DNA of 64,000 bases, taken from positions 186,001-250,000 of the forward strand of contig JAJFKX010000019.1 in the NCBI GenBank assembly GCA_021772985.1. The letters are read 5' to 3'. Within the stretch, counting starts at the first letter, position 1, and each line of letters opens with the position of its first letter. The position numbers and the translations under genes are program-made. Source of the stretch: Gammaproteobacteria bacterium. GTDB lineage: Bacteria > Pseudomonadota > Gammaproteobacteria > Xanthomonadales > Wenzhouxiangellaceae. Below, one piece after another: positions 1-64,000 of the stretch. The notes beneath the pieces were generated by a model. It saw only the letters and a program-made list of their open reading frames with translations. It was not told the origin of the DNA and ran no database searches.

Positions 1-121
1 CCTGGCCTTTACTACAAAGTTCACAAGCTGAAGGTGGCAGAACCTTGATGGTCGCTTTGTATTTTAACTGTTCCCAACCGGCATCTTTCAATGCAACCAC
101 AATGCCGGCCTGAGTCAACAC
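1..121 (-). CDS. rseC: RseC/MucC family protein, N-terminal part only (cut by window edge)
   Basis: The complement of the first 121 bases reads openly from GTG (121) or TTG (118) to the window edge, giving about 40 residues that begin MTQAGIVVALKDAGWEQ and contain the pair CELC. RseC proteins start with a similar beta hairpin followed by a cysteine cluster of the CSSC type, and are inner-membrane proteins linked to sigma-E control and SoxR reduction. The start lies 12 to 15 bases after the rseB stop in the same direction, where rseC normally sits in rpoE operons. No ATG is available, so the exact start is uncertain. Only the N-terminus is visible; the membrane helices expected of the family would lie outside the window. 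Confidence 0.7.
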   Translation of the reverse strand, partial: MLTQAGIVVALKDAGWEQLKYKATIKVLPPSACELCSKGQ

Positions 122-132
122 AATCAGTGCGC

Positions 133-1182
133 CTATTGCTTGGAGCTTGCGCTGTCTAACTGTTCCTCATGGGATGGTTTCAAGTGACTGCTGTCATACA
201 TCGAGCCGCCGATCAGGTGCAAAGTGCGGTAAGGTACAGCTCCCATGGCAGTGATATGCATTCCACTCATACTGCGGGAATAAATATTAACCACGCCATA
301 ACTGGTCGCCGGGTATTCAGTGTCGACTGTGGCAATCTCCTGGGGTTCCAGATAAACCGATACATGTGCTAAACCATCACTGTAAAGCAAATGCTCTAGT
401 GTGTCGTCATCATCTTCACTTTGCTGGTGAACCTGCAGTTCAAAGCCACTGGGTAACTGCGCCGGGCGCCAGCGCGGCTGACTGTTCACGTTGGCCAATT
501 GTTTGGCTGGTTTACCCATTTGATCAGTGATCGCTTCATTCAGATCTTTGTCATCAATTTCAGCGCCGAGCTCTATGTTTGTAAACACCAGCTTTTCCAG
601 AACCTGCTGGTTTTCATCAACCATGACCTGTTTCAGCAACATCCCGGTGCGTTCTTCAAGCCAGAATTCATAACCGTAACGAAACCCATCTTTGGCTTCG
701 ATGCGGATTTGCTGTGCCGGTAGGCTGGCGATGCGATGTTTATGACCCAGTTGAAAGCTATATCGGCTTTTTTGTTTCAATAATTCGCTGCTCGGCAGCC
801 GGGTAAACTGCTGATAATTCATTTGACTGTAATGATCCTGCTCAGGCGCTACCGCATGAACCAGATTATTATTCCGCCTGACTTCCCGGGCATCACCATC
901 CAATGAGTAAAGTCGCTCTCGAACTCCACTGCTGCTGTGCAGATGAACTACTGCCAGTGATTGTAATCGGCCGCTATGACTGTATACAAAAGTCCCACGG
1001 TAATTGAGGTGCTCCATTGCCAAAGCCATCCGCTCCAGCCAACGGCGTGCTTCTTCTCGCTGTTGATCCTGATTTTTTTCCGGTGTAGACGGCTGTGCGA
1101 AGCTATCTGTAGGTGTTTGTGCCAGCCATACACTCGCCACACATATCAGCAACAACCAGCCATTGGGTATTCGCTTAATCAT
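133..1182 (-). CDS. rseB: RseB/MucB, periplasmic negative regulator of sigma-E
   Basis: This 349-residue protein is the periplasmic partner of the anti-sigma factor RseA. In the known family it binds the RseA periplasmic domain, shields it from DegS cleavage, and releases it when it senses mislocalised lipopolysaccharide or lipoprotein. A Sec signal peptide ends near residue 29 (SFAQ). The N-terminal domain shows the family hallmark NYRGTFVYSHSGRLQSL near residues 60-76, followed by a stretch with YGYEFWLEERTGMLLKQ; the C-terminal RseB domain follows from about residue 235. Length fits E. coli RseB (318) and Pseudomonas MucB. It lies 20 bases downstream of rseA and is followed by rseC, so it is part of the rpoE operon. 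Confidence 0.93.
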   Translation of the reverse strand: MIKRIPNGWLLLICVASVWLAQTPTDSFAQPSTPEKNQDQQREEARRWLERMALAMEHLNYRGTFVYSHSGRLQSLAVVHLHSSSGVRERLYSLDGDAREVRRNNNLVHAVAPEQDHYSQMNYQQFTRLPSSELLKQKSRYSFQLGHKHRIASLPAQQIRIEAKDGFRYGYEFWLEERTGMLLKQVMVDENQQVLEKLVFTNIELGAEIDDKDLNEAITDQMGKPAKQLANVNSQPRWRPAQLPSGFELQVHQQSEDDDDTLEHLLYSDGLAHVSVYLEPQEIATVDTEYPATSYGVVNIYSRSMSGMHITAMGAVPYRTLHLIGGSMYDSSHLKPSHEEQLDSASSKQ

Positions 1183-1202
1183 CAGTGATGATACGTTTTG
1201 TG

Positions 1203-1916
1203 TTATTGATTAGAGCTATCCTGCATCGCAGTAGCAGGCACAACTTGCGTCTCAACCACACCCAACCCGGCAGTTGTCTGCGCGGCATCGGCTGAGTCAT
1301 GAACAATCTCTCCGGAGACCAACGGCATATAGGAAACAAAACCAAAGCGCCCACCACTGCCTGATAACTGATTATGTCGGAGCAGATAATCATTCAAACG
1401 TTGCCGGGTAGCCTGAGGGTCGTTGGTGAAGTTCACCGGCACTACCGGCGCAGAAAATTGTTGCTCAAGGATGCTGGAGCGGGCCACAAAGTCCTGCTCG
1501 CTTTCCGTCGTTGCAGCAGAGTTGAGAGCTACCAGTTCAGCTGGTTGCCCCTGAGTATTTTGCTGTTCCAGCATGTTTTGATTAACGCCTACCAATGCCA
1601 GTACCGCCACCGACGCAGCAACTGCGGTAGAAATTAATGGGCGTGCCCAGCGTTTTAAGTTAAACCCGGTGCGGCCGGCATCGTCATCAAGCAACATTGG
1701 CTGATCACTCAGATGCTCCTGAATACCTTCGAGAAAGTTATCAGGCACCGGGCAGGCATCACTATCACGTAAATAACTGCGCACCATATGCATGCGCTGC
1801 CATTGTGCAGTCAACTCGCTATCCTGGCTTAACCTGCGCAATGCAAATCGACCTCGATCGCGCGGCAACTCTCCATCCATAAATCCGGCTATCTCTTCCA
1901 AAACCTTATCTTTCAT
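1203..1916 (-). CDS. rseA: RseA/MucA, anti-sigma-E factor
   Basis: This single-pass inner-membrane anti-sigma factor has an N-terminal cytoplasmic domain (about residues 1-90) that sequesters RpoE, a membrane helix near residues 93-111 (TAVAASVAVLALVGV), and a periplasmic C-terminus that should bind RseB. The start is read as ATG at 1916, giving MKDKVLEEIAGFMDGEL, which aligns with the family N-terminus (E. coli MQKEQLSALMDGE). An in-frame TTG at 1934 would add six residues. GGAG precedes the ATG at a short spacing. The C-terminal half is diverged, as usual for RseA, and ends in a glutamine- and serine-rich tail. It follows rpoE by about 75 bases. Confidence 0.9.
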   Translation of the reverse strand: MKDKVLEEIAGFMDGELPRDRGRFALRRLSQDSELTAQWQRMHMVRSYLRDSDACPVPDNFLEGIQEHLSDQPMLLDDDAGRTGFNLKRWARPLISTAVAASVAVLALVGVNQNMLEQQNTQGQPAELVALNSAATTESEQDFVARSSILEQQFSAPVVPVNFTNDPQATRQRLNDYLLRHNQLSGSGGRFGFVSYMPLVSGEIVHDSADAAQTTAGLGVVETQVVPATAMQDSSNQ

Positions 1917-1991
1917 GTGCTCCGGGTGCCTCAATAATATGTCAATTCAGTCGTGCTCTTGAGCTCTGTGCTCAAACTATGCAAACATTGC

Positions 1992-2573
1992 CTACTCATG
2001 ATCCAACAATGGGCGCAGGCGCTGATCTATGGCTTCGCGTGCCCGGAAAATCCGTGACCGCACAGTCCCAATAGGACACGCCATGGTGGTGGCAATATCT
2101 TCGTAGCTCATGCCTTCCATTTCCCGCAGGGTGATGGCTGTACGCAAATCATCCGGTAATATTCGGATAGCTTCATCGATGGTTTCTTCAATTTCCTGCT
2201 TGAGTAACTCATGTTCCGGCGTGCTACTATCCTTAAGACGGCTATCACCCACAAATTGTTCCGCTTCCTGTGCATCTAAATCACTGGCCGGGGGCCGGCG
2301 CGATTGAGCAACCAGATGGTTTTTGGCGGTATTGATCGCAATTCGGTACATCCAGGTGTAAAACGCACTATCACCTCGGAAGCGCTTTATCGCCCGATAA
2401 GCCTTTATGAATGCTTCCTGGGAAACATCCAAAGCTTCTGCATAGTCGGATACATAGCGGGTTACCAGGCTGACAATTTTATGCTGGTATTTAAGCACCA
2501 GCAGATCAAACGCCCGTTTGTCACCCTGCTGGACACGCTCGACCAGCAGTTGATCCGTCTCTCGTTCGCTCAT
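1992..2573 (-). CDS. rpoE: RpoE/AlgU, extracytoplasmic-stress sigma factor sigma-E
   Basis: This ECF sigma factor directs RNA polymerase to envelope-stress promoters. With the start at ATG 2573 (MSERETDQLLVERVQQGDK) the protein is 193 residues, the same as Pseudomonas AlgU, and the alignment to AlgU and E. coli RpoE runs from the first residues to the end. Region 2 contains AFIKAYRAIKRFRGDSAFY and YRIAINTAKNHLVAQ; region 4 contains MEGMSYEDIATTMACPIGT followed by VRSRIFRAREAID. AGGA lies 9 bases before this ATG. The frame stays open for another 71 codons upstream to an ATG at 2786, giving a possible long form with no homology that I recognise. It heads the rpoE-rseA-rseB-rseC operon. Confidence 0.96.
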   Translation of the reverse strand: MSERETDQLLVERVQQGDKRAFDLLVLKYQHKIVSLVTRYVSDYAEALDVSQEAFIKAYRAIKRFRGDSAFYTWMYRIAINTAKNHLVAQSRRPPASDLDAQEAEQFVGDSRLKDSSTPEHELLKQEIEETIDEAIRILPDDLRTAITLREMEGMSYEDIATTMACPIGTVRSRIFRAREAIDQRLRPLLDHE

Positions 2574-2795
2574 CCGGGTTGATCCTGCCTGATGTATCGC
2601 CAACATAGCAGCAGACGCCAATGCCTGTGGTGGTGCGGCGGTAGAATGCGCTGACCGATCGTCAAAAACTTTGGATGCAGGATGTTGTTCCGGCATGTCG
2701 ATCGCATCAATATCAGAATCCTTGGTCAGTGACCGCTGTGCGATTGCGGCAATAGTTGTCATGTGATGCATTACTCTATCATACAAAATCGCTTT

Positions 2796-2824
2796 TGAGA
2801 CCCGTCAACTGGCTGCAGGTTCCC
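2796..2824 (-). promoter_or_regulatory. Sigma-E-like promoter of the rpoE operon
   Basis: On the minus strand, a -35-like GGGAACCT (2824 to 2817) is followed after 16 bases by TCTCA (2800 to 2796). This resembles the sigma-E consensus GGAACTT with a TCTGA or TCTAA -10. rpoE operons are typically autoregulated from such a promoter. Transcription from it would begin around 2790, leaving a leader of about 215 bases before the family-supported rpoE start, or almost no leader before the upstream ATG at 2786. This is a motif match by eye only. Confidence 0.45.
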
Positions 2825-2933
2825 TTCATTGTCATTCAGTTCTAATAATATTTAATGCACACCGGGATGACGCCGACCATCACTCGCAGGCATAATAGTC
2901 GGCTGTAATTTCACTATTCAAAGAGTTAACGTC

Positions 2934-4445
2934 ATGGATTTTTTGCAACGTCTTGGTATTTCAACAACACACTCCGGCAGCTGGCATGGTGAGTGGAGCG
3001 ACACCACCGATCATGGTGTCATTGATTCTTACAACCCATCCACAGGTGAAGTTATCGGCAGCGTCTATGCCTGCTCTGATGATGACTACCAACGTGTTAT
3101 CGAAACTGCCCAGTCTGCGGCCCAGATCTGGCGTCAATTGCCGGCGCCACAGCGTGGCGAAGCAGTTCGCCTGGTAACCAACGCATTGCGTGAATATAAA
3201 GATGACCTGGGCAGCCTCGTCAGCCTGGAAATGGGCAAAATCAAGGCAGAAGGTGATGGCGAAGTGCAGGAAATGATTGATATCGGTGACTTTGCCGTAG
3301 GTCAGTCACGCATGCTATATGGCTTGACCATGCACTCTGAACGGCCTGGACACAGAATGTACGAACAATGGCATCCATTGGGTGTAGTGGGTGTCATTAC
3401 CGCATTCAACTTCCCCGTTGCTGTGTGGGCATGGAATGCCATGTTGGCAGCCATTTGTGGCAATGCCACCATCTGGAAACCATCCCCGAAAGGTGTGTTG
3501 TGTTGCGTTGCAGTGCAGAACATAGCCAACCGGGCGCTGCAGGATCATGGTTACCCCCCCATTTTCCTCAGCTTTATGGAAAACGGAAACACCCTCGCAG
3601 AGAAGTTTGTGAATGATCATCGTGTCAATCTGATTTCATTCACTGGCTCGTGCGCCATCGGCAGTCAGGTTGCAGCCAAGGTTGCCTCCCGCTCTGGAAA
3701 AAGCCTATTGGAATTGGGTGGCAACAATGCACTCATCATCGATCAAACCGCTGACTTAAAGCTGGCAATCCCGGCAGTGGTATTCGGTGCTGTAGGCACT
3801 GCCGGTCAGCGCTGCACCAGTACTCGCCGACTGTTTGTGCATGAATCCATTATCGATGATGTCTGTGACAAACTGGTGACCGCTTATCAACAGGTAAGCA
3901 TTGGTGATCCGCTTGACCCCGACACATTGATGGGACCGTTAACAGATGAGCCATCAGTACAACGCTACCATGACGCCATCCAACAGGCCATGGCTTCTGG
4001 TGGCAAGGTATTGTGTGGTGCCGAACGATTGGATCGCGCTGGCTTTTTTGTTAAACCCACCTTGATCCGAGCAGAAAACCACTGGGATATCGTTCAGGCC
4101 GAAACTTTCGCGCCAATCCTGTATGTCATCAGTTACAGCACCATTGATGAAGCAATAGCAATGCAAAATGGTGTTAACCAAGGTTTGTCTTCGGCAATTT
4201 TCACCCGCGACCTGCAGACCTCTGAAAAATTCCTGTCGGCCATGGGCAGTGATTGTGGTATCGCCAATGTCAATATCGGCACTTCCGGCGCAGAAATTGG
4301 TGGTGCATTCGGCGGTGAAAAAGAAACCGGTGGTGGTCGTGAATCAGGTTCTGATGCGTGGAGAAACTATATGCGCCGTCAAACCAATACCATTAATTGG
4401 AGTAGCGATTTACCGCTGGCGCAAGGCATTAAATTCGACATTTAG
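2934..4445 (+). CDS. amaB: L-aminoadipate-semialdehyde dehydrogenase (ALDH7/antiquitin type)
   Basis: This NAD-dependent aldehyde dehydrogenase of 503 residues is predicted to oxidise 2-aminoadipate semialdehyde (in equilibrium with piperideine-6-carboxylate) to 2-aminoadipate in lysine catabolism. The ALDH7 character shows in [20 protein letters not shown] and in [20 protein letters not shown]; the catalytic cysteine is Cys294 in [12 protein letters not shown] and the general base Glu260 in [11 protein letters not shown]. The start is ATG 2934 with AGAG about nine bases before it. It is divergent from rpoE. Its stop codon TAG shares a base with the GTG start of pyrD, so the two are probably translationally coupled. 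gcdH, acting later in the same route, lies at 16.6 kb. Confidence 0.9.
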
Positions 4446-5473
4446 TGTATTCGCTGCTACGTCATCTGCTGCTTCGGCTACCAGCCGAAGCAGCGCATGA
4501 CCTGGGTCTGACCGGGTTGGATTGGGCTGGCCAGCTAATCACCAGCCCTCCAAAACCTTTACCGGTTAATTTGCTCGGCCTGAATTTCCCAAACCCGGTT
4601 GGACTGGCGGCTGGTTTAGATAAAAACGGCGATCACATCGATTCATTATTGGCGCTGGGTTTTGGCTTCGTAGAAATCGGCACCATCACACCCAAGCCTC
4701 AGCCCGGCAACCCCAAGCCTCGACTGTTTCGATTACCAACTGCAAAAGCGGTAATCAATCGAATGGGCTTTAACAACAAAGGAGTCCAGCATTTGGTTCG
4801 CCGTGTTGAACGCAGTAAAGCGATTCAAAACCAGGCAATTATCGGAATCAATATCGGCAAGAATAAGACCACACCCAATGCGCAGGCGGTCAATGACTAT
4901 CTGTTTTGTCTTGACCAGGTTTACCCGGTGGCCAGTTACATCACCATTAATATCTCTTCACCCAATACTGCGAACCTGCGCGAGCTGCAAAACCATGAGG
5001 CCTTATTACAGCTGCTGGCCCCATTGCGTGATCGGCAGCAGCAATTGGCCGTCACTCACCAACGACAAGTGCCTTTGCTGGTGAAACTCGCCCCGGATCT
5101 GGAACAGGTACAACTGGATGACATCGCTGAAGTCATTCAGCAAACTGAGATGCAAGGCGTCATTTGCGGCAACACCACTGTCAGTCGACGCGGTGTCAGC
5201 CAGTTGCCGCATGGCCGGGAATCCGGTGGCCTAAGTGGCGCTCCTTTGAAAAAGAAAGCTGATAACTTACTAAAATCCATGCGTGCCCGGCTACCTGATC
5301 AAATCCCGATCATCGGTGTCGGCGGAATTACCAAAGGGCAGGACGCCGCAGGTAAAATTAAGGCAGGTGCGAACCTGATACAGTTCTACACCGGCATGAT
5401 TTACCACGGGCCGACTTTAATCAATGAGTGCGTTAATACTTTACGCAAGTTGCCTTTCAATCCTGATCAATGA
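4445..5473 (+). CDS. pyrD: Dihydroorotate dehydrogenase (quinone), class 2
   Basis: This is the fourth enzyme of pyrimidine synthesis; class 2 enzymes sit on the inner membrane and pass electrons from dihydroorotate to quinone through FMN. The 342-residue protein has the short N-terminal membrane-binding region (MYSLLRHLLLRLPAEAAHDL), VGLAAGLDKNGDHIDSL, and the class 2 active-site segment INISSPNTANLRELQ with its catalytic serine. FMN-phosphate binding is seen in PIIGVGGITKGQDAAGKIKAG. It starts at GTG 4445, overlapping the amaB stop by one base, and its TGA overlaps the murB ATG, so all three are probably co-translated. No ATG start exists in frame near the expected N-terminus. Confidence 0.96.
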   Translation: MYSLLRHLLLRLPAEAAHDLGLTGLDWAGQLITSPPKPLPVNLLGLNFPNPVGLAAGLDKNGDHIDSLLALGFGFVEIGTITPKPQPGNPKPRLFRLPTAKAVINRMGFNNKGVQHLVRRVERSKAIQNQAIIGINIGKNKTTPNAQAVNDYLFCLDQVYPVASYITINISSPNTANLRELQNHEALLQLLAPLRDRQQQLAVTHQRQVPLLVKLAPDLEQVQLDDIAEVIQQTEMQGVICGNTTVSRRGVSQLPHGRESGGLSGAPLKKKADNLLKSMRARLPDQIPIIGVGGITKGQDAAGKIKAGANLIQFYTGMIYHGPTLINECVNTLRKLPFNPDQ

Positions 5474-6486
5474 TCCAACTGAACGTTGATATTCAAGACC
5501 TGAACAGCTTTGGCTTGCCATGCAAGGTCGCCGGTTATTGCCAGGTCGGGTCCATTGAAGCTTTAGACAAAGCATGTCACGATCCCAAATTCCAAAACAA
5601 ACCACGTTTAATCCTGGGTGGTGGCAGTAACCTGCTCCTGGCCACCGACTTTCCCGGCCTGGTAATACAACCTGCCTGGTCTGGCATTAAAATTATTGAA
5701 CACGATATTGACTCGGTCACGATCAAAATTGGTGCCGCCGAACCCTGGCATAAACTGGTCACCTGGAGTGTTGACAACCACTATTTCGGATTAGAAAACC
5801 TAGCTTCGATACCGGGCTGGTGTGGGGCAGCGCCGATGCAAAATATCGGCGCATACGGTGCTGAACTCAGTGATGCTTGCCTGGCTGTTGGTTACATCAA
5901 TCTGGATACTCTGGTGCAACATACACTAGCCGCCAAAGAATGCCTGTTCGGCTACCGAACCAGCATCTTCAAGACCCAGCCAGCACAAAATTGGCTGATC
6001 ACCGATATCACATTGCGGCTGCTGCGAGATGGAGAGTTAAAACTCGACTACCCTGGTGTTACCGAAATGCTGGACCAGCAAAAAGTTCAGCAACCATCAC
6101 CTGCACAGGTAGCAGCAGCAATAACCCGTATTCGCCAACATAAGCTACCTGACCCTGCAATGCTTGGAAATGCCGGCAGCTTTTTCAAAAACCCAGTAAT
6201 AAGCGGAGACACGGCGAATGCTTTATTGGCACAATATCCTGAGTTACCACACTGGCCTATCGATGATCAGGTGAAACTCAGCGCTGCCTGGCTGATCGAA
6301 CAGTGTGGCTGGAAGGGCCGACGTCAAGGCGCTGTTGGTGTTCACCAGAATCATGCCCTGGTGCTGGTACATTACGGCAACGGCAATGGACAACAGTTAT
6401 TACAGCTGGCCGGCAACATTCAGCAGGACGTTAACCAGCGCTTTGGCATTGATTTACAACCTGAACCCAAAGTGATTCAGGTCTGA
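5470..6486 (+). CDS. murB: UDP-N-acetylenolpyruvoylglucosamine reductase, type I MurB
   Basis: This cytoplasmic flavoenzyme reduces UDP-GlcNAc-enolpyruvate to UDP-MurNAc with NADPH, the second committed step of peptidoglycan precursor synthesis. The 338-residue protein shows the FAD-binding segments RLILGGGSNLLLATDFPG and ASIPGWCGAAPMQNIGAYG, and the catalytic serine Ser237 in GNAGSFFKNP. The long C-terminal half with IEQCGWKGRRQGAVGVH marks the type I (E. coli-like) form. The ATG overlaps the pyrD TGA in an ATGA arrangement, pointing to translational coupling. The M28 peptidase follows 28 bases later. Confidence 0.96.
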   Translation: MIQLNVDIQDLNSFGLPCKVAGYCQVGSIEALDKACHDPKFQNKPRLILGGGSNLLLATDFPGLVIQPAWSGIKIIEHDIDSVTIKIGAAEPWHKLVTWSVDNHYFGLENLASIPGWCGAAPMQNIGAYGAELSDACLAVGYINLDTLVQHTLAAKECLFGYRTSIFKTQPAQNWLITDITLRLLRDGELKLDYPGVTEMLDQQKVQQPSPAQVAAAITRIRQHKLPDPAMLGNAGSFFKNPVISGDTANALLAQYPELPHWPIDDQVKLSAAWLIEQCGWKGRRQGAVGVHQNHALVLVHYGNGNGQQLLQLAGNIQQDVNQRFGIDLQPEPKVIQV

Positions 6487-6514
6487 AACCCTATCGATTT
6501 GAACTGGAATAGTT

Positions 6515-8215
6515 ATGCTTATCACAACCCCGCCTCGTTTTATTACCTGTTTGAGCATCTGCCTGTTTGGCATAGCATTAATTGCTTGTGACAAACAATC
6601 CACTGATCCAGCAACAGCCGAAGAGTTGTTGATAAAGCCCGTGATTTCAACCAGTAAACTACTTAACGACATCACCCGGCTGGCGTCAGATGAATTCGAA
6701 GGTCGAGCACCCATGTCAACAGGTGAAACATTGACCCTGGATTTTATTGAACAACGCTTCCGTGAACTTGAACTGGCCCCAGTGTTCGATAACAATTATC
6801 GACAGGCAGTACCATTGGTGTCTATTACAACCACACCTACGGCACAAATGACGATCACGTCAACCTCCAGCGAAGCTGCCGAGCCACTTACCCTGAACTA
6901 CTCTGAAGACATCATGCTGTGGTCTCTACGTGCTGAGCAACAGCTATCCATTGATGCCAGCGAGATGGTATTTGTCGGTTATGGCGTAGTTGCGCCTGAA
7001 TATAACTGGAACGATTATGCGGGTATCGATGTAACCGGCAAAACAGTCATCATCCTGGTTAATGACCCGGGTTTCGCCACTAACGATAATCAATTATTTG
7101 AAGGCCGGGCTATGACCTACTATGGCCGCTGGAGCTATAAATTCGAGGAAGCTGCGCGACAGGGAGCTTCCGCTGCATTAATTGTGCACGATACCGAACC
7201 TGCCAGTTATCCATGGGCAGTGGTCTCCAACAGCTGGTCCGGGCCACAGTTTCACTTGGACCTTGGTGCTGATAACAGCAGTTTGTTAACTATCGAAGGC
7301 TGGCTGAGCCATGAAGCTGCTGCGCAAATCATGACCCAGTCTGGTCACAGCCTGCCTGATCTGGAAGGCCTTGCATTAACAGCCGAATTTAAACCTTTGG
7401 AATTGTCAATGACTGCCACCAGCAGCATAGAACAAAGCATCACTCACGCTGAATCATACAATATCGGTGGCAAAATCATTGGCAGCAGTCACCCAGATGA
7501 ATGGTTTATCTATATGGCCCATTGGGATCATATCGGTATGGATAATACCGCCGCAGAAGGTGTTGATAACATTTATAACGGCGCAGTTGATAATGCCACC
7601 GGTTTAGCCGGCATCATGGCTTTGGCAGAAGTTTTTGCTGCACAACCACAACCACCGCTTCGCTCAGCCATATTTCTGGCAGTTACCGCAGAAGAGTCAG
7701 GTTTGCTCGGTTCAGCACACTATTCACAATACCCACCGCTACAGATGGATCAACATATCGCCGGCATCAACATAGATTCAATGAACGTCTACGGCCCAAC
7801 CAATGATCTGGTAGTGGTTGGATACGGCAAATCACAGATAGAAGATTATTTGCGTAAACATGCCGATAATCAGTTGCGTATTGTTGCACCGGAAGAGCAC
7901 CCTGAAGCCGGTGGATTTTACCGCTCCGACCATTTCAATTTCGCCAAACAAGGTGTTCCAGTGCTGTTTGCCGGGTCAGGAAGCAACCATAGAGAACATG
8001 GCACAGCCTGGATGATTCAAAAACAAAAAAACTTCAATGCAAACCGCTATCACAAAGCAGCAGACGAGGTGCTGGATGATTGGGATTTATCTGGTATGCA
8101 ACTGGACCTGGAGCTGTTTTTTCATATCGGCTGGGATTTAACCAACAACGATGACTGGCCGGAGTGGTATGACGGCAATGAGTTCAAGGCTACCCGCGAG
8201 CTAAGCCGGCAATAA
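6515..8215 (+). CDS. M28-family zinc peptidase, lipoprotein with PA-type insert
   Basis: This is a 566-residue predicted lipoprotein aminopeptidase. The signal peptide ends in a lipobox (ALIACDKQ, Cys near residue 25), so it should be anchored to a membrane in the envelope. A protease-associated-type segment lies in the first half, around VVAPEYNWNDYAGIDVTGK. The M28 zinc site is intact: His336 in YMAHWDHIG, Asp in NGAVDNATGLAG, the Glu pair in AVTAEESGLLGS, Asp in GINIDSMN, and the last His in YRSDHFNFAKQGVP. The family removes N-terminal residues from peptides using two zinc ions; the substrate cannot be told. It follows murB closely and may be read through from it. Confidence 0.9.
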   Translation: MLITTPPRFITCLSICLFGIALIACDKQSTDPATAEELLIKPVISTSKLLNDITRLASDEFEGRAPMSTGETLTLDFIEQRFRELELAPVFDNNYRQAVPLVSITTTPTAQMTITSTSSEAAEPLTLNYSEDIMLWSLRAEQQLSIDASEMVFVGYGVVAPEYNWNDYAGIDVTGKTVIILVNDPGFATNDNQLFEGRAMTYYGRWSYKFEEAARQGASAALIVHDTEPASYPWAVVSNSWSGPQFHLDLGADNSSLLTIEGWLSHEAAAQIMTQSGHSLPDLEGLALTAEFKPLELSMTATSSIEQSITHAESYNIGGKIIGSSHPDEWFIYMAHWDHIGMDNTAAEGVDNIYNGAVDNATGLAGIMALAEVFAAQPQPPLRSAIFLAVTAEESGLLGSAHYSQYPPLQMDQHIAGINIDSMNVYGPTNDLVVVGYGKSQIEDYLRKHADNQLRIVAPEEHPEAGGFYRSDHFNFAKQGVPVLFAGSGSNHREHGTAWMIQKQKNFNANRYHKAADEVLDDWDLSGMQLDLELFFHIGWDLTNNDDWPEWYDGNEFKATRELSRQ

Positions 8216-8316
8216 CAGATTTGAAACTCAGCACTCAAACGCACATGCGTTGGAGTAGACACCAGTCATAAGCTGAGCCAGCGACAATCTTATATTGATC
8301 GGATCGAACTATATGA

Positions 8317-9261
8317 TTACTCTACAAAATCTATGATCACAAACCCCTGCAAAGATTGTAACCACTCTATGGTCACCTGCTGACCGGCTTCCGGAAAATC
8401 AGCTAAATCAAACGTCCCGCTTAAGCCGCTGACAAAGGGGCCACCAAGCGTGGTGACTGTAAAAGTACCGGAATCCACCTCTATATCGTCCGCCAGCAAC
8501 CGGATGGTATGTTCTCCATCACCAAATATTCCCAGATTCACCAGTAGCCCAAAACCGTTATCGATATCACCACAGACATCCATGGTGTCCGCGCGGGGTG
8601 TTCCGTACGCGGCCTCAACCCTGGTTGCCCCATCAATCTCAACTTCGACCCTGGTGGCATCACAAACCCAACCGGAAATAGAGGTAACACCGCTGACACC
8701 GGCAGCATCAGGTGGGTTTTCCAGTAACGCCATAGATGCAGTAGGTTCTTCAGCATCACCCAACACAATTGCATGCACTGCCCCTCTAATTGATATACCT
8801 ACTAATGGATTTATTGTGTCTGTCTCAAGCACAGGGCAGCCGGCACTGGCACCAGCGGTACTATAAAAAGTACTGATATCTCCAGTCAGCTGTTCGATAA
8901 CAAATGTCACTCGGGTGCCTTGCTGAATAGCAAGCTGGCGAAAATCAAAAACAATCGGTACCGGCAGATCTGCAATTGAAAAATCATAGCTGGCTTCGGC
9001 AACACCTAATAGATCACCACCAAAAGTACTGTCGCGCACAGTTAAACTATAAGTTGCTGCTCCAGGCGTTGCCACTTCAAAGAATAAATAAACTTTATCC
9101 AGGGTAAACCCTGGGAAGGCACTGATAAGAAAGCCCCGGTTAAAACCATCACTACCTCCCAACTCACTGGGAACCACACAATTATATAGCTCTTCAGCTT
9201 GTAATTGTATTTGCGAAGAAAACAAAAATAGACATATAAAACAAGTACTTATTCTCTTCAT
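8317..9261 (-). CDS. Secreted protein of unknown function, paralogue A
   Basis: This 314-residue exported protein has a Sec signal peptide (MKRISTCFICLFLFSSQIQL). The N-terminal half is a beta-rich segment of unknown fold. The C-terminal half carries a recurring domain beginning ISGWVCDA, then AAYGTPRADTM, CGDIDNGFGLLVN and GEHTIRLLADD, ending WLQSLQGFVIIDFVE. I recognise this domain as frequent in secreted proteins of several bacterial groups but know no function for it. The start is taken at ATG 9261 because it matches the start of the neighbouring paralogue; an in-frame ATG also occurs at 9267. The adjacent gene at 9586 is a full-length paralogue, so the pair is a tandem duplication. Confidence 0.75.
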   Translation of the reverse strand: MKRISTCFICLFLFSSQIQLQAEELYNCVVPSELGGSDGFNRGFLISAFPGFTLDKVYLFFEVATPGAATYSLTVRDSTFGGDLLGVAEASYDFSIADLPVPIVFDFRQLAIQQGTRVTFVIEQLTGDISTFYSTAGASAGCPVLETDTINPLVGISIRGAVHAIVLGDAEEPTASMALLENPPDAAGVSGVTSISGWVCDATRVEVEIDGATRVEAAYGTPRADTMDVCGDIDNGFGLLVNLGIFGDGEHTIRLLADDIEVDSGTFTVTTLGGPFVSGLSGTFDLADFPEAGQQVTIEWLQSLQGFVIIDFVE

Positions 9262-9273
9262 ATTCATTCTCAA

Positions 9274-9585
9274 CAGATTGGTATAATCGATTACACGTGA
9301 TATGTCAGACTAATCAATCAGACTAGCATACAACAGATATTTGCGATCTAAGGCAGATTAATATGTATCAGCTGCAGCTACAACGGATACGCTTAAGCTG
9401 TTTATTGAAACCGGCAGCAATCATATCAGATACGGTATTGCTGAGATAATTTATCAGCAAAAAAAGATCCCTTCGTTTCGAAATGATTTAGCAGCAATGA
9501 ACTCAAAATGGTTTATGAGCAACGCCGCCGATCACATGGATAAAACCGGCGCAACTAAGTTAGCTGCGCCAAAGATACTAAATGG
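9274..9585. other. Intergenic segment between the two secreted paralogues
   Basis: These 312 bases hold the upstream region of paralogue A (near 9262-9330) and the terminator-like hairpin of paralogue B (9541-9570). On the plus strand a frame stays open from about 9357 to 9652 and reads like protein in places (DTLKLFIETGSNHIRYGI), but it has no start codon near its beginning and runs into paralogue B on the opposite strand. It may be a remnant or chance. No other structure was seen. Confidence 0.3.
9541..9570 (-). terminator. Terminator-like hairpin downstream of paralogue B
   Basis: Fifteen bases past the stop of the 9586-10533 gene, the minus strand reads GGCGCA, an 11-base loop, then TGCGCC, followed by GG and a short TTTTA run. 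The stem is short but GC-rich and the position fits an intrinsic terminator. Confidence 0.45.
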
Positions 9586-10533
9586 TTACTCTACAAAATC
9601 AGTAATCACAAAGCCCTGCTGTGATTGTAACCACTCCACCGTTACCTGCTGACCGGCCTCCGGGAAACCCGTTAAGTCGAACATCCCACTAGCGCCAACC
9701 AGAAACGGTACTCCAAGGGTAGTAACTGTAAATATGCCATTGGCAACTTCTATACCGTCAGCCAGCAGTCTGATTGTATGCGCGCCATTGCCAAATATCG
9801 CCCAATTAACCAGCAAACCGAAACCGTTATCTGAGTCACCACAAATTTCCATGGTATCAGCACGCGGGGTTCCATAAGCTGCTTCTACAAGTATCGTTCC
9901 ATCTATTTCAACTTGTACGACTGCGGCATCACAAACCCAACCGGATATAGTATTGATACCACTGACGTTCGCCCCATTTCCTGGGTTTTCCAGGGATGCT
10001 ACTGATGCTGTCAATGCTTCTGAAGCACCCGTAATAATTGCGGCAATGCCATCTCGGAACGAATCATTGGTACCCAAAGGTGGCGAGGTGTCACTCGTTT
10101 CTATGATTGGACAGTCATCACTGTGAATGGCTACGCTGAAAAATGTACTAGGACCAGATAACTGCGAAAACGCAAAGGTGATACGCTGGCCATTAGCCAC
10201 CGGGGCACGATTGAAATCAAACAACATCGGTACCGGTTCCCCGTTACCAGAAAAAGTATAGCTGGCCTCAGCCACACCGATAACCTCACCATCGAATGTA
10301 TTGCTACGCGCTGTCAGCTGGTAAACACCTTCACCCGGTTGACTGACGTTAAAGAAAAGGTACGCGCGGTCGAGGCTAAAGCCTGGATAAATGTCTATAT
10401 AAAACCCCCGGTTCAGGTTATCACCACCGCCAATGCCGTCGCCAAGCAAGCAATTAACCAACTCATCAGCAAATAGCTGTAATGGCGCGGCACACAAACA
10501 AACACTGATAATAATGTTGCGTATTTTTCTCAT
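9586..10533 (-). CDS. Secreted protein of unknown function, paralogue B
   Basis: This 315-residue exported protein (signal MRKIRNIIISVCLCAAP) resembles the downstream paralogue A over its whole length. Shared blocks include NRGFYIDIYPGFSLDRAYLF near the N-terminus, then ISGWVCDA, AAYGTPRADTM, CGDSDNGFGLLVNW and the end WLQSQQGFVITDFVE. The N-terminal half binds nothing that can be recognised; the C-terminal domain is the same recurring secreted module. Two cysteines near each of the conserved C positions suggest disulfides outside the cytoplasm. It lies 312 bases from paralogue A and has its own terminator-like hairpin, so the two may be transcribed separately. Confidence 0.75.
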   Translation of the reverse strand: MRKIRNIIISVCLCAAPLQLFADELVNCLLGDGIGGGDNLNRGFYIDIYPGFSLDRAYLFFNVSQPGEGVYQLTARSNTFDGEVIGVAEASYTFSGNGEPVPMLFDFNRAPVANGQRITFAFSQLSGPSTFFSVAIHSDDCPIIETSDTSPPLGTNDSFRDGIAAIITGASEALTASVASLENPGNGANVSGINTISGWVCDAAVVQVEIDGTILVEAAYGTPRADTMEICGDSDNGFGLLVNWAIFGNGAHTIRLLADGIEVANGIFTVTTLGVPFLVGASGMFDLTGFPEAGQQVTVEWLQSQQGFVITDFVE

Positions 10534-11033
10534 AATGACTCTCTCACCTTATTAAAATGACTATTGATCAATTCACGTTAACTCACTTTCAAAAATTATC
10601 CTTAATCGGCATTCTGTTGATATGTTTTAGCTTTTTCAGCTAGCTGATCAGCAGCTTGCCAATTTATAGCAGCATTTTGCTTTTCATAAACGTCACGACC
10701 TTCCTGATAGGCGACAAGAACCCTGATTTCATAACAATGCGTCAGCGTTTATTAATTCACGCTGACAGAAATGGACTTACCTCAAATTCTTGGATACCGT
10801 CTTTCGAGGTTCATTGCCCAGCATAAAATCGATTAATCCTTAACTTATACAATTATTGTACAAAGTAAGCAATATGCAGTTTTAGAGCATATTTAACCTA
10901 GACTAAAGTCTTATATTTAAGCCATGACTGGCTGGTCATTTACTTTTAAATTCCATGCATCGAAAAATACGCTCAGATGTTGAGCTGTTGACAAGCAAGT
11001 GTACTGCATAATACTTCCAAAACTCTAGAGGTT
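10534..11033. other. Gene-poor 500-base segment, probable decay zone
   Basis: Between paralogue B and the oxidase remnant there is no intact gene. It contains the paralogue B upstream region, the possible remnant at 10602-10748 and a clean hairpin with 8-base arms GTCAGCGT (10741-10748) and ACGCTGAC (10759-10766) around a 10-base AT-rich loop. The rest is AT-rich and shows nothing that I can name. Confidence 0.4.
10602..10748 (-). pseudogene. Possible C-terminal remnant of an unidentified gene
   Basis: On the minus strand a frame opens after a TAA at 10751-10749 and ends at TAA 10604-10602. Part of it reads GRDVYEKQNAAINWQAADQ, followed by LAEKAKTYQQNAD, which looks like the polar helical end of a protein. 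There is no ATG, GTG or TTG in the frame, so it cannot be a complete gene as it stands. It sits beside another scrap (10992-11399), which supports a zone of decayed genes. It could be a chance open frame. Confidence 0.25.
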
Positions 11034-11399
11034 TTGATTGCTGAGCAAGCGACTGGCCGCAGCGCGCCCGTCGTATTTGCCACACGCTTTGTGCAAAATT
11101 CCGGTGCGACATTGGAGTTTACCCAACACCAACCAACCTGCGTGGTTGACATCGATGGTGCTCACTCAGACCGTACTCTGGATTTTATGCAGCGCTGTTT
11201 TGACCGGTTGGAAACAGAGGGTATTAATTACACCCAGCACTGGGGCACAATTAATAATTACAACGCGGCCAACCTGAAACAACGCTATGGTGATGCTGCT
11301 GTATTGGCGTTTCGCAATGCCCGTGCACAACTGCTGCCAGATGCAACAGCCAACCGTTTATTTAGCAGCCCCTTTATAAAAAGAATAGGTTTTAGCTAA
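10992..11399 (+). pseudogene. C-terminal remnant of an FAD-linked sugar-lactone-oxidase-type enzyme
   Basis: The frame reads about 135 codons after an in-frame stop at 10989 and ends at 11399. Its end resembles the C-terminal domain of the D-arabinono-1,4-lactone oxidase / L-gulonolactone oxidase family: TCVVDIDGAHS, then NYTQHWGTINNYNAANLKQ, RYGDAAVLAF, and the closing LFSSPFIKRIGF. The HW dipeptide and the RYGD segment are typical of that domain. The FAD-binding N-terminal domain (about 200 residues) is absent upstream, where only short unrelated open frames exist. A TTG at 11034 could start a 121-residue protein, but it would lack the cofactor domain, so a truncated pseudogene is more likely. 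The end overlaps the next gene by four bases. Confidence 0.55.
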
Positions 11400-11911
11400 A
11401 AAGATCCCTGATTAATCAGCGAGTTCAACATGCTTTGATCATACCGATTGGAACCACCTGGAAACGAAATCAGACCGGTTTCATAGACATTGAAGTTACG
11501 TCGAAAACCACCAACATCCAGCTTGGCATCTATTGCATACTCAAAACCATTCCGCGGGCGGCTGAATAAATCAGCGACCAGACCCAGGCCACTCAATAAA
11601 TCGGGATTGGCATTAACGCTGAAACTGCCCTCACTAAATCCTTCAATATCCGGCAGGTCATTGGTGGCGCCAGTGAATAAACGATGCCCTTCCAGGTGCA
11701 ACGTGTAAAACACACCATTCAGATGGATTGGGCTTCTATTCGGATTAACGATATTGAGATCAATGACAAAGTTGGGAATAAAGCCTGCCGATGGTACCGC
11801 CCGTACTCCTTGAACCACGATCTCCGGATCGTCCTGCCCATAGTAACCACCGCATGCGCTTAATAGCGATGTGATGAACAAAAAGCAGATAACAATTTTT
11901 CTTCTTTTCAT
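11396..11911 (-). CDS. LEA type 2 / WHy-domain-like lipoprotein
   Basis: This 171-residue protein has a lipoprotein signal (FLFITSLLSACGG, Cys near residue 20). The rest fits a LEA type 2 (water stress and hypersensitive response, WHy) fold: PNFVIDLNIVNPNRSPIHLN is the characteristic strand pair with the NPN turn, followed by a loop with GHRLFTGATNDLPDI. Bacterial members are small envelope lipoproteins of unclear role, proposed to help in desiccation or envelope stability. GGAG lies eight bases before the ATG. It is convergent with the oxidase remnant and overlaps its end by four bases. Confidence 0.65.
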   Translation of the reverse strand: MKRRKIVICFLFITSLLSACGGYYGQDDPEIVVQGVRAVPSAGFIPNFVIDLNIVNPNRSPIHLNGVFYTLHLEGHRLFTGATNDLPDIEGFSEGSFSVNANPDLLSGLGLVADLFSRPRNGFEYAIDAKLDVGGFRRNFNVYETGLISFPGGSNRYDQSMLNSLINQGSF

Positions 11912-12258
11912 AAACTAAGCTCCAACGTAACAACGGTCCAGTGGCCAAACCAGTACTCTATCAATCTAATAGTAACGGATTCAATGAGTTCGTCAGTGCT
12001 CGTGATAAGCCGCGAATGACCGATAATGGTTAACCCTTACCAAACAATGCCGACAAATCCGTCCTCCAGGGCGCTGCTGTGCCTGGCGGCGGTGCATAGA
12101 AACGCTGAACCCGTCATTATTAGATTGATAGAATGCTAGTGTACCTTATGCCATACCTGAAACTATCAACAGTTGTTACATGGTGCCGGTAATCGCATCT
12201 ACCTATTACAGCTAATGGAACTCGCTGATGAATAATAAAGTTTTACTAATATACTTTT
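11912..12258. other. Intergenic segment carrying an inverted-repeat element
   Basis: These 347 bases between the LEA-type lipoprotein and the ankyrin gene contain the element described at 11952-12137. The remaining 120 bases toward 12258 are AT-rich and show no gene or clear terminator. Confidence 0.5.
11952..12137. mobile_element. MITE-like inverted-repeat element, 186 bp
   Basis: The left end (11952-11986) and the reverse complement of the right end (12103-12137) match at about 28 of 35 positions, including a perfect 14-base core CTATCAATCTAATA at 11958-11971 and its complement at 12118-12131. The interior has no gene. A non-coding unit of this size with long imperfect terminal inverted repeats fits a MITE. 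I could not define a target-site duplication, and no second copy occurs in this window. A very long-armed regulatory hairpin is the alternative. Confidence 0.5.
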
Positions 12259-13707
12259 TCAGCTACCCAGCAAACTCAGGATTTGCTGGTTATTGCGCTG
12301 TTGTGCAATGTCGATAACACGGTTACCTGTAGAAGTAACCAGATCTTTTCTCGCACCGGCCGCCAATAACAGCTCTACCAAAGATGCATCCTGATTCCAA
12401 ACCGCATAAAACAAAGCACTCCAACCATCTTTGCCTTGTTGATTCACATCAGCACCAAACCGCAACAATAATTCGGTCAAATCCGGATGACGATTATGCA
12501 CGGCCGCCATCAATGCGCTGCGCCCCTGATCGGTTAACTGAGCTGGGTCGGCACCAGACTCCAGCAATACCCGGGCAACTTCGAATTGGCCGAATATCGC
12601 AGTGATCAACAATGGCGTCCAATTGCGCAAACTGGATTCATTTGCATCTGCGCCCTGCTCAAGCAGCATGTTAACCCACTCGGCATGGTTGCCTTCAGCC
12701 AGAATCATTAAAGCCGATTGGCCATCAGCAGCGTGCCATCGTGATAATGCCTCTGCATTGGCTCTTAACCACTGCAGGTCATTATTCGCCAGTGCAACAT
12801 GAAATGTGCTGGCGAATATTTGCTGTTGTTCACTGATCTTTAATTCCGGGTCATCTATGCCATTTCGATCAGTCAAGGGATACCTGATTGATGGTGCCTC
12901 AGCATCATCAGCACCTATTGTTCTGTCAGCAGATTCCGCATACCCTGCCTGATCATTGTATTGCTGTGACAGCTCTGTATCAGACAACTGCTTAAACCAC
13001 TCAGATTCAACATGATAATCCCAAATTTCGGAAGTCCCTGTTGATTCAAATAAACCCGCCTGATTTTCAGCCATACCTGTCTGCCCAGGTTCATTGGCTA
13101 CTTTTTGATCAACTGGTGTACCGGGATTAAACCATTCGGTTGTCCTCAGCCATGACCAACCCCCGATAACAGCCAAAACCAGTAACCCGATCATTAACCA
13201 TAACGCCCTGGTGGGTTTGTGTTTTGGCCCATCGTGGGTGCCGTCATGGATAAAAATATCTACCTTGCTCCCAGCTATCTTCAGGGCCTGCTTTACCAGC
13301 CTGTGGTCAAGCAATTGCTGGTCTACCGCCACAATCGCAAATAACGACTTTGTTGATTTTTTACTTGTAACCGCCCATTGAATTAGCCTGCATAATATTT
13401 CCTTGCTGTCGGGCGCAAGCAAACGCAATACCAGTAAATGCCGCTGCTTTAGCTGACTCAGACTGACGTTCCAGTCAAGCATATCGGGCACTTTATCCAA
13501 GCCGTCAGAAATTTCATTTTGCTGCTCAAATGCTTGCCGCAATTTTTGCAAATACTGGTGCCAATCATTGGATTTCAGTTGCAGCAATATCGGCAATCCA
13601 GAAAAATGGACTTTACGCCGATATTTAATCCGCACATAGTCAAGCAATTGCCCAGCATGGTGCATATCACTGACCGGAACGATGGTTAAATTGGCAACTT
13701 GCGGCAT
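12259..13707 (-). CDS. Single-pass membrane protein with C-terminal ankyrin repeats
   Basis: This 482-residue protein has three parts. The first 165 residues are a cytoplasmic domain without a family that I recognise, with several helical stretches. A single membrane helix follows near residues 170-187 (LWLMIGLLVLAVIGGWSW). After an acidic linker, the C-terminal 190 residues hold four to five ankyrin repeats, for example GQSALMILAEGNHAEWVNML, WTPLLITAIFGQFEVARVLL and GWSALFYAVWNQDASLVELL. Ankyrin repeats bind proteins. If the N-terminus is inside, the repeats face the periplasm. The OmpA-like lipoprotein gene lies directly upstream on the same strand with a 40-base gap, so the two may act together at the envelope. 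Confidence 0.7.
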   Translation of the reverse strand: MPQVANLTIVPVSDMHHAGQLLDYVRIKYRRKVHFSGLPILLQLKSNDWHQYLQKLRQAFEQQNEISDGLDKVPDMLDWNVSLSQLKQRHLLVLRLLAPDSKEILCRLIQWAVTSKKSTKSLFAIVAVDQQLLDHRLVKQALKIAGSKVDIFIHDGTHDGPKHKPTRALWLMIGLLVLAVIGGWSWLRTTEWFNPGTPVDQKVANEPGQTGMAENQAGLFESTGTSEIWDYHVESEWFKQLSDTELSQQYNDQAGYAESADRTIGADDAEAPSIRYPLTDRNGIDDPELKISEQQQIFASTFHVALANNDLQWLRANAEALSRWHAADGQSALMILAEGNHAEWVNMLLEQGADANESSLRNWTPLLITAIFGQFEVARVLLESGADPAQLTDQGRSALMAAVHNRHPDLTELLLRFGADVNQQGKDGWSALFYAVWNQDASLVELLLAAGARKDLVTSTGNRVIDIAQQRNNQQILSLLGS

Positions 13708-13747
13708 TTAATCACAAACCAGGTAATGTTGATGCCAGTATGCCAGA

Positions 13748-14248
13748 CTAAATATTCAGAATAACCACTTCCACTCTGCGGTTTTGTGCTCTGCCCGCTT
13801 CATCTCCGCTGCCATCGCCATTTAAATTTGCTTCAATCGGGTGTGCCTCACCCAGCCCTTTGGCCACCATTCTATCTCTCTGAATTCCACTGAAGGCAAG
13901 TATTTCCAATACATTGGTTGCACGTTCTTGAGATAATTTAATGTTGTAGTCCTGCTCACCTACATCATCGGTATGACCTTCAATGGCCAGCTGGCGAGAA
14001 CTGGTCGAAGGTCGTGTGAGTATTTCAGATACCTCTTCCAGTTTAGTGCGTGCTGGCAGCGTCAAATCAGCACTGGCGAACTCGAAATACACCATTGGCA
14101 GATATATCACCAAACCACGATCGGTTTCAGTTATGGTGAAGTCGGTGCCGGCAAACTCTTTTATCAAATCTTTATTGGTCAACGGCGCGATGCAACCAGT
14201 CAATAATATTAATCCGGTAAGCAGCAACAAAAACCTTATTGATTTCAT
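13748..14248 (-). CDS. OmpA-family peptidoglycan-binding lipoprotein
   Basis: This is a 166-residue lipoprotein (lipobox LILLTGCIAP, Cys near residue 19) with an OmpA C-terminal domain: VYFEFASADLTLPARTKL, then LAIEGHTDDVGEQDYNIKLS, QERATNV and AQNRRVEVVI. The conserved Asp and Arg that bind diaminopimelate in the family (TDDVG, NRRVEV) are present. It should sit in the outer membrane and hold the cell wall, like Pal or YiaD. ATG 14248 is preferred over TTG 14251, with GAGGG seven bases before it. It is followed on the same strand by the ankyrin membrane protein. Confidence 0.85.
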   Translation of the reverse strand: MKSIRFLLLLTGLILLTGCIAPLTNKDLIKEFAGTDFTITETDRGLVIYLPMVYFEFASADLTLPARTKLEEVSEILTRPSTSSRQLAIEGHTDDVGEQDYNIKLSQERATNVLEILAFSGIQRDRMVAKGLGEAHPIEANLNGDGSGDEAGRAQNRRVEVVILNI

Positions 14249-14340
14249 CAATTTTCCCTCACAAATGATGAAATCAGACTATCACCAATTCTGGCCGAAA
14301 AAGATCAAAAGTTGTTACATGAGCATGATAAAACTATCAA

Positions 14341-14366
14341 TATTCAGCTAATCCAAAAGCTGAATA
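14341..14366 (-). terminator. Hairpin overlapping the stop codon of the E1 gene
   Basis: TATTCAGCT (14341-14349) pairs with AGCTGAATA (14358-14366) around an eight-base loop. On the minus strand the stem contains the TAG stop of the E1 gene and is followed by ATTGATAGTTTTATC, which is moderately T-rich. A terminator is likely but the T-run is interrupted. Confidence 0.4.
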
Positions 14367-16591
14367 GCTGCATTCAAAACATCATCCTTGACCGGCAACA
14401 CCAGGTTGGCTGCAGCACCCAGAGGAATATAACTGTCTAACCCGGCAATGCGTTTGATTGGCTTGCCTGCTAAACCATGGCGTTGAAGCGCAGCAATTAC
14501 CCCCTCTCCAACACCACCACTGTTACGGCCTTCATCCAGAATAATTATATTCTTGCAGGCTGCTGCATGTTCTGCAATTTGCAACTCATTCAATGGCAGC
14601 AGCCAGCGTAAATCCAATACTCTGATCTGTCGTTTGTGTTCATCCAGCAATTGCTGGGCAACCTGCAGGGACATCGGCACTCCGTTGCCATAAGTAATAA
14701 TCAGCAAATCAGTGGCATCCGGGAAATACACCCTACCCTGACCAAGTGCAATGTGTTTGCCGGGTTCTGGATAAGCAAAACACCATCCGCTATCACCTTC
14801 CTGATACAAGTCCTTGGTCATATATAAGGCAATTGGTTCCAGAAATGCAGAAACCCTTCCATCGACTTTGGCCAATGCCATTAAAGTACGCAACATCAGC
14901 ACCGCATCGTCACCACGCGATGGACACGCAATCACCAGACCTGGAATGTCCCGCAGCGCAGTAATAGAGTTGTCATTATGGAAATGCCCGCCAAAACCTT
15001 TTTGATAACCCAATGAGGCAATTCGCATCACCATCGGGTTGCGGAACTGATTATTAGAGAAAAACTGCAGTGAACAGGCTTCCCCGCGAATCTGATCACA
15101 GGCATTGTGAAAATAAGCCAGATACTGGATTTCCGGAATCGGCAGATAACCTAACGCGGCATAACCCTGCGCAAGCCCCAGAATGCTTTGCTCATCCAAT
15201 AATGTATTGAACACCCGCGCACCACCGAAGCGCTTAAACAGACCCTTGGTTACGGTATACACTCCACCTTTTTGAGCCACATCTTCACCGAACACCAGAC
15301 TTTGATCGTATTGCGCCAGCAAATCCATCAATGCCCAATTGATCAATACTGCCAAGTGTTTGCGAGGTCTTTTTTCCGGCAGGCGCTGATCAAATACATG
15401 CAAACGGGTTTGTTCATCAGCACGCTGCTGTGCAATATGAATTACCCGGTCTGGATGCCACGGAGCCAATGGCGCCATCACCTGTTCAGCGTCTTCCAAA
15501 CGGGGTTCATTGTCCGCTTTATCAGCTTCATTCAGACAGCGCTGATGCATGGCGCTGTAACGGTCCAGTATCTGTTGAGGTTTCAATAACCCACGCACCA
15601 CCAGCAGTTCCGCAGTACGCAGTATCGGATCCATGGCTTCTGCAGCTTCGAGCTCTGCTGGCCTGCGATAGTCAACTTCAAAATCAGTACCGGCATGCCC
15701 CATCAACCGGGTTGTGCGCAGGTGCAAAAACACCGGTTTACGGCAGTTTCGACAATGCTCGATCGCCGCCATTACCTGATCGTACCCTGCTGCCAGATCG
15801 AGACCATCAGCAGCTACATAATGCAGCCCGTGCCGGTTGGAATAATTGCTGGCAACCCAGCCCTGCGGGCTTTTCACTGAAATTCCCAGGCCATTGTCTT
15901 CACATACAAATACAATCGGCACCGGCAAACCCTGGTGGGTAGCCCATTGCGCCATATTGAATGCACCCTGGGCAGTTGAATGATTGGTGCTGGCATCACC
16001 AAAGCTGCATAAAACAATACTGTCTTCAGGGATTTCCAAGCTATGACCGACCCGTTTGGCATGTGCTATTGCAAGTGCCGCACCTACTGCTTTGGGCAAA
16101 TGGCTGGCAATCGTGCTGGTTTGCGGTTGCACCCACAATGGTTTGCTGCCCCATACCTTATGCCGGCCACCGGAAGAAGGATCATTGCGACTGGCAGCAA
16201 ACGATAAAGCCGTATCACGAATAAAATCCACCCCACCCAGCATCGAGCGGGCGGCCATAAAGCCACCACCGCGGTAATGCAGGTATGCCGGATCAGTCGT
16301 TCGGCTTAAATAACCCAGTAAGGCATTGCCTTCATGGCCGGAACTACCAATGGTGTAAAACACTTTGTTTTCCAGCCGCTTAATTCGGGCCATCAAATCC
16401 ATTTGTCGGGATTGCAACTGGCAGTCAAACAGGCTTAACAATGACTGATCATCCAGGCCGGATTCAGGCGATGGCTTTATTACTGCACGCTCAAGTGCTT
16501 GCACATGGGTAATAAAATTCTGATCGACAACCTCAGCCCGATTGATGTTTTTGCTGATGGATCCCGGTGCCGAAGCAGCTGCCATAGGCAT
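14348..16591 (-). CDS. Fused alpha-beta E1 component of a 2-oxoacid (branched-chain type) dehydrogenase
   Basis: This 747-residue protein joins the alpha and beta E1 subunits in one chain. E1 is the thiamine-diphosphate enzyme that decarboxylates a 2-oxoacid and passes the acyl group to the lipoyl E2. The alpha half (about 45-380) has the TPP motif from FGDASTNHSTAQ (residue 198 on) to CEDNGLGIS. The beta half (from about 400) has LVFGEDVAQKGGVYTVTKGL, FNTLLDEQSILGLAQGYAAL and HNDNSITALRDIPG. Similarity is to 2-oxoisovalerate-type E1. Fused forms are known in several bacteria. No E2 or E3 gene is adjacent; gcdH lies directly upstream on the same strand. AAGGA precedes the ATG. Confidence 0.85.
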   Translation of the reverse strand: MPMAAASAPGSISKNINRAEVVDQNFITHVQALERAVIKPSPESGLDDQSLLSLFDCQLQSRQMDLMARIKRLENKVFYTIGSSGHEGNALLGYLSRTTDPAYLHYRGGGFMAARSMLGGVDFIRDTALSFAASRNDPSSGGRHKVWGSKPLWVQPQTSTIASHLPKAVGAALAIAHAKRVGHSLEIPEDSIVLCSFGDASTNHSTAQGAFNMAQWATHQGLPVPIVFVCEDNGLGISVKSPQGWVASNYSNRHGLHYVAADGLDLAAGYDQVMAAIEHCRNCRKPVFLHLRTTRLMGHAGTDFEVDYRRPAELEAAEAMDPILRTAELLVVRGLLKPQQILDRYSAMHQRCLNEADKADNEPRLEDAEQVMAPLAPWHPDRVIHIAQQRADEQTRLHVFDQRLPEKRPRKHLAVLINWALMDLLAQYDQSLVFGEDVAQKGGVYTVTKGLFKRFGGARVFNTLLDEQSILGLAQGYAALGYLPIPEIQYLAYFHNACDQIRGEACSLQFFSNNQFRNPMVMRIASLGYQKGFGGHFHNDNSITALRDIPGLVIACPSRGDDAVLMLRTLMALAKVDGRVSAFLEPIALYMTKDLYQEGDSGWCFAYPEPGKHIALGQGRVYFPDATDLLIITYGNGVPMSLQVAQQLLDEHKRQIRVLDLRWLLPLNELQIAEHAAACKNIIILDEGRNSGGVGEGVIAALQRHGLAGKPIKRIAGLDSYIPLGAAANLVLPVKDDVLNAAIQLLD

Positions 16592-16638
16592 GGTGTTATT
16601 CCTTGATGGTTACTTTGTTTTTTGTTGTTGCTTCAAAT

Positions 16639-17802
16639 CTAAAAAGCGTTATGACCGGTCAACTCACGGCCCACTATCAGCTGATGCACGGTTTCAGTAC
16701 CTTCGTAGGTAATCACGCTTTCCAGGTTCAACATATGCCTTATGGGTACATATTCCAGGGTAATCCCACTACCACCCAGCAAATCGCGGGCATCGCGGGC
16801 AATATCCAGTGCCAGCCGCACGTTATTCCATTTCGCCAGACTGACCTGGGTAGGCCGCATGGTCCCTGCATCTTTCATCCGGCCGAGTTGCAATGCCAGC
16901 AATTGTCCGGTGGTAATTCGACGAGCCATTTCCGCCAGCCGTATTTGGACTGTTTGGGTGGCCGCCAATGGCCTTTGAAAAAGTTTGCGATCAGCCACAT
17001 AATCTAGTACTTCGGTAAAGCAGGCTATCGCTGAGCCGATCGGCCCCCAACTGATACCGTAGCGCGCTTGTGTCAGACAACCCAATGGCCCTTTCAGACC
17101 AATTACATTGGGCAGCCGGCTGCTATCCGGTACGCGGACATTATCAAAATACAATTCCGAAGTAACAGAGGCCCGCAACGACATCTTAGCGTGGATATCG
17201 CGCGCTTCAAAACCCGGCATACCCTTTTCCAGTATAAAGCCGCGAACACCATCATCAGAATGCGCCCAGACTATCGCAATATCAGCTATGGTCCCATTGG
17301 TAATCCACATTTTGGAACCATTGATAATCCAGTCGTCACCATCTCGTTTGGCCCAGGTATTCATGTTCATCGGGTCGGAACCACCATGTGATTCGGTCAA
17401 TCCGAAACAGCCAATAACTTTGCCAGCCGCCATCTCCGGCAACCACCTTTGACGTTGTTCCTCTGATCCATACGCATAAATTGGATACATGCACAAACTG
17501 GACTGGACTGACACAAAACTGCGGATACCACTGTCGCAACGTTCAAGCTCCTGACAAATCAAACCATATGCAACCGAGTTCAAACCAGCGCACCCATAAC
17601 CATCTATGGAACTCCCCAACAAACCCAGCTCTGCAAACTCAGGGATCAACTCATTAGGAAAGCGGCCTTCATCAAAGCATTCAGCAATGATCGGCATGGC
17701 TTTCTCATCAACAAAGCGGGCGACAGTATCCTGAATCAAGCACTCGTCTTCGCTCAACAGGCTGCGGATATCGTAAAGATCAGTGGGGTTTAACTGGCTC
17801 AT
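16639..17802 (-). CDS. gcdH: Glutaryl-CoA dehydrogenase
   Basis: This is an FAD-dependent acyl-CoA dehydrogenase of 387 residues. GCDH oxidises and decarboxylates glutaryl-CoA to crotonyl-CoA in lysine and tryptophan breakdown. Features specific to GCDH are CDSGIRSFVSVQSSL, whose Arg and Ser contact the substrate carboxylate, and the catalytic Glu367 in TYEGTETVHQL. Flavin contacts appear in CFGLTESHGGSDP and WITNGTIADIAIVW. It lies 47 bases upstream of the fused E1 on the same strand, so the two may be co-transcribed. With amaB at 2.9 kb, it suggests a lysine route via 2-aminoadipate and glutarate derivatives. The ribosome-binding site before the ATG is weak. Confidence 0.92.
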   Translation of the reverse strand: MSQLNPTDLYDIRSLLSEDECLIQDTVARFVDEKAMPIIAECFDEGRFPNELIPEFAELGLLGSSIDGYGCAGLNSVAYGLICQELERCDSGIRSFVSVQSSLCMYPIYAYGSEEQRQRWLPEMAAGKVIGCFGLTESHGGSDPMNMNTWAKRDGDDWIINGSKMWITNGTIADIAIVWAHSDDGVRGFILEKGMPGFEARDIHAKMSLRASVTSELYFDNVRVPDSSRLPNVIGLKGPLGCLTQARYGISWGPIGSAIACFTEVLDYVADRKLFQRPLAATQTVQIRLAEMARRITTGQLLALQLGRMKDAGTMRPTQVSLAKWNNVRLALDIARDARDLLGGSGITLEYVPIRHMLNLESVITYEGTETVHQLIVGRELTGHNAF

Positions 17803-17984
17803 AATGACGGTAGGCTACGCTTTAAACTAAACCGGTTATTGTAGGCATTTCCAAGCTGCCAGTCACCTAAGACTGTAACAAAACAGTTTATCGCTTAATT
17901 TTCTGGCCAGTTAAATCAGGTATACGGCAAGACCGTTTGAATCCTTGCGCACCGTGATAACACCAAAGTGCTAATGATGAAGCT

Positions 17985-19064
17985 CTATTTGGTCAAATCC
18001 ACATCACGGTTACCCACCGGCAGAAATGCGATCACATGGTTATCGTACATGAATTCCAAACGTTGCCGGCTATCATTAAATCTCAATGCAACTGCTTGAT
18101 CACCTGCAAATTGAACCGCTGCACCTGCATTCATACGCAAGTCATTATTTCCCATATCAATTCCGGCCTGGAATTCACCACGCAACCAGATGCCCCGATC
18201 ACCGGTGGTATTCGGGCCAAATTCCATCCCTGTGCCAAAATAAGCGAGTCCTGGCTTACCGGACAATTTAATGCCGGTCTGCCAGCTGCCATCCATTCCA
18301 GGCTTCCAGAATCGATGCGATTGCGGGAATGGACCGGCCTGAATCTGCATACCTATGTTTCCTGGAAAGCCTTTATTCTGGATGTTCATCCCTACTGTAT
18401 AGGCACCTAATCCGGCTACATCGCGAATTTCGATATTGCTCCCCAGTGTAGTCCCATTGCCCCAGGCATAGCTGTCGACGTGATAACCACTAGCCCAACC
18501 ACTACCACGATTATGCACATTGATATTCGAAGCCACACCATCTCCGCGATCATGATTGGTATCCAAATTTACAAAAAATGTCCAGGGAAATGATAAAGCA
18601 CCCGATGCAACATCATTCTGATGCTGCAGGCTTATCAATGTGTGCGAAAAACCCCTGCCACCCGGATTCGCTGCTTGGTTAAGGCGCCGGTAATCAAGCG
18701 GTGCGTTGATGGGAACGTAGCGTTCCGGATCACCTGTCCCGGCGACCTTGACATCTTTATAAAATGCCGACTGAGGGCCAATGATTTGTGATTGCCAATC
18801 CGGAAATGGAAAAACCATACCCATAGCTGCACCAGCCATCAGCATAATAAATAAAGCTGGATATACCCACCTTTGGTGACTCGGCCTTTGCTCAGGAATT
18901 TTTCTGGTCGACAAAAAAGCCTGCAAAGCGGTACTGGTCACCAAAAGTTTGTTGCCAACGGTAATTGTTTCTAACTGACCTTGATCAATTTCATGATCGA
19001 TATCTTCAATATTTACGCCCAGGTAACTGGCTACTTCCGAAATGTTATACAACATCTTTTTCAT
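17985..19064 (-). CDS. Excisionase-type HTH fused through one membrane helix to a beta-rich tail-spike-like exterior domain
   Basis: This 359-residue protein has an unusual order. Residues 1-52 are a helix-turn-helix of the excisionase/MerR (HTH_17) type: LYNISEVASYLGVNIEDID, then IDQGQLETITVGNKLLVTST and ALQAFLSTRKIP. A membrane helix follows near 66-82 (YPALFIMLMAGAAMGMVFP). The remaining 270 residues are glycine- and asparagine-rich with repeated short strands (NIEIRDVAGLGAYTVGMNIQ, GDRGIWLRGEFQAGIDMG), like phage tail-spike or beta-solenoid proteins, ending with RFNDSRQRLEFMYDNHVIAF. ATG 19064 is chosen because MKK aligns with the start of the paralogue at 23320. It could be a membrane-tethered DNA-binding sensor. 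Function is not established; the fold of the exterior is inferred from composition. Confidence 0.7.
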   Translation of the reverse strand: MKKMLYNISEVASYLGVNIEDIDHEIDQGQLETITVGNKLLVTSTALQAFLSTRKIPEQRPSHQRWVYPALFIMLMAGAAMGMVFPFPDWQSQIIGPQSAFYKDVKVAGTGDPERYVPINAPLDYRRLNQAANPGGRGFSHTLISLQHQNDVASGALSFPWTFFVNLDTNHDRGDGVASNINVHNRGSGWASGYHVDSYAWGNGTTLGSNIEIRDVAGLGAYTVGMNIQNKGFPGNIGMQIQAGPFPQSHRFWKPGMDGSWQTGIKLSGKPGLAYFGTGMEFGPNTTGDRGIWLRGEFQAGIDMGNNDLRMNAGAAVQFAGDQAVALRFNDSRQRLEFMYDNHVIAFLPVGNRDVDLTK

Positions 19065-19089
19065 TAAATATAACCTGGAACCCATACAA

Positions 19090-19133
19090 CATTGCTCAGT
19101 ATGCCCTGCCAAATCTCAACCCAAACTGAACAA
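19090..19133 (-). promoter_or_regulatory. Conserved upstream element of the HTH-membrane gene (copy 1)
   Basis: Two short blocks upstream of the 19064 start recur upstream of the paralogue at 23320: 19090-19103 (plus strand CATTGCTCAGTATG) and 19116-19133 (TCAACCCAAACTGAACAA). Matches to copy 2 are about 13 of 14 and 16 of 18 bases. Conservation outside coding sequence suggests an operator, possibly for autoregulation, or a recent shared origin of both promoters. Confidence 0.5.
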
Positions 19134-19182
19134 GCCCGCATAATTATCGTCATACAATGCAAACTTGGAGGTAATCAATAAC

Positions 19183-19515
19183 ATGAATAGACTCAATTAC
19201 CGAAATGTTGTCTCTGCTGCTCTAATTGCCGGTCTGATACCTGCCTGTACCTGGGTCCCACTTGAAACCCATGGAGCAACTGTTGAGGTGGCAGCTGTAG
19301 ATCAAAACTTGCGCTCCTGTCAGAAACTCGGTGAAACCACCGTTAGTGTTAAAAATAAAGTCTGGATTTATCAACGCAACCGCAACAAGATAGAGCAAGA
19401 ACTGGAAAACCTGGCTCGCAATGAAGCAGCTGAACGAAATGCCGATACCATTCAGGCCATTACACCAGTTAATAATGGTGAGCGGATGTTTGGAATTTAT
19501 GCCTGTTTGGAGTGA
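19183..19515 (+). CDS. DUF4156 family small lipoprotein
   Basis: This is a 110-residue lipoprotein with lipobox LIPACTW (Cys near residue 22). The mature part matches the DUF4156 pattern: a cysteine in SCQKLGETTVSVKNKV, then ELENLARNEAAERNADTIQA, and a final cysteine in FGIYACLE. The family is found in gammaproteobacterial envelopes and its role is unknown. ATG 19183 is chosen because GGAGG lies eleven bases upstream and the signal peptide then begins MNRLNYRN; an in-frame TTG at 19165 would lie before that ribosome-binding site. It is divergent from the HTH-membrane gene, and the conserved element at 19090-19133 lies between them. Confidence 0.8.
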   Translation: MNRLNYRNVVSAALIAGLIPACTWVPLETHGATVEVAAVDQNLRSCQKLGETTVSVKNKVWIYQRNRNKIEQELENLARNEAAERNADTIQAITPVNNGERMFGIYACLE

Positions 19516-19575
19516 ATCGGCAATTCAAACCTGAATTAATACCTGCACTGATCATCACATAACAGCACTCCTTGG

Positions 19576-19593
19576 AACCGTGAAAGCACGGTT
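19576..19593 (+). terminator. Hairpin after the DUF4156 gene
   Basis: AACCGTG (19576-19582), a four-base loop AAAG and CACGGTT (19587-19593) form a perfect seven-base stem about 60 bases past the DUF4156 stop. It is followed by TGTTTGG, so the T-run is weak. It may be an intrinsic terminator or the first stem of the structured segment that follows. Confidence 0.4.
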
Positions 19594-19621
19594 TGTTTGG
19601 TCATTCATAAATATTTCACAC

Positions 19622-19711
19622 CCATGGTTTACCCTAAGGTCGGATGTTGAGAAATCAACATGCTATACATGGATGTACAGCATAACCCTGGTGCAGGATA
19701 AACCTGGATGG
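19622..19711 (+). ncRNA. Candidate structured RNA: closing stem enclosing two hairpins
   Basis: A closing stem pairs 19622-19635 (CCATGGTTTACCCT) with 19695-19711 (AGGATAAACC, three-base bulge, ATGG), with one mismatch. Inside it lie a perfect seven-base hairpin ATGTTGA-GAAA-TCAACAT (19644-19661), whose loop is a GNRA tetraloop, and a second hairpin of GCTATACA (19662-19669) with TGTACAGC (19674-19681) with one A-C mismatch. The result is a three-way junction of 90 bases. I match it to no known riboswitch or RNA family. The strand is assumed from the flanking plus-strand genes. Pairing was done by eye; conservation is untested. Confidence 0.35.
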
Positions 19712-19812
19712 TTAATCAGTTTTCGTGCCAATTCCATGTCTGTTAATAGTTGCATGCTGTGTCTACACAGTTTGCGTGAGTGTGGCTGGGTATCAAAGAA
19801 AGGGTGTTAAGT

Positions 19813-19839
19813 TTAGTAACGGTTTAAAACCATTACTAA
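19813..19839. repeat. 27-base near-perfect palindrome
   Basis: TTAGTAA, CGGTTT and the mirrored AAAACC, ATTACTAA form a near-perfect palindrome about 120 bases before the lipase-like gene. Symmetry of this length suits a dimeric regulator's operator or an RNA hairpin. Nothing in the sequence decides between them. Confidence 0.4.
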
Positions 19840-19956
19840 GCGGTTCTTATTTAACAAAATCGACTTTACCGCTAATAACCATAAACTTGCCAAGGAGGTG
19901 AAGCCACTAATATTCAACTGTGAAAACTTAATATTTTTGAAATGGAGTTTAATGAT

Positions 19957-22407
19957 ATGAAGTATAAAATCGCAGCTGCTTTGCTGTTAATACCATTGCT
20001 GCATCTGCATGCAGCAGAGATTAGCGTAAAATCCTTGTCAGGCGCGCCTGAAGATTTTTCTGACAATCGCTTGCCAGAGCCCATGGAAACCCGCGTTGCA
20101 TCTAATATTTTGCTAATTGATCAACGCACTGTGGAAGCCCGCACCGGAAATAACAACACCCGGTCAACAACAAACTCGGCTTTTAGCGTAACCGAAGGCA
20201 CCGGTTTCAGTCTGGTGCAGGTAACCAGCAGTTATCCTAATTTCGGCCCATCCAGCATCACCGGGCCGAATGGCGCAGTTTACCATTTCAATGGCAGCGT
20301 CATCACCTGTAACTCTGGCCCATGTGACCTCGATCAGGCAGATATACAAATGGAAGCTTTTACCGACCGTCCGGGCGGCGTAATGGTTTTTTCCATTTCC
20401 GGAGGAGAAGCGGTGCCCGGCAGCTGGGGATTATCGATTTCAGATCCGTTAGAACTGCGCAGCACAGTCCAGATGGATTCGATGATCAGTTATGACGAGA
20501 ACGTAGTTGAAATCGTTATTGGTCCGATTGAATGTGATGATAATAGCCCAATCTGCCCAGACCCATGCCCACCCGGTGAGCCATGTATCGAGCCGATGCT
20601 GGGTTTAACTGAAGGTTCAGCGGCAAAATTGAGTGTGTTTGCATCTACCACTAACGATAACGGTAAAAGCAAAATTCAGCCGATCGATATCAATAAACTG
20701 CAGTTAACTGTAGTCAGTTCCGATACACGGCAAACGATACATACAGAAAGTTACGATGCCGCACGTGCAACATCCTTGCCACTCAATGCCAATGGTTTTA
20801 GTCAACTGCGCCTACCAGCATTACCCAGTGGCAAGTATTCAGTTCGTATAGATGTGGAGGGTGAAGTTGAAGGAATAGGCAGCATAGAGCGCACCGCTTT
20901 TTATTTTCTACCTATTATCGAAAAAAAATATCAACTTGCACAGGCTGTACAAACCCAGGTAGTAGACAACAACAGGTTGAAAATTAATCTGAGCTTGGCT
21001 TCATTCGTTAATCAGCATAGCCATGTCTACGCCTATGCCGAAGTTTGGTCGGCAACCACTAATAAACCCATTGCCTGGATTGGTGGTATGACCTATCCGG
21101 AAACTGATCGTAACAATGCTGTCAGTATTCCGTTGATGTTTGACTCTCGCTGGCTGGCGCTGGCCGGTGAGACAGGACATGATTATGTGCTGCGTAATAT
21201 TCGTATACAAGACCCACACACATTCATCCCGATTGACCAATTGGCGGAATTGTCAATGACGGTCAGTCAACTTCCACCCAAGGCTTATCTATCACGCGCG
21301 GAAGTGATAATTGATGACTCTCTGTATTATGGCAAACGCGATATCTCCATTCCTGTTCAGGCCTTGGCCCCTGATCCCGTCAACCGTGGTGCAATTGGTC
21401 CATTTGGAATATTGCTGGTGCATGGCTGGTGCTCCAACCCTGCATGGCCTGCCGGTGATTTTTTCAACGGTAACCCAGGCGGCACTGCAGTTTTCAGCGA
21501 TCCGCTAACAAGCCGATCGCATGATGCATTTGCACAACGAATCCGCACCCAAGGTGATATGTTTTTTACTGATTCATTTAGTGTTGTTGCACATAGCCAG
21601 GGTGGTGCTGCGGCTACACATTTGCGGGCTTTTTATAACAGCGGGCTGGATAATAGCCAGGCGCCGCGCCCCATTCAAACCATGGGCACACCATATGGCG
21701 GCAGCACCTTGATGGATTTATATGTTGCTTCGGGACCACTGGGCTGGCTGATCGGGATCATTATTACCGGCGGCTGCGAACCGCAATTCAGCCTGACCAC
21801 CCTGGGCAGCGTACTATGGCGCTCGAGCATTCCAAACCATATCCGGGACGATGTTTATTTTTACCGGACCCGGCATCGCCGACCCAGCAATTTTATCCAA
21901 CGGCTGCAGTTCTGGCGCTGGAACTGCAAAATCACATCCTATGTAATTCCGCGTTCAGATGACGGGGTGGTATCACATGTTCAGGGACGCTTCTCGGGGG
22001 CCAATGATATGGGTATCACAGACCGAGAATGTCATACTGATAATATGAAATATAACGATCAAAAAGACAATGCAGCGCGCAACTTGATTATGGACTTCGA
22101 AGGTCGCCCACCGCCACCACCTCCTTTGAATGCCCGTTGCTTTGTAGACTGGATATGGCATACCGGCGGGCCTGACGGAAATGGCTATTTTGAATACTGG
22201 GTGGATGCCAGCAATAGTGTTGCCGGCGCATTCCCAATCACCAGTTATACGTGGATCAACGATGGCGCTACCGGCAACCCAACCAGCAATGACAGGTTCG
22301 GGCCACTGTTTCCAGGCTTGCCAGGCCAGGCCAGTTCTTATGTTATACAGGTACGGGTAACCGACACATCAGGTGACTCCGATACTGCCACATGCTGGGT
22401 TCCTTAA
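19957..22407 (+). CDS. Secreted alpha/beta-hydrolase, lipase-like, with C-terminal PKD-like domain
   Basis: This 816-residue exported protein has a signal peptide (MKYKIAAALLLIPLLHLHAA). Residues up to about 460 form beta-rich domains of unknown type, with a proline- and cysteine-rich link (ICPDPCPPGEPCIEP). The hydrolase domain follows: ILLVHGWCSNPAW forms the oxyanion region, Ser547 in VVAHSQGGAAATHL is the nucleophile, and a His in DDGVVSHVQGRF may complete the triad. Alpha/beta hydrolases of this kind cleave lipid or other esters; the substrate is unknown. A PKD-like end (YTWINDGATGNP, then RVTDTSGDSDTATCWV) follows PPPPPP. ATG 19957 is chosen over 19942 because GGAG lies nine bases before it. 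Confidence 0.75.
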   Translation: MKYKIAAALLLIPLLHLHAAEISVKSLSGAPEDFSDNRLPEPMETRVASNILLIDQRTVEARTGNNNTRSTTNSAFSVTEGTGFSLVQVTSSYPNFGPSSITGPNGAVYHFNGSVITCNSGPCDLDQADIQMEAFTDRPGGVMVFSISGGEAVPGSWGLSISDPLELRSTVQMDSMISYDENVVEIVIGPIECDDNSPICPDPCPPGEPCIEPMLGLTEGSAAKLSVFASTTNDNGKSKIQPIDINKLQLTVVSSDTRQTIHTESYDAARATSLPLNANGFSQLRLPALPSGKYSVRIDVEGEVEGIGSIERTAFYFLPIIEKKYQLAQAVQTQVVDNNRLKINLSLASFVNQHSHVYAYAEVWSATTNKPIAWIGGMTYPETDRNNAVSIPLMFDSRWLALAGETGHDYVLRNIRIQDPHTFIPIDQLAELSMTVSQLPPKAYLSRAEVIIDDSLYYGKRDISIPVQALAPDPVNRGAIGPFGILLVHGWCSNPAWPAGDFFNGNPGGTAVFSDPLTSRSHDAFAQRIRTQGDMFFTDSFSVVAHSQGGAAATHLRAFYNSGLDNSQAPRPIQTMGTPYGGSTLMDLYVASGPLGWLIGIIITGGCEPQFSLTTLGSVLWRSSIPNHIRDDVYFYRTRHRRPSNFIQRLQFWRWNCKITSYVIPRSDDGVVSHVQGRFSGANDMGITDRECHTDNMKYNDQKDNAARNLIMDFEGRPPPPPPLNARCFVDWIWHTGGPDGNGYFEYWVDASNSVAGAFPITSYTWINDGATGNPTSNDRFGPLFPGLPGQASSYVIQVRVTDTSGDSDTATCWVP

Positions 22408-22482
22408 TGTCCTGGTCTTAGCAGTAACTGTAACACCACAATCAGCCATTGACCGTGGTATGTTGATGAGCTGAGTTGTAGT

Positions 22483-22517
22483 AAAGCACGGGCTGATGTG
22501 ACCTGCCCGTGCTTTTT
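22483..22517 (+). terminator. Intrinsic terminator of the lipase-like gene
   Basis: AAAGCACGGGC (22483-22493) pairs perfectly with GCCCGTGCTTT (22505-22515) across an 11-base loop and runs into TTTTT. The stem has A and T runs on both sides, so it may work in both directions. It lies 75 bases past the lipase-like stop. Confidence 0.85.
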
Positions 22518-22595
22518 AATATGAACATGATGCACGATTCCGCGTAATAAAATCTACGGAAACCCGGTCGCCATAGCCTATGGTATAAAAATGGG

Positions 22596-22973
22596 TTGAG
22601 TTATGGTGCTATTAGTAATGACTGGACCAAGACCGTGAGCCGGAAACATATAAGAATCATTCATACACGCTCAAATACCCTGCTTGCAGATGGCCCTGTT
22701 GGTTGGGGCATCATGCCATTTGAAGGGAATTACTATATTAGTAAGAAAAACCTGAAATCGAATGGGTTTCGGGTTAATTATGTTCCCGGGTTTTGTGCTT
22801 ATAAATTTTTCTATGTATGGCTGGATTTCATTACAACAGATGGTGTAATTAATAAAAATGTAGGCTGGAAATACTGGTTACCTAACCCATTGTTACCGTT
22901 CATATGGTTCCGTGTAGCGGTCCCCGCAGTAGACTCCGAAATACATATTGAAGAATATTTCAGTGATAATTAA
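22596..22973 (+). CDS. Small AT-rich gene, possibly DUF427-like
   Basis: This open frame of up to 125 residues starts at TTG 22596; a GTG at 22635 would give a shorter protein beginning at SRKHIRIIHTRSNTLL. No ribosome-binding site is clear for either. The order of features (a strand with LLADG, then YYISKKNL, then a segment with FCAYKFFYVWLDF, then a late VAVPAVDSEIH) recalls the DUF427 fold, in which a similar C-x-Y-K segment occurs, but the match is weak. It is rich in aromatic residues and noticeably richer in A and T than its neighbours, a sign of transfer. It lies just past the terminator of the lipase-like gene and is convergent with the short HTH-membrane paralogue. Confidence 0.4.
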   Translation: MSYGAISNDWTKTVSRKHIRIIHTRSNTLLADGPVGWGIMPFEGNYYISKKNLKSNGFRVNYVPGFCAYKFFYVWLDFITTDGVINKNVGWKYWLPNPLLPFIWFRVAVPAVDSEIHIEEYFSDN

Positions 22974-23047
22974 TTTGCTGCTCTTTTTCTGTGTAAATGC
23001 TGGTACCGCTGATAGTTATATCTATATGCATACAACATTCTCAGCAA

Positions 23048-23320
23048 TCAGGTACCGACAAAAGGAAAACTCAGATTTATTGCCAATCCAGATATTACAA
23101 CAGTCGCCATAGTCGCATATCCCCACCAGCGTGATACCAGCTTTGGCTCAGGTATTTTTCTTGAAATCAAAAAATCCTGCAGTGCATCACTGGTAATCCG
23201 TACTTTTGTACCGATAGCGACAATCTGCAAGTAGCGCTGATCAATTTCATAATTGATATCCTCAATATCCACTCGTAAATAACGAGCAACTTCCGGAATG
23301 GTGAATAGTGCTTTTTTCAT
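23048..23320 (-). CDS. Short paralogue of the HTH-membrane protein, lacking the exterior domain
   Basis: This 90-residue protein aligns with the first 90 residues of the gene at 17985-19064. The excisionase-type helix-turn-helix is shared (LFTIPEVARYLRVDIEDIN, then IDQRYLQIVAIGTKVRITSD and ALQDFLISRKIPEP), followed by one membrane helix (YATMATVVISGLAINLSFPF). It ends two residues after the shared SFPF/VFPF boundary, exactly where the exterior domain begins in the long form. It could be a natural short form (membrane-anchored DNA-binding protein) or a truncated duplicate. AGGA precedes the ATG at nine bases. The upstream element at 23336-23388 is shared with the long paralogue. Confidence 0.7.
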   Translation of the reverse strand: MKKALFTIPEVARYLRVDIEDINYEIDQRYLQIVAIGTKVRITSDALQDFLISRKIPEPKLVSRWWGYATMATVVISGLAINLSFPFVGT

Positions 23321-23335
23321 CGCCGATTATCCTGT

Positions 23336-23388
23336 CATTGCACAGTATGGCTAGTATAACTCTGCAAAGTTCAACCCAGGCTGAACAA
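23336..23388 (-). promoter_or_regulatory. Conserved upstream element of the HTH-membrane gene (copy 2)
   Basis: Blocks 23336-23349 (CATTGCACAGTATG) and 23371-23388 (TCAACCCAGGCTGAACAA) match those at 19090-19133. The second block on the minus strand reads GTTCA-N8-TGAAC in this copy (23386 to 23369), an inverted repeat suitable for a dimeric binder; the other copy keeps it only partly. It lies 16 to 70 bases upstream of the ATG. Confidence 0.5.
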
Positions 23389-23459
23389 TATCCGGCCATC
23401 AACATGATGCTGACAAGAAACACTAAAAACCAATTTGTTCGCTTCCAACCATCTCGGGT

Positions 23460-24110
23460 TTATTTGGCAGTTAAGGCCAAATCGAATCGGCAGGCAATAG
23501 CGTTATCAGCTATTGCCTGCTGTAGCGACACTATCAATTGTGCGCGACTGTTTTGCGGGCGAGATTGAAACACACGGTCCTGATCACGCAACAGATCATC
23601 CTGATCTCCCGCAAAATACACCTCGGTGACATAGTCCTGGTAACTCGGGTGTCGCACCCTGAAATGAATATGCGCCGCTCGGATCAAACCTGCAAACTTA
23701 TAACTGCTGGGCATAACCGTGGTAAAAGCATAGGCACCGTCAGACTGGGTGCGAACCTTACCGAAATAACCAAAGTTTGAATCTAACCTATCTGAATCAA
23801 CCGAACGGGGATGGCGATAATTACCCTGGCTATCCGCCTGCCAGATTTCCACGTAAACGCCAGATACCGGTTTGCACGCAGCGTCAACCACAACACCACC
23901 AAGTGCCAGCAACTGACCACGCGCCGATTCGACGCGTCCCGCGAGCCTCACCAGGTTACTTCGTTCAGGGATATCCTCAGCAGGATAAAACGGACCTGAA
24001 TCTGTAGCAAAGTTACTCCCGCAAGCCAGTGCCGCGGCCCGGCCTGTAACGGCCAACCCACATATTCCTATGCTCTGGCTGATAAATTGGCGCCTGTTAC
24101 AGCTCACCAT
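23460..24110 (-). CDS. Exported intradiol ring-cleavage dioxygenase family protein
   Basis: This 216-residue protein carries a twin-arginine-like leader (CNRRQFISQSIGICGLAV), so it is probably exported folded with its metal. The core has the dioxygenase beta-sandwich: LGGVVVDAACKPVSGVYVEI, then WQADSQGNYRHP, whose Tyr is a likely iron ligand, TQSDGAYAFTTVMPSSYKFA, and AAHIHFRVRHP with the two His ligands. The family uses Fe(III) to cleave catechols between the hydroxyls; exported members often act on unknown substrates. It is last in a minus-strand run of four exported proteins with two YHS proteins and an unknown protein. GAGGAG precedes its ATG. Confidence 0.8.
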   Translation of the reverse strand: MVSCNRRQFISQSIGICGLAVTGRAAALACGSNFATDSGPFYPAEDIPERSNLVRLAGRVESARGQLLALGGVVVDAACKPVSGVYVEIWQADSQGNYRHPRSVDSDRLDSNFGYFGKVRTQSDGAYAFTTVMPSSYKFAGLIRAAHIHFRVRHPSYQDYVTEVYFAGDQDDLLRDQDRVFQSRPQNSRAQLIVSLQQAIADNAIACRFDLALTAK

Positions 24111-24141
24111 TGGTTTAGCTCCTCAATACAGCTTGAAGTTA

Positions 24142-25032
24142 TCAATTTTGTCTGCGTGGTTGCCACAAAGGATAATCAATCGCTTGAGTTGGTTTGACTA
24201 ACTTAGTCTGGTCAAATGGTTTTGAAAAAGAAGGATCAAGAATAAGATGTGCGCCGGTTACTGAACCTTCCGGACCAAAATTACCGTCCCCAAAACTGGC
24301 ATAAGAACGTGCTATCAACAGGCCATCCACTTCGACATATTCATCGATAACCCTCAGTATGCCTCCACCAGGCAACCGGAATTCGTCAGGCAACACATTC
24401 CCCGGCAACAGTGGTAATTGGGGCCCCTGCGTCCAGGCTTTTAAGCGTCCATTTGTCTTATCTATGAATAGATTTATTGACCTTTCATGAATTTTGCCCT
24501 GTGGTTCAAAACTCATGCTTACAACGTCATATAGCTGCTCGTCATCGAGTAAAGTCTGTTCCCCAATATATTCATGTTTTACGCCATCAACCTGTGTCAT
24601 AAACGGCAGCGACACCATCCCATAGTGAAACCACAGCAATTGCACCGGGCCATCACGGAAACGTTGCACGTCAAACGAGTAAGGAACCACCCAGGCCTGA
24701 TCACCGTCATAGGCCACATCCGGCCCCTGGTTGGGTTCAAACAAAATATCTACATATGCACGGCTGGATTTTGGCTCTACCGTAATGGTGTAATACCGCC
24801 AATTATCATAGACAGTTCGATCATCACCTACTGATAGCACCGCCAAGTACATTAATGCGGTAAATTGCATGGATGGCGCATTCAGCCAGGTTGTATATCC
24901 GCCATGAGCTTCAACCATTTCTTCGATCAATTCTTTGGCTCGGTCCGATTGATATTTTGGTGCTGCCTGTGCTGTCACACACCCTGCACAAATTAGCAGG
25001 ATCAATATTTTTGCCTGTTGAGTTATAAGCAT
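24142..25032 (-). CDS. Periplasmic protein of unknown function
   Basis: This 296-residue exported protein has a signal peptide (MLITQQAKILILLICAGCVTAQA). The mature part begins with a helix containing AKELIEEMVEAHGGYTTWL, a pattern seen in exported proteins with a LolA/LppX-like half-barrel, and continues with beta strands (YDGDQAWVVPYSF, HERSINLFIDKTNGRLKAW). I cannot assign it to a named family. It lies between the second YHS gene (13 bases) and the dioxygenase gene (31 bases), all on the same strand, so the four are likely one operon. AAGGA stands nine bases before the ATG. Confidence 0.65.
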   Translation of the reverse strand: MLITQQAKILILLICAGCVTAQAAPKYQSDRAKELIEEMVEAHGGYTTWLNAPSMQFTALMYLAVLSVGDDRTVYDNWRYYTITVEPKSSRAYVDILFEPNQGPDVAYDGDQAWVVPYSFDVQRFRDGPVQLLWFHYGMVSLPFMTQVDGVKHEYIGEQTLLDDEQLYDVVSMSFEPQGKIHERSINLFIDKTNGRLKAWTQGPQLPLLPGNVLPDEFRLPGGGILRVIDEYVEVDGLLIARSYASFGDGNFGPEGSVTGAHLILDPSFSKPFDQTKLVKPTQAIDYPLWQPRRQN

Positions 25033-25044
25033 GTTGTAGTTTCC

Positions 25045-25485
25045 TTATCGATTGGATTGAGCAGTAACCGTCCGCCACCGTGATTCGGCACGTTGGATCA
25101 GTTGCTTCGGATTCATTTGCCAGGTTTCCCGAGCAGCTGGAAAAATAAATAAATAAAGACGGCCGTCATGTATTGCCCAAGCTTCAGGGTTAATCGGAAT
25201 CGATGAACCATGGGCCATGGTTAATGAACAAAACCCACCAAACTGTGGTACATAACGTTCTGGATCGTCGCGAAACTGTTCGAGGTTTTGCTGACTGGAA
25301 AACTGCCAGCTGACTCCACCCCATTGGGTCGCGAACTCAAGCTTGCCGGGAACCGGTTGCTGTTGGGTAAAATAGGCCACCACATCAAAGCCTCTCACTG
25401 CCACACCGTCAATCGCAAACACCGGCTGCACGGCATTTGCCCAGCTGCTAATCAATATTGCGAGAATCAAAACAACAACCTTCAT
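25045..25485 (-). CDS. Exported YHS-domain protein
   Basis: This 146-residue exported protein starts at ATG 25485 with AGGAG before it (signal MKVVVLILAILISSWANA). The YHS domain runs from GVAVRGFDVVAYFTQQQPV to about residue 120, including WQFSSQQNLEQF and VPQFGGFCSLTMAHG. YHS domains are small folds often linked to metal binding or found beside metal transporters; a specific role is not known for these exported forms. It is a paralogue of the next upstream gene (25530-25994). The mature protein shows a single conserved Cys in the GGFC segment. Confidence 0.8.
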   Translation of the reverse strand: MKVVVLILAILISSWANAVQPVFAIDGVAVRGFDVVAYFTQQQPVPGKLEFATQWGGVSWQFSSQQNLEQFRDDPERYVPQFGGFCSLTMAHGSSIPINPEAWAIHDGRLYLFIFPAARETWQMNPKQLIQRAESRWRTVTAQSNR

Positions 25486-25529
25486 TGCGTCTCTCCTAGA
25501 GATTGCTGCTGTTGTTGGCGTCGTTGCAC

Positions 25530-25994
25530 CTACCATTGGTGATAGCGATCGATAGCACTTGAATAAGCCGCCAGCCCACGTTCAATATTGATATCCGGGT
25601 TATACCGCCAGGTCTCAGTTACCTGCTGATTTTGATTCAAAACCAGTTGGCCGTTATGAATCGACCAGGCTTGCGGATCGGATGGAACTAATGCACCATG
25701 CGCAACACCTAAGCCACAGAATCCACCGAACATTGGCTGATAACTTTCCGGAGAGCGGATAAACAGGTCACGATGTTCCTGACTGGAAAAATGCCAATCC
25801 ACGCCGCGCCACCGGTAAGCATGTTCTGGTTTGCCCGGCAAGGGTTTTTGGTCAACAAAATACGCGACCACATCATAGCCGTGCAAAGCCACACCGCCCG
25901 GGGAGTAAACCGGTTCTTTAGCCGCAATAGCAGCAGGGCTTAATAAACTGCTGATAAAAATAATGAGTAATGAAATACCACGAGCAAAGTCCAA
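25530..25994 (-). CDS. Exported YHS-domain protein, first gene of the cluster
   Basis: This exported protein of about 154 residues starts at TTG 25994. That start is supported by a perfect AAGGAGG six bases upstream and gives a clean signal peptide (LDFARGISLLIIFISSLLSP). The longer open frame to 26129 would overlap the divergent regulator and has no ribosome-binding site. The YHS domain shows GVALHGYDVVAYFVDQKPLP, WHFSSQEHRDLF and MFGGFCGLGVAHG, as in the next gene. It is divergent from the ToxR-type regulator with only about 90 bases between the starts, which suggests that the regulator controls this operon. Confidence 0.8.
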   Translation of the reverse strand: MDFARGISLLIIFISSLLSPAAIAAKEPVYSPGGVALHGYDVVAYFVDQKPLPGKPEHAYRWRGVDWHFSSQEHRDLFIRSPESYQPMFGGFCGLGVAHGALVPSDPQAWSIHNGQLVLNQNQQVTETWRYNPDINIERGLAAYSSAIDRYHQW

Positions 25995-26083
25995 CGAAGA
26001 CCTCCTTAATAATTGCGCCACAGCCGGTAAGATTGCAGAACAGCGCTGAATTAGCTTGAGAATTAGTTGCGAGATTGTTGCGA

Positions 26084-28198
26084 ATGTCCAAACCAAGTGA
26101 TCCCCCCCTCCCTGGCAACAATGCGTCACAACCGCTGGGAGCAGTAACTAAAATCGCGCCTATAAAAATTGGCGTATGGACATTGGATCCAGGCCTGGGA
26201 CGAATTAGTCATCAGTCCGGCGAGCATAAACACCTGACACCTAAAACCTTGCAAGTATTGCTGGCTTTATTGCAATACCCGGGCACTACAATCACCCGTA
26301 CAGAACTGTTGGAAAGCATCTGGGGCTCCACTTACCCCAGTGATTATGTGGTTTCACGGGCAATTGCAGATTTGCGCTCGGCTTTTGGCGAGGAAGCCAA
26401 GTCGGCTGGTTACATTGAAACGGTACCCAAAATCGGCTACCGGCTGATCGCACCAGTATCACCTGTTATGGTCGTAACTACTCAGCGCTGGCAGGGTTGG
26501 TACCTGACTGCTGCATTACTGCTGACTGCATCTGCATTGTTGTTGGTGATGCCAGGCGGTAGCAATACCCAAATTGACTGGCCGGTGCCAATACCGATCA
26601 CCTCTGGACCGGGTTTGGAGCAACAATCACGGATTGCTGCACAGGGAAAATGGCTAATCTACGCCTCTCTGGAACGAGGTGATAGCGATTGGAACATCTA
26701 TCGCCAATCGCTGGCTGGTGGCGTGCCTGAACCGGTTGCGGTTAGTGAAGCAGTTGAATACGGTCCGGCAATATCACCGGATGCCAAAGAAATAGCCTAC
26801 GTACGTCTGGTAGACCAACACTGCGAAGTGGTATGGCAAGCCATGCATCAAGGAGAACCGCAAACTCTAACCCCATGCACTACCAAATTCCCCACCTTTG
26901 TAGACTGGTCACCTGATGGACGGCAAATCGCCTTTACCAGCCCCGCTGATACTCTGCAGGATCGCCGATCAATACACCTGGTGGATAAAACCAGCGGCCT
27001 GGTAGTCGCTTTGAGTCATGGCGTTTCCGAAGATGGCACGGATTATTACCCAAGATTCTCGCCAGATGGTCGGCAGCTGGCTTTTTTACGTGGCGTGCCT
27101 AGACCAGATCACCGTTCCCATATCTGGGTTGTCGATCTTGATACCGGCAAACAAAACCGGATCACAGCTAATGATTCAACCAATGCAGGCCTGGCTTGGT
27201 TGGACTCAGGGCACTTGTTGTATGTTGTTCGTGATGGTGGCAGATTGGTGACAAAACTGGCTGACCTGAAAACCGGTCAACTGGAAACACTACCATTACG
27301 TGATCTTTTTCAGCCAGACTTTCACGCTGCCAGCAAATCTCTGACCATGTCTAAAGTAAATAATGTCAGTGATTTGATGGTATTGGAATTGAGTGACAGA
27401 AAAGCCAGCTTTATCGCTGACTCAACCTTCAACGATTGGGATGGAGAACTTTCACCCGATGGCCGTTGGATGGCCTTTGTTTCTACCCGCACCGGCAGTA
27501 ACCAGTTATGGCTGGCGGCAGTCGAAACCGGGACATTTCGACAATTAACCCAGCTTGAGAATGTAAATATTCAATCTCCACGCTGGAGTCAGGACTCAGA
27601 AACCCTGCTATTTAGTGTCGATCAAAAAAATCAACAACAACTATTTACCACACACATTATCACTGGCAACACTCAGGCTCTCGATACAGGAAATTTTGCA
27701 GCCAACTCGGCTCGCTGGCTGCCCGATAGTGACGACATTGTATTCAGCTGCCAGGATGATCGCGGTTGGAAGCTGTGCCGGGTAATGTCTGAATCTAATG
27801 AAGTTCGGATAATGCTTGATATGGCTGCTTATGATCCGATGGTTGACCGACAAGGCCAACAAATCTACTTCACACGCGATCAACCTGGACTCTGGGCGTT
27901 CAATATCGAAACCGAGGCAGTGGAATTAATTTGGGCCGGTCTACCATCCACTCTGGGGCCAGGATGGACGGTCCACCAGGAGTCGATTTATTACATCCGC
28001 TCATTAACACAACCTGATGTAGCGCAAATCGAACGCCGTGAACTGGCAACGGGCAATACCACCATCCTGTATCGCGGTATTATCTCAAGTTTTGATCTCA
28101 GCTTAAGCATTAACCAAAATGGTACCCAATTGGTATTCCCCAGCTGGCGGGCAGCACAGGACGATATCGTACTGATTAAACCGTTTGATCCAATCTGA
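26084..28198 (+). CDS. ToxR/CadC-type membrane transcription regulator with TolB-like propeller
   Basis: This 704-residue protein has an OmpR-type winged helix at about residues 25-115 (LTPKTLQVLLALLQYPGTTI, then ELLESIWGS, VVSRAIADLRSAFG and IETVPKIGYRLIAPV). A membrane helix follows near 135-155 (LTAALLLTASALLLVMPG). The rest is a periplasmic PD40/TolB-like beta propeller with repeated SPDG blocks (FVDWSPDGRQIAFTSPA, YPRFSPDGRQLAFLRG, GELSPDGRWMAFVSTR). ToxR and CadC-type proteins bind DNA while anchored in the membrane and sense outside signals directly. It is divergent from the YHS operon. A paralogue with the same order lies at 56715-58829. ATG 26084 is preferred over TTG starts at 26075 and 26078. 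Confidence 0.85.
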   Translation: MSKPSDPPLPGNNASQPLGAVTKIAPIKIGVWTLDPGLGRISHQSGEHKHLTPKTLQVLLALLQYPGTTITRTELLESIWGSTYPSDYVVSRAIADLRSAFGEEAKSAGYIETVPKIGYRLIAPVSPVMVVTTQRWQGWYLTAALLLTASALLLVMPGGSNTQIDWPVPIPITSGPGLEQQSRIAAQGKWLIYASLERGDSDWNIYRQSLAGGVPEPVAVSEAVEYGPAISPDAKEIAYVRLVDQHCEVVWQAMHQGEPQTLTPCTTKFPTFVDWSPDGRQIAFTSPADTLQDRRSIHLVDKTSGLVVALSHGVSEDGTDYYPRFSPDGRQLAFLRGVPRPDHRSHIWVVDLDTGKQNRITANDSTNAGLAWLDSGHLLYVVRDGGRLVTKLADLKTGQLETLPLRDLFQPDFHAASKSLTMSKVNNVSDLMVLELSDRKASFIADSTFNDWDGELSPDGRWMAFVSTRTGSNQLWLAAVETGTFRQLTQLENVNIQSPRWSQDSETLLFSVDQKNQQQLFTTHIITGNTQALDTGNFAANSARWLPDSDDIVFSCQDDRGWKLCRVMSESNEVRIMLDMAAYDPMVDRQGQQIYFTRDQPGLWAFNIETEAVELIWAGLPSTLGPGWTVHQESIYYIRSLTQPDVAQIERRELATGNTTILYRGIISSFDLSLSINQNGTQLVFPSWRAAQDDIVLIKPFDPI

Positions 28199-28242
28199 TA
28201 ACCCAATCCAACATTTGCAGCGATTTACGTTACACTCCGTTT

Positions 28243-28872
28243 ATGACATTGGAAAGCAAACTTACTGATATTCAGGTTCGCATTCTGGGTTGCCTGATTG
28301 AAAAACAGCACACTACGCCGGATCAATACCCGTTAACACTGAATGCTCTGAAAAACGCCTGTAATCAGAAAACCAGCCGATCGCCGGTGGTTAATTATTA
28401 CGAGGGTGAAATCGGGGCTACTTTGAACGAATTGGAATCATTGGATCTGGTGGTAAAAGCCTGGTCAGCGCGAGCCCCTAAATATGAGCACCGTTTACCA
28501 CGAGAACTCGATATTCAGAACTCAGCAATAGCAGTTCTGTGCGCATTGATGTTACGCGGCCCGCAAACTGCCGGTGAGTTGCGTAACCACACTCAACGCT
28601 TACATCAATTTGATGACATTGATGATGTTGAATATGTACTCGGCCGGCTAAGTAAACGGGAGCCGGCACTGGTCTTAATGCTGCCCAAGCAAGCTGGTCA
28701 AAAGGAAGAACGATTCGTACATTTATTGGCTGGTGAACCAGATTTAGAAGCTATGGCAGCCACTATAGTCAGGCAAACACAATCTCCAATGGAGCATCGG
28801 GTTTCAGAGTTAGAACAAACGGTTAAAGAACTGCAGGAAAAAATAGCGCTACTTGAAGCCAACAATCTCTAA
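28243..28872 (+). CDS. yceH: YceH family protein (DUF480)
   Basis: This 209-residue cytoplasmic protein belongs to the YceH family, tandem winged-helix proteins of unknown function. Diagnostic segments are ARILGCLIEKQ-like VRILGCLIEKQHTTPDQYPL, then TLNALKNACNQKTSR and LMLRGPQTAGELRNH. A C-terminal coiled coil (VSELEQTVKELQEKIALLE) follows. It starts at ATG 28243, 44 bases past the regulator gene, and its end overlaps the convergent dinF by four bases. Confidence 0.92.
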   Translation: MTLESKLTDIQVRILGCLIEKQHTTPDQYPLTLNALKNACNQKTSRSPVVNYYEGEIGATLNELESLDLVVKAWSARAPKYEHRLPRELDIQNSAIAVLCALMLRGPQTAGELRNHTQRLHQFDDIDDVEYVLGRLSKREPALVLMLPKQAGQKEERFVHLLAGEPDLEAMAATIVRQTQSPMEHRVSELEQTVKELQEKIALLEANNL

Positions 28873-30197
28873 AACTTTCCCGCTGACTTCACTTGCCTTA
28901 CCAATATTGGATAACGAATTCCCAAGCCAATACCGCGTACCGCAAAGAACATTAAAAAAGCAATCCACAAACCACGGTTTCCATAGGTAGCCGTTAGCCA
29001 ATAAAGCATAGCTACAAATATGGCGAACGCAGCCATCATCGTCCACATCATATCGGCGCTTTTAGTCGCGCCGATAAAAATGCCATCAAGCTGATAACTC
29101 CACACTGCAATCACCGGCAGCAATGCAAACAAAACCAATTGTTCCGACGCCGCAGCCCGCACCGGTTGTTGATCGGTTAAAACAGCAATGATGTCATTTC
29201 CGCCAATAGCAAATATCATGGCGTAAACAACACTCATCAATATCGCCCAGCTGGTGGTAAGTCTGACAAACTGCCGCAAGCGAGTCCTGTTACCCTGGCC
29301 GATGGCATCACCAACATGTGCTTCAGCAGCATAAGCCATAGCATCCAGACCCAAAGCAATTAAAGTCGTGAACGTCAGTAATACGTGATTGGCCGCCAGT
29401 GTTACCTCACCCAGTTGCGTGCTGGTGCGATAAACCAAGGCAAACGCGCCCAGCAAAAATAAGGTCCGAATAAACAGATACGAATTCACTACCAGCAAGC
29501 GTTTAAAAGCGGCCAGCCGCCAGAATTGTTTTTGGACCAAATCAACCAGCAACACTTTTCCACGGATGCTGAATAAAATACTGATCGCCAGTATTCCGGC
29601 CAGCCACTCGGCAATCAGACTGCCCAGGGCAACCCCTTCAACCCCCCAGCCAAGCACCACCACAAACAACAGGTTCAAACCCGCATTGGTCAAATTTAAA
29701 ACCAACTCCAGCACCAGCGCGGTTCTGGCTCGCTGGGTGCCGATCAAAAAACCCACCACCGCTATCCGGGCAAGCACAATCGGCACTGCCCAGATACGGA
29801 TGTCCAGGTATTGTTGTACGTGGCCTGCCAGTGCTTCACCTGGTGCAAATACGATGAAAGCCAATTGAATAACCGGCAGTTGCAGAATAAGTACCCCAAT
29901 CCCAATAAAAATGCCCAGTAATACACTGCGCAAGGTGATCAGGTTAATTCGTGTTTGGTCGTTACTGCCATGGGCCTGGGCTACCATTCCGGTAGTACTC
30001 ATCCGCAAAAACCCGAAAGCCCAGTAAATATAGGAAAACACAAACCCGGCTAGAGCAATTGCTCCCAATAAAGCTGGATCCGGTAAATGCCCGATAGCCC
30101 AGGTATCGATAACCGCAACCATAGGGCCTGAAGAATTGGCGATCAGCGCCGGGCCAGCGATCCGCCAGATATCACGATGAGGAGTGGATGCAAGCAT
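28869..30197 (-). CDS. dinF: MATE family efflux transporter, DinF subfamily
   Basis: This 442-residue inner-membrane protein has about twelve membrane helices. It matches E. coli DinF along its length: IWRIAGPALIANSSGPMV, VIDTWAIGHL, FLRMSTTGMVAQAHG, AYAAEAHVGDAIGQGNRTRL and YQLDGIFIGATKSADM. DinF-type MATE transporters export organic compounds, probably against a proton or sodium gradient; in E. coli the gene is in the SOS regulon. No LexA box was recognised here. It is convergent with yceH with overlapping ends. Confidence 0.92.
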   Translation of the reverse strand: MLASTPHRDIWRIAGPALIANSSGPMVAVIDTWAIGHLPDPALLGAIALAGFVFSYIYWAFGFLRMSTTGMVAQAHGSNDQTRINLITLRSVLLGIFIGIGVLILQLPVIQLAFIVFAPGEALAGHVQQYLDIRIWAVPIVLARIAVVGFLIGTQRARTALVLELVLNLTNAGLNLLFVVVLGWGVEGVALGSLIAEWLAGILAISILFSIRGKVLLVDLVQKQFWRLAAFKRLLVVNSYLFIRTLFLLGAFALVYRTSTQLGEVTLAANHVLLTFTTLIALGLDAMAYAAEAHVGDAIGQGNRTRLRQFVRLTTSWAILMSVVYAMIFAIGGNDIIAVLTDQQPVRAAASEQLVLFALLPVIAVWSYQLDGIFIGATKSADMMWTMMAAFAIFVAMLYWLTATYGNRGLWIAFLMFFAVRGIGLGIRYPILVRQVKSAGKF

Positions 30198-30411
30198 AGC
30201 TTGCCATTATCCAGGTTTTTCTCAAAGGTTGTGAACCATTATCAATAACCGCTACAAACTGCATAGCCATGAAATAAGCCGTCAAACCCATACCGGAAAT
30301 TTCTTGTTGTATTCCTTCACCAACCGTCGCCTACGCCATAGCGTGCAGGTCATAGAGCTATTCCTGAGCTGTGCATTGAAATTGAAATATATCCATTGAG
30401 TGGAGAAAACC

Positions 30412-30909
30412 ATGACAGTCAATAATATCTCGCATGCCATTAAGGCATTATTATTGCTGGTTTGCTGGATTTGTGGAACAGCGGTTTACGCAAGTACACC
30501 AGTGTCGTTTCTTGCCAATATTGACCCTGATAGCTCGCAGACCATTTTTACCATACAAGTTGGAGCCGAACAGGTTTCCTCAAACGATTTGAACAGCAGG
30601 CTCAGACCCGGCGGCGGCAGCGTGCTCAGAGTCACATCAATCCACGGTTTTTTAAGTGACGGTCTGAAACTACCTGCAGATCCGCATTATGCACTTATTT
30701 TTCTTGGGGCTATGCAACCAAGGAATGCGATTCGGGACTTTGGTGCAGGCACCCTGGTATTAACCGGCAGCAGTACCAGCCAAATCACTTTTGACCCCGG
30801 GCTGCTGGTCAACCTGTTGCCCAATGAAAGCCTGACTTTGCGCAGCCAAACCCAATCCAATCATGCAGCAAAAATTGAGGTGCGCGGCTTCCTGGAAAGT
30901 CTGCCTTAA
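30412..30909 (+). CDS. Small secreted protein of unknown function
   Basis: This 165-residue exported protein has a signal peptide (HAIKALLLLVCWICGTAVYA). The mature part is beta-rich without cysteines: VSFLANIDPDSSQTIFTIQV, then RLRPGGGSVLRVTSIHGFL and SQITFDPGLLVNLL. I do not recognise the family. ATG 30412 is preferred over GTG 30400 because GGAG then lies six bases before the start. It stands alone, about 200 bases from divergent dinF and 113 bases before the next small secreted gene. Confidence 0.65.
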   Translation: MTVNNISHAIKALLLLVCWICGTAVYASTPVSFLANIDPDSSQTIFTIQVGAEQVSSNDLNSRLRPGGGSVLRVTSIHGFLSDGLKLPADPHYALIFLGAMQPRNAIRDFGAGTLVLTGSSTSQITFDPGLLVNLLPNESLTLRSQTQSNHAAKIEVRGFLESLP

Positions 30910-30960
30910 TCTGTGCGCTATAATGGCCACGCTGTTAATAAGCATGGCAAAGAGCACTCA

Positions 30961-30992
30961 AGCCGGGAAATGGAATTGGTTGATTCCCGGCT
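30961..30992 (+). promoter_or_regulatory. Leader hairpin before the small secreted gene at 31023
   Basis: AGCCGGGAA (30961-30969) pairs perfectly with TTCCCGGCT (30984-30992) across a 14-base loop. It is followed by an A-rich stretch and then GAGG and the ATG at 31023. There is no T-run on the plus strand, so a leader hairpin is more likely than a terminator, although the minus strand side has no T-run either. Confidence 0.4.
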
Positions 30993-31022
30993 AAACAATA
31001 AAAAATATCAGAGGAAAAAGCC

Positions 31023-31289
31023 ATGAAGTATCTCTATGCACTTCTTGCGCTGTTTATTGGTGCAATCATTTCCACCACGGTATTCAGTCAGTCGGGCGGC
31101 GGTTTTGAAATCGACCGCTCGACGGTATCAGATGCCGGTGGAGGATTGTCCCAGGGCGGTGATTTCGAACTCCAGGGCACCATTGGTCAAGCCGATGCAG
31201 GCAACCATGCCGGCACTGGTTTCACGCTCACGGGCGGGTTCTGGGTAGAAGCAGAAACTGATGCGCTTTTTAAAGACAGTTACGAGTAA
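31023..31289 (+). CDS. Small secreted protein with GTIGQ motif and aromatic-acidic C-terminal tail
   Basis: This 88-residue exported protein has a signal peptide (MKYLYALLALFIGAIIST). The mature part is one short module, GGGFEIDRSTVSDAGGGLSQ, then FELQGTIGQADAGNHAGTG and FTLTGGFWVE. I have seen this pattern in secreted proteins of planctomycetes and gammaproteobacteria. It ends ALFKDSYE, like the IF-D-GFE tails of Lysobacterales exported proteins, which may be a sorting tag. The next gene starts ten bases after its stop and is the usual kind of partner, so the two are co-transcribed. GAGG precedes the ATG. Confidence 0.7.
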   Translation: MKYLYALLALFIGAIISTTVFSQSGGGFEIDRSTVSDAGGGLSQGGDFELQGTIGQADAGNHAGTGFTLTGGFWVEAETDALFKDSYE

Positions 31290-31299
31290 GAGGTTAACA

Positions 31300-32721
31300 A
31301 TGAAAATAATTAAAATTACCGGCTTAATGCTACTTTTCTGCCTGTCTACCGCCCATGCGGTACCGGTGGGTTCCGCTTTTACCTATCAGGGTGAACTGAA
31401 ACAGGCTGGCACAGCCGCCAATGGTGTTTATGACTTCCAGTTTGAATTGTTCAGTGCAGCTGCCGGCGGCGTATCGGTATCAGTGACATTGGCGGTTAAT
31501 AATGTGACCGTTGATGAAGGTTTATTCACCACTATACTGGATTTTGGTGACAGCCCATTTACCGGTGAAGCTGTGTTTCTTGAAATTGACGTGAAAGAAG
31601 ACAGTGCACCTACCTTCACCACATTGGCGCCCAGGCAACCATTAACTGTCACCCCTTACTCCATCCAATCTGAGTTTGTCGCTGTGGATGGCGTCAGCAG
31701 TGCCAGTATCATCAATAATTCAGTTAGCGCAGACGATATTGCAGCCAATGCAGTCGGTACCAGTGAAATTATCAATACCCAGGTGCAACAACGGGTAACC
31801 GGTACCTGCCCGGCAGGCCAGGCAATTTCCACTGTTAACCAGAGCGGTACCGTAAGCTGCCAGGCAGCCGGTGGTGATACCGACTGGATGGAAAACGCCA
31901 GTACCGTCTGGACCACAAAGAATGTAGCCATAGGTGGTAACGATGCCACTATCGGATCGGGCACATTTGCTGTGCATGGCCCGTTTCCTGATACTTTCGG
32001 CGGTATGTTTGTCAATGTCAGCGGTACCGGCACCGAACAGCCGTTTTATGGCTATGCCACCAATGGCGGTTTCCGCTCCTGGACTGAATTCAATGAAGCC
32101 ACCGATCAGTGGCGAGTGAATATTAATAATGGATATCGCCTTTACGTGGATGCCAATGGCCGAACCGGCATCAACGAACCCAACCCTCAGGCCAATCTGC
32201 ATGTTGATGGTAGTGTGCGCTTCGAGGATTTAGGTGTTTCCGGCTCAACCTTTACACCCCTAGGTGTTCAAGCTGATGGCGACGTAGTTGCCGCACCGTC
32301 CACTCAGACTATTGCGATCCATCCAGCAGCGTTCACTGTGGAAGAATCCACCGACACCTTCCAGAAAGTATTAGGTAGCGGGCATGCGTTTATTAACAGT
32401 GGTTTTGGCGCTTTATCCACACCGGTCTATTTACCCAATGGCGCAACCGTAACCCGGGTGCAGGTATGGTTTGTCGATGAATCTGCTGAAAACATGACTT
32501 TCCGCTTGCGGCGTTCTCCACACGCATCAGTCAATAATGAAGATCTGGCAGCTTTGACACCAACAGGTTCGGTCGCAGGCATCCGTACCGCCACAGATAC
32601 CACCATCAACCTGAACCCAATTAACAACCTTACCCACTCCTATTACTTCCGGGTGTTTTCCAGTGACTGGACCGGTGTCACCATGGGTATCAAGGCGGTG
32701 TTGATTACCTACCGACTGTAG
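31300..32721 (+). CDS. Secreted protein with FTYQGEL N-terminal module
   Basis: This 473-residue exported protein begins with MKIIKITGLMLLFCLSTAHA. The mature N-terminus has the common module FTYQGELKQAGTAANGVYDF, then FELFSAAAGG and RQPLTVTPYSIQS, seen in exported proteins that often pair with GTIGQ-type small proteins. The middle has ISTVNQSGTVSCQ and repeated Gly/Asn-rich strands reminiscent of tail-fibre or adhesin shafts (TIGSGTFAVHGPF, LYVDANGRTGINEPNPQANL). The last 130 residues form a separate beta domain. ATG 31300 has AGAGG seven bases upstream. It may be an adhesin or surface fibre; function unknown. Confidence 0.65.
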   Translation: MKIIKITGLMLLFCLSTAHAVPVGSAFTYQGELKQAGTAANGVYDFQFELFSAAAGGVSVSVTLAVNNVTVDEGLFTTILDFGDSPFTGEAVFLEIDVKEDSAPTFTTLAPRQPLTVTPYSIQSEFVAVDGVSSASIINNSVSADDIAANAVGTSEIINTQVQQRVTGTCPAGQAISTVNQSGTVSCQAAGGDTDWMENASTVWTTKNVAIGGNDATIGSGTFAVHGPFPDTFGGMFVNVSGTGTEQPFYGYATNGGFRSWTEFNEATDQWRVNINNGYRLYVDANGRTGINEPNPQANLHVDGSVRFEDLGVSGSTFTPLGVQADGDVVAAPSTQTIAIHPAAFTVEESTDTFQKVLGSGHAFINSGFGALSTPVYLPNGATVTRVQVWFVDESAENMTFRLRRSPHASVNNEDLAALTPTGSVAGIRTATDTTINLNPINNLTHSYYFRVFSSDWTGVTMGIKAVLITYRL

Positions 32722-32734
32722 TTGATACCATTCT

Positions 32735-32761
32735 GAAAAAAAGGCGGCCAATGGCCGCCTT
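32735..32761 (-). terminator. Intrinsic terminator of the giant surface-protein gene
   Basis: AAGGCGGCCA (32741-32750) pairs perfectly with TGGCCGCCTT (32752-32761). On the minus strand the stem follows the giant gene by 23 bases and is followed by TTTTTT (32742 to 32736). It also lies 20 bases past the convergent plus-strand gene. Confidence 0.85.
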
Positions 32762-32783
32762 CAAATCATCAAAATATTCCCTG

Positions 32784-34968
32784 CTAATTGTTACAGGCGC
32801 AGGCCCGTCGGATAAACAGACTGCTGCTGGCAGAAGAACCCGAGCCAGTAGTCGTCGGACTGGTATAGCGGACATAGTTTCTAGTACTACCACCAGTTGG
32901 GCAACTGTTGGCAGTTTCGAAATCCATGCCACAACCAACTGCAAGACCGGTTCGGGCTTCTGCACCGGTACAACCGGGCTGACTCTGGCCCAGCGCATCC
33001 AGCACGGCCGTACAATTAGCGCCGCTGCCACCGGAACCGGCAAAAGTTTCAGTGCCATTGTTATAACCACCATTAGTGGCGCAAACTGTATCGCAGGACT
33101 GATTATTGGCTCCGAAGTACCAGCAGAAGCCACCAACCAGGGTGCCGGCACAGCTGGCTGCACCATTCACTGTAATAGAAATCATCACTGTGTCATTGCC
33201 AGCAGTATTGGTCGCTGTCACGGTGTAATTGGTAGCCGCTGAAACCACAGTTGGCGTGCCGGCAATCGCACCGGTAGTGGCGCTAAAAGTAATACCGGTT
33301 GGCAATGCAGGTGAAATCATATAGGAATCCACTGCCCCGGTTACCGTCGGCAATTGTGCAGGATTAATCGGATTGCCCACATTAAACACAAATGGCGCGG
33401 CCGGATAATCCAGATTCATTGGTGGTGCTGCACTAACGGCAATCGAGATAATCACCATCGCCGAGCCACCTGCATTGGTGGCAGTGACGGTGTGATTGGT
33501 AGCTGCCTGCAGACCCGTTGGATTACCGGAAATCACACCTGTAGTGGTACTGAAACTCAAACCAGCCGGTAATGCTGGGTTGATACTCCAACTGGTCACC
33601 GCATTGGTCACAGTCGGTGTTTGCGCAGCAATTGGTATCCCCTGGGTAAAACTAAACGGTGCATTTGCATAAGACACATTCAACGGCGCCGGCTGGGCGT
33701 TGCAAGCGCACGCCCGGCGAATTGACAATCCCGCACCTGATGCTGCACTTCCGGTGGTTGCCGGACTGGTATAACGGATGAAGTTCCTGCTACTGCCGCC
33801 GGTTGGACAACTGTTGCTGGTCTGAAAATCAGTACCACAACCAACCGCCAGCCCAGTGCGCTCTTCAATACCGGTACAGCCCGGCTGGGTTTGACCCAAA
33901 GCATTCATTACCGACTCACATTGAGGGCTGGTACCACCCGATCCAACATAGGCGGTGGTACCTGCCGGATTGTTTCCACCACGGCCGCTGCAGACCGCAT
34001 CACAGCTTTCATCATTTTGACCGAGATACCAGCAGAATCCATCTAAAGCGACACCATCACAGGCAATGGCATTGGTTACTTCGACAGAAATGATCACCAT
34101 ATCCGAACCATCAATATTGGTGGCGGTAACAGTGTGGTTGGTTGCTGCCTGAATTGCTGTTGGCGTACCGTTAATCTCACCTGTTATTGTGTTAAACATC
34201 AAACCGCTTGGCAGCGCAGGGGAAACCATAAAACTATCTACCTGGCCTGTGAAAGTTGGCATTGCTGGCGGAATGGCGTTATTCAGATTAAACAAAAATG
34301 GTGCACCCGGATAAGCTAAATTGGCGGGTGGCTGGGCAACCACAGTCAACATAAACGAAGTATTGACCATGCCCCCCGCATTACTCGCCGTTACCATATA
34401 ACTGGTCGCAGCAGATGTACTGGAAGGGATTCCTGTGATAACACCGGTCGAGGTATTGAAATTCAAACCTGCTGGTAACGCCGGAGTTATTGAATAAGCC
34501 ACTACAAACCCACTTACAGTCGGTGGAAGATTAACAGCCACTCCACGTGGTAATGAGAATGGTGCACCGGCATAACTGATAGAAATCGGTGCCGGCTGAT
34601 CATTACACGCACATGCACGACGTACCGCCAAACCTACGCCGGATGCTGCTCCCGCGGTAGTTATCGGACTGATATAGCGGACATAATTCCTGGTACTGCC
34701 ACCGGTTGGGCAACTATTAGAAGTCTGCTGATCCACACCACAACCAATCGCTTCACCGGTGCGTTCTTCGGCACCAACACAACCTGGCTGGGTCTGCCCT
34801 AGCGCATCCAATACATTAGTGCAATTTGCACTCGTACCCCCGGAACCAGCAAAGTCAGTGGTACCCAAAGCATTATTTCCACCATGATCAGCACAGACGG
34901 TATCGCAGCTTTCATCATTATTGCCGATAAACCAACAGAAATTGGCAAATACCGTGCCATCACATATT
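32784..34968 (-). repeat. Three copies of a ten-cysteine domain separated by Ig-like domains
   Basis: Inside the giant gene, copies lie at about 34608-34968, 33705-34070 and 32784-33165. Each begins CDG or CAG, then FCWY or FCWF, NDESCDTVC, an NC or QC near GGT, LGQTQPGC, ERTG, GCG, NSCPTGGS, and ends RRACAC. The ten cysteines are at the same places, so five disulfides are likely. I do not recognise the domain by name. Confidence 0.7.
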
Positions 34969-37900
34969 ACCGGGGGCTCGACATTGATATCCTGGGTAAC
35001 CAGCGCGCTGGTACCACCATCGCCATCGGTTAATTGCAGACTGAGGGAGCGCAAGTTGGTGGTTGCCGGTGTTGCCTGATCTTCAAATGTCAGATTACGC
35101 AATACTGCGCGTACCGCTGTCGGTGTTGCAGCCACAGATGCGAAGTTAACCACCAATGGCGTAAACCCATCGGTACCACCACTGAAGCTGCCTATTGCAG
35201 CTCCGTTAAACAGGATATTTGCGCCGCTGATTTCCAATCCGGTTCCCGCTGGATTCGGTGGCACTTCATTGTTGATCGCCAAACGGTCATCGATAGTGGA
35301 GTTATTGGTTAACTGGACCGTCAATACACCACCGTTCAAATCTGCTGAATCAATGTCAGAAGCAGTAGCGGTGGCATCAATAATGACCGGCGGATCGCCT
35401 TCCACATAAGTGGTTAACGGCCCAGGCAAATCAGCCACCGGATCATCGTTGACCCCGGTAATGGTTACATTCACCGTTGCCGCCATCATATTGCCGGTAG
35501 CATCCTGGATGGTATAGGTAAATGAATCCATGGCAGTAGCACCCGCAGCCAATGACTCAAACTGTCCATTGGGGTCGTAATCAACATTGTTGCCATTGAT
35601 CATGGTCGACCCAACAGGGCTGCCGCCAAGAACAATCACTGTCAGCATGTCACCATCCGGATCGGTATCGTTCATGGTGACATCAATCTGCACCAGTGAG
35701 TCTTCATCTGTAAGGCCCATATCGTCCATTGCCACTGGCGGGTCCGGTACTGGGTTAATGGTCAACATCACCAGGGCAGTATTCGAGTTACCACTGCCGT
35801 CATTGGCTTCATAAGTAAAGCTGTCGGAACCGTTGAAATTCAACAGTGGTGTGTAACTGAAAGTGCCATTGCTGTTCAACATGAAACTCAGCGCATTAGC
35901 AGGCCCGGTAATCAATATTGCAGTTAATGGGTCCATTTCCACATCAGTATCGTCATCCAGCACACTGGTTGGCGCTGTATTCAAGGTGGTGTCCTCAGCC
36001 AGCATAAATGCATCATCCATAGCCACCGGCAGATCATTCACCGGGTTAATGGTGATATTTACGGTAGCGGTGCCGGATGTGGTTGTACCGTCATCAGCCT
36101 GGTAGGTAAAACTATCCGAGCCATTAAAGTTGGCATTCGGGTTATAGCTGAATGAGCCATCACTGTTCAGCATAAAACTTTGGGCATCAGACGGCCCGCT
36201 GATCAACACAGTGGTCAGCATATCGATGTCCACATCGGTATCGTTCATCAACACGCCGGAAACCATGACATCCAGCTGATTATCTTCATCAGTGCTGAAC
36301 ATATCATCAATAGCTACAGGCGCATCGTTGACCGGGTTAACAGTGATGTTAACTGTGGCTATGTTCGAATCATCTGAACCATCGTTGGCCATGTAAGTAA
36401 AACTATCTGAGCCGTTAAAATCGGCTACCGGTGTGTAATCAAAGCTGCCATTTGCATTAAAAGTAAAACTTTGTGCGTTAGCGGGACCGCTGACCAAAAT
36501 AGCAGTTAACGGGTCCATTTCCACATCAGTATCATTGCCCAGCACACCATCAGCTGGAACATTCAACGCAACATCTTCATCGGTGCTGAATGGATCGTCC
36601 ATAGCCACCGGCGCATCATTAACTGCATTGACGGTTAGATCCACGGTAACGGTATTTGAAGTAGTGCTACCGTCATCGGCCTGGTAGGTAAAACTGTCTG
36701 TGCCGTTAAAATCAGCATTCGGGTTATAGCTGAATGAGCCATCGGCATTTAACGTGAAGCTCTGGGCATTGGCAGGGCCGGTAACCAACACCGCTGACAA
36801 CGCATCCATATCCACATCGGTGTCATTGCTGAGCACACCGGGAGCAGAAACATCCAATTGGGTGTCTTCATCCGTGGTAAACATCTCACCAGTAGCCACC
36901 GGTGCATCATTTACCGGGTTAACTGTGATGGTAACCGTGGCCGGCGCAGAATCGCCAATACCATCATTGGCAACATACGTAAATATATCTGTGCCGTTAA
37001 AATCAGCGGTCGGTGTATAGTTAAAACTGCCATCGGCATTCAGGTTAAAGCTCTGTGCATTTGCAGGCGCAGTAACCAATACGGCTGTTATCGGATCCAT
37101 GTTCACATCAGTATCGTTGCCCAGCACACCCGGAACAGGGACATTCAAGGCAACATCTTCATCGGTACTAAAAGCATCATCAACCGCATCCGGAGCTATA
37201 TTTTCCAGATCTGTCACATCAACTCTGAAAAACAGGGTTTCATTTTCCAGCCCGATAAAAAAGGCCTGTACATCATTGGCCACGCCACCATTACTGGGGT
37301 CACCGGCAGGATCAATAGCTCGTGGAACTTCACCAGCCCAATCTGGTACGTTGCCATCCACAATAAAATTAGCAGCCAGCACTATGCCGGCCATACCAAC
37401 CAAACCAAAGGTTAACCAACGTGAATGCCCGCGGCGTGCAAAAAAACCAATCAACAGCAATAACCCGCCCAGCAGCAACAGTCCAAATAAGCCAATAGCG
37501 GGAACTTCAGCCGGTAATCCAAACAGTATTTGGCCACCACCGGTTGTACCGTCATCGGTGACAACCACATCAGCTCCATTACCGTCATCAGTAACTACAG
37601 CAAAAGCAATCACATTCCCAGCAGGTGAGCCAAGGTCGGTTAATGCGGCAGATAGTTCAACCACATCGGTCCCGGAAACACCATTATTCAAACCTACTGC
37701 ATGTGGCCCACCAGTAACTACTGGTGTTGCAAAAGCACCGGCAACACAATTGGCCACATTAACTTCGGTTACTATTTGAGTGGTGTTATCAACCACTGCC
37801 TGAACCCGGTGTTCAAATCCACCAAATGGCGGTTGTCCGATAGGCGTTGCTGCACAGCCGGAACTGGAATTGCGATCCAGGTCCAATAGCACATCAAAAC

Positions 37901-38000
37901 TGACAGTCTGTGCCGATGCAGCCGAAACCCACAGCAACATAAAACCAGCCAGCCACATACCCGTCATCAATACCCTTTTCAGGTTTGGATGTTTAATCAT
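32784..38000 (-). CDS. Giant surface protein: cadherin-like repeats, putative-Ig repeats and three ten-cysteine domains
   Basis: This protein of about 1738 residues starts with a signal peptide (LVLMTGM-like region ending WVSAASAQ). The order is: an N-terminal beta domain; a hydrophobic stretch EVPAIGLFGLLLLGGLLLL with arginines after it, much like an IPTL-type sorting signal, and a second hydrophobic stretch; at least five cadherin-like repeats of 97 residues with DEDVALNVP and NDTDV motifs; a sixth diverged repeat and one more domain; then three copies of a ten-cysteine domain (FCWYLG ... RRACAC) separated by putative-Ig domains (ALPAGLNFNTSTGVITG). The last cysteine domain ends the protein. 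It is probably an adhesin. ATG 38000 is preferred, but ATG 38054 is possible. Confidence 0.75.
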   Translation of the reverse strand: MIKHPNLKRVLMTGMWLAGFMLLWVSAASAQTVSFDVLLDLDRNSSSGCAATPIGQPPFGGFEHRVQAVVDNTTQIVTEVNVANCVAGAFATPVVTGGPHAVGLNNGVSGTDVVELSAALTDLGSPAGNVIAFAVVTDDGNGADVVVTDDGTTGGGQILFGLPAEVPAIGLFGLLLLGGLLLLIGFFARRGHSRWLTFGLVGMAGIVLAANFIVDGNVPDWAGEVPRAIDPAGDPSNGGVANDVQAFFIGLENETLFFRVDVTDLENIAPDAVDDAFSTDEDVALNVPVPGVLGNDTDVNMDPITAVLVTAPANAQSFNLNADGSFNYTPTADFNGTDIFTYVANDGIGDSAPATVTITVNPVNDAPVATGEMFTTDEDTQLDVSAPGVLSNDTDVDMDALSAVLVTGPANAQSFTLNADGSFSYNPNADFNGTDSFTYQADDGSTTSNTVTVDLTVNAVNDAPVAMDDPFSTDEDVALNVPADGVLGNDTDVEMDPLTAILVSGPANAQSFTFNANGSFDYTPVADFNGSDSFTYMANDGSDDSNIATVNITVNPVNDAPVAIDDMFSTDEDNQLDVMVSGVLMNDTDVDIDMLTTVLISGPSDAQSFMLNSDGSFSYNPNANFNGSDSFTYQADDGTTTSGTATVNITINPVNDLPVAMDDAFMLAEDTTLNTAPTSVLDDDTDVEMDPLTAILITGPANALSFMLNSNGTFSYTPLLNFNGSDSFTYEANDGSGNSNTALVMLTINPVPDPPVAMDDMGLTDEDSLVQIDVTMNDTDPDGDMLTVIVLGGSPVGSTMINGNNVDYDPNGQFESLAAGATAMDSFTYTIQDATGNMMAATVNVTITGVNDDPVADLPGPLTTYVEGDPPVIIDATATASDIDSADLNGGVLTVQLTNNSTIDDRLAINNEVPPNPAGTGLEISGANILFNGAAIGSFSGGTDGFTPLVVNFASVAATPTAVRAVLRNLTFEDQATPATTNLRSLSLQLTDGDGGTSALVTQDINVEPPVICDGTVFANFCWFIGNNDESCDTVCADHGGNNALGTTDFAGSGGTSANCTNVLDALGQTQPGCVGAEERTGEAIGCGVDQQTSNSCPTGGSTRNYVRYISPITTAGAASGVGLAVRRACACNDQPAPISISYAGAPFSLPRGVAVNLPPTVSGFVVAYSITPALPAGLNFNTSTGVITGIPSSTSAATSYMVTASNAGGMVNTSFMLTVVAQPPANLAYPGAPFLFNLNNAIPPAMPTFTGQVDSFMVSPALPSGLMFNTITGEINGTPTAIQAATNHTVTATNIDGSDMVIISVEVTNAIACDGVALDGFCWYLGQNDESCDAVCSGRGGNNPAGTTAYVGSGGTSPQCESVMNALGQTQPGCTGIEERTGLAVGCGTDFQTSNSCPTGGSSRNFIRYTSPATTGSAASGAGLSIRRACACNAQPAPLNVSYANAPFSFTQGIPIAAQTPTVTNAVTSWSINPALPAGLSFSTTTGVISGNPTGLQAATNHTVTATNAGGSAMVIISIAVSAAPPMNLDYPAAPFVFNVGNPINPAQLPTVTGAVDSYMISPALPTGITFSATTGAIAGTPTVVSAATNYTVTATNTAGNDTVMISITVNGAASCAGTLVGGFCWYFGANNQSCDTVCATNGGYNNGTETFAGSGGSGANCTAVLDALGQSQPGCTGAEARTGLAVGCGMDFETANSCPTGGSTRNYVRYTSPTTTGSGSSASSSLFIRRACACNN
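35748..37202 (-). repeat. Five cadherin-like repeats in alternating A-B order
   Basis: The repeats are each 97 codons long with no gaps: 37202, 36911, 36620, 36329 and 36038 mark their starts. Repeats 1, 3 and 5 share ALN or TLN after DED, NYTP or SYTP, and FTYxANDG. Repeats 2 and 4 share QLDV after DED, SYNPNA and FTYQADDG. The order is therefore A-B-A-B-A. A sixth, diverged repeat follows to about 35450. Confidence 0.75.
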
Positions 38001-38484
38001 TAGGATAGATTCCACATTCAGTGATCGATAATTATTTTTCTTGATTATGTCCATGTCTTACCATATTAATTTGAGGGACCATCCACCAAAAGAGAGCAAA
38101 GAATTTCGTCATGTAGTGTAATCACAGAGCTTGCAACTAGCTTATCAAAGCCACAAACGTCACCTTAGGCACTGGCAAATCCGGGCTCATACCGGTACTC
38201 CGGCTGATCACAATTGTTTGTGTTTATATAATTTTTCTGAATGATAGCACTTTCGGCTGCAATCAGTATTGCATCAAATGCAGACATTCCTGCATGTCCA
38301 CAAACAGGTATGCTGCTGATTACTAAAGAATAAATGTTACTTGAAGAGCTGTGAGCTGTGATCTGGGCCAGCAGATATGGCTGCTGACGGCTTTATTCGG
38401 TATCGAATGGAGAGTTGAATTGAGGCTGAGTACTCAGTATTAAAAAAACTGGGCGGCGGGCGCCGCCCAATATTATTTGATTGC
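38001..38484. other. Intergenic segment upstream of the giant gene
   Basis: About 480 bases hold the upstream region of the giant gene and, at the other end, the terminator of the YHS gene. Between them are only short runs of AT-rich and mixed sequence; I found no gene or known RNA. A further ATG of the giant gene at 38054 lies inside. Confidence 0.45.
38442..38469 (-). terminator. Intrinsic terminator of the YHS gene
   Basis: TGGGCGGC (38450-38457) pairs with GCCGCCCA (38462-38469) across a four-base loop. On the minus strand it is followed by AGTTTTTTTA, a canonical T-run. It lies 16 bases past the YHS stop. Confidence 0.9.
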
Positions 38485-38967
38485 TTACAAATCAACAGCT
38501 GCGGTGTGTTCGATTTTTTTCCAGTTAACTGCAGCCTTACTGATGGTGCCGCTGCGATCTTTGTTGAATAAAAGGAAGATATCCTCGTTCAAAAAAGTAT
38601 ACAGCTTGCCATCAACAACAGCAGCATAACGTGGGTCACCATCGAACTTTTTACCCACAGATACACCGAAGGTGCAGAAACCACCATTTTGCGGGGTGTA
38701 TTTCGCTGGGCTCTTAGCAAAAGCTTCCTTATTGGATTCAGAAGCAAAGTAGTAAGCTACACCATCATGTACTTCAGTAAAAGCAGCTCTGCCGTCAATG
38801 CGATTTCCCAGCTCTACAAAAGCTACTGGATCAACACCTTGTAAACCAAGTGGTGCCCCGGCAGCTGTCAGCCCAGGAGCGGTATTGTGTTCATCAGCTG
38901 CTATCACCACTCCGCCTAACAACAGCGAAGCCAATGTAACAGATACAATCGTTAGTCTCTTAAACAT
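38485..38967 (-). CDS. Exported YHS-domain protein in the AraC/AhpD cluster
   Basis: This 160-residue exported protein has a signal peptide (RLTIVSVTLASLLLGGVVIA). The YHS domain appears as GLQGVDPVAFVELGNRIDGR, then YYFASESNKEAF and PQNGGFCTFGVSVGKK. It is more like the YHS proteins that follow AhpD-like genes than the two at 25 kb. The exported form may bind a metal; no function is established. It lies 39 bases after the AhpD-like gene on the same strand, has GAGG before its ATG, and ends at a strong terminator, so it closes the operon. Confidence 0.85.
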   Translation of the reverse strand: MFKRLTIVSVTLASLLLGGVVIAADEHNTAPGLTAAGAPLGLQGVDPVAFVELGNRIDGRAAFTEVHDGVAYYFASESNKEAFAKSPAKYTPQNGGFCTFGVSVGKKFDGDPRYAAVVDGKLYTFLNEDIFLLFNKDRSGTISKAAVNWKKIEHTAAVDL

Positions 38968-39005
38968 GATAATTATCCTCTAGTTTTGGTTAAAAAATAA
39001 AAGTG

Positions 39006-39554
39006 TTATGCGGCACGTTGCTGGGTTCTGACAACTGGAAAATCTATGTCAGTAGCAGCCACATTATTGAAGTAGTTGGTGAAAACATTGAGGGCAACAT
39101 TGGCCACTATTTCAACAATTTCTTCATCGGAAAAACCGGCCATACGAATTGATGCCAGCTCACGATCAGAAACCTGACCACGCGATTTCAAAACCGCTTG
39201 TGCAAACAATAAGGCCTGTTGGGTTTTCGGATCATTCGACAGGCCACGCAGGTTTAAGGCAGTTTCATCGCTGCTCAGGCCTGCATTCTGGCCCAGAGTT
39301 GTGTGTGCCGAAGCACAGTAATCACAACCATTTACATTCGCAGATGCCAAGGCAAGCTGCTCTTGCAGGGAATTGCTGAGTACGCCTTTGCTGAGTGTGC
39401 CGGAGAAACCAAGGTAGCTATCCAGAACGGTTGCCGATTGCGCCATGGTGCCAATAATATTAGGCACGCCACCCATGCTGGCTTTTACCGCAGACAACAG
39501 TTCAGTTGTCCGTGCCGGTACATTATTCGGATCTACTTTATTAATACGTTGCAT
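39006..39554 (-). CDS. AhpD/carboxymuconolactone-decarboxylase family peroxidase-like protein
   Basis: This 182-residue cytoplasmic protein starts at ATG 39554 with AGGAG six bases upstream. It carries the AhpD active-site CxxC in NVNGCDYCASAHTTLGQNAG, with the His three residues after the second Cys as in the family, and an EQLALASANV helix before it. AhpD-like proteins have alkylhydroperoxidase activity or related functions. The gene follows an AraC-family regulator and precedes an exported YHS protein, all on the minus strand. The longer open frame to 39596 has no ribosome-binding site. Confidence 0.88.
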   Translation of the reverse strand: MQRINKVDPNNVPARTTELLSAVKASMGGVPNIIGTMAQSATVLDSYLGFSGTLSKGVLSNSLQEQLALASANVNGCDYCASAHTTLGQNAGLSSDETALNLRGLSNDPKTQQALLFAQAVLKSRGQVSDRELASIRMAGFSDEEIVEIVANVALNVFTNYFNNVAATDIDFPVVRTQQRAA

Positions 39555-39679
39555 AAAATTCTCCTGTTGTTTTGATCTAATCAACGACAGGAGCAAATAT
39601 GCCGGGCCTAGGTGCTTATATCAATATAATCCCTTAATAAAAGAGTAAATTGCAATATATTTAGGACGATATGCAAAGT

Positions 39680-40606
39680 TTATGCGAATTTATGCCGGTA
39701 TCGTTTCGGTGATGCCCCAAATTTTCCAGCAAATGCACGGGTGAATGCGGCAGCTGATTGGTAACCGGTCAGCTGAGCAATTTGCTGGATACTGCGTTGT
39801 GATTGATTCACCAGCACCAATGCCTTCTGTAATCTCCACTCAGTCAAATAGGCCATCGGACCAATCCCCAGCAAACGGCTGAAACGTTCCGCAAACCGGC
39901 TACGTGACATCGCCACTTTGCCGGCCAGTTTGCCGACTGTCCAGGGGTATGCGGGGTCTTGATGCATCAATTCAAGTGCCTGGCTGATTTGCTGGTCCTG
40001 CAATCCGGAGATTATCGACATTAGCTCCGGACTGCGTTTAATGCCTATTCGCAACAACTCGATAAACACCACCTCGGAAAGCCGGCGTATGGTTGCCGGA
40101 GAGCTGATATCTGCTGAAAACACATGCCGGGTAATCAGCCGTAAAATATCATCCAGCCATGGCTGTTCAGCTCGCGTTGCGCTGGTTGCCATAATCTGTT
40201 CAGGAAGTGCCCGCAATAAAGGGTGATCGGCCCCCTCCCGGAACATAAAATGGCCACACAGCATTTGCGTGGCAGCTGTCGGATCACCCTCACCAATGGT
40301 CAGAATTTCGTTATTTTGCAGCGCATTTTGCTCCAATACCTGTTCCAATCTCGTCGCTGGACGATCGGCACTATCCGATATGATATGTGAACGGCCTTTG
40401 GGAATCAGGATCATGTCACCCGGGTTCAGCACCTGCTGGTCACCAGATGGGAACCGAACATGACAACGGCCTTGCATGACCAGGTGAAAACGAGCTGCGT
40501 TTTCCAATTCCGGCACCGTGATTGCCCAAGGCTCGGAAAAGTCGGTGCGAAAGTAAATTGTGGCCTTTAAATCCAGGGTATCCAGGACATCATTGAGGAT
40601 ATTCAT
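39680..40606 (-). CDS. AraC-family regulator with cupin domain
   Basis: This 308-residue protein has an N-terminal cupin (AraC_binding) domain, with HLVMQGRCHVRFPSGDQQVL and GDMILIPKGRSHIISD, and a C-terminal double helix-turn-helix: VGKLAGKVAMSRSRFAERFS, then RLQKALVLVN and IAQLTGYQSAAAFTRAF. This cupin_6 group often regulates detoxification genes. It lies 126 bases upstream of the AhpD-like gene in the same direction, so it may control that gene and the YHS gene. Confidence 0.85.
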   Translation of the reverse strand: MNILNDVLDTLDLKATIYFRTDFSEPWAITVPELENAARFHLVMQGRCHVRFPSGDQQVLNPGDMILIPKGRSHIISDSADRPATRLEQVLEQNALQNNEILTIGEGDPTAATQMLCGHFMFREGADHPLLRALPEQIMATSATRAEQPWLDDILRLITRHVFSADISSPATIRRLSEVVFIELLRIGIKRSPELMSIISGLQDQQISQALELMHQDPAYPWTVGKLAGKVAMSRSRFAERFSRLLGIGPMAYLTEWRLQKALVLVNQSQRSIQQIAQLTGYQSAAAFTRAFAGKFGASPKRYRHKFA

Positions 40607-40764
40607 GCTATAAATTGGTTATTTATTTGCTGATCAACCTCAAATAATAGGGGCTTGAATCAAAAAATCCAATACCTGTTTTTACCGGCAACTGTTCAAA
40701 AGCACCTTTTTGCCATCAACAACGGGGGCTGCAGCACCCGTGTAAATGCCGAATATCAACTGTC

Positions 40765-41319
40765 TTAATGTTGACTGGTCTGGTTGCGTGGGCGGTAGGT
40801 GATATCAAAATACTTGTTCCAGGTTTCACCCTGGTTAGTGGAAACAAACCCGTAGTTATAAATGGTTCCATCTGATTGCGGCTCCCAGTGCCACTTATAG
40901 ATCGGCCAGCTGGGGTTATCGAATTCCGAAGTTAAAACCATGTTGCCGTCAACCAAACCGCCTTTCAACGGCATAAAGGTACCTCCATTATCAGTCCATA
41001 CCTGCCGCCATACTTCGGTATCAAACATACTGACCGACCGGCCTTCCAGGCGATTTAGTGCGCCCGCAGGTTTATATGCATCGGTTTGTTGCCGCCAATG
41101 CTGATATAACAAACAGTCATTATTTTGCTTAACAATTGTATCCAAACCCTGTAATACACCATCAGCGTTTGAATACACCTCCCAATCACCTAGCCAAAAA
41201 TCAAATGCTTTGTACAATTCTGAACTGCACGGGACCGGGGTTGAGGTATTGCTTTGCGACCAGCTATTACCAGCCAGTATCACTGCTAACAATCCGACTA
41301 AAAAATGCTGTGACTGCAT
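40765..41319 (-). CDS. Exported DUF1579-like protein
   Basis: This 184-residue exported protein has a signal peptide (HFLVGLLAVILAGNSWS). The mature part resembles DUF1579-type proteins: AFDFWLGDWEVYSNADGVLQ, then LLYQHWRQQ, and late WHWEPQSDGTIYNYGFVSTN. The fold is lipocalin-like and the role unknown. AGGAG lies six bases before the ATG. It is only 12 bases after the histidine-phosphatase fusion on the same strand, so both are one transcription unit. Confidence 0.7.
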   Translation of the reverse strand: MQSQHFLVGLLAVILAGNSWSQSNTSTPVPCSSELYKAFDFWLGDWEVYSNADGVLQGLDTIVKQNNDCLLYQHWRQQTDAYKPAGALNRLEGRSVSMFDTEVWRQVWTDNGGTFMPLKGGLVDGNMVLTSEFDNPSWPIYKWHWEPQSDGTIYNYGFVSTNQGETWNKYFDITYRPRNQTSQH

Positions 41320-41331
41320 CTTGAGCTCCTA

Positions 41332-42489
41332 TTAATTGTTGTGTTTGGATTCGATCAGCTGGTAACACCATGGGGCATTGATAATGTCGATCCTTAATAC
41401 CTTCCGGGGCCGTTCCATGCTCAGATAAAATATTTGTGAGGGTGCTCCACCGAGTAAACGAAGCTGTACAGCCTGCACCATTGACCCATCAGCTTGTTCG
41501 ATTTCAGTTACCCCTAGATTATCAACGCGAATATCCCGAATGGTTGCGTCATAAGTGTTGAACCAGCGAAATGCATATGGCTGATCGGGCTCAGGAATGC
41601 GCAACGCATGAGCAAGCATCAGCGCGGCGCTGCGTTCCATGGTTCCAGCCGGCCAGTCCTGATCGACTTCAACACGACCCTGAGGCCGGTAAGGTTGACG
41701 TGGGATTTGGCTATGGCCCTTGACCTTGGAGCTATTCCAGGCAATCGATATATCAGCTGGCGAGCCGAAAAAGGTGCCACCGAAAGTCATCTTTCCAGCA
41801 CTTAGATTTGTTTCCAAATCCACCTTAATATTCGCCTCTGTCTGGAACCTCTCTAACCGGGTAGTTTCCTGTAAATGAATGCCGCTTTGATCCTGGGCGT
41901 ATTCCCATACAGCTTCACCAACCGGTTGGTCCTGAAATAACATCTGATAACGGTATTGTCCCAAGCTGATATCGTTCGGATTGATAACAAAAGGTGTTGG
42001 TACAATTTTTGGATGTGCTGGTTCAGAGCTTAGGCGCCGAACTTTGGTGCTGTTGTCTGTGACAGTTAAATGATATAACCGATCGTATTCTGAATCGTCA
42101 ATATCGGTTTCCAGATCCCCACCTAATGCCTGAATCAAGCCCATAATAGCTCCCCGATGACTGGCCACAACGTGCACACCTCCCTGTTGAATTTTCTCAA
42201 TCAGAGCAGCCAGCTCGGTAGGTTCATAGTGCTGGACTTCCAGCTCCGTGCGCTGCTGAAGTGGCTGAATGGATTGCCGAGTCCGGCTGGTATCCGTTGA
42301 ATGCAGATACTCAGGATTTTGTAAAACCAAATACTCAGCCAGCCAGTTAGCCCGCCTTTGGCCGGTCGCAGAGAGTTGCGGATCGGTTACTGTAGCTGAT
42401 TCGGTTTCTGCATGCCTGAAGATATAAACTTCGGCAGCCCATAAAGGTGTCGATAGCCATATCGCAGCCAGCACAATCAAAACTCGCAT
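41332..42489 (-). CDS. Exported histidine-phosphatase-like domain fused to a DUF3108-like domain
   Basis: This 385-residue exported protein has a signal peptide (MRVLIVLAAIWLSTPLWAAE). Residues 20-155 form a histidine phosphatase (SixA-like) domain: YIFRHAETESA (phosphorylated His26), DTSRTRQSIQPL and VVASHRGAIMGL with the second His. The C-terminal 220 residues (from about VINPNDISLGQYRYQMLFQD) resemble DUF3108: a beta-rich periplasmic domain with QVRIP-like strands and RVEVDQDWPAGTMERSAAL. The pairing is unusual. The DUF1579-like gene follows. ATG 42489 is preferred over GTG 42501. Confidence 0.7.
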   Translation of the reverse strand: MRVLIVLAAIWLSTPLWAAEVYIFRHAETESATVTDPQLSATGQRRANWLAEYLVLQNPEYLHSTDTSRTRQSIQPLQQRTELEVQHYEPTELAALIEKIQQGGVHVVASHRGAIMGLIQALGGDLETDIDDSEYDRLYHLTVTDNSTKVRRLSSEPAHPKIVPTPFVINPNDISLGQYRYQMLFQDQPVGEAVWEYAQDQSGIHLQETTRLERFQTEANIKVDLETNLSAGKMTFGGTFFGSPADISIAWNSSKVKGHSQIPRQPYRPQGRVEVDQDWPAGTMERSAALMLAHALRIPEPDQPYAFRWFNTYDATIRDIRVDNLGVTEIEQADGSMVQAVQLRLLGGAPSQIFYLSMERPRKVLRIDIINAPWCYQLIESKHNN

Positions 42490-42670
42490 ATCAATTCTCA
42501 CTTAATGAATCAAGCGTCAGTCTGGTCTTCCCCCCAATTGAAGTCCTCCCAATCCGACGAAGGTGAATAAATACCGGTTTACCAGGTTGCCAATCGGTCG
42601 AATGGGAGGCGCTCTTCACCATTCACACGCTTATAATCAATCGTTGACAGCAACCTGACCGGATTTAACA

Positions 42671-43852
42671 TTGTTGACCCCACTGAGTTTTATTTATGCT
42701 TTGATTGCTACCCATGGCTGGGTACTGGCCGGGGTACTTTCATTGGGTGGAGTAGGACGTGTGCCGGGGGTCCGCTGGTTGCTGCTCACAGTGATCGCGA
42801 TATCGATCATTCTATTGGAATACGCAGCCAGTGCATCAGGACTATTTCGCTATTGGACTGGTTACCTGCTGCTGAGTATGCCGCTGTGGTTTACCATCGG
42901 ACCAACCATTTATTTATTCTTTCGACGTATTATCGATACCAGTGGGAAACTGCCGACGGTTATCCCTCATCTCTATCTGCCGCTGATTATCGCTCTCGCT
43001 TATCTGCCTTATTACTTGCTGGCTCCTGAAATAAAACTCGGCGGCACACCCGGGCCGGCCATGGCCGGCTACCTGCAAGCACTGCTGCCTTGTACTTATG
43101 TGCTCTACACTCTGCAAACCTTTAGTTATGTCTATTTAACAGTACGGCGTTTGCGGCAACATTCCACGGCTTTTAAATCTGCGGCGTCCAGCAGCGAGCT
43201 CACCTATGTTGAAGATGTGCAACTATTGGTGAAATGGTTTTGTGGTTATCTTGCAGTAGAGGGTTTGGTCACCTTCAGCTTATTGATAGTTGGTCACAAT
43301 TCCCCGTGGTTGTCGATAATTTCGGTTATTGCCACTGCCCTGTTTATTTACCTGATTGCCTACTTTGGGCTACGTGCTGCAATCCGCCAACAGGCTATTG
43401 CGCTGGTCGAACATGCCACCCCACCTCCTGAGGTCGCCAGGCTGGTGACCAACCATGCACACCTCAACGAACTCAGCAACATATCCGAACCTGAAGCTAT
43501 TCGGCTGCAAACCAGGTTGGAAGCGTTAATGGAAACAGAACACCCTTATTTACGCGATGATCTGCGGCTGTTTGATTTGGCCAGTCGCCTGGATACCAGT
43601 ACGCATAAACTATCCGAACTGATCAACCGGGTGATGGCAACTTCTTTTTATGACCTGATCAACCGTCACCGTGTCGCTGCTGCTAAGCAACGCCTAAATC
43701 AATTCAGACAAAGTAATCAGCGCGAAACCATTTTGGCGATCGCTCTTGAAACCGGCTTCAAAAGCCAATCTTCGTTCTACCGCATATTCAAAAAACACAC
43801 TGGCATGACGCCAGTACAATACATACATGAACAAGATCGCGAAGTGGTTTAA
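42671..43852 (+). CDS. AraC-family regulator with N-terminal membrane domain
   Basis: This 393-residue protein begins with about seven membrane helices (residues 1-250), then an AraC-type DNA-binding domain near the C-terminus: LRLFDLASRLDTSTHKLSEL, INRVMATSFYDLINRHRVAA, ILAIALETGFKSQSSFYRIF and KKHTGMTPVQYI. Such membrane AraC proteins are known from several groups and may sense membrane signals. There is no ATG start; TTG 42671 has GGA seven bases upstream. It is divergent from the histidine-phosphatase fusion. Confidence 0.82.
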   Translation: MLTPLSFIYALIATHGWVLAGVLSLGGVGRVPGVRWLLLTVIAISIILLEYAASASGLFRYWTGYLLLSMPLWFTIGPTIYLFFRRIIDTSGKLPTVIPHLYLPLIIALAYLPYYLLAPEIKLGGTPGPAMAGYLQALLPCTYVLYTLQTFSYVYLTVRRLRQHSTAFKSAASSSELTYVEDVQLLVKWFCGYLAVEGLVTFSLLIVGHNSPWLSIISVIATALFIYLIAYFGLRAAIRQQAIALVEHATPPPEVARLVTNHAHLNELSNISEPEAIRLQTRLEALMETEHPYLRDDLRLFDLASRLDTSTHKLSELINRVMATSFYDLINRHRVAAAKQRLNQFRQSNQRETILAIALETGFKSQSSFYRIFKKHTGMTPVQYIHEQDREVV

Positions 43853-43859
43853 GAGAAAT

Positions 43860-44975
43860 TTAAATTACCAGCCTTTGAGGAGCAAGGTCACCTTCACTTA
43901 ACCCCGCTTCAAGCAAATCCTGAGGCAAACAGTTATCTACCAGCAACGAGCTAGCTGCCCGTGCCGCTGCTGATGCTGTCTGCACTCCGTAACCACCTTG
44001 CCCGGCCAGCCAAAAGAAACCATCCAGATCGCCCGCCCAGCCAATCACCAATGAGCGATCATCAACAAACGACCGCAACCCTGCCCAGCTATGCTGCACA
44101 CTTTGTACCGGTAGGTCGGCAACCTGCTGAATCCGGTCAATGGCAATGGCAATATCAAGATCTTCTGCATACACATCCGCAGGTGGCATTGCAGTTTCAT
44201 CTGCCGGTGATATCAGTAATTTTCCGGCATCTGGTTTCAAATAAAAGCGTTCGTGAACATCAAGTAACAACGGCCATGTTGAACTGCTTATACCTGTTGG
44301 CGCATCAATAATAGCGGCGCTACGCTTTAACGGCTGCAAGCCTATTCTCACAACACCAGCCAGATCAGCAATACGATCTGCCCAGGCCCCGGCTGCATTA
44401 ACAACCACCTTCGCATGCACAACACCGGCATTGGTCTCCAATACCCAAGCTTCACTATTGCGGTGCATTTTCAATACTTCACAGTTCAACCGAACTTGGG
44501 CTCCATGGTTTCGGGCACCTGATAGATACGCTTGCAACAGAACATCCACATCAATATCAAACGCAGCCGGATCCAAATAACCCCCACAGATTCTGTCAGG
44601 ATTAAGTATCGGCATTAATGCCTGACATTGTCTTGCACCCAATAGTGCAAAACCTTCAGCCATTGCTGCAGCTTTAATTGCAGCTTGGTCCTCCCTGCCC
44701 CCAATAGTTAATACACCACGATCAGACAAAATAGGGTAAGCAACAAAGCCTTTCGGCGGTGAGCGGTAAAACCTGCCACTGGCTGCACTAAGCCTGCGCA
44801 CAGTTGCGTTTCCGTAATGCTCTGAAAATAATGCTGCTGAACGGCCGGTGCTGTGATATCCGGCATGCATCTCTCTTTCCAGCAAAACCACATCGCGACA
44901 CTCGGCCAGATGATAGGCAAGCGAGGCACCCGCAATGCCTGCACCGATAATAATTGTGTCAGTTACAATGTCCAC
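43860..44975 (-). CDS. FAD-dependent amine oxidoreductase, D-arginine dehydrogenase (DauA)-like
   Basis: This 371-residue flavoprotein of the DAO family has the Rossmann motif TIIIGAGIAGASLAYHLAE. It matches Pseudomonas DauA at EREMHAGYHSTGRSAALFSE, RFYLKPDAGKLLISPADE, HSWAGLRSFVDDRSLVIGW and FFWLAGQGGYGVQTASAAA. DauA oxidises D-arginine and other D-amino acids to 2-oxoacids. The actual substrate here is unproven. The start is GTG 44975; there is no strong ribosome-binding site. The membrane protein gene lies 21 bases upstream on the same strand. Confidence 0.85.
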   Translation of the reverse strand: MDIVTDTIIIGAGIAGASLAYHLAECRDVVLLEREMHAGYHSTGRSAALFSEHYGNATVRRLSAASGRFYRSPPKGFVAYPILSDRGVLTIGGREDQAAIKAAAMAEGFALLGARQCQALMPILNPDRICGGYLDPAAFDIDVDVLLQAYLSGARNHGAQVRLNCEVLKMHRNSEAWVLETNAGVVHAKVVVNAAGAWADRIADLAGVVRIGLQPLKRSAAIIDAPTGISSSTWPLLLDVHERFYLKPDAGKLLISPADETAMPPADVYAEDLDIAIAIDRIQQVADLPVQSVQHSWAGLRSFVDDRSLVIGWAGDLDGFFWLAGQGGYGVQTASAAARAASSLLVDNCLPQDLLEAGLSEGDLAPQRLVI

Positions 44976-44996
44976 GTGGTGACGCTGACTATATGT

Positions 44997-45629
44997 TCAG
45001 TTCTGGGTACTGTCGGATAACAGTTTTTTCGCCAGGGGTATATAGGCCATTCCCATCACAATAAGTGCAGGTCGAGCCAGCAATGGAAGTTCCAGCGCGT
45101 TACCGAAAATAACCGCCACCCATACCAGTCCCAATATAATGGCATTAATACGGCTTACTGCACCACACCATGCCACTGCAATGGTCAACATCATAAAACC
45201 GATAAAGCCCAGATCCGGCAGCCCATAAAACAGGGTATTAATGAGTGGCGTTTCAAATAGTCCAGTGTGTACCGGATATGCTGCCTCGCCGGTTTTGGCT
45301 ACCAGCGGCATGACAAAATCGATGGCATATTGTCCGGCCAGGAAAAACGGCGCAATCACAGCAGGTAATAAACCGATCCCTGCCAGTATCTCAGGACCTT
45401 TGGCACCTCTGACTGATGACCAAATGGCCATCGCTGCCGGCACCAGTAAAATAGAGCTCGCCAATAAAACCAAATGCGAACCGTTCCACGCATCTGCATG
45501 TGTAATCAAACGCTGATAAAACTGCATTTCCGGATCCAGCGTTGTATACAGCCACAACATGCCTATACCAGCCAGGATAAAAGCACCAGGCAAACTGGCA
45601 GCCCAGAGTGTTTTGATTAACTGTGGCAT
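44997..45629 (-). CDS. Membrane protein of unknown function, five to six helices
   Basis: This 210-residue inner-membrane protein has about six hydrophobic segments (SLPGAFILAGIGMLWLYT, LVLLASSILLVPAAMAIWS, GIGLLPAVIAPFFLAG, GFIGFMMLTIAVAWCGA, AIILGLVWVAVIFGNAL). I do not recognise the family. AGGAG lies eight bases before the ATG. The DauA-like gene follows at 21 bases, so they are probably co-expressed, which may hint at a role in export or uptake of a related compound. Confidence 0.65.
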   Translation of the reverse strand: MPQLIKTLWAASLPGAFILAGIGMLWLYTTLDPEMQFYQRLITHADAWNGSHLVLLASSILLVPAAMAIWSSVRGAKGPEILAGIGLLPAVIAPFFLAGQYAIDFVMPLVAKTGEAAYPVHTGLFETPLINTLFYGLPDLGFIGFMMLTIAVAWCGAVSRINAIILGLVWVAVIFGNALELPLLARPALIVMGMAYIPLAKKLLSDSTQN

Positions 45630-45704
45630 TGCTATTTCTCCTGGTTCAAATCGGTTTGATAGCTACCTGCCAAAACCAATATGTTTAGTTGGTTATAATT
45701 CCGG

Positions 45705-46607
45705 CTATTCACTGCCAGATGTATTATCTGCCGGCGGTCGCCCATCTTCAGATAAATACCAGGGCACAGAATCAAATTCTAATGGCGGCAAACCAAAAAA
45801 CCTTCTTAATGCATCCAGGGCCGCACCATGATAAATGGTGGCATGTGTTTCTGACTCACTGCGATCCACGTAAACCCATTCCAGGCTTTTGGGTGCCTTG
45901 GTATCCAGCACACTGATTATTGTTTCCAGCGCACTCTGCATAGTGCCGCCTTCATTGGCCATGGTCAGATACAATCGCCTTGATTTGTCATCATGTGCTT
46001 CAAGCAGGCTTTCCGCCTGTGTTGCCAGCGCTTTTCCATCCCACCAAAGACTGGGGCTGATCGCAATATAGTCGGTGAATAATTCCGGGGTTTTGAGGAA
46101 AGTATCAAGCACAAACAAGCCCGCCAGTGATTCACCGATAATAGCTCTTCGCTCTGCAGTACGATACCGTTTTTCTACCAGTGCTATAACTTCGTCAGCA
46201 ATATATTTTCGAAATTTGGTGGCGTCGCCCGATGGCGGTAGAGCATTGATGAATCGTGGGTCATGCGCTTGGAATGTTAATTCCATCAAGCGATTTTGAG
46301 TACCAATTCCGACGATAATTAATTCTTCATAATTGCCATTGATTGTGGTTAATTGTCCAAGACCACTGATGTGGTGAAAGTCCTGTTCCAAACCACCATC
46401 AATAACATAAAGAACCGGATAGGATTTATCTCCATCGACATAACCGGGCGGCAACCAGATATTAATTTCTCGTTGATCACCCAGGATGGAAGACTGCAAC
46501 TTGAATGATTCACCAATGGTAATCGGTGATATCTGAATTTGCGCTTGTTCAGCCGCAACAGCGAGCTGCACTACAAAACCGAACAACAATAACCCTAATC
46601 GAAGCAT
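45705..46607 (-). CDS. Exported esterase of the IroE/Fes (esterase D) type
   Basis: This 300-residue exported protein has a signal peptide (MLRLGLLLFGFVVQLAVAAE). It is an alpha/beta hydrolase: INIWLPPGYVDGDKSYPVLY with YVIDGG, the nucleophile Ser in RRAIIGESLAGLFVLDTF, ISPSLWWDG, and the His in SESETHATIYHG. Such enzymes cleave siderophore or other esters in the periplasm; no siderophore genes are next to it. It lies 75 bases upstream of the membrane protein on the same strand. Confidence 0.85.
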   Translation of the reverse strand: MLRLGLLLFGFVVQLAVAAEQAQIQISPITIGESFKLQSSILGDQREINIWLPPGYVDGDKSYPVLYVIDGGLEQDFHHISGLGQLTTINGNYEELIIVGIGTQNRLMELTFQAHDPRFINALPPSGDATKFRKYIADEVIALVEKRYRTAERRAIIGESLAGLFVLDTFLKTPELFTDYIAISPSLWWDGKALATQAESLLEAHDDKSRRLYLTMANEGGTMQSALETIISVLDTKAPKSLEWVYVDRSESETHATIYHGAALDALRRFFGLPPLEFDSVPWYLSEDGRPPADNTSGSE

Positions 46608-46751
46608 ATTTTTACTCTATTCATCAACAAACAACATAGCAGTAATAACATGTTTGCAGAACTACTCCCGAATTGGCCAAGTTAGTTCGTTACTGGCATT
46701 AGCTGGGAAGGTATTGTGTCAATTAAAATAAAGTTTTGAGTCAGTTATTAC

Positions 46752-48509
46752 CTATTCAAAACCATTATTAAACACTCTATCACCACAGTCGCCTGCATCC
46801 AGCAAAGCCACCTCAATAATCAGGTCGCCACCAGGTGCGTCAATTTGCACTGGTTCTTCAACTTCGGCACCACCACGGTCAACCTCGGCCAGCAATGCCA
46901 TACCACTGTCGAGAATCGACAAACTGACATCACCACAACTTTGTGCAATCGCGGATACTATCCCGCCATTAGCCACACCGGCTAAGGAGAAAGACTTGAC
47001 CGATGTATCACCAGTAACTGCATTGATGAGTTGCTCTTCGGTACTCAAAGTTTGTGGGCCACGTGCCAGCACTTCCAGACGATACGGAATTAAAAAACCG
47101 GTACCCGGTTCTTCCAAAGTGCCATCCACTACTACCGGATCAGCGTTATACAATGCGGGTAATACATTCCCGATATCAGTGTCCAGCACTTCGTTGGACG
47201 CCACATTGTCAAAAAAATGGTCATCGTTATAACCTCCCAGAAAAATATCCGGCCGTAAATCACTGTTCACATCAAAACTGATGGCACGCCAGCCTTTATG
47301 CAGGCTGCCATCAGGAAAAGCGTCTCCAGGAGTCCAGTCCAAAAAGGCAACATCATCAACCGTGCTTACATTACGCAAAATCACCGGTCGGCTATTGCTA
47401 GCAGTCTCAAACATTACAATCAAATCATCGCGCCGGTCACTGTTTAAATCAGCCACCGTTACTTTACGGGTAGCACGTGATTTTACCGAGCTCGGTAAAA
47501 CATCCACTGACGTTAGTATTGCCTGATTGCCGGCATCATTACCGTCGTTGCGTAAAAACCGGTCACCGCCACCCGGTGCATTGGACCAGTAAATATCCAA
47601 ATCGCCATCACCATCCATATCGATCGGCTGCAATACGACTTCACCGTTTTGATCCGGGCCTATCTGTTGGACACTGCCGGTATAACTGAAATCACCTTCA
47701 GCACTGCCGGCTCCCTGATTATCGTTGTAATAAATAAATTGTGGGTCATGCTCATTACCAATTAACAGGTCGAGCTTGGTATCGCCATTCATATCACCGG
47801 CAGCAATGTGCACAGTGTAGTCAGAATCAGCCGGAACATGGGTGTTGGTTACCTGAGTAAACATCCCATCACCATCATTGAAAATCATCCGGTCCTGCGA
47901 ATCGAAAGGATAATTGCCGGCGTAGATATCGATAGAACCATTACCGTTAAAATCCTCGGCAACACCACTACATGACGCACCCAGATCACCGGCCACAGGT
48001 AATCGCAGGTTGCTTTCATCTATAAAACTATCGAATACACCACCAGGATGATTATTACGGAAGTACTTATCATTATCAGAGTTGGAATCGTTGACCAGAT
48101 AAATATCAACCCAGCCATCGCTGTCAAAATCCCTGAAATACGCAACCCGGGTCACATCTGAACCATTAAAACCCGGAATAATGCTGCCTCCGCTGACCTC
48201 GATAAACACGCCATTATCGTTACGATACAGCTTATTACGCCTGCCTCCAAAATCGGCCAAAGCTACTCCGATGACAACATCCATATCGCCATCCCGGTCA
48301 AAATCGCCGGTATCTACCGATTTTTCGTTATTGGTGACCTCCGACACATTTTGAACAATGCGGGTGTTAGTGACATCCTCAAAATTAAGCGGCTCTGTGA
48401 TATTGCCACCGATAGCACCACCGGCAGTCAATAAACCCATACCAAACAGCCAGCTATTCAACAGCTGCCTGCCACCTGAACCACTGCAATGACTACTTCC
48501 TGCCATCAT
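46752..48509 (-). CDS. Secreted FG-GAP/VCBS repeat protein with NNGFE tail
   Basis: This 585-residue exported protein consists mainly of FG-GAP/VCBS-type calcium-binding blades, recognisable as VDTGDFDRDGDMDVVIGV, YFRDFDSDGWVDIYLV, DMNGDTKLDLLIGNEHDP and DMDGDGDLDIYWSN. It ends DRVFNNGFE, a C-terminal tail of the type seen in Lysobacterales exported proteins. The fold is a beta propeller, probably for adhesion or matrix. A GGAG lies seven bases before the ATG. The N-terminus is glycine- and serine-rich rather than strongly hydrophobic. Confidence 0.75.
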   Translation of the reverse strand: MMAGSSHCSGSGGRQLLNSWLFGMGLLTAGGAIGGNITEPLNFEDVTNTRIVQNVSEVTNNEKSVDTGDFDRDGDMDVVIGVALADFGGRRNKLYRNDNGVFIEVSGGSIIPGFNGSDVTRVAYFRDFDSDGWVDIYLVNDSNSDNDKYFRNNHPGGVFDSFIDESNLRLPVAGDLGASCSGVAEDFNGNGSIDIYAGNYPFDSQDRMIFNDGDGMFTQVTNTHVPADSDYTVHIAAGDMNGDTKLDLLIGNEHDPQFIYYNDNQGAGSAEGDFSYTGSVQQIGPDQNGEVVLQPIDMDGDGDLDIYWSNAPGGGDRFLRNDGNDAGNQAILTSVDVLPSSVKSRATRKVTVADLNSDRRDDLIVMFETASNSRPVILRNVSTVDDVAFLDWTPGDAFPDGSLHKGWRAISFDVNSDLRPDIFLGGYNDDHFFDNVASNEVLDTDIGNVLPALYNADPVVVDGTLEEPGTGFLIPYRLEVLARGPQTLSTEEQLINAVTGDTSVKSFSLAGVANGGIVSAIAQSCGDVSLSILDSGMALLAEVDRGGAEVEEPVQIDAPGGDLIIEVALLDAGDCGDRVFNNGFE

Positions 48510-48811
48510 CGTCTTGCTCCAGTCAATCAGATACCCCTTGTTGTTATCAATATCCTATAGTAATCAAGGCTTATTTGCGATTTTGGAGGCTTTTACTCGG
48601 TTGCAGATTTAGCTATGCAACAATAAATTACTCATCAATGGAACCCCTGATTTAATCAGGCATGGCCGCGAGCGAGTCATTTTTTGTGCAGGACAGTGTC
48701 TTTTTGAACGCAGGCATAGCGGGCTACGTCAAGTTTAAAAAGTGCTGTCATGCGAAAAAAACGACCGCTCCCCAAGGGGTTACGCCCGAAATGCGGCCGT
48801 GCCTGATTAAA
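48510..48811. other. Intergenic segment between the FG-GAP gene and the MBL gene
   Basis: This gap of about 300 bases is mostly the MITE-like element (48640 onward). The 130 bases before it contain the FG-GAP gene's upstream region with no other structure seen. Confidence 0.5.
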
Positions 48812-48822
48812 TCAGAGGTTCC
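48640..48822. mobile_element. MITE-like element, 183 bp, with 30-base terminal inverted repeats
   Basis: The left end, 48640-48669, begins GGAACCCCTGATTTAATCAG. The right end, 48793-48822, is its inverted copy with two mismatches and begins (complement) GGAACCTCTGATTTAATCAG. Both continue into GCA[T/C]GGCCGC. The interior has no gene. The size, terminal symmetry and lack of coding capacity fit a MITE, possibly derived from an IS element. The right repeat overlaps the 3-prime end of the MBL-fold gene and supplies its TGA. A clear target-site duplication was not found. Confidence 0.7.
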
Positions 48823-49816
48823 CAAGTTCAAGAAACCACGCATTAAACGCTCTTTCGTAATAAGCCGGATTAAACAATATCCAATTTCCCAGTGATTCTG
48901 GAATATTGAATTCTTTTGCTCCCTCAGCGGCTGTTTTACCTGCAGCATGCGCACGCCTGGCATGCATTTCTACAAGGTTGAGCAATTCCAGATAATTCCC
49001 CATTTCACCAGCCATACCAATCTCACCATGACCGGTAATAATCAACTTGTGTGGGTCTTTGAGAAGCTTTTCGACTGAGCTGCGCAATCTTGATGGTATG
49101 GCATCCACGTAGTTATGAAAAAACCCTTTCCAGATCAAATCGCCAGCAAAAATAATCGGCAGATCATCAAGATGAATAACCAAATCACTGGGTGTATGCC
49201 CGGACAACGGTTCGATGGTAACGCTGCGTCCACCCAGGTCTAGATTTACTGGCTTGCTCTCATCGATCAGAATCTGGGTCGGCCCGACAACCCGAATAGC
49301 CGGTCGTGCGAACACTTCACCCTGCTGCAGGTGGTCGATAACATAACGTTCGTTGATCAATTTTCTGGTAGTTTCAGTGGCTATGATTTCAGGCCCCTGC
49401 CCTCCCATTTGATAACCTGCCAGACCACCACTGTGATCAGCATGAAAATGGGTTACAACCACATCGGTCGGACGCTTGCCAGTCAACCGCGCTGCATGTT
49501 CAGCCATCCAGTGTGCCCCAGCTGGCTGCAGAAAAGCATCAATAGCCAAGACTTTCTCATCACCAGCAATAAAGCCGCCATTACAAACCGTTTGTGCATT
49601 GGCAAATTCACCCTGTGCATTAAGTGGTGTTGACACCACTGCCCAGACTCCTTGGCCAACCTGCTGCAAACGCCCGAAATCTTGTTCATCAATTACTGCA
49701 CCCAGCTGTTGCGCGCCCGCCTGGGCGCTGGTTAAAGCAAATTTGCTGCTGATTAGACCGGCCACCGCCAGGCTGCTCGATTGGCAAAGAAACCGACGCC
49801 GATTAAGTAACGTCAT
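48812..49816 (-). CDS. Exported MBL-fold metallohydrolase (twin-arginine leader)
   Basis: This 334-residue protein has a twin-arginine leader (LLNRRRFLCQSSSLAVAGLI). The metallo-beta-lactamase fold is clear: VVVTHFHADHSGGLAGYQ carries the HxHxDH metal motif, GHTPSDLVIHLDDLPIIFAG the next ligands, and LIITGHGEIG a further His. Relatives act on varied substrates, including proteins linked to quinohaemoprotein and Sox systems. The last codons EL-G-N-L and the TGA fall inside the right repeat of the MITE-like element, so the natural C-terminus may have been different. ATG 49816; GGAG is eleven bases upstream. Confidence 0.82.
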   Translation of the reverse strand: MTLLNRRRFLCQSSSLAVAGLISSKFALTSAQAGAQQLGAVIDEQDFGRLQQVGQGVWAVVSTPLNAQGEFANAQTVCNGGFIAGDEKVLAIDAFLQPAGAHWMAEHAARLTGKRPTDVVVTHFHADHSGGLAGYQMGGQGPEIIATETTRKLINERYVIDHLQQGEVFARPAIRVVGPTQILIDESKPVNLDLGGRSVTIEPLSGHTPSDLVIHLDDLPIIFAGDLIWKGFFHNYVDAIPSRLRSSVEKLLKDPHKLIITGHGEIGMAGEMGNYLELLNLVEMHARRAHAAGKTAAEGAKEFNIPESLGNWILFNPAYYERAFNAWFLELGNL

Positions 49817-49923
49817 GATCAATCATTCTCCATGGTATGCATATCTGAGATGCATTTGACTATGCTTGCAACACCATCCCGGACTTTGCCGATAGCTCCC
49901 AGGTAAACCGGGAGCCAGTCATA

Positions 49924-52900
49924 TTACTCGCCCAATTCAGTAGGCAACGGCGGCGCTTGTTGCGGCACTTGCTGCTGATACTCACCCAATTGCCCCAGCA
50001 CTTCGGTAATAGCCAGTTCCAATTGTGTATCCCGCCCTGCATTGGTCGCAATCGGGTCCAGCTCGACCTGGATATCCGGCGTAACACCTTCATTTTCAAC
50101 ACTCCAGTTACTGTCTGGATCGAAAAACCGGAAAAACGGCACGGTCACACGACCACCGTCGATCAAGCCCGGGTTAAATGCAATGCCGATCAAACCACCC
50201 CAGGTGCGGGTACCCATCAATTTACCGATACCAAGATGTCTGAATGAATAAGGCAGGTAATCACCGCCAGATCCCGCATCCTGATCAATCAGCATCAGCT
50301 TGGGCCCATGTAGCGCGCCAGCAGGTGTGTTGTAAATTAATCCATCCCGGTCTTTCCAACCGGACAAGTGAATACGGCTGAGTATCTCGGTAATATAATT
50401 GGCTGCCTGACCGCCACCGTTGGAACGTTCGTCAATGATTAGCGCCTGTTTGTCCACTTGCGCAAAGAACATCCGATTAAAAAATGTATACCCTGCCCCA
50501 GCTGTATTCGGCAAATAGATATAGCCAACCCGACCATCAGTTGCAGAATAGACAGCCCGCCGGTTGGCTTCGACCCATGACCACAGCCTGAGCAGGCGTT
50601 CTGATGACACCGGTTCAACAGTGATATCCCTCACATCGCTGCCATTGGCGTTGGGGCTAACCCGCAGGCTGACCTGCTGGCCAGTAGTATTTTGCAACCA
50701 GGCAAAAATATTATCATTTCCGGTCAGTTCACGGCCGTTGATCGCCAGGATGTATTCCCCTGCTGCAGCTGCATTACCAGGTGTCGCCAATGGGGCATCC
50801 AGGAATGTGTTCCAGGATTCTCCGTTGTAAACTTTGGCTATCTGGTAGCGACCATTGTCAATGACCAGATTTGCGCCTAACAAACCAGTGCTGACGCCGG
50901 GTGCAGAATATATATCGCCACCACCGGCACGGTTATGTCCAACCCGCAGTTCCGCGATCATTTGCACCAGCAATGTATTGAGATCTTCACGTCGGCCAAC
51001 ATGTTTTACCAGTGGCTGGTACTTGTCATACACCGCCTGCCAATCTGACCCATGCATGTTGTCAGCATAGAAATGTTCTAGTTCCATGCGCCAGGTTTCA
51101 TCAAAAATCTGTGCCCATTCAACAGCCGGCTCAATCCGCACCCGCAAACCACCGACGTCCAGGTTTTCCGGTTTGAGTTCGTCGCCAATTTCCGCTGACA
51201 CCAATGCACCGCCAGGTTTACTGATCAACAACCGGCCACCATCAGCACTGATGGTATAACCGTTGATCCCAGTCAGTACGCTGGTCGCTTCTTGTTCTTC
51301 GAAATCAAAACGCACCAGCTTGTTTTCACTTGCATTCTGCTCACCAGGAAGTTGATCGGCATCCCCTGGCTGAACCCGATCGATATAATACAGTTTGCCG
51401 TCAGAAGCCAACGCCAGGCTATCGTAATTGCGTCGAGCAACCGGCAATCCGACTATGCGCCCGGATAATCCTTCAAAGTCGATGCGCGTTTCTGGCACAG
51501 ATTTTTCTTCGCTATCCTGATCTTCAGAATCATCCTTTGCAGTTTCTGCAAGCTCGTCACCACTGTCAGCCAATAACGGCGACTTATCCTCTGTGGCTAA
51601 TACCAGAGCATATAGGCCTGCTCGATATGGTTGCTCCTGACTGGTCATATTCAGTCCAACCTGTTGTGGCCCGGAGTTGGTGGAAGCAGCAAAATACAAA
51701 ATCTTGCCATCCGGCCCGAATACCGGCGCAGCAACATCTGCGGTATTCTCACTAATTGGTGTGTGCTGATCAGCATTAAAGTTGTACAACATCAAGCGAC
51801 GATAATAATTAGGCTGCTCAACGGTGTACGCCAACCAATGCCCGTCGGGAGAAAAGCTTACCTCAAACAAATCCCTGCGGGCGTTAACGGCGATGCGACG
51901 GTGGTCACCGGTATCCAGGTCGATCACATGCAGGCCCAGGTGGTTGTCCTGGTAAATAATCCGCGGAGTATCTCCGCCCCCCCAGGCGAGTAACTGATAA
52001 AAATAGGCCCCCAGTGTAAAGCTCCGCATATCTCCAGCACCGGCCTGGTCAACTAAAACCAGTGTTTGCCCATCCAGCGACTCAACAATGTAAGCCACCT
52101 GTTCACCATCCGGTGACCACAATGCACCGTATTCACGTATACCTGGTGAATGGGTGAGATTCCGAGTGGAACCGTCTTCCAAAGGCACCGTGAACACATC
52201 ACCTCTGGCGGTTATCAGTGCTCGTTTACCGGTAGCCGATAACTCGGCCCGCTGGATGGTGTGACTGGCATCTTTCCATTGAGTCCGTAGTTGCGGTAAG
52301 TCTGGATTAATTGATATCTCCAGCGCTCGAGATTGGCTGCTGGCGATATCCAGCTGTTTTAAACCACCGCCAACTGCATACACAATGGTGCCGCCATGGC
52401 CAGCTGCACCACGAATATCCCAGTGGCTTTCATGTGTGATTTGTACCAGGTTCTGGCTAGCAGCGTCGTAGCTAAATAAATTGAAATTCTCGTGCTCACG
52501 ATCCGATAAAAAATACAGCTGGTCTTCCAGCCAGAAGGGATTAAAATTAGTGGCGCCCTCACCAGCAATGGTGATCGCAGTATTCTCTTCCAAATCCATA
52601 ATCCGAATGGCCGGGGTGGTACCCCCACGGTACCCTTTCCAGCCGGCGGTTCCACCAAATAAGCCGTTGTAGCCGGATCCATGTGACATATAGGCTAAAC
52701 GTGTGCCGGCAGCATCATAACTACCACGGTAAATACGCGCTTGCATTTGTTTGGCAGGCAAACCACCTTCCAACCCAACATGAAATAACTGTGCAGAACG
52801 ACCATGATCGGTTTCACGTGGTGACACCAACGCTACTTGTTGACCATCTGGCGTCCAGCCAATTGGAAGATCCTGGCCCGGATGCCAGGTAAGCCGCTGC

Positions 52901-53196
52901 GGCTGTCCACCTGTAACTGGAATTACATAGACATCCTGATTGTCTTCGTAATATCCAGCAAAAGCCAGCATCGAACCATCGGGAGAAAAAATCGGTGTAT
53001 TCTCTTCTGCCGGGTGTGAGGTGAGCCGCTGAGGATTTGATCCGTCACGCTCAGCTAACCAGATGTCACCTGCATAGACAAATGCCAGTCTATCCCCGCT
53101 CAACGCCGGCTGACTCAACATCAGGGTGGTTTCTGCTTGCACTGTGCAAGTTATTACCACAAACAAAGCAGTCAAGATAAATAACCTGTATTTCAT
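49924..53196 (-). CDS. Exported tricorn-type protease (propellers, PDZ and S41 domain)
   Basis: This 1090-residue exported protein has a signal peptide (KYRLFILTALFVVITCTVQA). Its N-terminal two thirds form beta-propellers with TolB-like blades (TPIFSPDGSMLAFAGYY, EVSFSPDGHWLAYTVEQ). An acidic linker (TAKDDSEDQDSEEK) follows, then a tricorn C1 domain, a PDZ-like domain (GEYILAINGRELTGNDNIFA) and a S41 protease domain with the nucleophile Ser976 in DAGSGGDYLPYSFR. Tricorn proteases degrade short peptides; exported bacterial forms act in the periplasm. ATG 53196 has GGAG five bases upstream. Confidence 0.9.
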   Translation of the reverse strand: MKYRLFILTALFVVITCTVQAETTLMLSQPALSGDRLAFVYAGDIWLAERDGSNPQRLTSHPAEENTPIFSPDGSMLAFAGYYEDNQDVYVIPVTGGQPQRLTWHPGQDLPIGWTPDGQQVALVSPRETDHGRSAQLFHVGLEGGLPAKQMQARIYRGSYDAAGTRLAYMSHGSGYNGLFGGTAGWKGYRGGTTPAIRIMDLEENTAITIAGEGATNFNPFWLEDQLYFLSDREHENFNLFSYDAASQNLVQITHESHWDIRGAAGHGGTIVYAVGGGLKQLDIASSQSRALEISINPDLPQLRTQWKDASHTIQRAELSATGKRALITARGDVFTVPLEDGSTRNLTHSPGIREYGALWSPDGEQVAYIVESLDGQTLVLVDQAGAGDMRSFTLGAYFYQLLAWGGGDTPRIIYQDNHLGLHVIDLDTGDHRRIAVNARRDLFEVSFSPDGHWLAYTVEQPNYYRRLMLYNFNADQHTPISENTADVAAPVFGPDGKILYFAASTNSGPQQVGLNMTSQEQPYRAGLYALVLATEDKSPLLADSGDELAETAKDDSEDQDSEEKSVPETRIDFEGLSGRIVGLPVARRNYDSLALASDGKLYYIDRVQPGDADQLPGEQNASENKLVRFDFEEQEATSVLTGINGYTISADGGRLLISKPGGALVSAEIGDELKPENLDVGGLRVRIEPAVEWAQIFDETWRMELEHFYADNMHGSDWQAVYDKYQPLVKHVGRREDLNTLLVQMIAELRVGHNRAGGGDIYSAPGVSTGLLGANLVIDNGRYQIAKVYNGESWNTFLDAPLATPGNAAAAGEYILAINGRELTGNDNIFAWLQNTTGQQVSLRVSPNANGSDVRDITVEPVSSERLLRLWSWVEANRRAVYSATDGRVGYIYLPNTAGAGYTFFNRMFFAQVDKQALIIDERSNGGGQAANYITEILSRIHLSGWKDRDGLIYNTPAGALHGPKLMLIDQDAGSGGDYLPYSFRHLGIGKLMGTRTWGGLIGIAFNPGLIDGGRVTVPFFRFFDPDSNWSVENEGVTPDIQVELDPIATNAGRDTQLELAITEVLGQLGEYQQQVPQQAPPLPTELGE

Positions 53197-53519
53197 GTTT
53201 TCTCCAAACATCTATTATGAGTATCCAGCGATATAGCTGTAATCGGCACCTACCATAACTGCAAACTCAATCTGCAACCAGAGGCGTGTTAAGTAAACCT
53301 ATTGTATTCGGTGCCACCATGAAAACCGCTATCGAATCTAAATTCGAATCATTTTGCAGCATGCATCGCGCCGTTTGACATGCATAAATTACCCACTTGG
53401 CTCAAGCGGCTGAAGATCAGACTTAAGAATGATCAACCGTTATCAGGTATGGCCCGGTGATTCGGCTCTTGTTATTATCAGCAAGCCCCAGCTGATGATG
53501 CCCAACAACAGGTAATACT
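53197..53519. other. Divergent regulatory region between tricorn and 2-hydroxyacid dehydrogenase genes
   Basis: These 323 bases separate two divergent genes and should contain both promoters. No clear operator palindrome, terminator or RNA structure was seen by eye. Confidence 0.4.
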
Positions 53520-54683
53520 TTGTCAATTAATCACTGTTACAACGTCGAAGACTTTCGTCGCATTGCCCGGCGCCGTTTACCTGCACCAATTTTTCACTAC
53601 CTCGACGGCGGCTCGGATAATGAATGGTCACTTAAAAACAACCAGGCCGCTTTTCAGAAATATCAACTGATTCCAGAATATTTACGGGATATATCGGAAG
53701 TTAGTCTTGCAACAACGGTATTGGGTAGCAAACTTGCCGCCCCATTGATTCTATCTCCAACCGGCATGTCACGCCTGTTTCATCATGACAAAGAATTTGC
53801 TGTGGCCAAAGCCAGTGAATCTGCTGGTTTGATGTACAGCCTGTCCACCCTGGGCACCAGCAGTATCGAAGCTGTGGCTGCAGTTAAGCCAGGACCAAAA
53901 ATGTTTCAGGTTTATATTCATAAAGACCGTGGCCTGACCAAAGAATTTGTCATCCGCGCCAAGGCTGCCGGTTACGATGCCTTGTGCCTGACTGTAGATT
54001 CTGTAGTTGCTGGTAACCGTGAGCGCGACAAACGCACAGGGTTTGAAATGCCGCCACGCTTAACACTAAAAAGTCTGGCCAGTTTTGCCTTGCACCCACA
54101 TTGGACTTTCAACTTGTGGCGCAATCCGGATTTCCGGCTGGCCAATGTGGCGCATCGCCAGGATGCTCTGGCTACCGGCCCGATGAGTGTCATCGAATAT
54201 GTCAATAGCCAATATGATCGAACCGTTACTTGGGAACAGGCTGGCTGGCTGATTAAACAATGGGGCGGACCATTTGCCATTAAAGGTCTGCAATCACCCA
54301 ATGATGCCCGCCTGGCCGTAGCCGCTGGCGCCAGCGCTATCATGTTATCCAATCATGGCGGGCGACAACTCGATTGCACACCAGCACCTGTCGATTGTAT
54401 CCAACCTGTTCGTGATGCTGTGGGGAATGATATTGAATTGATCGTCGATGGTGGTGTTCGGCGCGGCACCGATGCTCTGAAAGCGCTGGCGCTGGGTGCA
54501 GATGCGGTGTCTTTCGGGCGGCCTTATTTATATGCTTTAGCCGCCGGTGGCCAACAAGGTGTTAACCGTCTGCTGGATTTGTTTAGGGCAGAATTGGAAC
54601 GCGGTTTGGCATTACTTGGCTGTACTTCAATAGATGATCTTTGCGAACGCCATATTCAAAGACATAACCATCGCCTGCCTTAG
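53520..54683 (+). CDS. FMN-dependent 2-hydroxyacid dehydrogenase (LldD type)
   Basis: This 387-residue flavoprotein belongs to the L-lactate dehydrogenase/glycolate oxidase family, oxidising 2-hydroxyacids with FMN. Family signatures are ARRRLPAPIFHYLDGGSDNE at the start, APLILSPTGMSRLFHHD, GYDALCLTVDSVVAGNRERD, and the active-site SNHGGRQLD with the catalytic His and Arg, then VDGGVRRGTDALKAL. There is no ATG; the TTG at 53520 has AGG seven bases upstream and gives the family start. Substrate (lactate, mandelate or another) is not determined. Confidence 0.88.
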   Translation: MSINHCYNVEDFRRIARRRLPAPIFHYLDGGSDNEWSLKNNQAAFQKYQLIPEYLRDISEVSLATTVLGSKLAAPLILSPTGMSRLFHHDKEFAVAKASESAGLMYSLSTLGTSSIEAVAAVKPGPKMFQVYIHKDRGLTKEFVIRAKAAGYDALCLTVDSVVAGNRERDKRTGFEMPPRLTLKSLASFALHPHWTFNLWRNPDFRLANVAHRQDALATGPMSVIEYVNSQYDRTVTWEQAGWLIKQWGGPFAIKGLQSPNDARLAVAAGASAIMLSNHGGRQLDCTPAPVDCIQPVRDAVGNDIELIVDGGVRRGTDALKALALGADAVSFGRPYLYALAAGGQQGVNRLLDLFRAELERGLALLGCTSIDDLCERHIQRHNHRLP

Positions 54684-54863
54684 TCAGACAATCTATCTCA
54701 AAATGTACATAGATTAATGACAAAACAAGACCCCAATCAACAATAGGCTTCAAGATGTCTAATTATTTCAGCCTGCATTTGGGTTTTCCAGGAATTTTAT
54801 GGTTTCAATTTAGGAATTTGTCACTGCCATGAAACAAAACCATACTGACGAATTACTGTTGAT

Positions 54864-54892
54864 CAAAGCAAAGGCCAACTCTTAGTTGACCT
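54864..54892 (-). terminator. Terminator-like hairpin after the 54944 gene
   Basis: AGGCCAACT (54872-54880), CTT and AGTTGACCT (54884-54892) make a nine-base stem with one mismatch. On the minus strand it is followed by TTGCTTTGATC, a broken T-run, and lies 52 bases past the stop of the next gene. Confidence 0.4.
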
Positions 54893-54943
54893 GCTTGTGT
54901 TATCGCTGGCCTGGTTCAGGTCTGCACGGCCAGATTGACATCT

Positions 54944-55894
54944 CTAATGCTGGTCAGATACCGCCGTTCTAAGCTTAGCATTAGCCGCCAGTATTTCACT
55001 GACCTCTAAAATGTTTTGCAGATCGTTAAGTGGCGTATCGGTATCAAGTGCCGGTGGATCAATCACTACATATCTATCAGCATTGATATTTATATCTGTG
55101 TAGTGGACTTCAAATAATGCGCCATCAATCGGCGGGTAGCTGGGATCAGCCTCGGTATAGTACGAACCAACTCCTGAAAATATATAGTCAGTGAAATAGC
55201 TCATCGACACATTTTCTATGATCAAACCCGGACAATTCATCGCTTGAATGGCCATATCCTCTGCGCTGGCAGCATCCCAGCCGCAAGCAATATGAGGCGG
55301 GGTGGTTGAGTTCTCAACCGACAGTGTCACGCAATGGGTAACAGCCAGCATAGAACTAAGTCCCTGTGGATTGGTCGTCGGGACATTCTGAAAATTAAAA
55401 TATACCGGCGTTGACCAGGCCCAGATTGATATAGCGGCAAATATAGCAGCGGTTGCCGGATCATTGATTACAACCTCATTCCATTGCCCACTCGGGTCAA
55501 CAGTTGCCCCGGTGCTCTGGTCATAAAAAACGCCGCCTGCTTCCAGCTGATCCAGTATAGCTTCATCACCTTGACTCACTCCCAGCGGAAAGCTCCAGGA
55601 TGGCATATCAAAGCCTAAGCCTGAATTGACCAGGTGTTTCCAAACCATTGCATGTTGATAATAATCATATTCCGATTCATCCGTTGGAATAAAATCCGTA
55701 TAGGCATCGTGATCGTAGCCAGTACAATACTCGGTCATCGAAGAAGGTGGTTTTACTGCAGGTCCGATATGTGGGGTATCTCTTGCAGTGGCCGCGTTAC
55801 ACAGGACAAATATTAATACAGCCATCAGACCTGCTTTGATATTTTTCAACTCATTAAATTTCATAATCCATATCCATTTAGTTTCCTTTAACAT
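54944..55894 (-). CDS. Exported protein of unknown function
   Basis: This 316-residue exported protein has a signal-like helix (AGLMAVLIFVLCNAATA) 20 residues from the ATG at 55894, which has GGAG eight bases upstream. A later ATG at 55864 would give a more standard signal peptide but a weaker ribosome-binding site. The mature part contains many aromatic and acidic residues (EYCTGYDHDAYTDFIPTDES), SIWAWSTPVYFNF and cysteines at ACGWDAASAEDM and NCPGLIIEN. I do not recognise it. Nothing around it suggests a role. Confidence 0.6.
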   Translation of the reverse strand: MLKETKWIWIMKFNELKNIKAGLMAVLIFVLCNAATARDTPHIGPAVKPPSSMTEYCTGYDHDAYTDFIPTDESEYDYYQHAMVWKHLVNSGLGFDMPSWSFPLGVSQGDEAILDQLEAGGVFYDQSTGATVDPSGQWNEVVINDPATAAIFAAISIWAWSTPVYFNFQNVPTTNPQGLSSMLAVTHCVTLSVENSTTPPHIACGWDAASAEDMAIQAMNCPGLIIENVSMSYFTDYIFSGVGSYYTEADPSYPPIDGALFEVHYTDININADRYVVIDPPALDTDTPLNDLQNILEVSEILAANAKLRTAVSDQH

Positions 55895-56231
55895 GATTTG
55901 CTCTCCATTCAGTTAATCAGCCCACCGTATACACGGGTGCAGGAAGCATCAAAACACAAGCGTTATAATTTGCAGTGACGAAAACCGGATATTTGTGTGA
56001 CGATTTAATGCAATGACGAACAGCAATGCCAAGCCAAGGCAGGCTAGCGATAGGAATGTCAACCCAGGATCAAGGAATGTAACCGATAAATCCAAAAAAT
56101 ATACTTATAAAACAACTAATTACATTTAGTCACAAATTTGTCCTTGTTTCGTCATCACTGGAACCCTTGACCACAAGGCAGTGACTGGTCAAATTTTACA
56201 GCTATGCATAACACGGATTAGGATTTAAGCG
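55895..56231. other. Divergent upstream region between two exported-protein genes
   Basis: These 337 bases hold the upstream regions of the 54944 and 56232 genes. No palindrome of note, no gene and no known RNA was found. Confidence 0.4.
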
Positions 56232-56726
56232 ATGCGCCTATTGACCATAATATTTTTTTTGGCGGTGGTAAATATACATTCAGTCTGCATGGCTGATGAA
56301 ATATTTCCTAACTGCATGCGTAATGATGTTAACGAAGATGATATGGTTACGTTTGCTGATTCAATCATAATTTCGGATTACATTAACGGGCGACTACTCA
56401 GTTGTGATCAAATCCTGCATGCCGACGTAAATCGGGACAGGCTGATCAGCAATGCGGATTTTATGCAATTACGTAGCGAATTGATTAGCCCTGGTATCGA
56501 TGACTATTACACCTGGGGTGACATTGATGGCGATGGTCGATTTACCGCAACCGACTTGGGCATATTGCGGGATTATGTGACTGGCATTAAACCAACCTTG
56601 CCTGTACTCGGTTACGACACCGGAGACATCAGTGGTGATGGAACGGTTAACCTGCTGGACCTGGATGTTTTTGAAACGTGTGTTGACGATCTGCTGGTCT
56701 CACCCTTCAATGCATCACCGTACTGA
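56232..56726 (+). CDS. Small exported protein with dockerin-like calcium-binding repeats
   Basis: This 164-residue exported protein has a signal peptide (MRLLTIIFFLAVVNIHSVCMA). The mature part has four EF-hand-like calcium loops of the dockerin type: DVNEDDMVTFADSIIISDYI, ADVNRDRLISNADFMQL, GDIDGDGRFTATDLGILRDY and GDISGDGTVNLLDLDVFE. Dockerins bind cohesins, but no cohesin gene is in view, and such repeats also occur alone in secreted proteins. AGGA lies eight bases before the ATG. Its end overlaps the convergent regulator gene by 12 bases. Confidence 0.75.
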   Translation: MRLLTIIFFLAVVNIHSVCMADEIFPNCMRNDVNEDDMVTFADSIIISDYINGRLLSCDQILHADVNRDRLISNADFMQLRSELISPGIDDYYTWGDIDGDGRFTATDLGILRDYVTGIKPTLPVLGYDTGDISGDGTVNLLDLDVFETCVDDLLVSPFNASPY

Positions 56727-58829
56727 TCTATGGCTATCACCAGTTAACAAGACGATGTCGGAATCCCCCACTGCCGTGCGCGAAAATACCAGGGTTTTCA
56801 GATCCCGTGAAACATCAAAATCAATAATCGTATCTTGGCTCAATTTGATAATATTGACTGGATCACTGTCTTCTTGTAGTGAGATTCTCAGAATGCTGGA
56901 GATATCATGTGGATCGACAAAATAAAAATGCTCCTCTGAAGCCGATATCACCCAATCGCGATTAAAATTCTGCATCCCCAGCCAGTTACCCACTGGTTTT
57001 TCCACTCCGCTATCAGAATCAAGCTGCCATAAACCGGGTTGATGCAACTTGGACAAATAGATTGTATTTCCCTGCTCAGCAGGTTTGCTTTGATAACCAC
57101 CGTCTTTAACCACTGCCTCAACCTGCCCGGTGGCAGTTGAAAAAATGAACAACTGCCATTCAGCGCCAGTCTTGCGGGAAAAATAAATATGTTCATTATC
57201 AGTAGCCCATACCGGCTTTGCCACAGCTTCGATATCCTCTGGCCCGAACGATACCTGCTGATTGATCACATCCACCCATAACAATCGACTGTTGCCTGCC
57301 GCAACTAATCGCTTACCATCAGGTGACCAGTTCAACGCGGTAATATTATGACTATCATTAAACCGGGTAAGCTGGTGCTGACTGCCATCCCTGTTTCGAA
57401 GCCATATTTGTGGCGATCCCGAGCGCTCAGAGATAAAAGCAACCGAATTATCTTGTGGGTTCAATCGTGCAAGTAGATTGGAATGACTGGAGACGATAAA
57501 TGGTTCGATGGATTCAACAACAGGTGTGTCGGTACCGAATTCCCCCACTGCCCGCCAGATTTCACGGCGGTGAAATGATCCTACTGAAGCCACCAGCTTC
57601 CCGCCCCCCGCTGCAGGGTGAAATAAAGGCATCATTTCTGAAGTCAGCTCAACACCAGTTCCGGTTTCTATATCCACCGTTTGCAGTTGCTTATTCTGGT
57701 TAGCCACCACTAGGCGCCTGGAGTCAGGCAACCAGGCCAATGCTCGCAGCAATACCGGCAAAGTGGTAATTCGTGCACTTTCCCCGGAATTCACCGCATA
57801 CAACCAAAGCTCAGTCTGGTCCCTATATACAGCATTACGCAGAAAGGCCAGCCAATTTCCATCTGGTGACAATTGCATCCGATAATCACCTTTGCCACTG
57901 TTCGGAGGGCTGGTTATTCGGTTCAGGTTTTTTGTCAACAGGTGATAACTGAATATCACGAATGGGTCATTTACAGTGGCGGCATCGGAATAGTACAGAA
58001 GTTCGGAGCCGCCCCAGACCACGTTCCCGCTGCCAACACCGATATTGCAGTTCAACACCGGCTTGTCGACTTTCGGATTGGCAAGATCATTTACATCGGC
58101 AATATAGATCTGACAATAATCCATCGCGATGCTCTGATAAGCCAACTTCGAACCATCTGGTGACCAGGCTGGCAACCAGGCATTCTGGAGACCTCGCGTT
58201 ACCTGGAATATCTCATTGGTAGCGAGTTTTTTTATCATGACTTGCCATGTCGCGCTTTCCGACTCACGGTGGGCAAATGCCAGCATCGCACCGTCCGGAG
58301 ACAATGCCGGGTCGATTTCATCACCAACCAGTGATGTCACCGGAACCAGCTTCATCAGTGGAGATTGTAAATCAGTGCCGGAGTCCGGTGACCAATGCTT
58401 GTTAAACACAAGCACCACGATCATCAGTGAAGCAAGTGCTCCGGCTAGCCAGGCAAGCGGGCGTGAATTTTGTACAGGCCTATTTTTAGTTTGAACCGGT
58501 GCAATCAGCCGATAACCTTTCCGAGGCAAGGTGATAATATAGATAGGCTTTTGCGGGTCATCGCCCAATATCGCCCTGAGCCTGACTATCGCTCTGGTAA
58601 CAGCATTATCGGAGACCACCGTTCGCCAGACATGATCCATCAGTTCCTGTTTACTGATTACCCGATCAGCGTTTTCGATAAGGTAAATCAACAAATCAAC
58701 GGTTTTGGGCTCGAGGCTTAGTTCATCATCCCCTTTTGTAATCGTCAGTTTGCCAACATCAAATAACCAGTCACCTACCTGGATTATCCTGGTGTCACCA
58801 TCCGTTTTTCTCAACCTGTTAAAACCCAT
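56715..58829 (-). CDS. Second ToxR/CadC-type regulator with TolB-like propeller
   Basis: This 704-residue protein has the same order as the gene at 26084: an OmpR-type winged helix (LEPKTVDLLIYLIENADRVI, then ELMDHVWRT, AVTRAIVRLRAILG and TLPRKGYRLIAPV), a membrane helix near residues 125-143 (LAWLAGALASLMIVVLVF), and PD40/TolB-like blades (DPALSPDGAMLAFAHRE, PAWSPDGSKLAYQS, MQLSPDGNWLAFLRN). It is a paralogue, not a copy. No target operon is adjacent on the opposite strand; the palindromic region at 58873-58917 lies directly upstream and could be its own operator. Confidence 0.85.
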   Translation of the reverse strand: MGFNRLRKTDGDTRIIQVGDWLFDVGKLTITKGDDELSLEPKTVDLLIYLIENADRVISKQELMDHVWRTVVSDNAVTRAIVRLRAILGDDPQKPIYIITLPRKGYRLIAPVQTKNRPVQNSRPLAWLAGALASLMIVVLVFNKHWSPDSGTDLQSPLMKLVPVTSLVGDEIDPALSPDGAMLAFAHRESESATWQVMIKKLATNEIFQVTRGLQNAWLPAWSPDGSKLAYQSIAMDYCQIYIADVNDLANPKVDKPVLNCNIGVGSGNVVWGGSELLYYSDAATVNDPFVIFSYHLLTKNLNRITSPPNSGKGDYRMQLSPDGNWLAFLRNAVYRDQTELWLYAVNSGESARITTLPVLLRALAWLPDSRRLVVANQNKQLQTVDIETGTGVELTSEMMPLFHPAAGGGKLVASVGSFHRREIWRAVGEFGTDTPVVESIEPFIVSSHSNLLARLNPQDNSVAFISERSGSPQIWLRNRDGSQHQLTRFNDSHNITALNWSPDGKRLVAAGNSRLLWVDVINQQVSFGPEDIEAVAKPVWATDNEHIYFSRKTGAEWQLFIFSTATGQVEAVVKDGGYQSKPAEQGNTIYLSKLHQPGLWQLDSDSGVEKPVGNWLGMQNFNRDWVISASEEHFYFVDPHDISSILRISLQEDSDPVNIIKLSQDTIIDFDVSRDLKTLVFSRTAVGDSDIVLLTGDSHRSVR

Positions 58830-59330
58830 TGGGATGTACTGATTCCACTGATCAAATCACTTCAGACAATATCTTACAGAAAACACATCAGTGTAAAATA
58901 ACGTATATCGTTGTAAGTGACCAACATCTGATCACCCTGACTGAATCACAATCAACAATCCCTGCACCTTTACACCACTCATCATGATCACATTGCAGAA
59001 TACGGCCTTGAGCACGATAAGAAAATAACAAAATTTATCAGCAAACCTCTGCCATGACACAACCACATAATTAGGGCATTAAAAGGCAACCCTATCAGGT
59101 GGGTTTTGAATACTATCTGAATAACTTATTAAGGTGGGAATGACCGTCAAAGCCGATACCACGTATCGCTCGATCCTTAACTGGTTACCGATAGTCAGTT
59201 CCATTGCTGCCTGTATATAAGGTCATTGGCGAATACATTAGACGTTATGGACGTTTAGTCGCTTGTGGATGGTTTGTTGGTCTAGACTAAAACCACCTCT
59301 ATGGAGGCTAGTGTTTCAATCGGCTGTTAA
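58830..59330. other. Upstream region of the second regulator with nested palindromes
   Basis: The 501 bases contain a cluster of palindromes at 58873-58917: CTTACA ... TGTAAG as the outer pair, with ACAC/GTGT and AACG/CGTT inside. This lies 44-88 bases upstream of the regulator start. A 26-codon frame from an ATG at 59139 with AAGGTGG close before it is too short to call. Near 59290-59305 a short stem CCTC/GAGG followed by TTTT on the minus strand may terminate the RidA gene. Nothing else was identified. Confidence 0.4.
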
Positions 59331-59789
59331 CTAACCGTAATCACTCAGGCTTAGCTCGACAACCATATCTAACTGTATGCTCGCTCCATAAGGCAACTGT
59401 GCTGCTCCAGTGGCTGTACGAGCATGTCTGCCGGATTCACCATAGAGTGCAATTAACAGCTCGGATGCACCATCAATAACCTGTGGGTGGGCCTTGAAAG
59501 ATTCAGCTGAGTTTACAAATCCCTGTACTTTCAAAATTGAAGTTATCTTATCAAGATTACCGATATCAGCTTTGGTGATAGCCAACAGATCCAGCATGGC
59601 ATCCCTGGCAGCCAGTTTTGCCTGTTCCTGATTTACCTCGGCACTCACCTTTCCGCGTTGCTCACTAACCCTGGCCGAGACAAACAGCAGGTTTCCACTG
59701 CGCTTGGTCCCCAGATAATTCGCCACAGGTGGTTTGGGCGATGGCAAAACAAGGCCCATGTCAGTTAACAGTGCTTCAATTCGATTCAT
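59331..59789 (-). CDS. RidA/YjgF family protein
   Basis: This 152-residue protein matches the Rid family: PPVANYLGTKRSGNLLFVSA at the start of the core, then SILKVQGFVNSAESFKAHPQ and GRHARTATGAAQLPYGASIQ with the Arg typical for deaminase activity, and LDMVVELSL. Rid proteins hydrolyse reactive enamine and imine intermediates such as those from serine and threonine dehydratases. This longer variant belongs to the YjgF-like group without a known partner here. It is divergent from the phosphoesterase gene. Confidence 0.88.
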   Translation of the reverse strand: MNRIEALLTDMGLVLPSPKPPVANYLGTKRSGNLLFVSARVSEQRGKVSAEVNQEQAKLAARDAMLDLLAITKADIGNLDKITSILKVQGFVNSAESFKAHPQVIDGASELLIALYGESGRHARTATGAAQLPYGASIQLDMVVELSLSDYG

Positions 59790-59909
59790 TGTTTCAGCCT
59801 CTATTTGGACATTCCAACAATTCTATGACTTCAATCTGGGAGATTACCACCAACGATGACAGTTCATAATATATAACAACGTTTTCCATACAACGGGAGC
59901 ATAAGGGAA

Positions 59910-61415
59910 ATGACCGGGCAAAATGACAACCTGCAAGAGCTAAAAATCTTGGAGCAATTCGATACGATTGTTTACGTGATGTTCGAAAACCGGGCCTTAG
60001 ATAACCTGTTGGGTTGGTTGTATGAAGGCCAGACACCGAACAACATGTACCCACCATATCCTGAAGGACCACAGTATGATGGCTTACGCCAAGGTAAGTA
60101 CTCGCTACCGTTAAAACCACATATCTGGAGCAACGTAGAGTACTACCCGATAATAAAAGGTACGGGTAAAGATGGCTTCACCACCCCCAACCTGGACCCT
60201 AATGAAGCCTATAAACATGTACTCAATCAATGCTTCGGCAGTGCCACCCATACAGTGGAAACACCACCGCCAGATGGCACACTTGCCGCCATGCAGGGCT
60301 TTTTGCAGGACTTTGATTCTGACCTGGACACCTGGGATGAGACATTACAGATCACTGAGACCTATACGACAAAGGAATTGACCATTATCAATTCACTGGC
60401 TAAACAGTACTCGGTCAGTGATCGCTGGTATTGTTCGATGCCCACCCAGACCAATCCTAACAGGGCCTTTTCGCTATGTGGCACGTCGCTGGGCCGGCTG
60501 AAAAATGCCGGACCTTTTGAAATCGGAATCGAGCAGTTCAAGACCCCGACCATCTGGAATGCACTGGCACCCAGTAAAATAGACATGGGCATTTATTACC
60601 ATGAGATTTGGCACGATCAACAGTGTTTTACCCAATACACTTTCCCCAATCTAAACCAGCTGCCTGCTTCACAATTGCACATCACCCCAATTGACGATAA
60701 GAATAATGGTTTTTACGCTCGCGCCAAAGCCGGCACACTGCCTGCTTTCAGCTATATTGAGCCCAAATGGGGTGGCGGCATCAGTTACGAGTTAAGCAAA
60801 CAGGGCAACGATTACCATCCACCGACCAATGTTCTCCCCGGTGAGAAACTGCTATACGATATTTATACAGCTTTACGCTCCAATAAAGAAAAATGGAAAA
60901 GCACCCTGCTGATCGTGACCTTTGACGAACACGGCGGCACCTACGATCACCATGCTCCTGCCTGGGGTGCGTTAAACCCCGGGGATATCGACAGTTTGAA
61001 ATCGCCTTTCGATTTTCACCTGTACGGCGTGCGTGTGCCGACTTTATTGATTTCACCGTATACCCCACCCGGCACTGTATTTCGTCAACCACTTAATTCA
61101 AAGTATCCTTTCGATCACACCTCGATACTGGCCACTCTGCTACGTTGGCAGGGACTCGACCCAGCTAAGGCCGGCCTATGGAACCGGGTAACTGCAGCAC
61201 CCACTTTTGAAGGTGTGTTCAGTTCCAAGATTGTGAACGACGGTGGTTTGCCATTGAAATCACCTCCTCCTGCTGAGGAATTTGATACCGAGGCCAACTA
61301 CATTCTTGAAGGTATTCCGGCTGCGTATGCCAAGCACATTGCCATGCGGGCGACGAGTTTGGCAAGCCTGAAGCAAATGGCGAAAAGCTACCGGGAAACT
61401 TTCGGTATAGATTGA
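59910..61415 (+). CDS. PF04185-type phosphoesterase (phospholipase C / acid phosphatase fold)
   Basis: This 501-residue protein belongs to the alkaline-phosphatase superfamily group that includes phospholipase C and AcpA. The first motif, usually ENHSFDNL, reads here VMFENRALDNLLGWLYEG, with Arg where His is common. Other conserved segments are YSVSDRWYCSMPTQTNPNRA, TLLIVTFDEHGGTYDHHAP and YPFDHTSILATLLRWQG. There is no signal peptide, unlike most secreted relatives. AAGGG lies close before the ATG. It ends at a strong palindromic terminator. The substrate is unknown; the missing signal may mean a cytoplasmic or specially exported enzyme. Confidence 0.82.
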   Translation: MTGQNDNLQELKILEQFDTIVYVMFENRALDNLLGWLYEGQTPNNMYPPYPEGPQYDGLRQGKYSLPLKPHIWSNVEYYPIIKGTGKDGFTTPNLDPNEAYKHVLNQCFGSATHTVETPPPDGTLAAMQGFLQDFDSDLDTWDETLQITETYTTKELTIINSLAKQYSVSDRWYCSMPTQTNPNRAFSLCGTSLGRLKNAGPFEIGIEQFKTPTIWNALAPSKIDMGIYYHEIWHDQQCFTQYTFPNLNQLPASQLHITPIDDKNNGFYARAKAGTLPAFSYIEPKWGGGISYELSKQGNDYHPPTNVLPGEKLLYDIYTALRSNKEKWKSTLLIVTFDEHGGTYDHHAPAWGALNPGDIDSLKSPFDFHLYGVRVPTLLISPYTPPGTVFRQPLNSKYPFDHTSILATLLRWQGLDPAKAGLWNRVTAAPTFEGVFSSKIVNDGGLPLKSPPPAEEFDTEANYILEGIPAAYAKHIAMRATSLASLKQMAKSYRETFGID

Positions 61416-61471
61416 TGCTGTAACGTAACTGTGCTGTTTATCAGTTATTGTTCAAAATATTAGCATTGGAT

Positions 61472-61497
61472 AAAACCCGCCTGATCAGGCGGGTTTT
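61472..61497. terminator. Bidirectional palindromic terminator
   Basis: AAAACCCGCCTGA and TCAGGCGGGTTTT form a perfect 26-base palindrome between the convergent phosphoesterase and PQQ-like genes. T-runs lie on both strands' downstream sides, so it should terminate both. Confidence 0.9.
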
Positions 61498-61520
61498 GCA
61501 TAATATTTACATTACTTTAA

Positions 61521-62471
61521 TCAAGGTGGAAATGGCCCGTTATAGCGGGTATCCCGTAACGGCCGCTCCCACAATTTATCTCCACTGGTCAGTTCCACTG
61601 CTATCATCCTTAAAGGATGCGAAACCAAAACACCACCTTCCCGAGCTACAAACGGTTCGGCAACATAGACCATAATGGCATCATCCAGCACCACAAAATC
61701 ACTGCGTGAAGTACGCGCCGGCAGACTGCCCAGGATGGTGCCGTCGGTAGTATGGACGCCCCATTGATAAACGTTTAATGGGTCCGTGTTGGTGCGCTCG
61801 CTGACGAGTATATGATTACGATCTGCTGAAACAAACTGCCGACTGTTGCCTAGCGCCAGTCGCTCAGCGGGCAATACATTGATTATTCGGGGTTGCACAG
61901 GCGGCAATTCATTCAAACCGGCAGTGGCCACAATACCAGCCTGCAGATCAACTCTCAGTGCTCCACTTTGTTGTGTCAGAGAGGGTTGTTCATTTTCCAG
62001 AAAAGCCCCCTGAACCAGACGCTGTTCACTTTGCCAACTGACAAATTCATCACTGACACTGTTAACCGCAAAACGGGCACCCAAGCCATCATCAACTGCA
62101 GCAACTACGCCCTCCGGCAAATCAATAAACCGGGATGCAATGGCAACACCACTGGCAGTATCCAGCAAAACCATATTTAATTCATTTTCACGTTCAGCCG
62201 CATCACCCTGTGCCAGCAGTCTGCCCTGCTCTAATAATACCGGGCGCTGAGCATTAGCAGAATGCCAACGCTGGCTACCGTCCAGTGCATTAATGGCTTC
62301 TATACCACCTTCAGGATGCATCGAATAAAGGGTCGCCTGGGTGTTGTCAGCCAGCAAACCAGACCTTAATTCAACGGGTTGTGCATACGCGCCGGCTGCA
62401 TAGATACCGGTTAACAGTATGCAACTCAAAAAAGTCCGAAGGCAAAATAACTGATCTTTCATCATATGCAT
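61521..62471 (-). CDS. Exported PQQ-like beta-propeller protein
   Basis: This 316-residue exported protein has a signal peptide (LRTFLSCILLTGIYAAGAYA). The mature part reads as PQQ-type propeller blades: LYSMHPEGGIEAINALDGSQ with RWHSA, then NMVLLDTASGVAIASRFI, and at the end MIAVELTSGDKLWERPLRD. PQQ-like repeats form propellers in dehydrogenases and BamB-like scaffold proteins; no cofactor-binding residues are certain here. It ends RYNGPFPP. AGGA stands nine bases before the ATG at 62471. Confidence 0.75.
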   Translation of the reverse strand: MHMMKDQLFCLRTFLSCILLTGIYAAGAYAQPVELRSGLLADNTQATLYSMHPEGGIEAINALDGSQRWHSANAQRPVLLEQGRLLAQGDAAERENELNMVLLDTASGVAIASRFIDLPEGVVAAVDDGLGARFAVNSVSDEFVSWQSEQRLVQGAFLENEQPSLTQQSGALRVDLQAGIVATAGLNELPPVQPRIINVLPAERLALGNSRQFVSADRNHILVSERTNTDPLNVYQWGVHTTDGTILGSLPARTSRSDFVVLDDAIMVYVAEPFVAREGGVLVSHPLRMIAVELTSGDKLWERPLRDTRYNGPFPP

Positions 62472-62798
62472 TGGTTTGTTTCCTGAAATATATTCACAGC
62501 CGTTAGACGTTAACGCCGGCCAATTATGGTTGAGGCGATAATTCGATGCAAATCATAGCTGGTTATGCCGCATTAATTCATAGTTGAAACGGTGATTGCT
62601 GCTTGCAATAAACAGCATTCCTGCAACAAATGTGTTCCCTCTCGATTTTTACGAATAGGATATTTATCGAGAATATTGTAAGATTCGCTGGGTTCAGGAA
62701 TCCTGACCTGTTCTGTATAGGGACGATGGATTAGGTCAATAATCCAGGCAGCCAATACATTTGGCTGTATGTATATCCTCAAATTTTGGTGACTATCG
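62472..62798. other. Divergent upstream region between PQQ-like and BNR-repeat genes
   Basis: These 327 bases contain a seven-base hairpin TCTCGAT (62640-62646) with ATCGAGA (62666-62672) around an AT-rich loop. A 69-codon frame on the minus strand (62573-62782) lacks any recognisable family and is treated as chance. No other structure was seen. Confidence 0.4.
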
Positions 62799-64000
62799 AT
62801 GCTGCAAAAACACTTGCTTATTATTATTGCCGCTGCCCTGCTTCAATTGAATGCACTTGAAGCAATAGCCCAGATCAACGCCAACTGGACCAGAGAAGGC
62901 CCAGCACCGAATACCAATGGTCAGGTGGAAGGCATTCAGGATGGTGAAGTGGTTGGTTCCATCAATACAGTTGCTGCACACCCTTCAGACGCCAACGTTG
63001 TTTATGTAGGCGGCACCAATGGCGGGATATGGCAAACCAGTAATGCCATGGATGCAAACCCTAATTGGACACGACAGACCGATACTCAACTATCGAACTC
63101 CATCGGGGTATTGGAGTTTGATCCTTTGGATTTAACCAACAACACACTGGTCGCGGGCATAGGCCGCTCCAGCAGCATTGGGCGTCGTGGTGGCGAACGG
63201 TTGGGCATCATGCGCACCATCAATGGTGGCGCCAACTGGACGCTGATAGACGGCGGTGGACAGTTAAATGGTTGCAACATTAAAGGCCTGGCGGCACGTG
63301 GCGCAGTCATTGTTATCGCAGTTGACGCCGCAACCGGCGGCAGCCCACTGTGCGGGACCGGTATTTTTCGAAGCATTGATACGGGCGCAAGCTGGTCACA
63401 GGTAACCAATGGCCTGCCGGCCGGGGTACCGTTCGATTTGGTCGGCGACCCTGTCGATACTGCCCAGCTATATACCAACATCACTGGCGCTGGAGCGCAG
63501 AGCGGGGTATTTCGCAGCGACGATACCGGTGCCAGTTGGACACGGGTAAGCAATGCTGCGATAGAAGCAGCCATTACCGGCAATACCAATAACCTGGAAA
63601 TGTCGACCGGTGTCGCAGACAGTATTTTTATCGTTATCGTCAATAGCGGGACAGCCACCGATGTTTTCCGCTCGATTGACAGTGGCGGCAGCTGGACAGC
63701 AATGGATACACCCGGTATCAGTGGCCTCAGCTCCCATCCAGGCGGCCAAGGCAGTATTCACTTGTCAATTGCTGCCGATCGAACCAATGCCAATATTGTA
63801 TATCTGGGTGGCGACCGTCAGGATTTTCCCAACATGATCGGCGCCAATGATTTTTCCGGCAGATTATTTCGTGGAGATATTTCCCAGCTGGCTGGTTCTC
63901 AATGGGTACATTTGACCCATGACAGCAATTTAGGACCGACTGGAGGCGGTACTGCCAATGACAGTGCGCCACACGCGGACTCCCGCGATATGACCATTGC
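62799..64000 (+). CDS. Exported BNR/Asp-box (sortilin-like) repeat protein, cut by the window edge
   Basis: An open frame from ATG 62799 runs to the window end (over 400 codons) without a stop. GGTGA lies six bases before the ATG, and the N-terminus is a signal peptide (LLIIIAAALLQLNALEAIAQ). At least five Asp-box repeats follow: GIWQTSNAMDANPNWTR, GIMRTINGGANWTLI, GIFRSIDTGASWSQV, GVFRSDDTGASWTRV and DVFRSIDSGGSWTAM. The S-x-D-x-G-x-x-W pattern marks a beta-propeller of the sialidase/sortilin kind, usually exported and involved in polysaccharide or surface functions. Enzymatic activity cannot be judged. The C-terminus is outside the window. Confidence 0.85.
   Translation, partial: MLQKHLLIIIAAALLQLNALEAIAQINANWTREGPAPNTNGQVEGIQDGEVVGSINTVAAHPSDANVVYVGGTNGGIWQTSNAMDANPNWTRQTDTQLSNSIGVLEFDPLDLTNNTLVAGIGRSSSIGRRGGERLGIMRTINGGANWTLIDGGGQLNGCNIKGLAARGAVIVIAVDAATGGSPLCGTGIFRSIDTGASWSQVTNGLPAGVPFDLVGDPVDTAQLYTNITGAGAQSGVFRSDDTGASWTRVSNAAIEAAITGNTNNLEMSTGVADSIFIVIVNSGTATDVFRSIDSGGSWTAMDTPGISGLSSHPGGQGSIHLSIAADRTNANIVYLGGDRQDFPNMIGANDFSGRLFRGDISQLAGSQWVHLTHDSNLGPTGGGTANDSAPHADSRDMTI

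Follow-up and report, generated by a model that had tools for sequence, protein, structure and literature searches.

A predicted inner-membrane protein of Wenzhouxiangella and relatives joins an excisionase-type winged-helix head lacking the BldC DNA-contact residues to a conserved periplasmic domain

The window, the whole 64,000-nucleotide stretch of DNA that was analysed, encodes two paralogues on its minus strand. The long form (359 aa; 17985..19064) comprises a head, one membrane helix and a beta-rich ectodomain, and the short form (90 aa; 23048..23320) comprises the head and the membrane helix only. We propose, with a probability of roughly one half, that the long form is a lineage-specific single-pass inner-membrane protein whose head docks or self-associates and whose ectodomain works in the periplasm. 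An excisionase-type winged helix would have lost its DNA-binding face and would now serve for docking or self-association on the cytoplasmic side, and the membrane helix would carry a strongly conserved beta-rich domain, the likely working end, in the periplasm. The short paralogue would have arisen by duplication of the upstream element, the head and the anchor, and would engage the cytoplasmic partner of the long form while lacking a periplasmic domain. The fold of the head, the single helix, the N-in topology, the conserved fusion and the loss of DNA contacts are read from sequence, as are the better conservation of the ectodomain and the replacement of the head by a coiled coil in another genus; the docking itself, the partner and the roles of the ectodomain and the short form are what we infer from them.

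The long form starts at an ATG at 19064 and stops at 17985, and the first start given by the ORF caller is a TTG at 19112. Profile matches, a structure model and hydropathy agree with the sequence-only reading that both ORFs are real and encode an HTH_17-type domain followed by one membrane helix. The head (residues 1-55 of the long form; 18900..19064, minus strand) matches Pfam HTH_17 (PF12728) at E 0.0016 (19.1 bits) in the long form and at E 6.7e-5 (23.5 bits) in the short form, both below the gathering score of 27. The NCBIfam model TIGR01764 ('excise') is matched at E 5.7e-4 and 2.5e-5, respectively, again below its cut-off. HTH_17 is matched by 9/9 members at E<=1 (best E 2.6e-11), and the head of one orthologue (G010) exceeds the cut-off with 48 bits. 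AF2 blocks over residues 1-50 have a mean pLDDT of 81-90. The nearest solved fold is phage Pukovnik Xis (Z 8.1, 1.9 Å over 54 residues), followed by BldC (Z 7.9, 1.4 Å over 50 residues). A profile match to Xis was obtained at E 4e-6. With the full-family profile, Xis was found among solved structures at E 0.018; two beta-galactosidase sequences at E 0.033 were taken as chance. The head is thus modelled as a MerR/Xis-like winged helix, and the proposed check favours an HTH_17-type N-terminus by structure prediction, with HMM scores of the window pair that stay below the cut-offs. HTH_17 matches are usually annotated as excisionases or transcriptional regulators. HTH_17 is combined with a hydrophobic stretch outside the long/short-form family as well: of 30 HTH_17 ORFs, two reach a Kyte-Doolittle value of 1.6, and one of the two belongs to the family. 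A literature search, with most subscription journals outside its scope, returned no description of this family or of a membrane HTH_17 interaction.

The head shares its fold with BldC and Xis but differs from BldC in its fusion to a membrane helix and in its recognition helix (residues 18-28 in both forms; 18981..19013 in the long form and 23237..23269 in the short form, minus strand). Six residues of this helix are reported to contact DNA in BldC, where R30A alone abolishes saturable binding (PMC5859096). With BldC as the template, none of the six is kept in any of the nine heads. The helix is acidic in all nine, with a mean net charge of -3.3 versus +1.2 in 28 other HTH_17 domains that are annotated, not proven, as DNA binders. 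These controls comprise 25 rows kept from 30 HTH_17 loci (L070 and L071 were moved to their own groups, and L085, L087 and L089 were removed as near-duplicates) and three further rows, L027, L029 and L053 (labelled L048b); L044, L047, L048 and L054 duplicate rows already included, and L049-L052 were unused. At the position of BldC Thr27, Asp occurs in 9/9 heads and in 0/28 controls, 22 of which have Thr. Asp21 and Glu25 are invariant. The invariant Glu falls at the position of BldC Trp31, where Glu occurs in 3/28 controls as well. The absence of the residues with which BldC holds DNA makes it more likely that the head grips a protein than a gene, and DNA binding by this predicted contact-free, net-acidic helix is doubtful. 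The wing is basic in seven orthologues (net charge +2 to +6; 0 and +1 in the window pair; -1 to +5 in the controls), so weak or unspecific DNA binding is possible.

The membrane helix spans residues 67-85 of the long form (18810..18866, minus strand; best 19-residue Kyte-Doolittle mean 1.96) and residues 71-89 of the short form (23054..23110, minus strand; 1.69). About 274 residues follow it in the long form, and a single residue follows it in the short form, which therefore ends at the membrane boundary as had been proposed. In 7/7 long forms scanned, the helix flanks are net basic inside and net acidic outside, which indicates an N-in/C-out orientation. Hydropathy and the positive-inside rule thus predict a single-pass protein with a cytoplasmic head and a periplasmic C-terminal domain. 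Since an inner-membrane protein faces the periplasm, the 'exterior' of the sequence-only reading should be placed on the periplasmic side of the inner membrane and not at the cell surface.

The ectodomain (residues 86-359; 17988..18809, minus strand), not the head, appears to be the most conserved part, with a mean pairwise identity over eight long forms of 60%, against 40% for the head and 36% for the helix region. All eight long forms found, among them that of the window, combine head, helix and ectodomain; they come from Wenzhouxiangella and relatives. Four long-form pairs have dN/dS ratios of 0.11-0.20, with dS saturated in one pair, and the ratio for the short form is 0.19. Such values, with the three parts joined in every long form, suggest more than chance. 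The expected order was accordingly recovered in other genomes, and the counter-evidence that had been named, a lack of a predicted HTH or homologues without the helix or the fusion, did not appear in its simple form. One match in G043 (E 0.007), a 638-aa ORF that is TonB-receptor-like by eye, was taken as chance.

Helix-turn-helix domains that bind protein are known. The HTH of RodZ is described as binding MreB, not DNA, with a largely dispensable periplasmic part (PMC6946637), and SepH is described as binding FtsZ through an HTH (PMC7968930). The long form is RodZ-like in layout, with a cytoplasmic N-terminal HTH, a basic juxtamembrane stretch, one helix and a beta-rich periplasmic domain, but it is not a RodZ. 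Its head is an HTH_17 winged helix, whereas that of RodZ is an Xre-type HTH, and its periplasmic part is the most conserved, whereas that of RodZ is largely dispensable. No Xre-type HTH_25 or RodZ_C match was found in the long/short-form family at E<=1, and the genome's own RodZ, with a RodZ_C match, lies on another contig. Seven SPFH proteins carry an acidic HTH_17 head of this kind, and all seven lack the BldC contact residues. Here the head is C-terminal on a cytoplasmic scaffold (Band_7_1, scanned in two of these proteins) with no ectodomain. In a tree of all columns, the long- and short-form heads group with the SPFH heads (90/83). This grouping vanishes when the recognition-helix columns are removed (six changes, p-AU 0.14), and a common origin is not claimed.

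A gene for a BLUF protein with a C-terminal membrane helix adjoins the long form in 3/8 loci, on the same strand and in two different orders; the other five, including the window, have no BLUF gene in that position. Of 43 family genomes, 30 contain a BLUF match, and most of these have no long form; G001 and G018 yield none at E<=1e-5. No EAL match was found in the two neighbouring BLUF proteins scanned. In G064, the 73-bp gap from BLUF to the long form contains an inverted repeat (by eye), so co-transcription of the two genes is only putative. Apart from BLUF, common genes link only the window's genome with G001 and G010 with G018; this survey is rough because ORF picking in GC-rich loci favours antisense ORFs, which hid the long forms of G034 and G064. 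E. coli BluF is reported to bind the N-terminal domain of the MerR-like BluR, which binds DNA (PMC3509220). The three loci resemble this system in that a BLUF protein is encoded beside a MerR-superfamily winged-helix protein, but here both proteins are membrane-anchored and the winged helix lacks the DNA contacts. The tail-anchored BLUF blue-light receptor is therefore a candidate partner in some species. One elaboration, for which we hold slim expectations, is a light-to-periplasm relay in which BLUF docks onto a head unable to bind DNA and the signal passes to the periplasmic beta-domain instead of a promoter. On this view, the acidic HTH_17 head without DNA contacts would itself count as a docking domain, one that SPFH scaffolds also carry, and the short paralogue would serve as a head-only damper; in genomes lacking a BLUF neighbour, that of the window among them, another protein would fill the role of BLUF.

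The docking reading is favoured by the acidic recognition helix in every head, the loss of all six contacts, the similar SPFH heads, the better conserved ectodomain, the occurrence of that ectodomain on a coiled-coil-like N-terminus in another genus, the protein-binding HTH domains of RodZ and SepH and the BLUF neighbour in some loci. It is weakened by the basic wing in orthologues, a possible operator, the Glu at the Trp31 position in a few controls, the column-dependent SPFH grouping and the loci in which BLUF does not adjoin.

The alternative that survives best, although we consider it unlikely, is a membrane-tethered one-component regulator. Its periplasmic domain would detect a ligand, its head would bind DNA close to the membrane, and the short form would act as a competitor. 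The HTH_17 fold and the N-in single-pass topology suit such a protein, as does the basic wing of the orthologues. A candidate DNA site is the upstream element that the sequence-only reading saw at both genes (19110..19133 for the long form and 23365..23388 for the short form, minus strand). It is indeed shared (24 bp, 83% identity), has been kept at both genes although synonymous sites are near saturation (dS 1.97), and might be an operator bound by these very proteins; the short form as a competitor is likewise possible. However, the element occurs in two copies in this genome and in none of the fetched loci of other genomes, so no regulon is visible. Also in favour of the regulator is a DUF4156 gene that adjoins the long form in divergent orientation, both in the window's genome and in G001. 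With a BLUF neighbour, the protein could be a membrane version of BluF-BluR, whose MerR-type partner binds DNA. Against this stand the loss in all nine heads of contacts of which one is essential in BldC, and a head less conserved than the ectodomain. ToxR and CadC also have an N-terminal winged helix inside, one membrane helix and a periplasmic domain, the arrangement predicted here, but theirs is an OmpR-type domain. The window pair matches only HTH_17 at E<=1 and not Trans_reg_C, which the same scan found in a neighbour at 26075-28198. It was too narrow to assume that only winged helices of the OmpR type serve in tethered regulators: a survey gives more than 100 DNA-binding domain types in transmembrane regulators, 11 of which account for ~91% (PMC10269533). 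Of the surface-sensing regulator that was suggested, the parts, their order and the conserved fusion stand, and the lost DNA-contact residues and the periplasmic ectodomain speak against the rest.

It is distinctly improbable that the head acts solely as a cap for oligomerisation or stop-transfer, aiding assembly of the ectodomain and binding no partner. The same ectodomain is found on a coiled-coil-like N-terminus in another genus (5/297 genomes of family f2), and BldC heads are reported to pack head to tail on DNA, with Trp31 in the packing interface (PMC5859096). That packing residue is replaced by the invariant Glu here, the invariance of Asp21 and Glu25 suggests that a surface, and not just the core, has been preserved, and the short form keeps head and anchor under constraint with no ectodomain to assemble.

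The tail-spike likeness of the ectodomain was not borne out. Hydrophobic alternation at lag 2 exceeds the shuffle threshold (z 3.6 versus 2.92), and glycine spacing falls below it (best lag 13, z 3.0 versus 3.34). Two single-chain AF2 models are both of low confidence in this region; the 50 BFVD matches listed have a query TM-score <=0.27, for a model that is itself unreliable, and the ectodomain profile has one match among solved structures, at E 0.2. The ectodomain had no match at E<=1 among 50,697 phage records and 72,556 plasmids, and the long protein, compared with phages by tblastn, matched only through its head region, in three Thermus phages (E 0.4). The coiled-coil relative and one 250-aa relative had no match among phage records, seven members had no ectodomain match in PHROGs, and 31, 50 and 70 pattern-matching stretches in viral_contigs yielded no confirmed relative. 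A domesticated phage part, in which a tail-spike-like exterior is fused to an excisionase-like head, is hardly credible given these searches and the purifying selection on the long form, despite the excisionase-type head, the glycine-rich, strand-like sequence and the weak match (E 0.02) of one outside relative to a PHROG of unknown function.

If the head docks a protein, excisionase and regulator are misleading labels for the long/short-form family and for SPFH proteins with an HTH_17 tail. Further docking candidates would then be flagged by a residue rule (Asp in place of Thr27, with no basic residue at 26/30/33, in BldC numbering). Thanks to the BLUF neighbours, one version of the docking idea can be tested directly with light. 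If true, the docking reading would provide a second plan, besides RodZ, by which a DNA-binding fold ties the cytoplasm to a periplasmic beta-domain.

The long form is a 359-aa ORF on the minus strand (17985-19064) that opens with an ATG at 19064 and stops at 17985; the first start taken by the ORF caller is a TTG at 19112, upstream of this ATG. The short form was called as a 90-aa ORF at 23048-23320. Both proteins start with a match to Pfam HTH_17 (E 0.0016 and 6.7e-5 for the long and the short form; below the gathering score) and also hit the excisionase domain of NCBIfam, at E 5.7e-4 and 2.5e-5 (below the cut-off). The fold of the two heads is settled by the family context: HTH_17 is matched by all nine members at E<=1, the copy in genome G010 reaches 48 bits, above the cut-off of 27, and the AF2 model of residues 1-50 (block pLDDT 81-90) has phage Xis and BldC as its nearest folds. 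A single predicted membrane helix follows the head, with a basic flank inside and an acidic flank outside in 7/7 long forms; 274 residues lie C-terminal to it in the long form and one in the short form. The sequence-only reading, which had described an HTH_17-type head and one membrane helix in both proteins and a short form ending at the membrane boundary, is borne out in these respects.

That reading had also named the same order in other genomes as a check, and head, helix and ectodomain indeed occur together in all eight long forms. Full-length long forms were found in 7 of 43 Wenzhouxiangellaceae genomes and in 8 of 299 genomes of the order, namely the same seven and G217 from another family. 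The host genome (4.85 Mb, 62 contigs) contains two matches, the long and the short form, and is alone in carrying the short form among the 43 family and 299 order genomes searched. Among 369 genomes drawn from the class, with up to seven candidates scored among the matches listed, no ectodomain match at E<=0.001 was observed outside the host genome. A DUF4156 gene (19165-19515, plus strand; E 9.3e-15) lies divergent to the long form, and a relative occupies the equivalent place in G001 (L009:10500-10826).

The ectodomain is the most conserved part of the long form: across the eight proteins its mean pairwise identity is 60%, and the head and helix region reach 40% and 36%. The dN/dS ratio is 0.11-0.20 in four long-form pairs, with dS saturated for the G001 pair; YN00 yielded an estimate for two of five pairs tried. 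In a second family, which we take to be Xanthomonadaceae, 5 of 297 genomes, belonging to a single genus, encode a related ectodomain (hhalign of A6 and A8, E 4e-17, 30% identity). There it follows one membrane helix and an N-terminal segment whose hydrophobic residues are, by eye, spaced in heptads. Proteins of ~250 aa from Wenzhouxiangellaceae (L028, L030, L031, L033-L036), with an N-terminal hydrophobic stretch, show a weaker likeness to its C-terminal half (hhalign probability 94%, E 8.5e-8). Four scanned ectodomain-related proteins gave no Pfam match above cut-offs. Single-chain AF2 predicts the ectodomain fold with low confidence, which might also come from an obligate oligomer. The proposed likeness to phage tail-spikes, whose sole basis was a glycine-rich, strand-like sequence, was not upheld: the phage, viral and PHROG searches found no relatives of the ectodomain except for one weak PHROG match (E 0.02) of an outside relative.

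Across the nine heads, the net charge over the 11 residues of the recognition helix averages -3.3 (range -5 to -1); the average is +1.2 (-1 to +3) for a control set of 28 further HTH_17 domains, which are DNA binders by annotation, not proven ones. In BldC, the helix side chains of Lys26, Thr27, Thr29, Arg30, Trp31 and Lys33 are reported to touch DNA, and saturable binding is absent in R30A (PMC5859096). In the alignment register used, none of these six residues is kept in any of the nine heads, all of which have Asp at the Thr27 place and Glu at the Trp31 place; the long form of the window has E, D, D, H, E and D at positions 26, 27, 29, 30, 31 and 33. Of the 28 controls, 22 have Thr at position 27 and none has Asp there; a basic residue at 26, 30 or 33 is found in 20, and Glu occurs at 31 in three. 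By this residue comparison, the DNA-contact residues of the recognition helix are lost; a basic wing in the seven orthologues (net charge +2 to +6; 0 and +1 in the window pair) calls for caution.

Acidic HTH_17 domains that likewise keep 0/6 contact residues end seven SPFH-type proteins, five from the order (L041, L042, L043, L045, L046) and two from another family of the class (L107, L108). Band_7_1 and HTH_17 exceed cut-offs in both proteins scanned; the remaining five were assigned by eye. In a tree of 42 heads, the long- and short-form heads group with the SPFH heads (support 90/83); without the recognition-helix columns this grouping is absent, yet not rejected (p-AU 0.14). The two sets of heads are alike, and common descent is not claimed. 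YdjI, a Bacillus subtilis SPFH protein, is reported to interact with PspA (PMC8581546). In three small proteins (L068, L110, L113), an HTH_17 domain with an ordinary, basic recognition helix is combined with a hydrophobic stretch at the C-terminus.

The heads of the short and the long form share 56% identity, whereas the long-form head shares 24-31% with those of G001, G010 and G217, and the two are sisters in the head tree (99/95). No ectodomain remnant was detected within 19161-23050, where the best tblastn match spans 8 residues (E 0.52). The pair has a dN/dS of 0.19 at a dS of 1.97, so both genes seem to be maintained. A 24-bp element upstream of the two genes (83% identity) occurs twice in the host genome, with no copy of the reversed control; its 18-bp core was absent from the fetched loci of other genomes (11/134 loci match, all from the host). 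Because it has outlived synonymous sites, the element is probably functional, as a shared promoter part or operator. Between the genes, an 821-aa protein with a signal-like start (19942-22407, plus strand) gave weak matches to a hydrolase (E 0.18) and PKD (E 0.74). Two small, mutually similar tandem proteins, of YHS type by eye, lie at 25045-26129 (minus strand).

In three of eight loci, a gene for a BLUF protein neighbours that of the long form and has the same orientation (G010, 118 bp away; G034, 91 bp; G064, 73 bp). These proteins (L010:8746-9303, minus; L013:6735-7310, minus; L015:636-1205, plus) have a predicted C-terminal membrane helix, and the two that were scanned match the BLUF domain of Pfam at E 4.5e-27 and 1.1e-28. 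With a single BLUF match in each of these genomes, chance adjacency is by our estimate very unlikely. The BLUF gene is downstream of the long form in G010 and upstream in G034 and G064, so there is no single inherited arrangement. The window contains no BLUF gene, and neither do the loci fetched from G001, G018, G026 and G217; the genomes of G001 and G018 also lack a match at E<=1e-5. BLUF matches are common in the family (30 of 43 genomes). Both the absent neighbours and this wide spread count against an obligate pair. Escherichia coli BluF is described as binding the MerR-like repressor BluR at its N-terminal domain and, in light, freeing it from DNA (PMC3509220), a precedent for a MerR-like head as a docking site.

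The family was rejected as RodZ itself, since it lacks matches to RodZ domains and the host's own RodZ gene is found on a different contig, where it precedes an ORF resembling HisS (by eye). That the long form is a DNA-binding regulator is unlikely; the BLUF neighbour raises its chance slightly (by two points). Most likely, the long form follows a RodZ-like plan, sharing with RodZ a docking head of DNA-binding fold, one helix and a periplasmic beta-domain. The RodZ HTH is reported to bind MreB, not DNA, and rods still formed when most of the periplasmic part was removed (PMC6946637); SepH reportedly binds FtsZ via its HTH (PMC7968930). The head would be a DNA-binding fold converted into a domain for docking a putative partner; the membrane helix would join it to the periplasmic side, where the beta-domain would perform the conserved work. 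A CadC/ToxR-like protein encoded some 2.8 kb away from the short form (26075-28198, plus strand) combines an OmpR-type Trans_reg_C domain (E 1.7e-15), a hydrophobic stretch and PD40 propeller repeats, and this neighbour provides a yardstick for a genuine tethered regulator.
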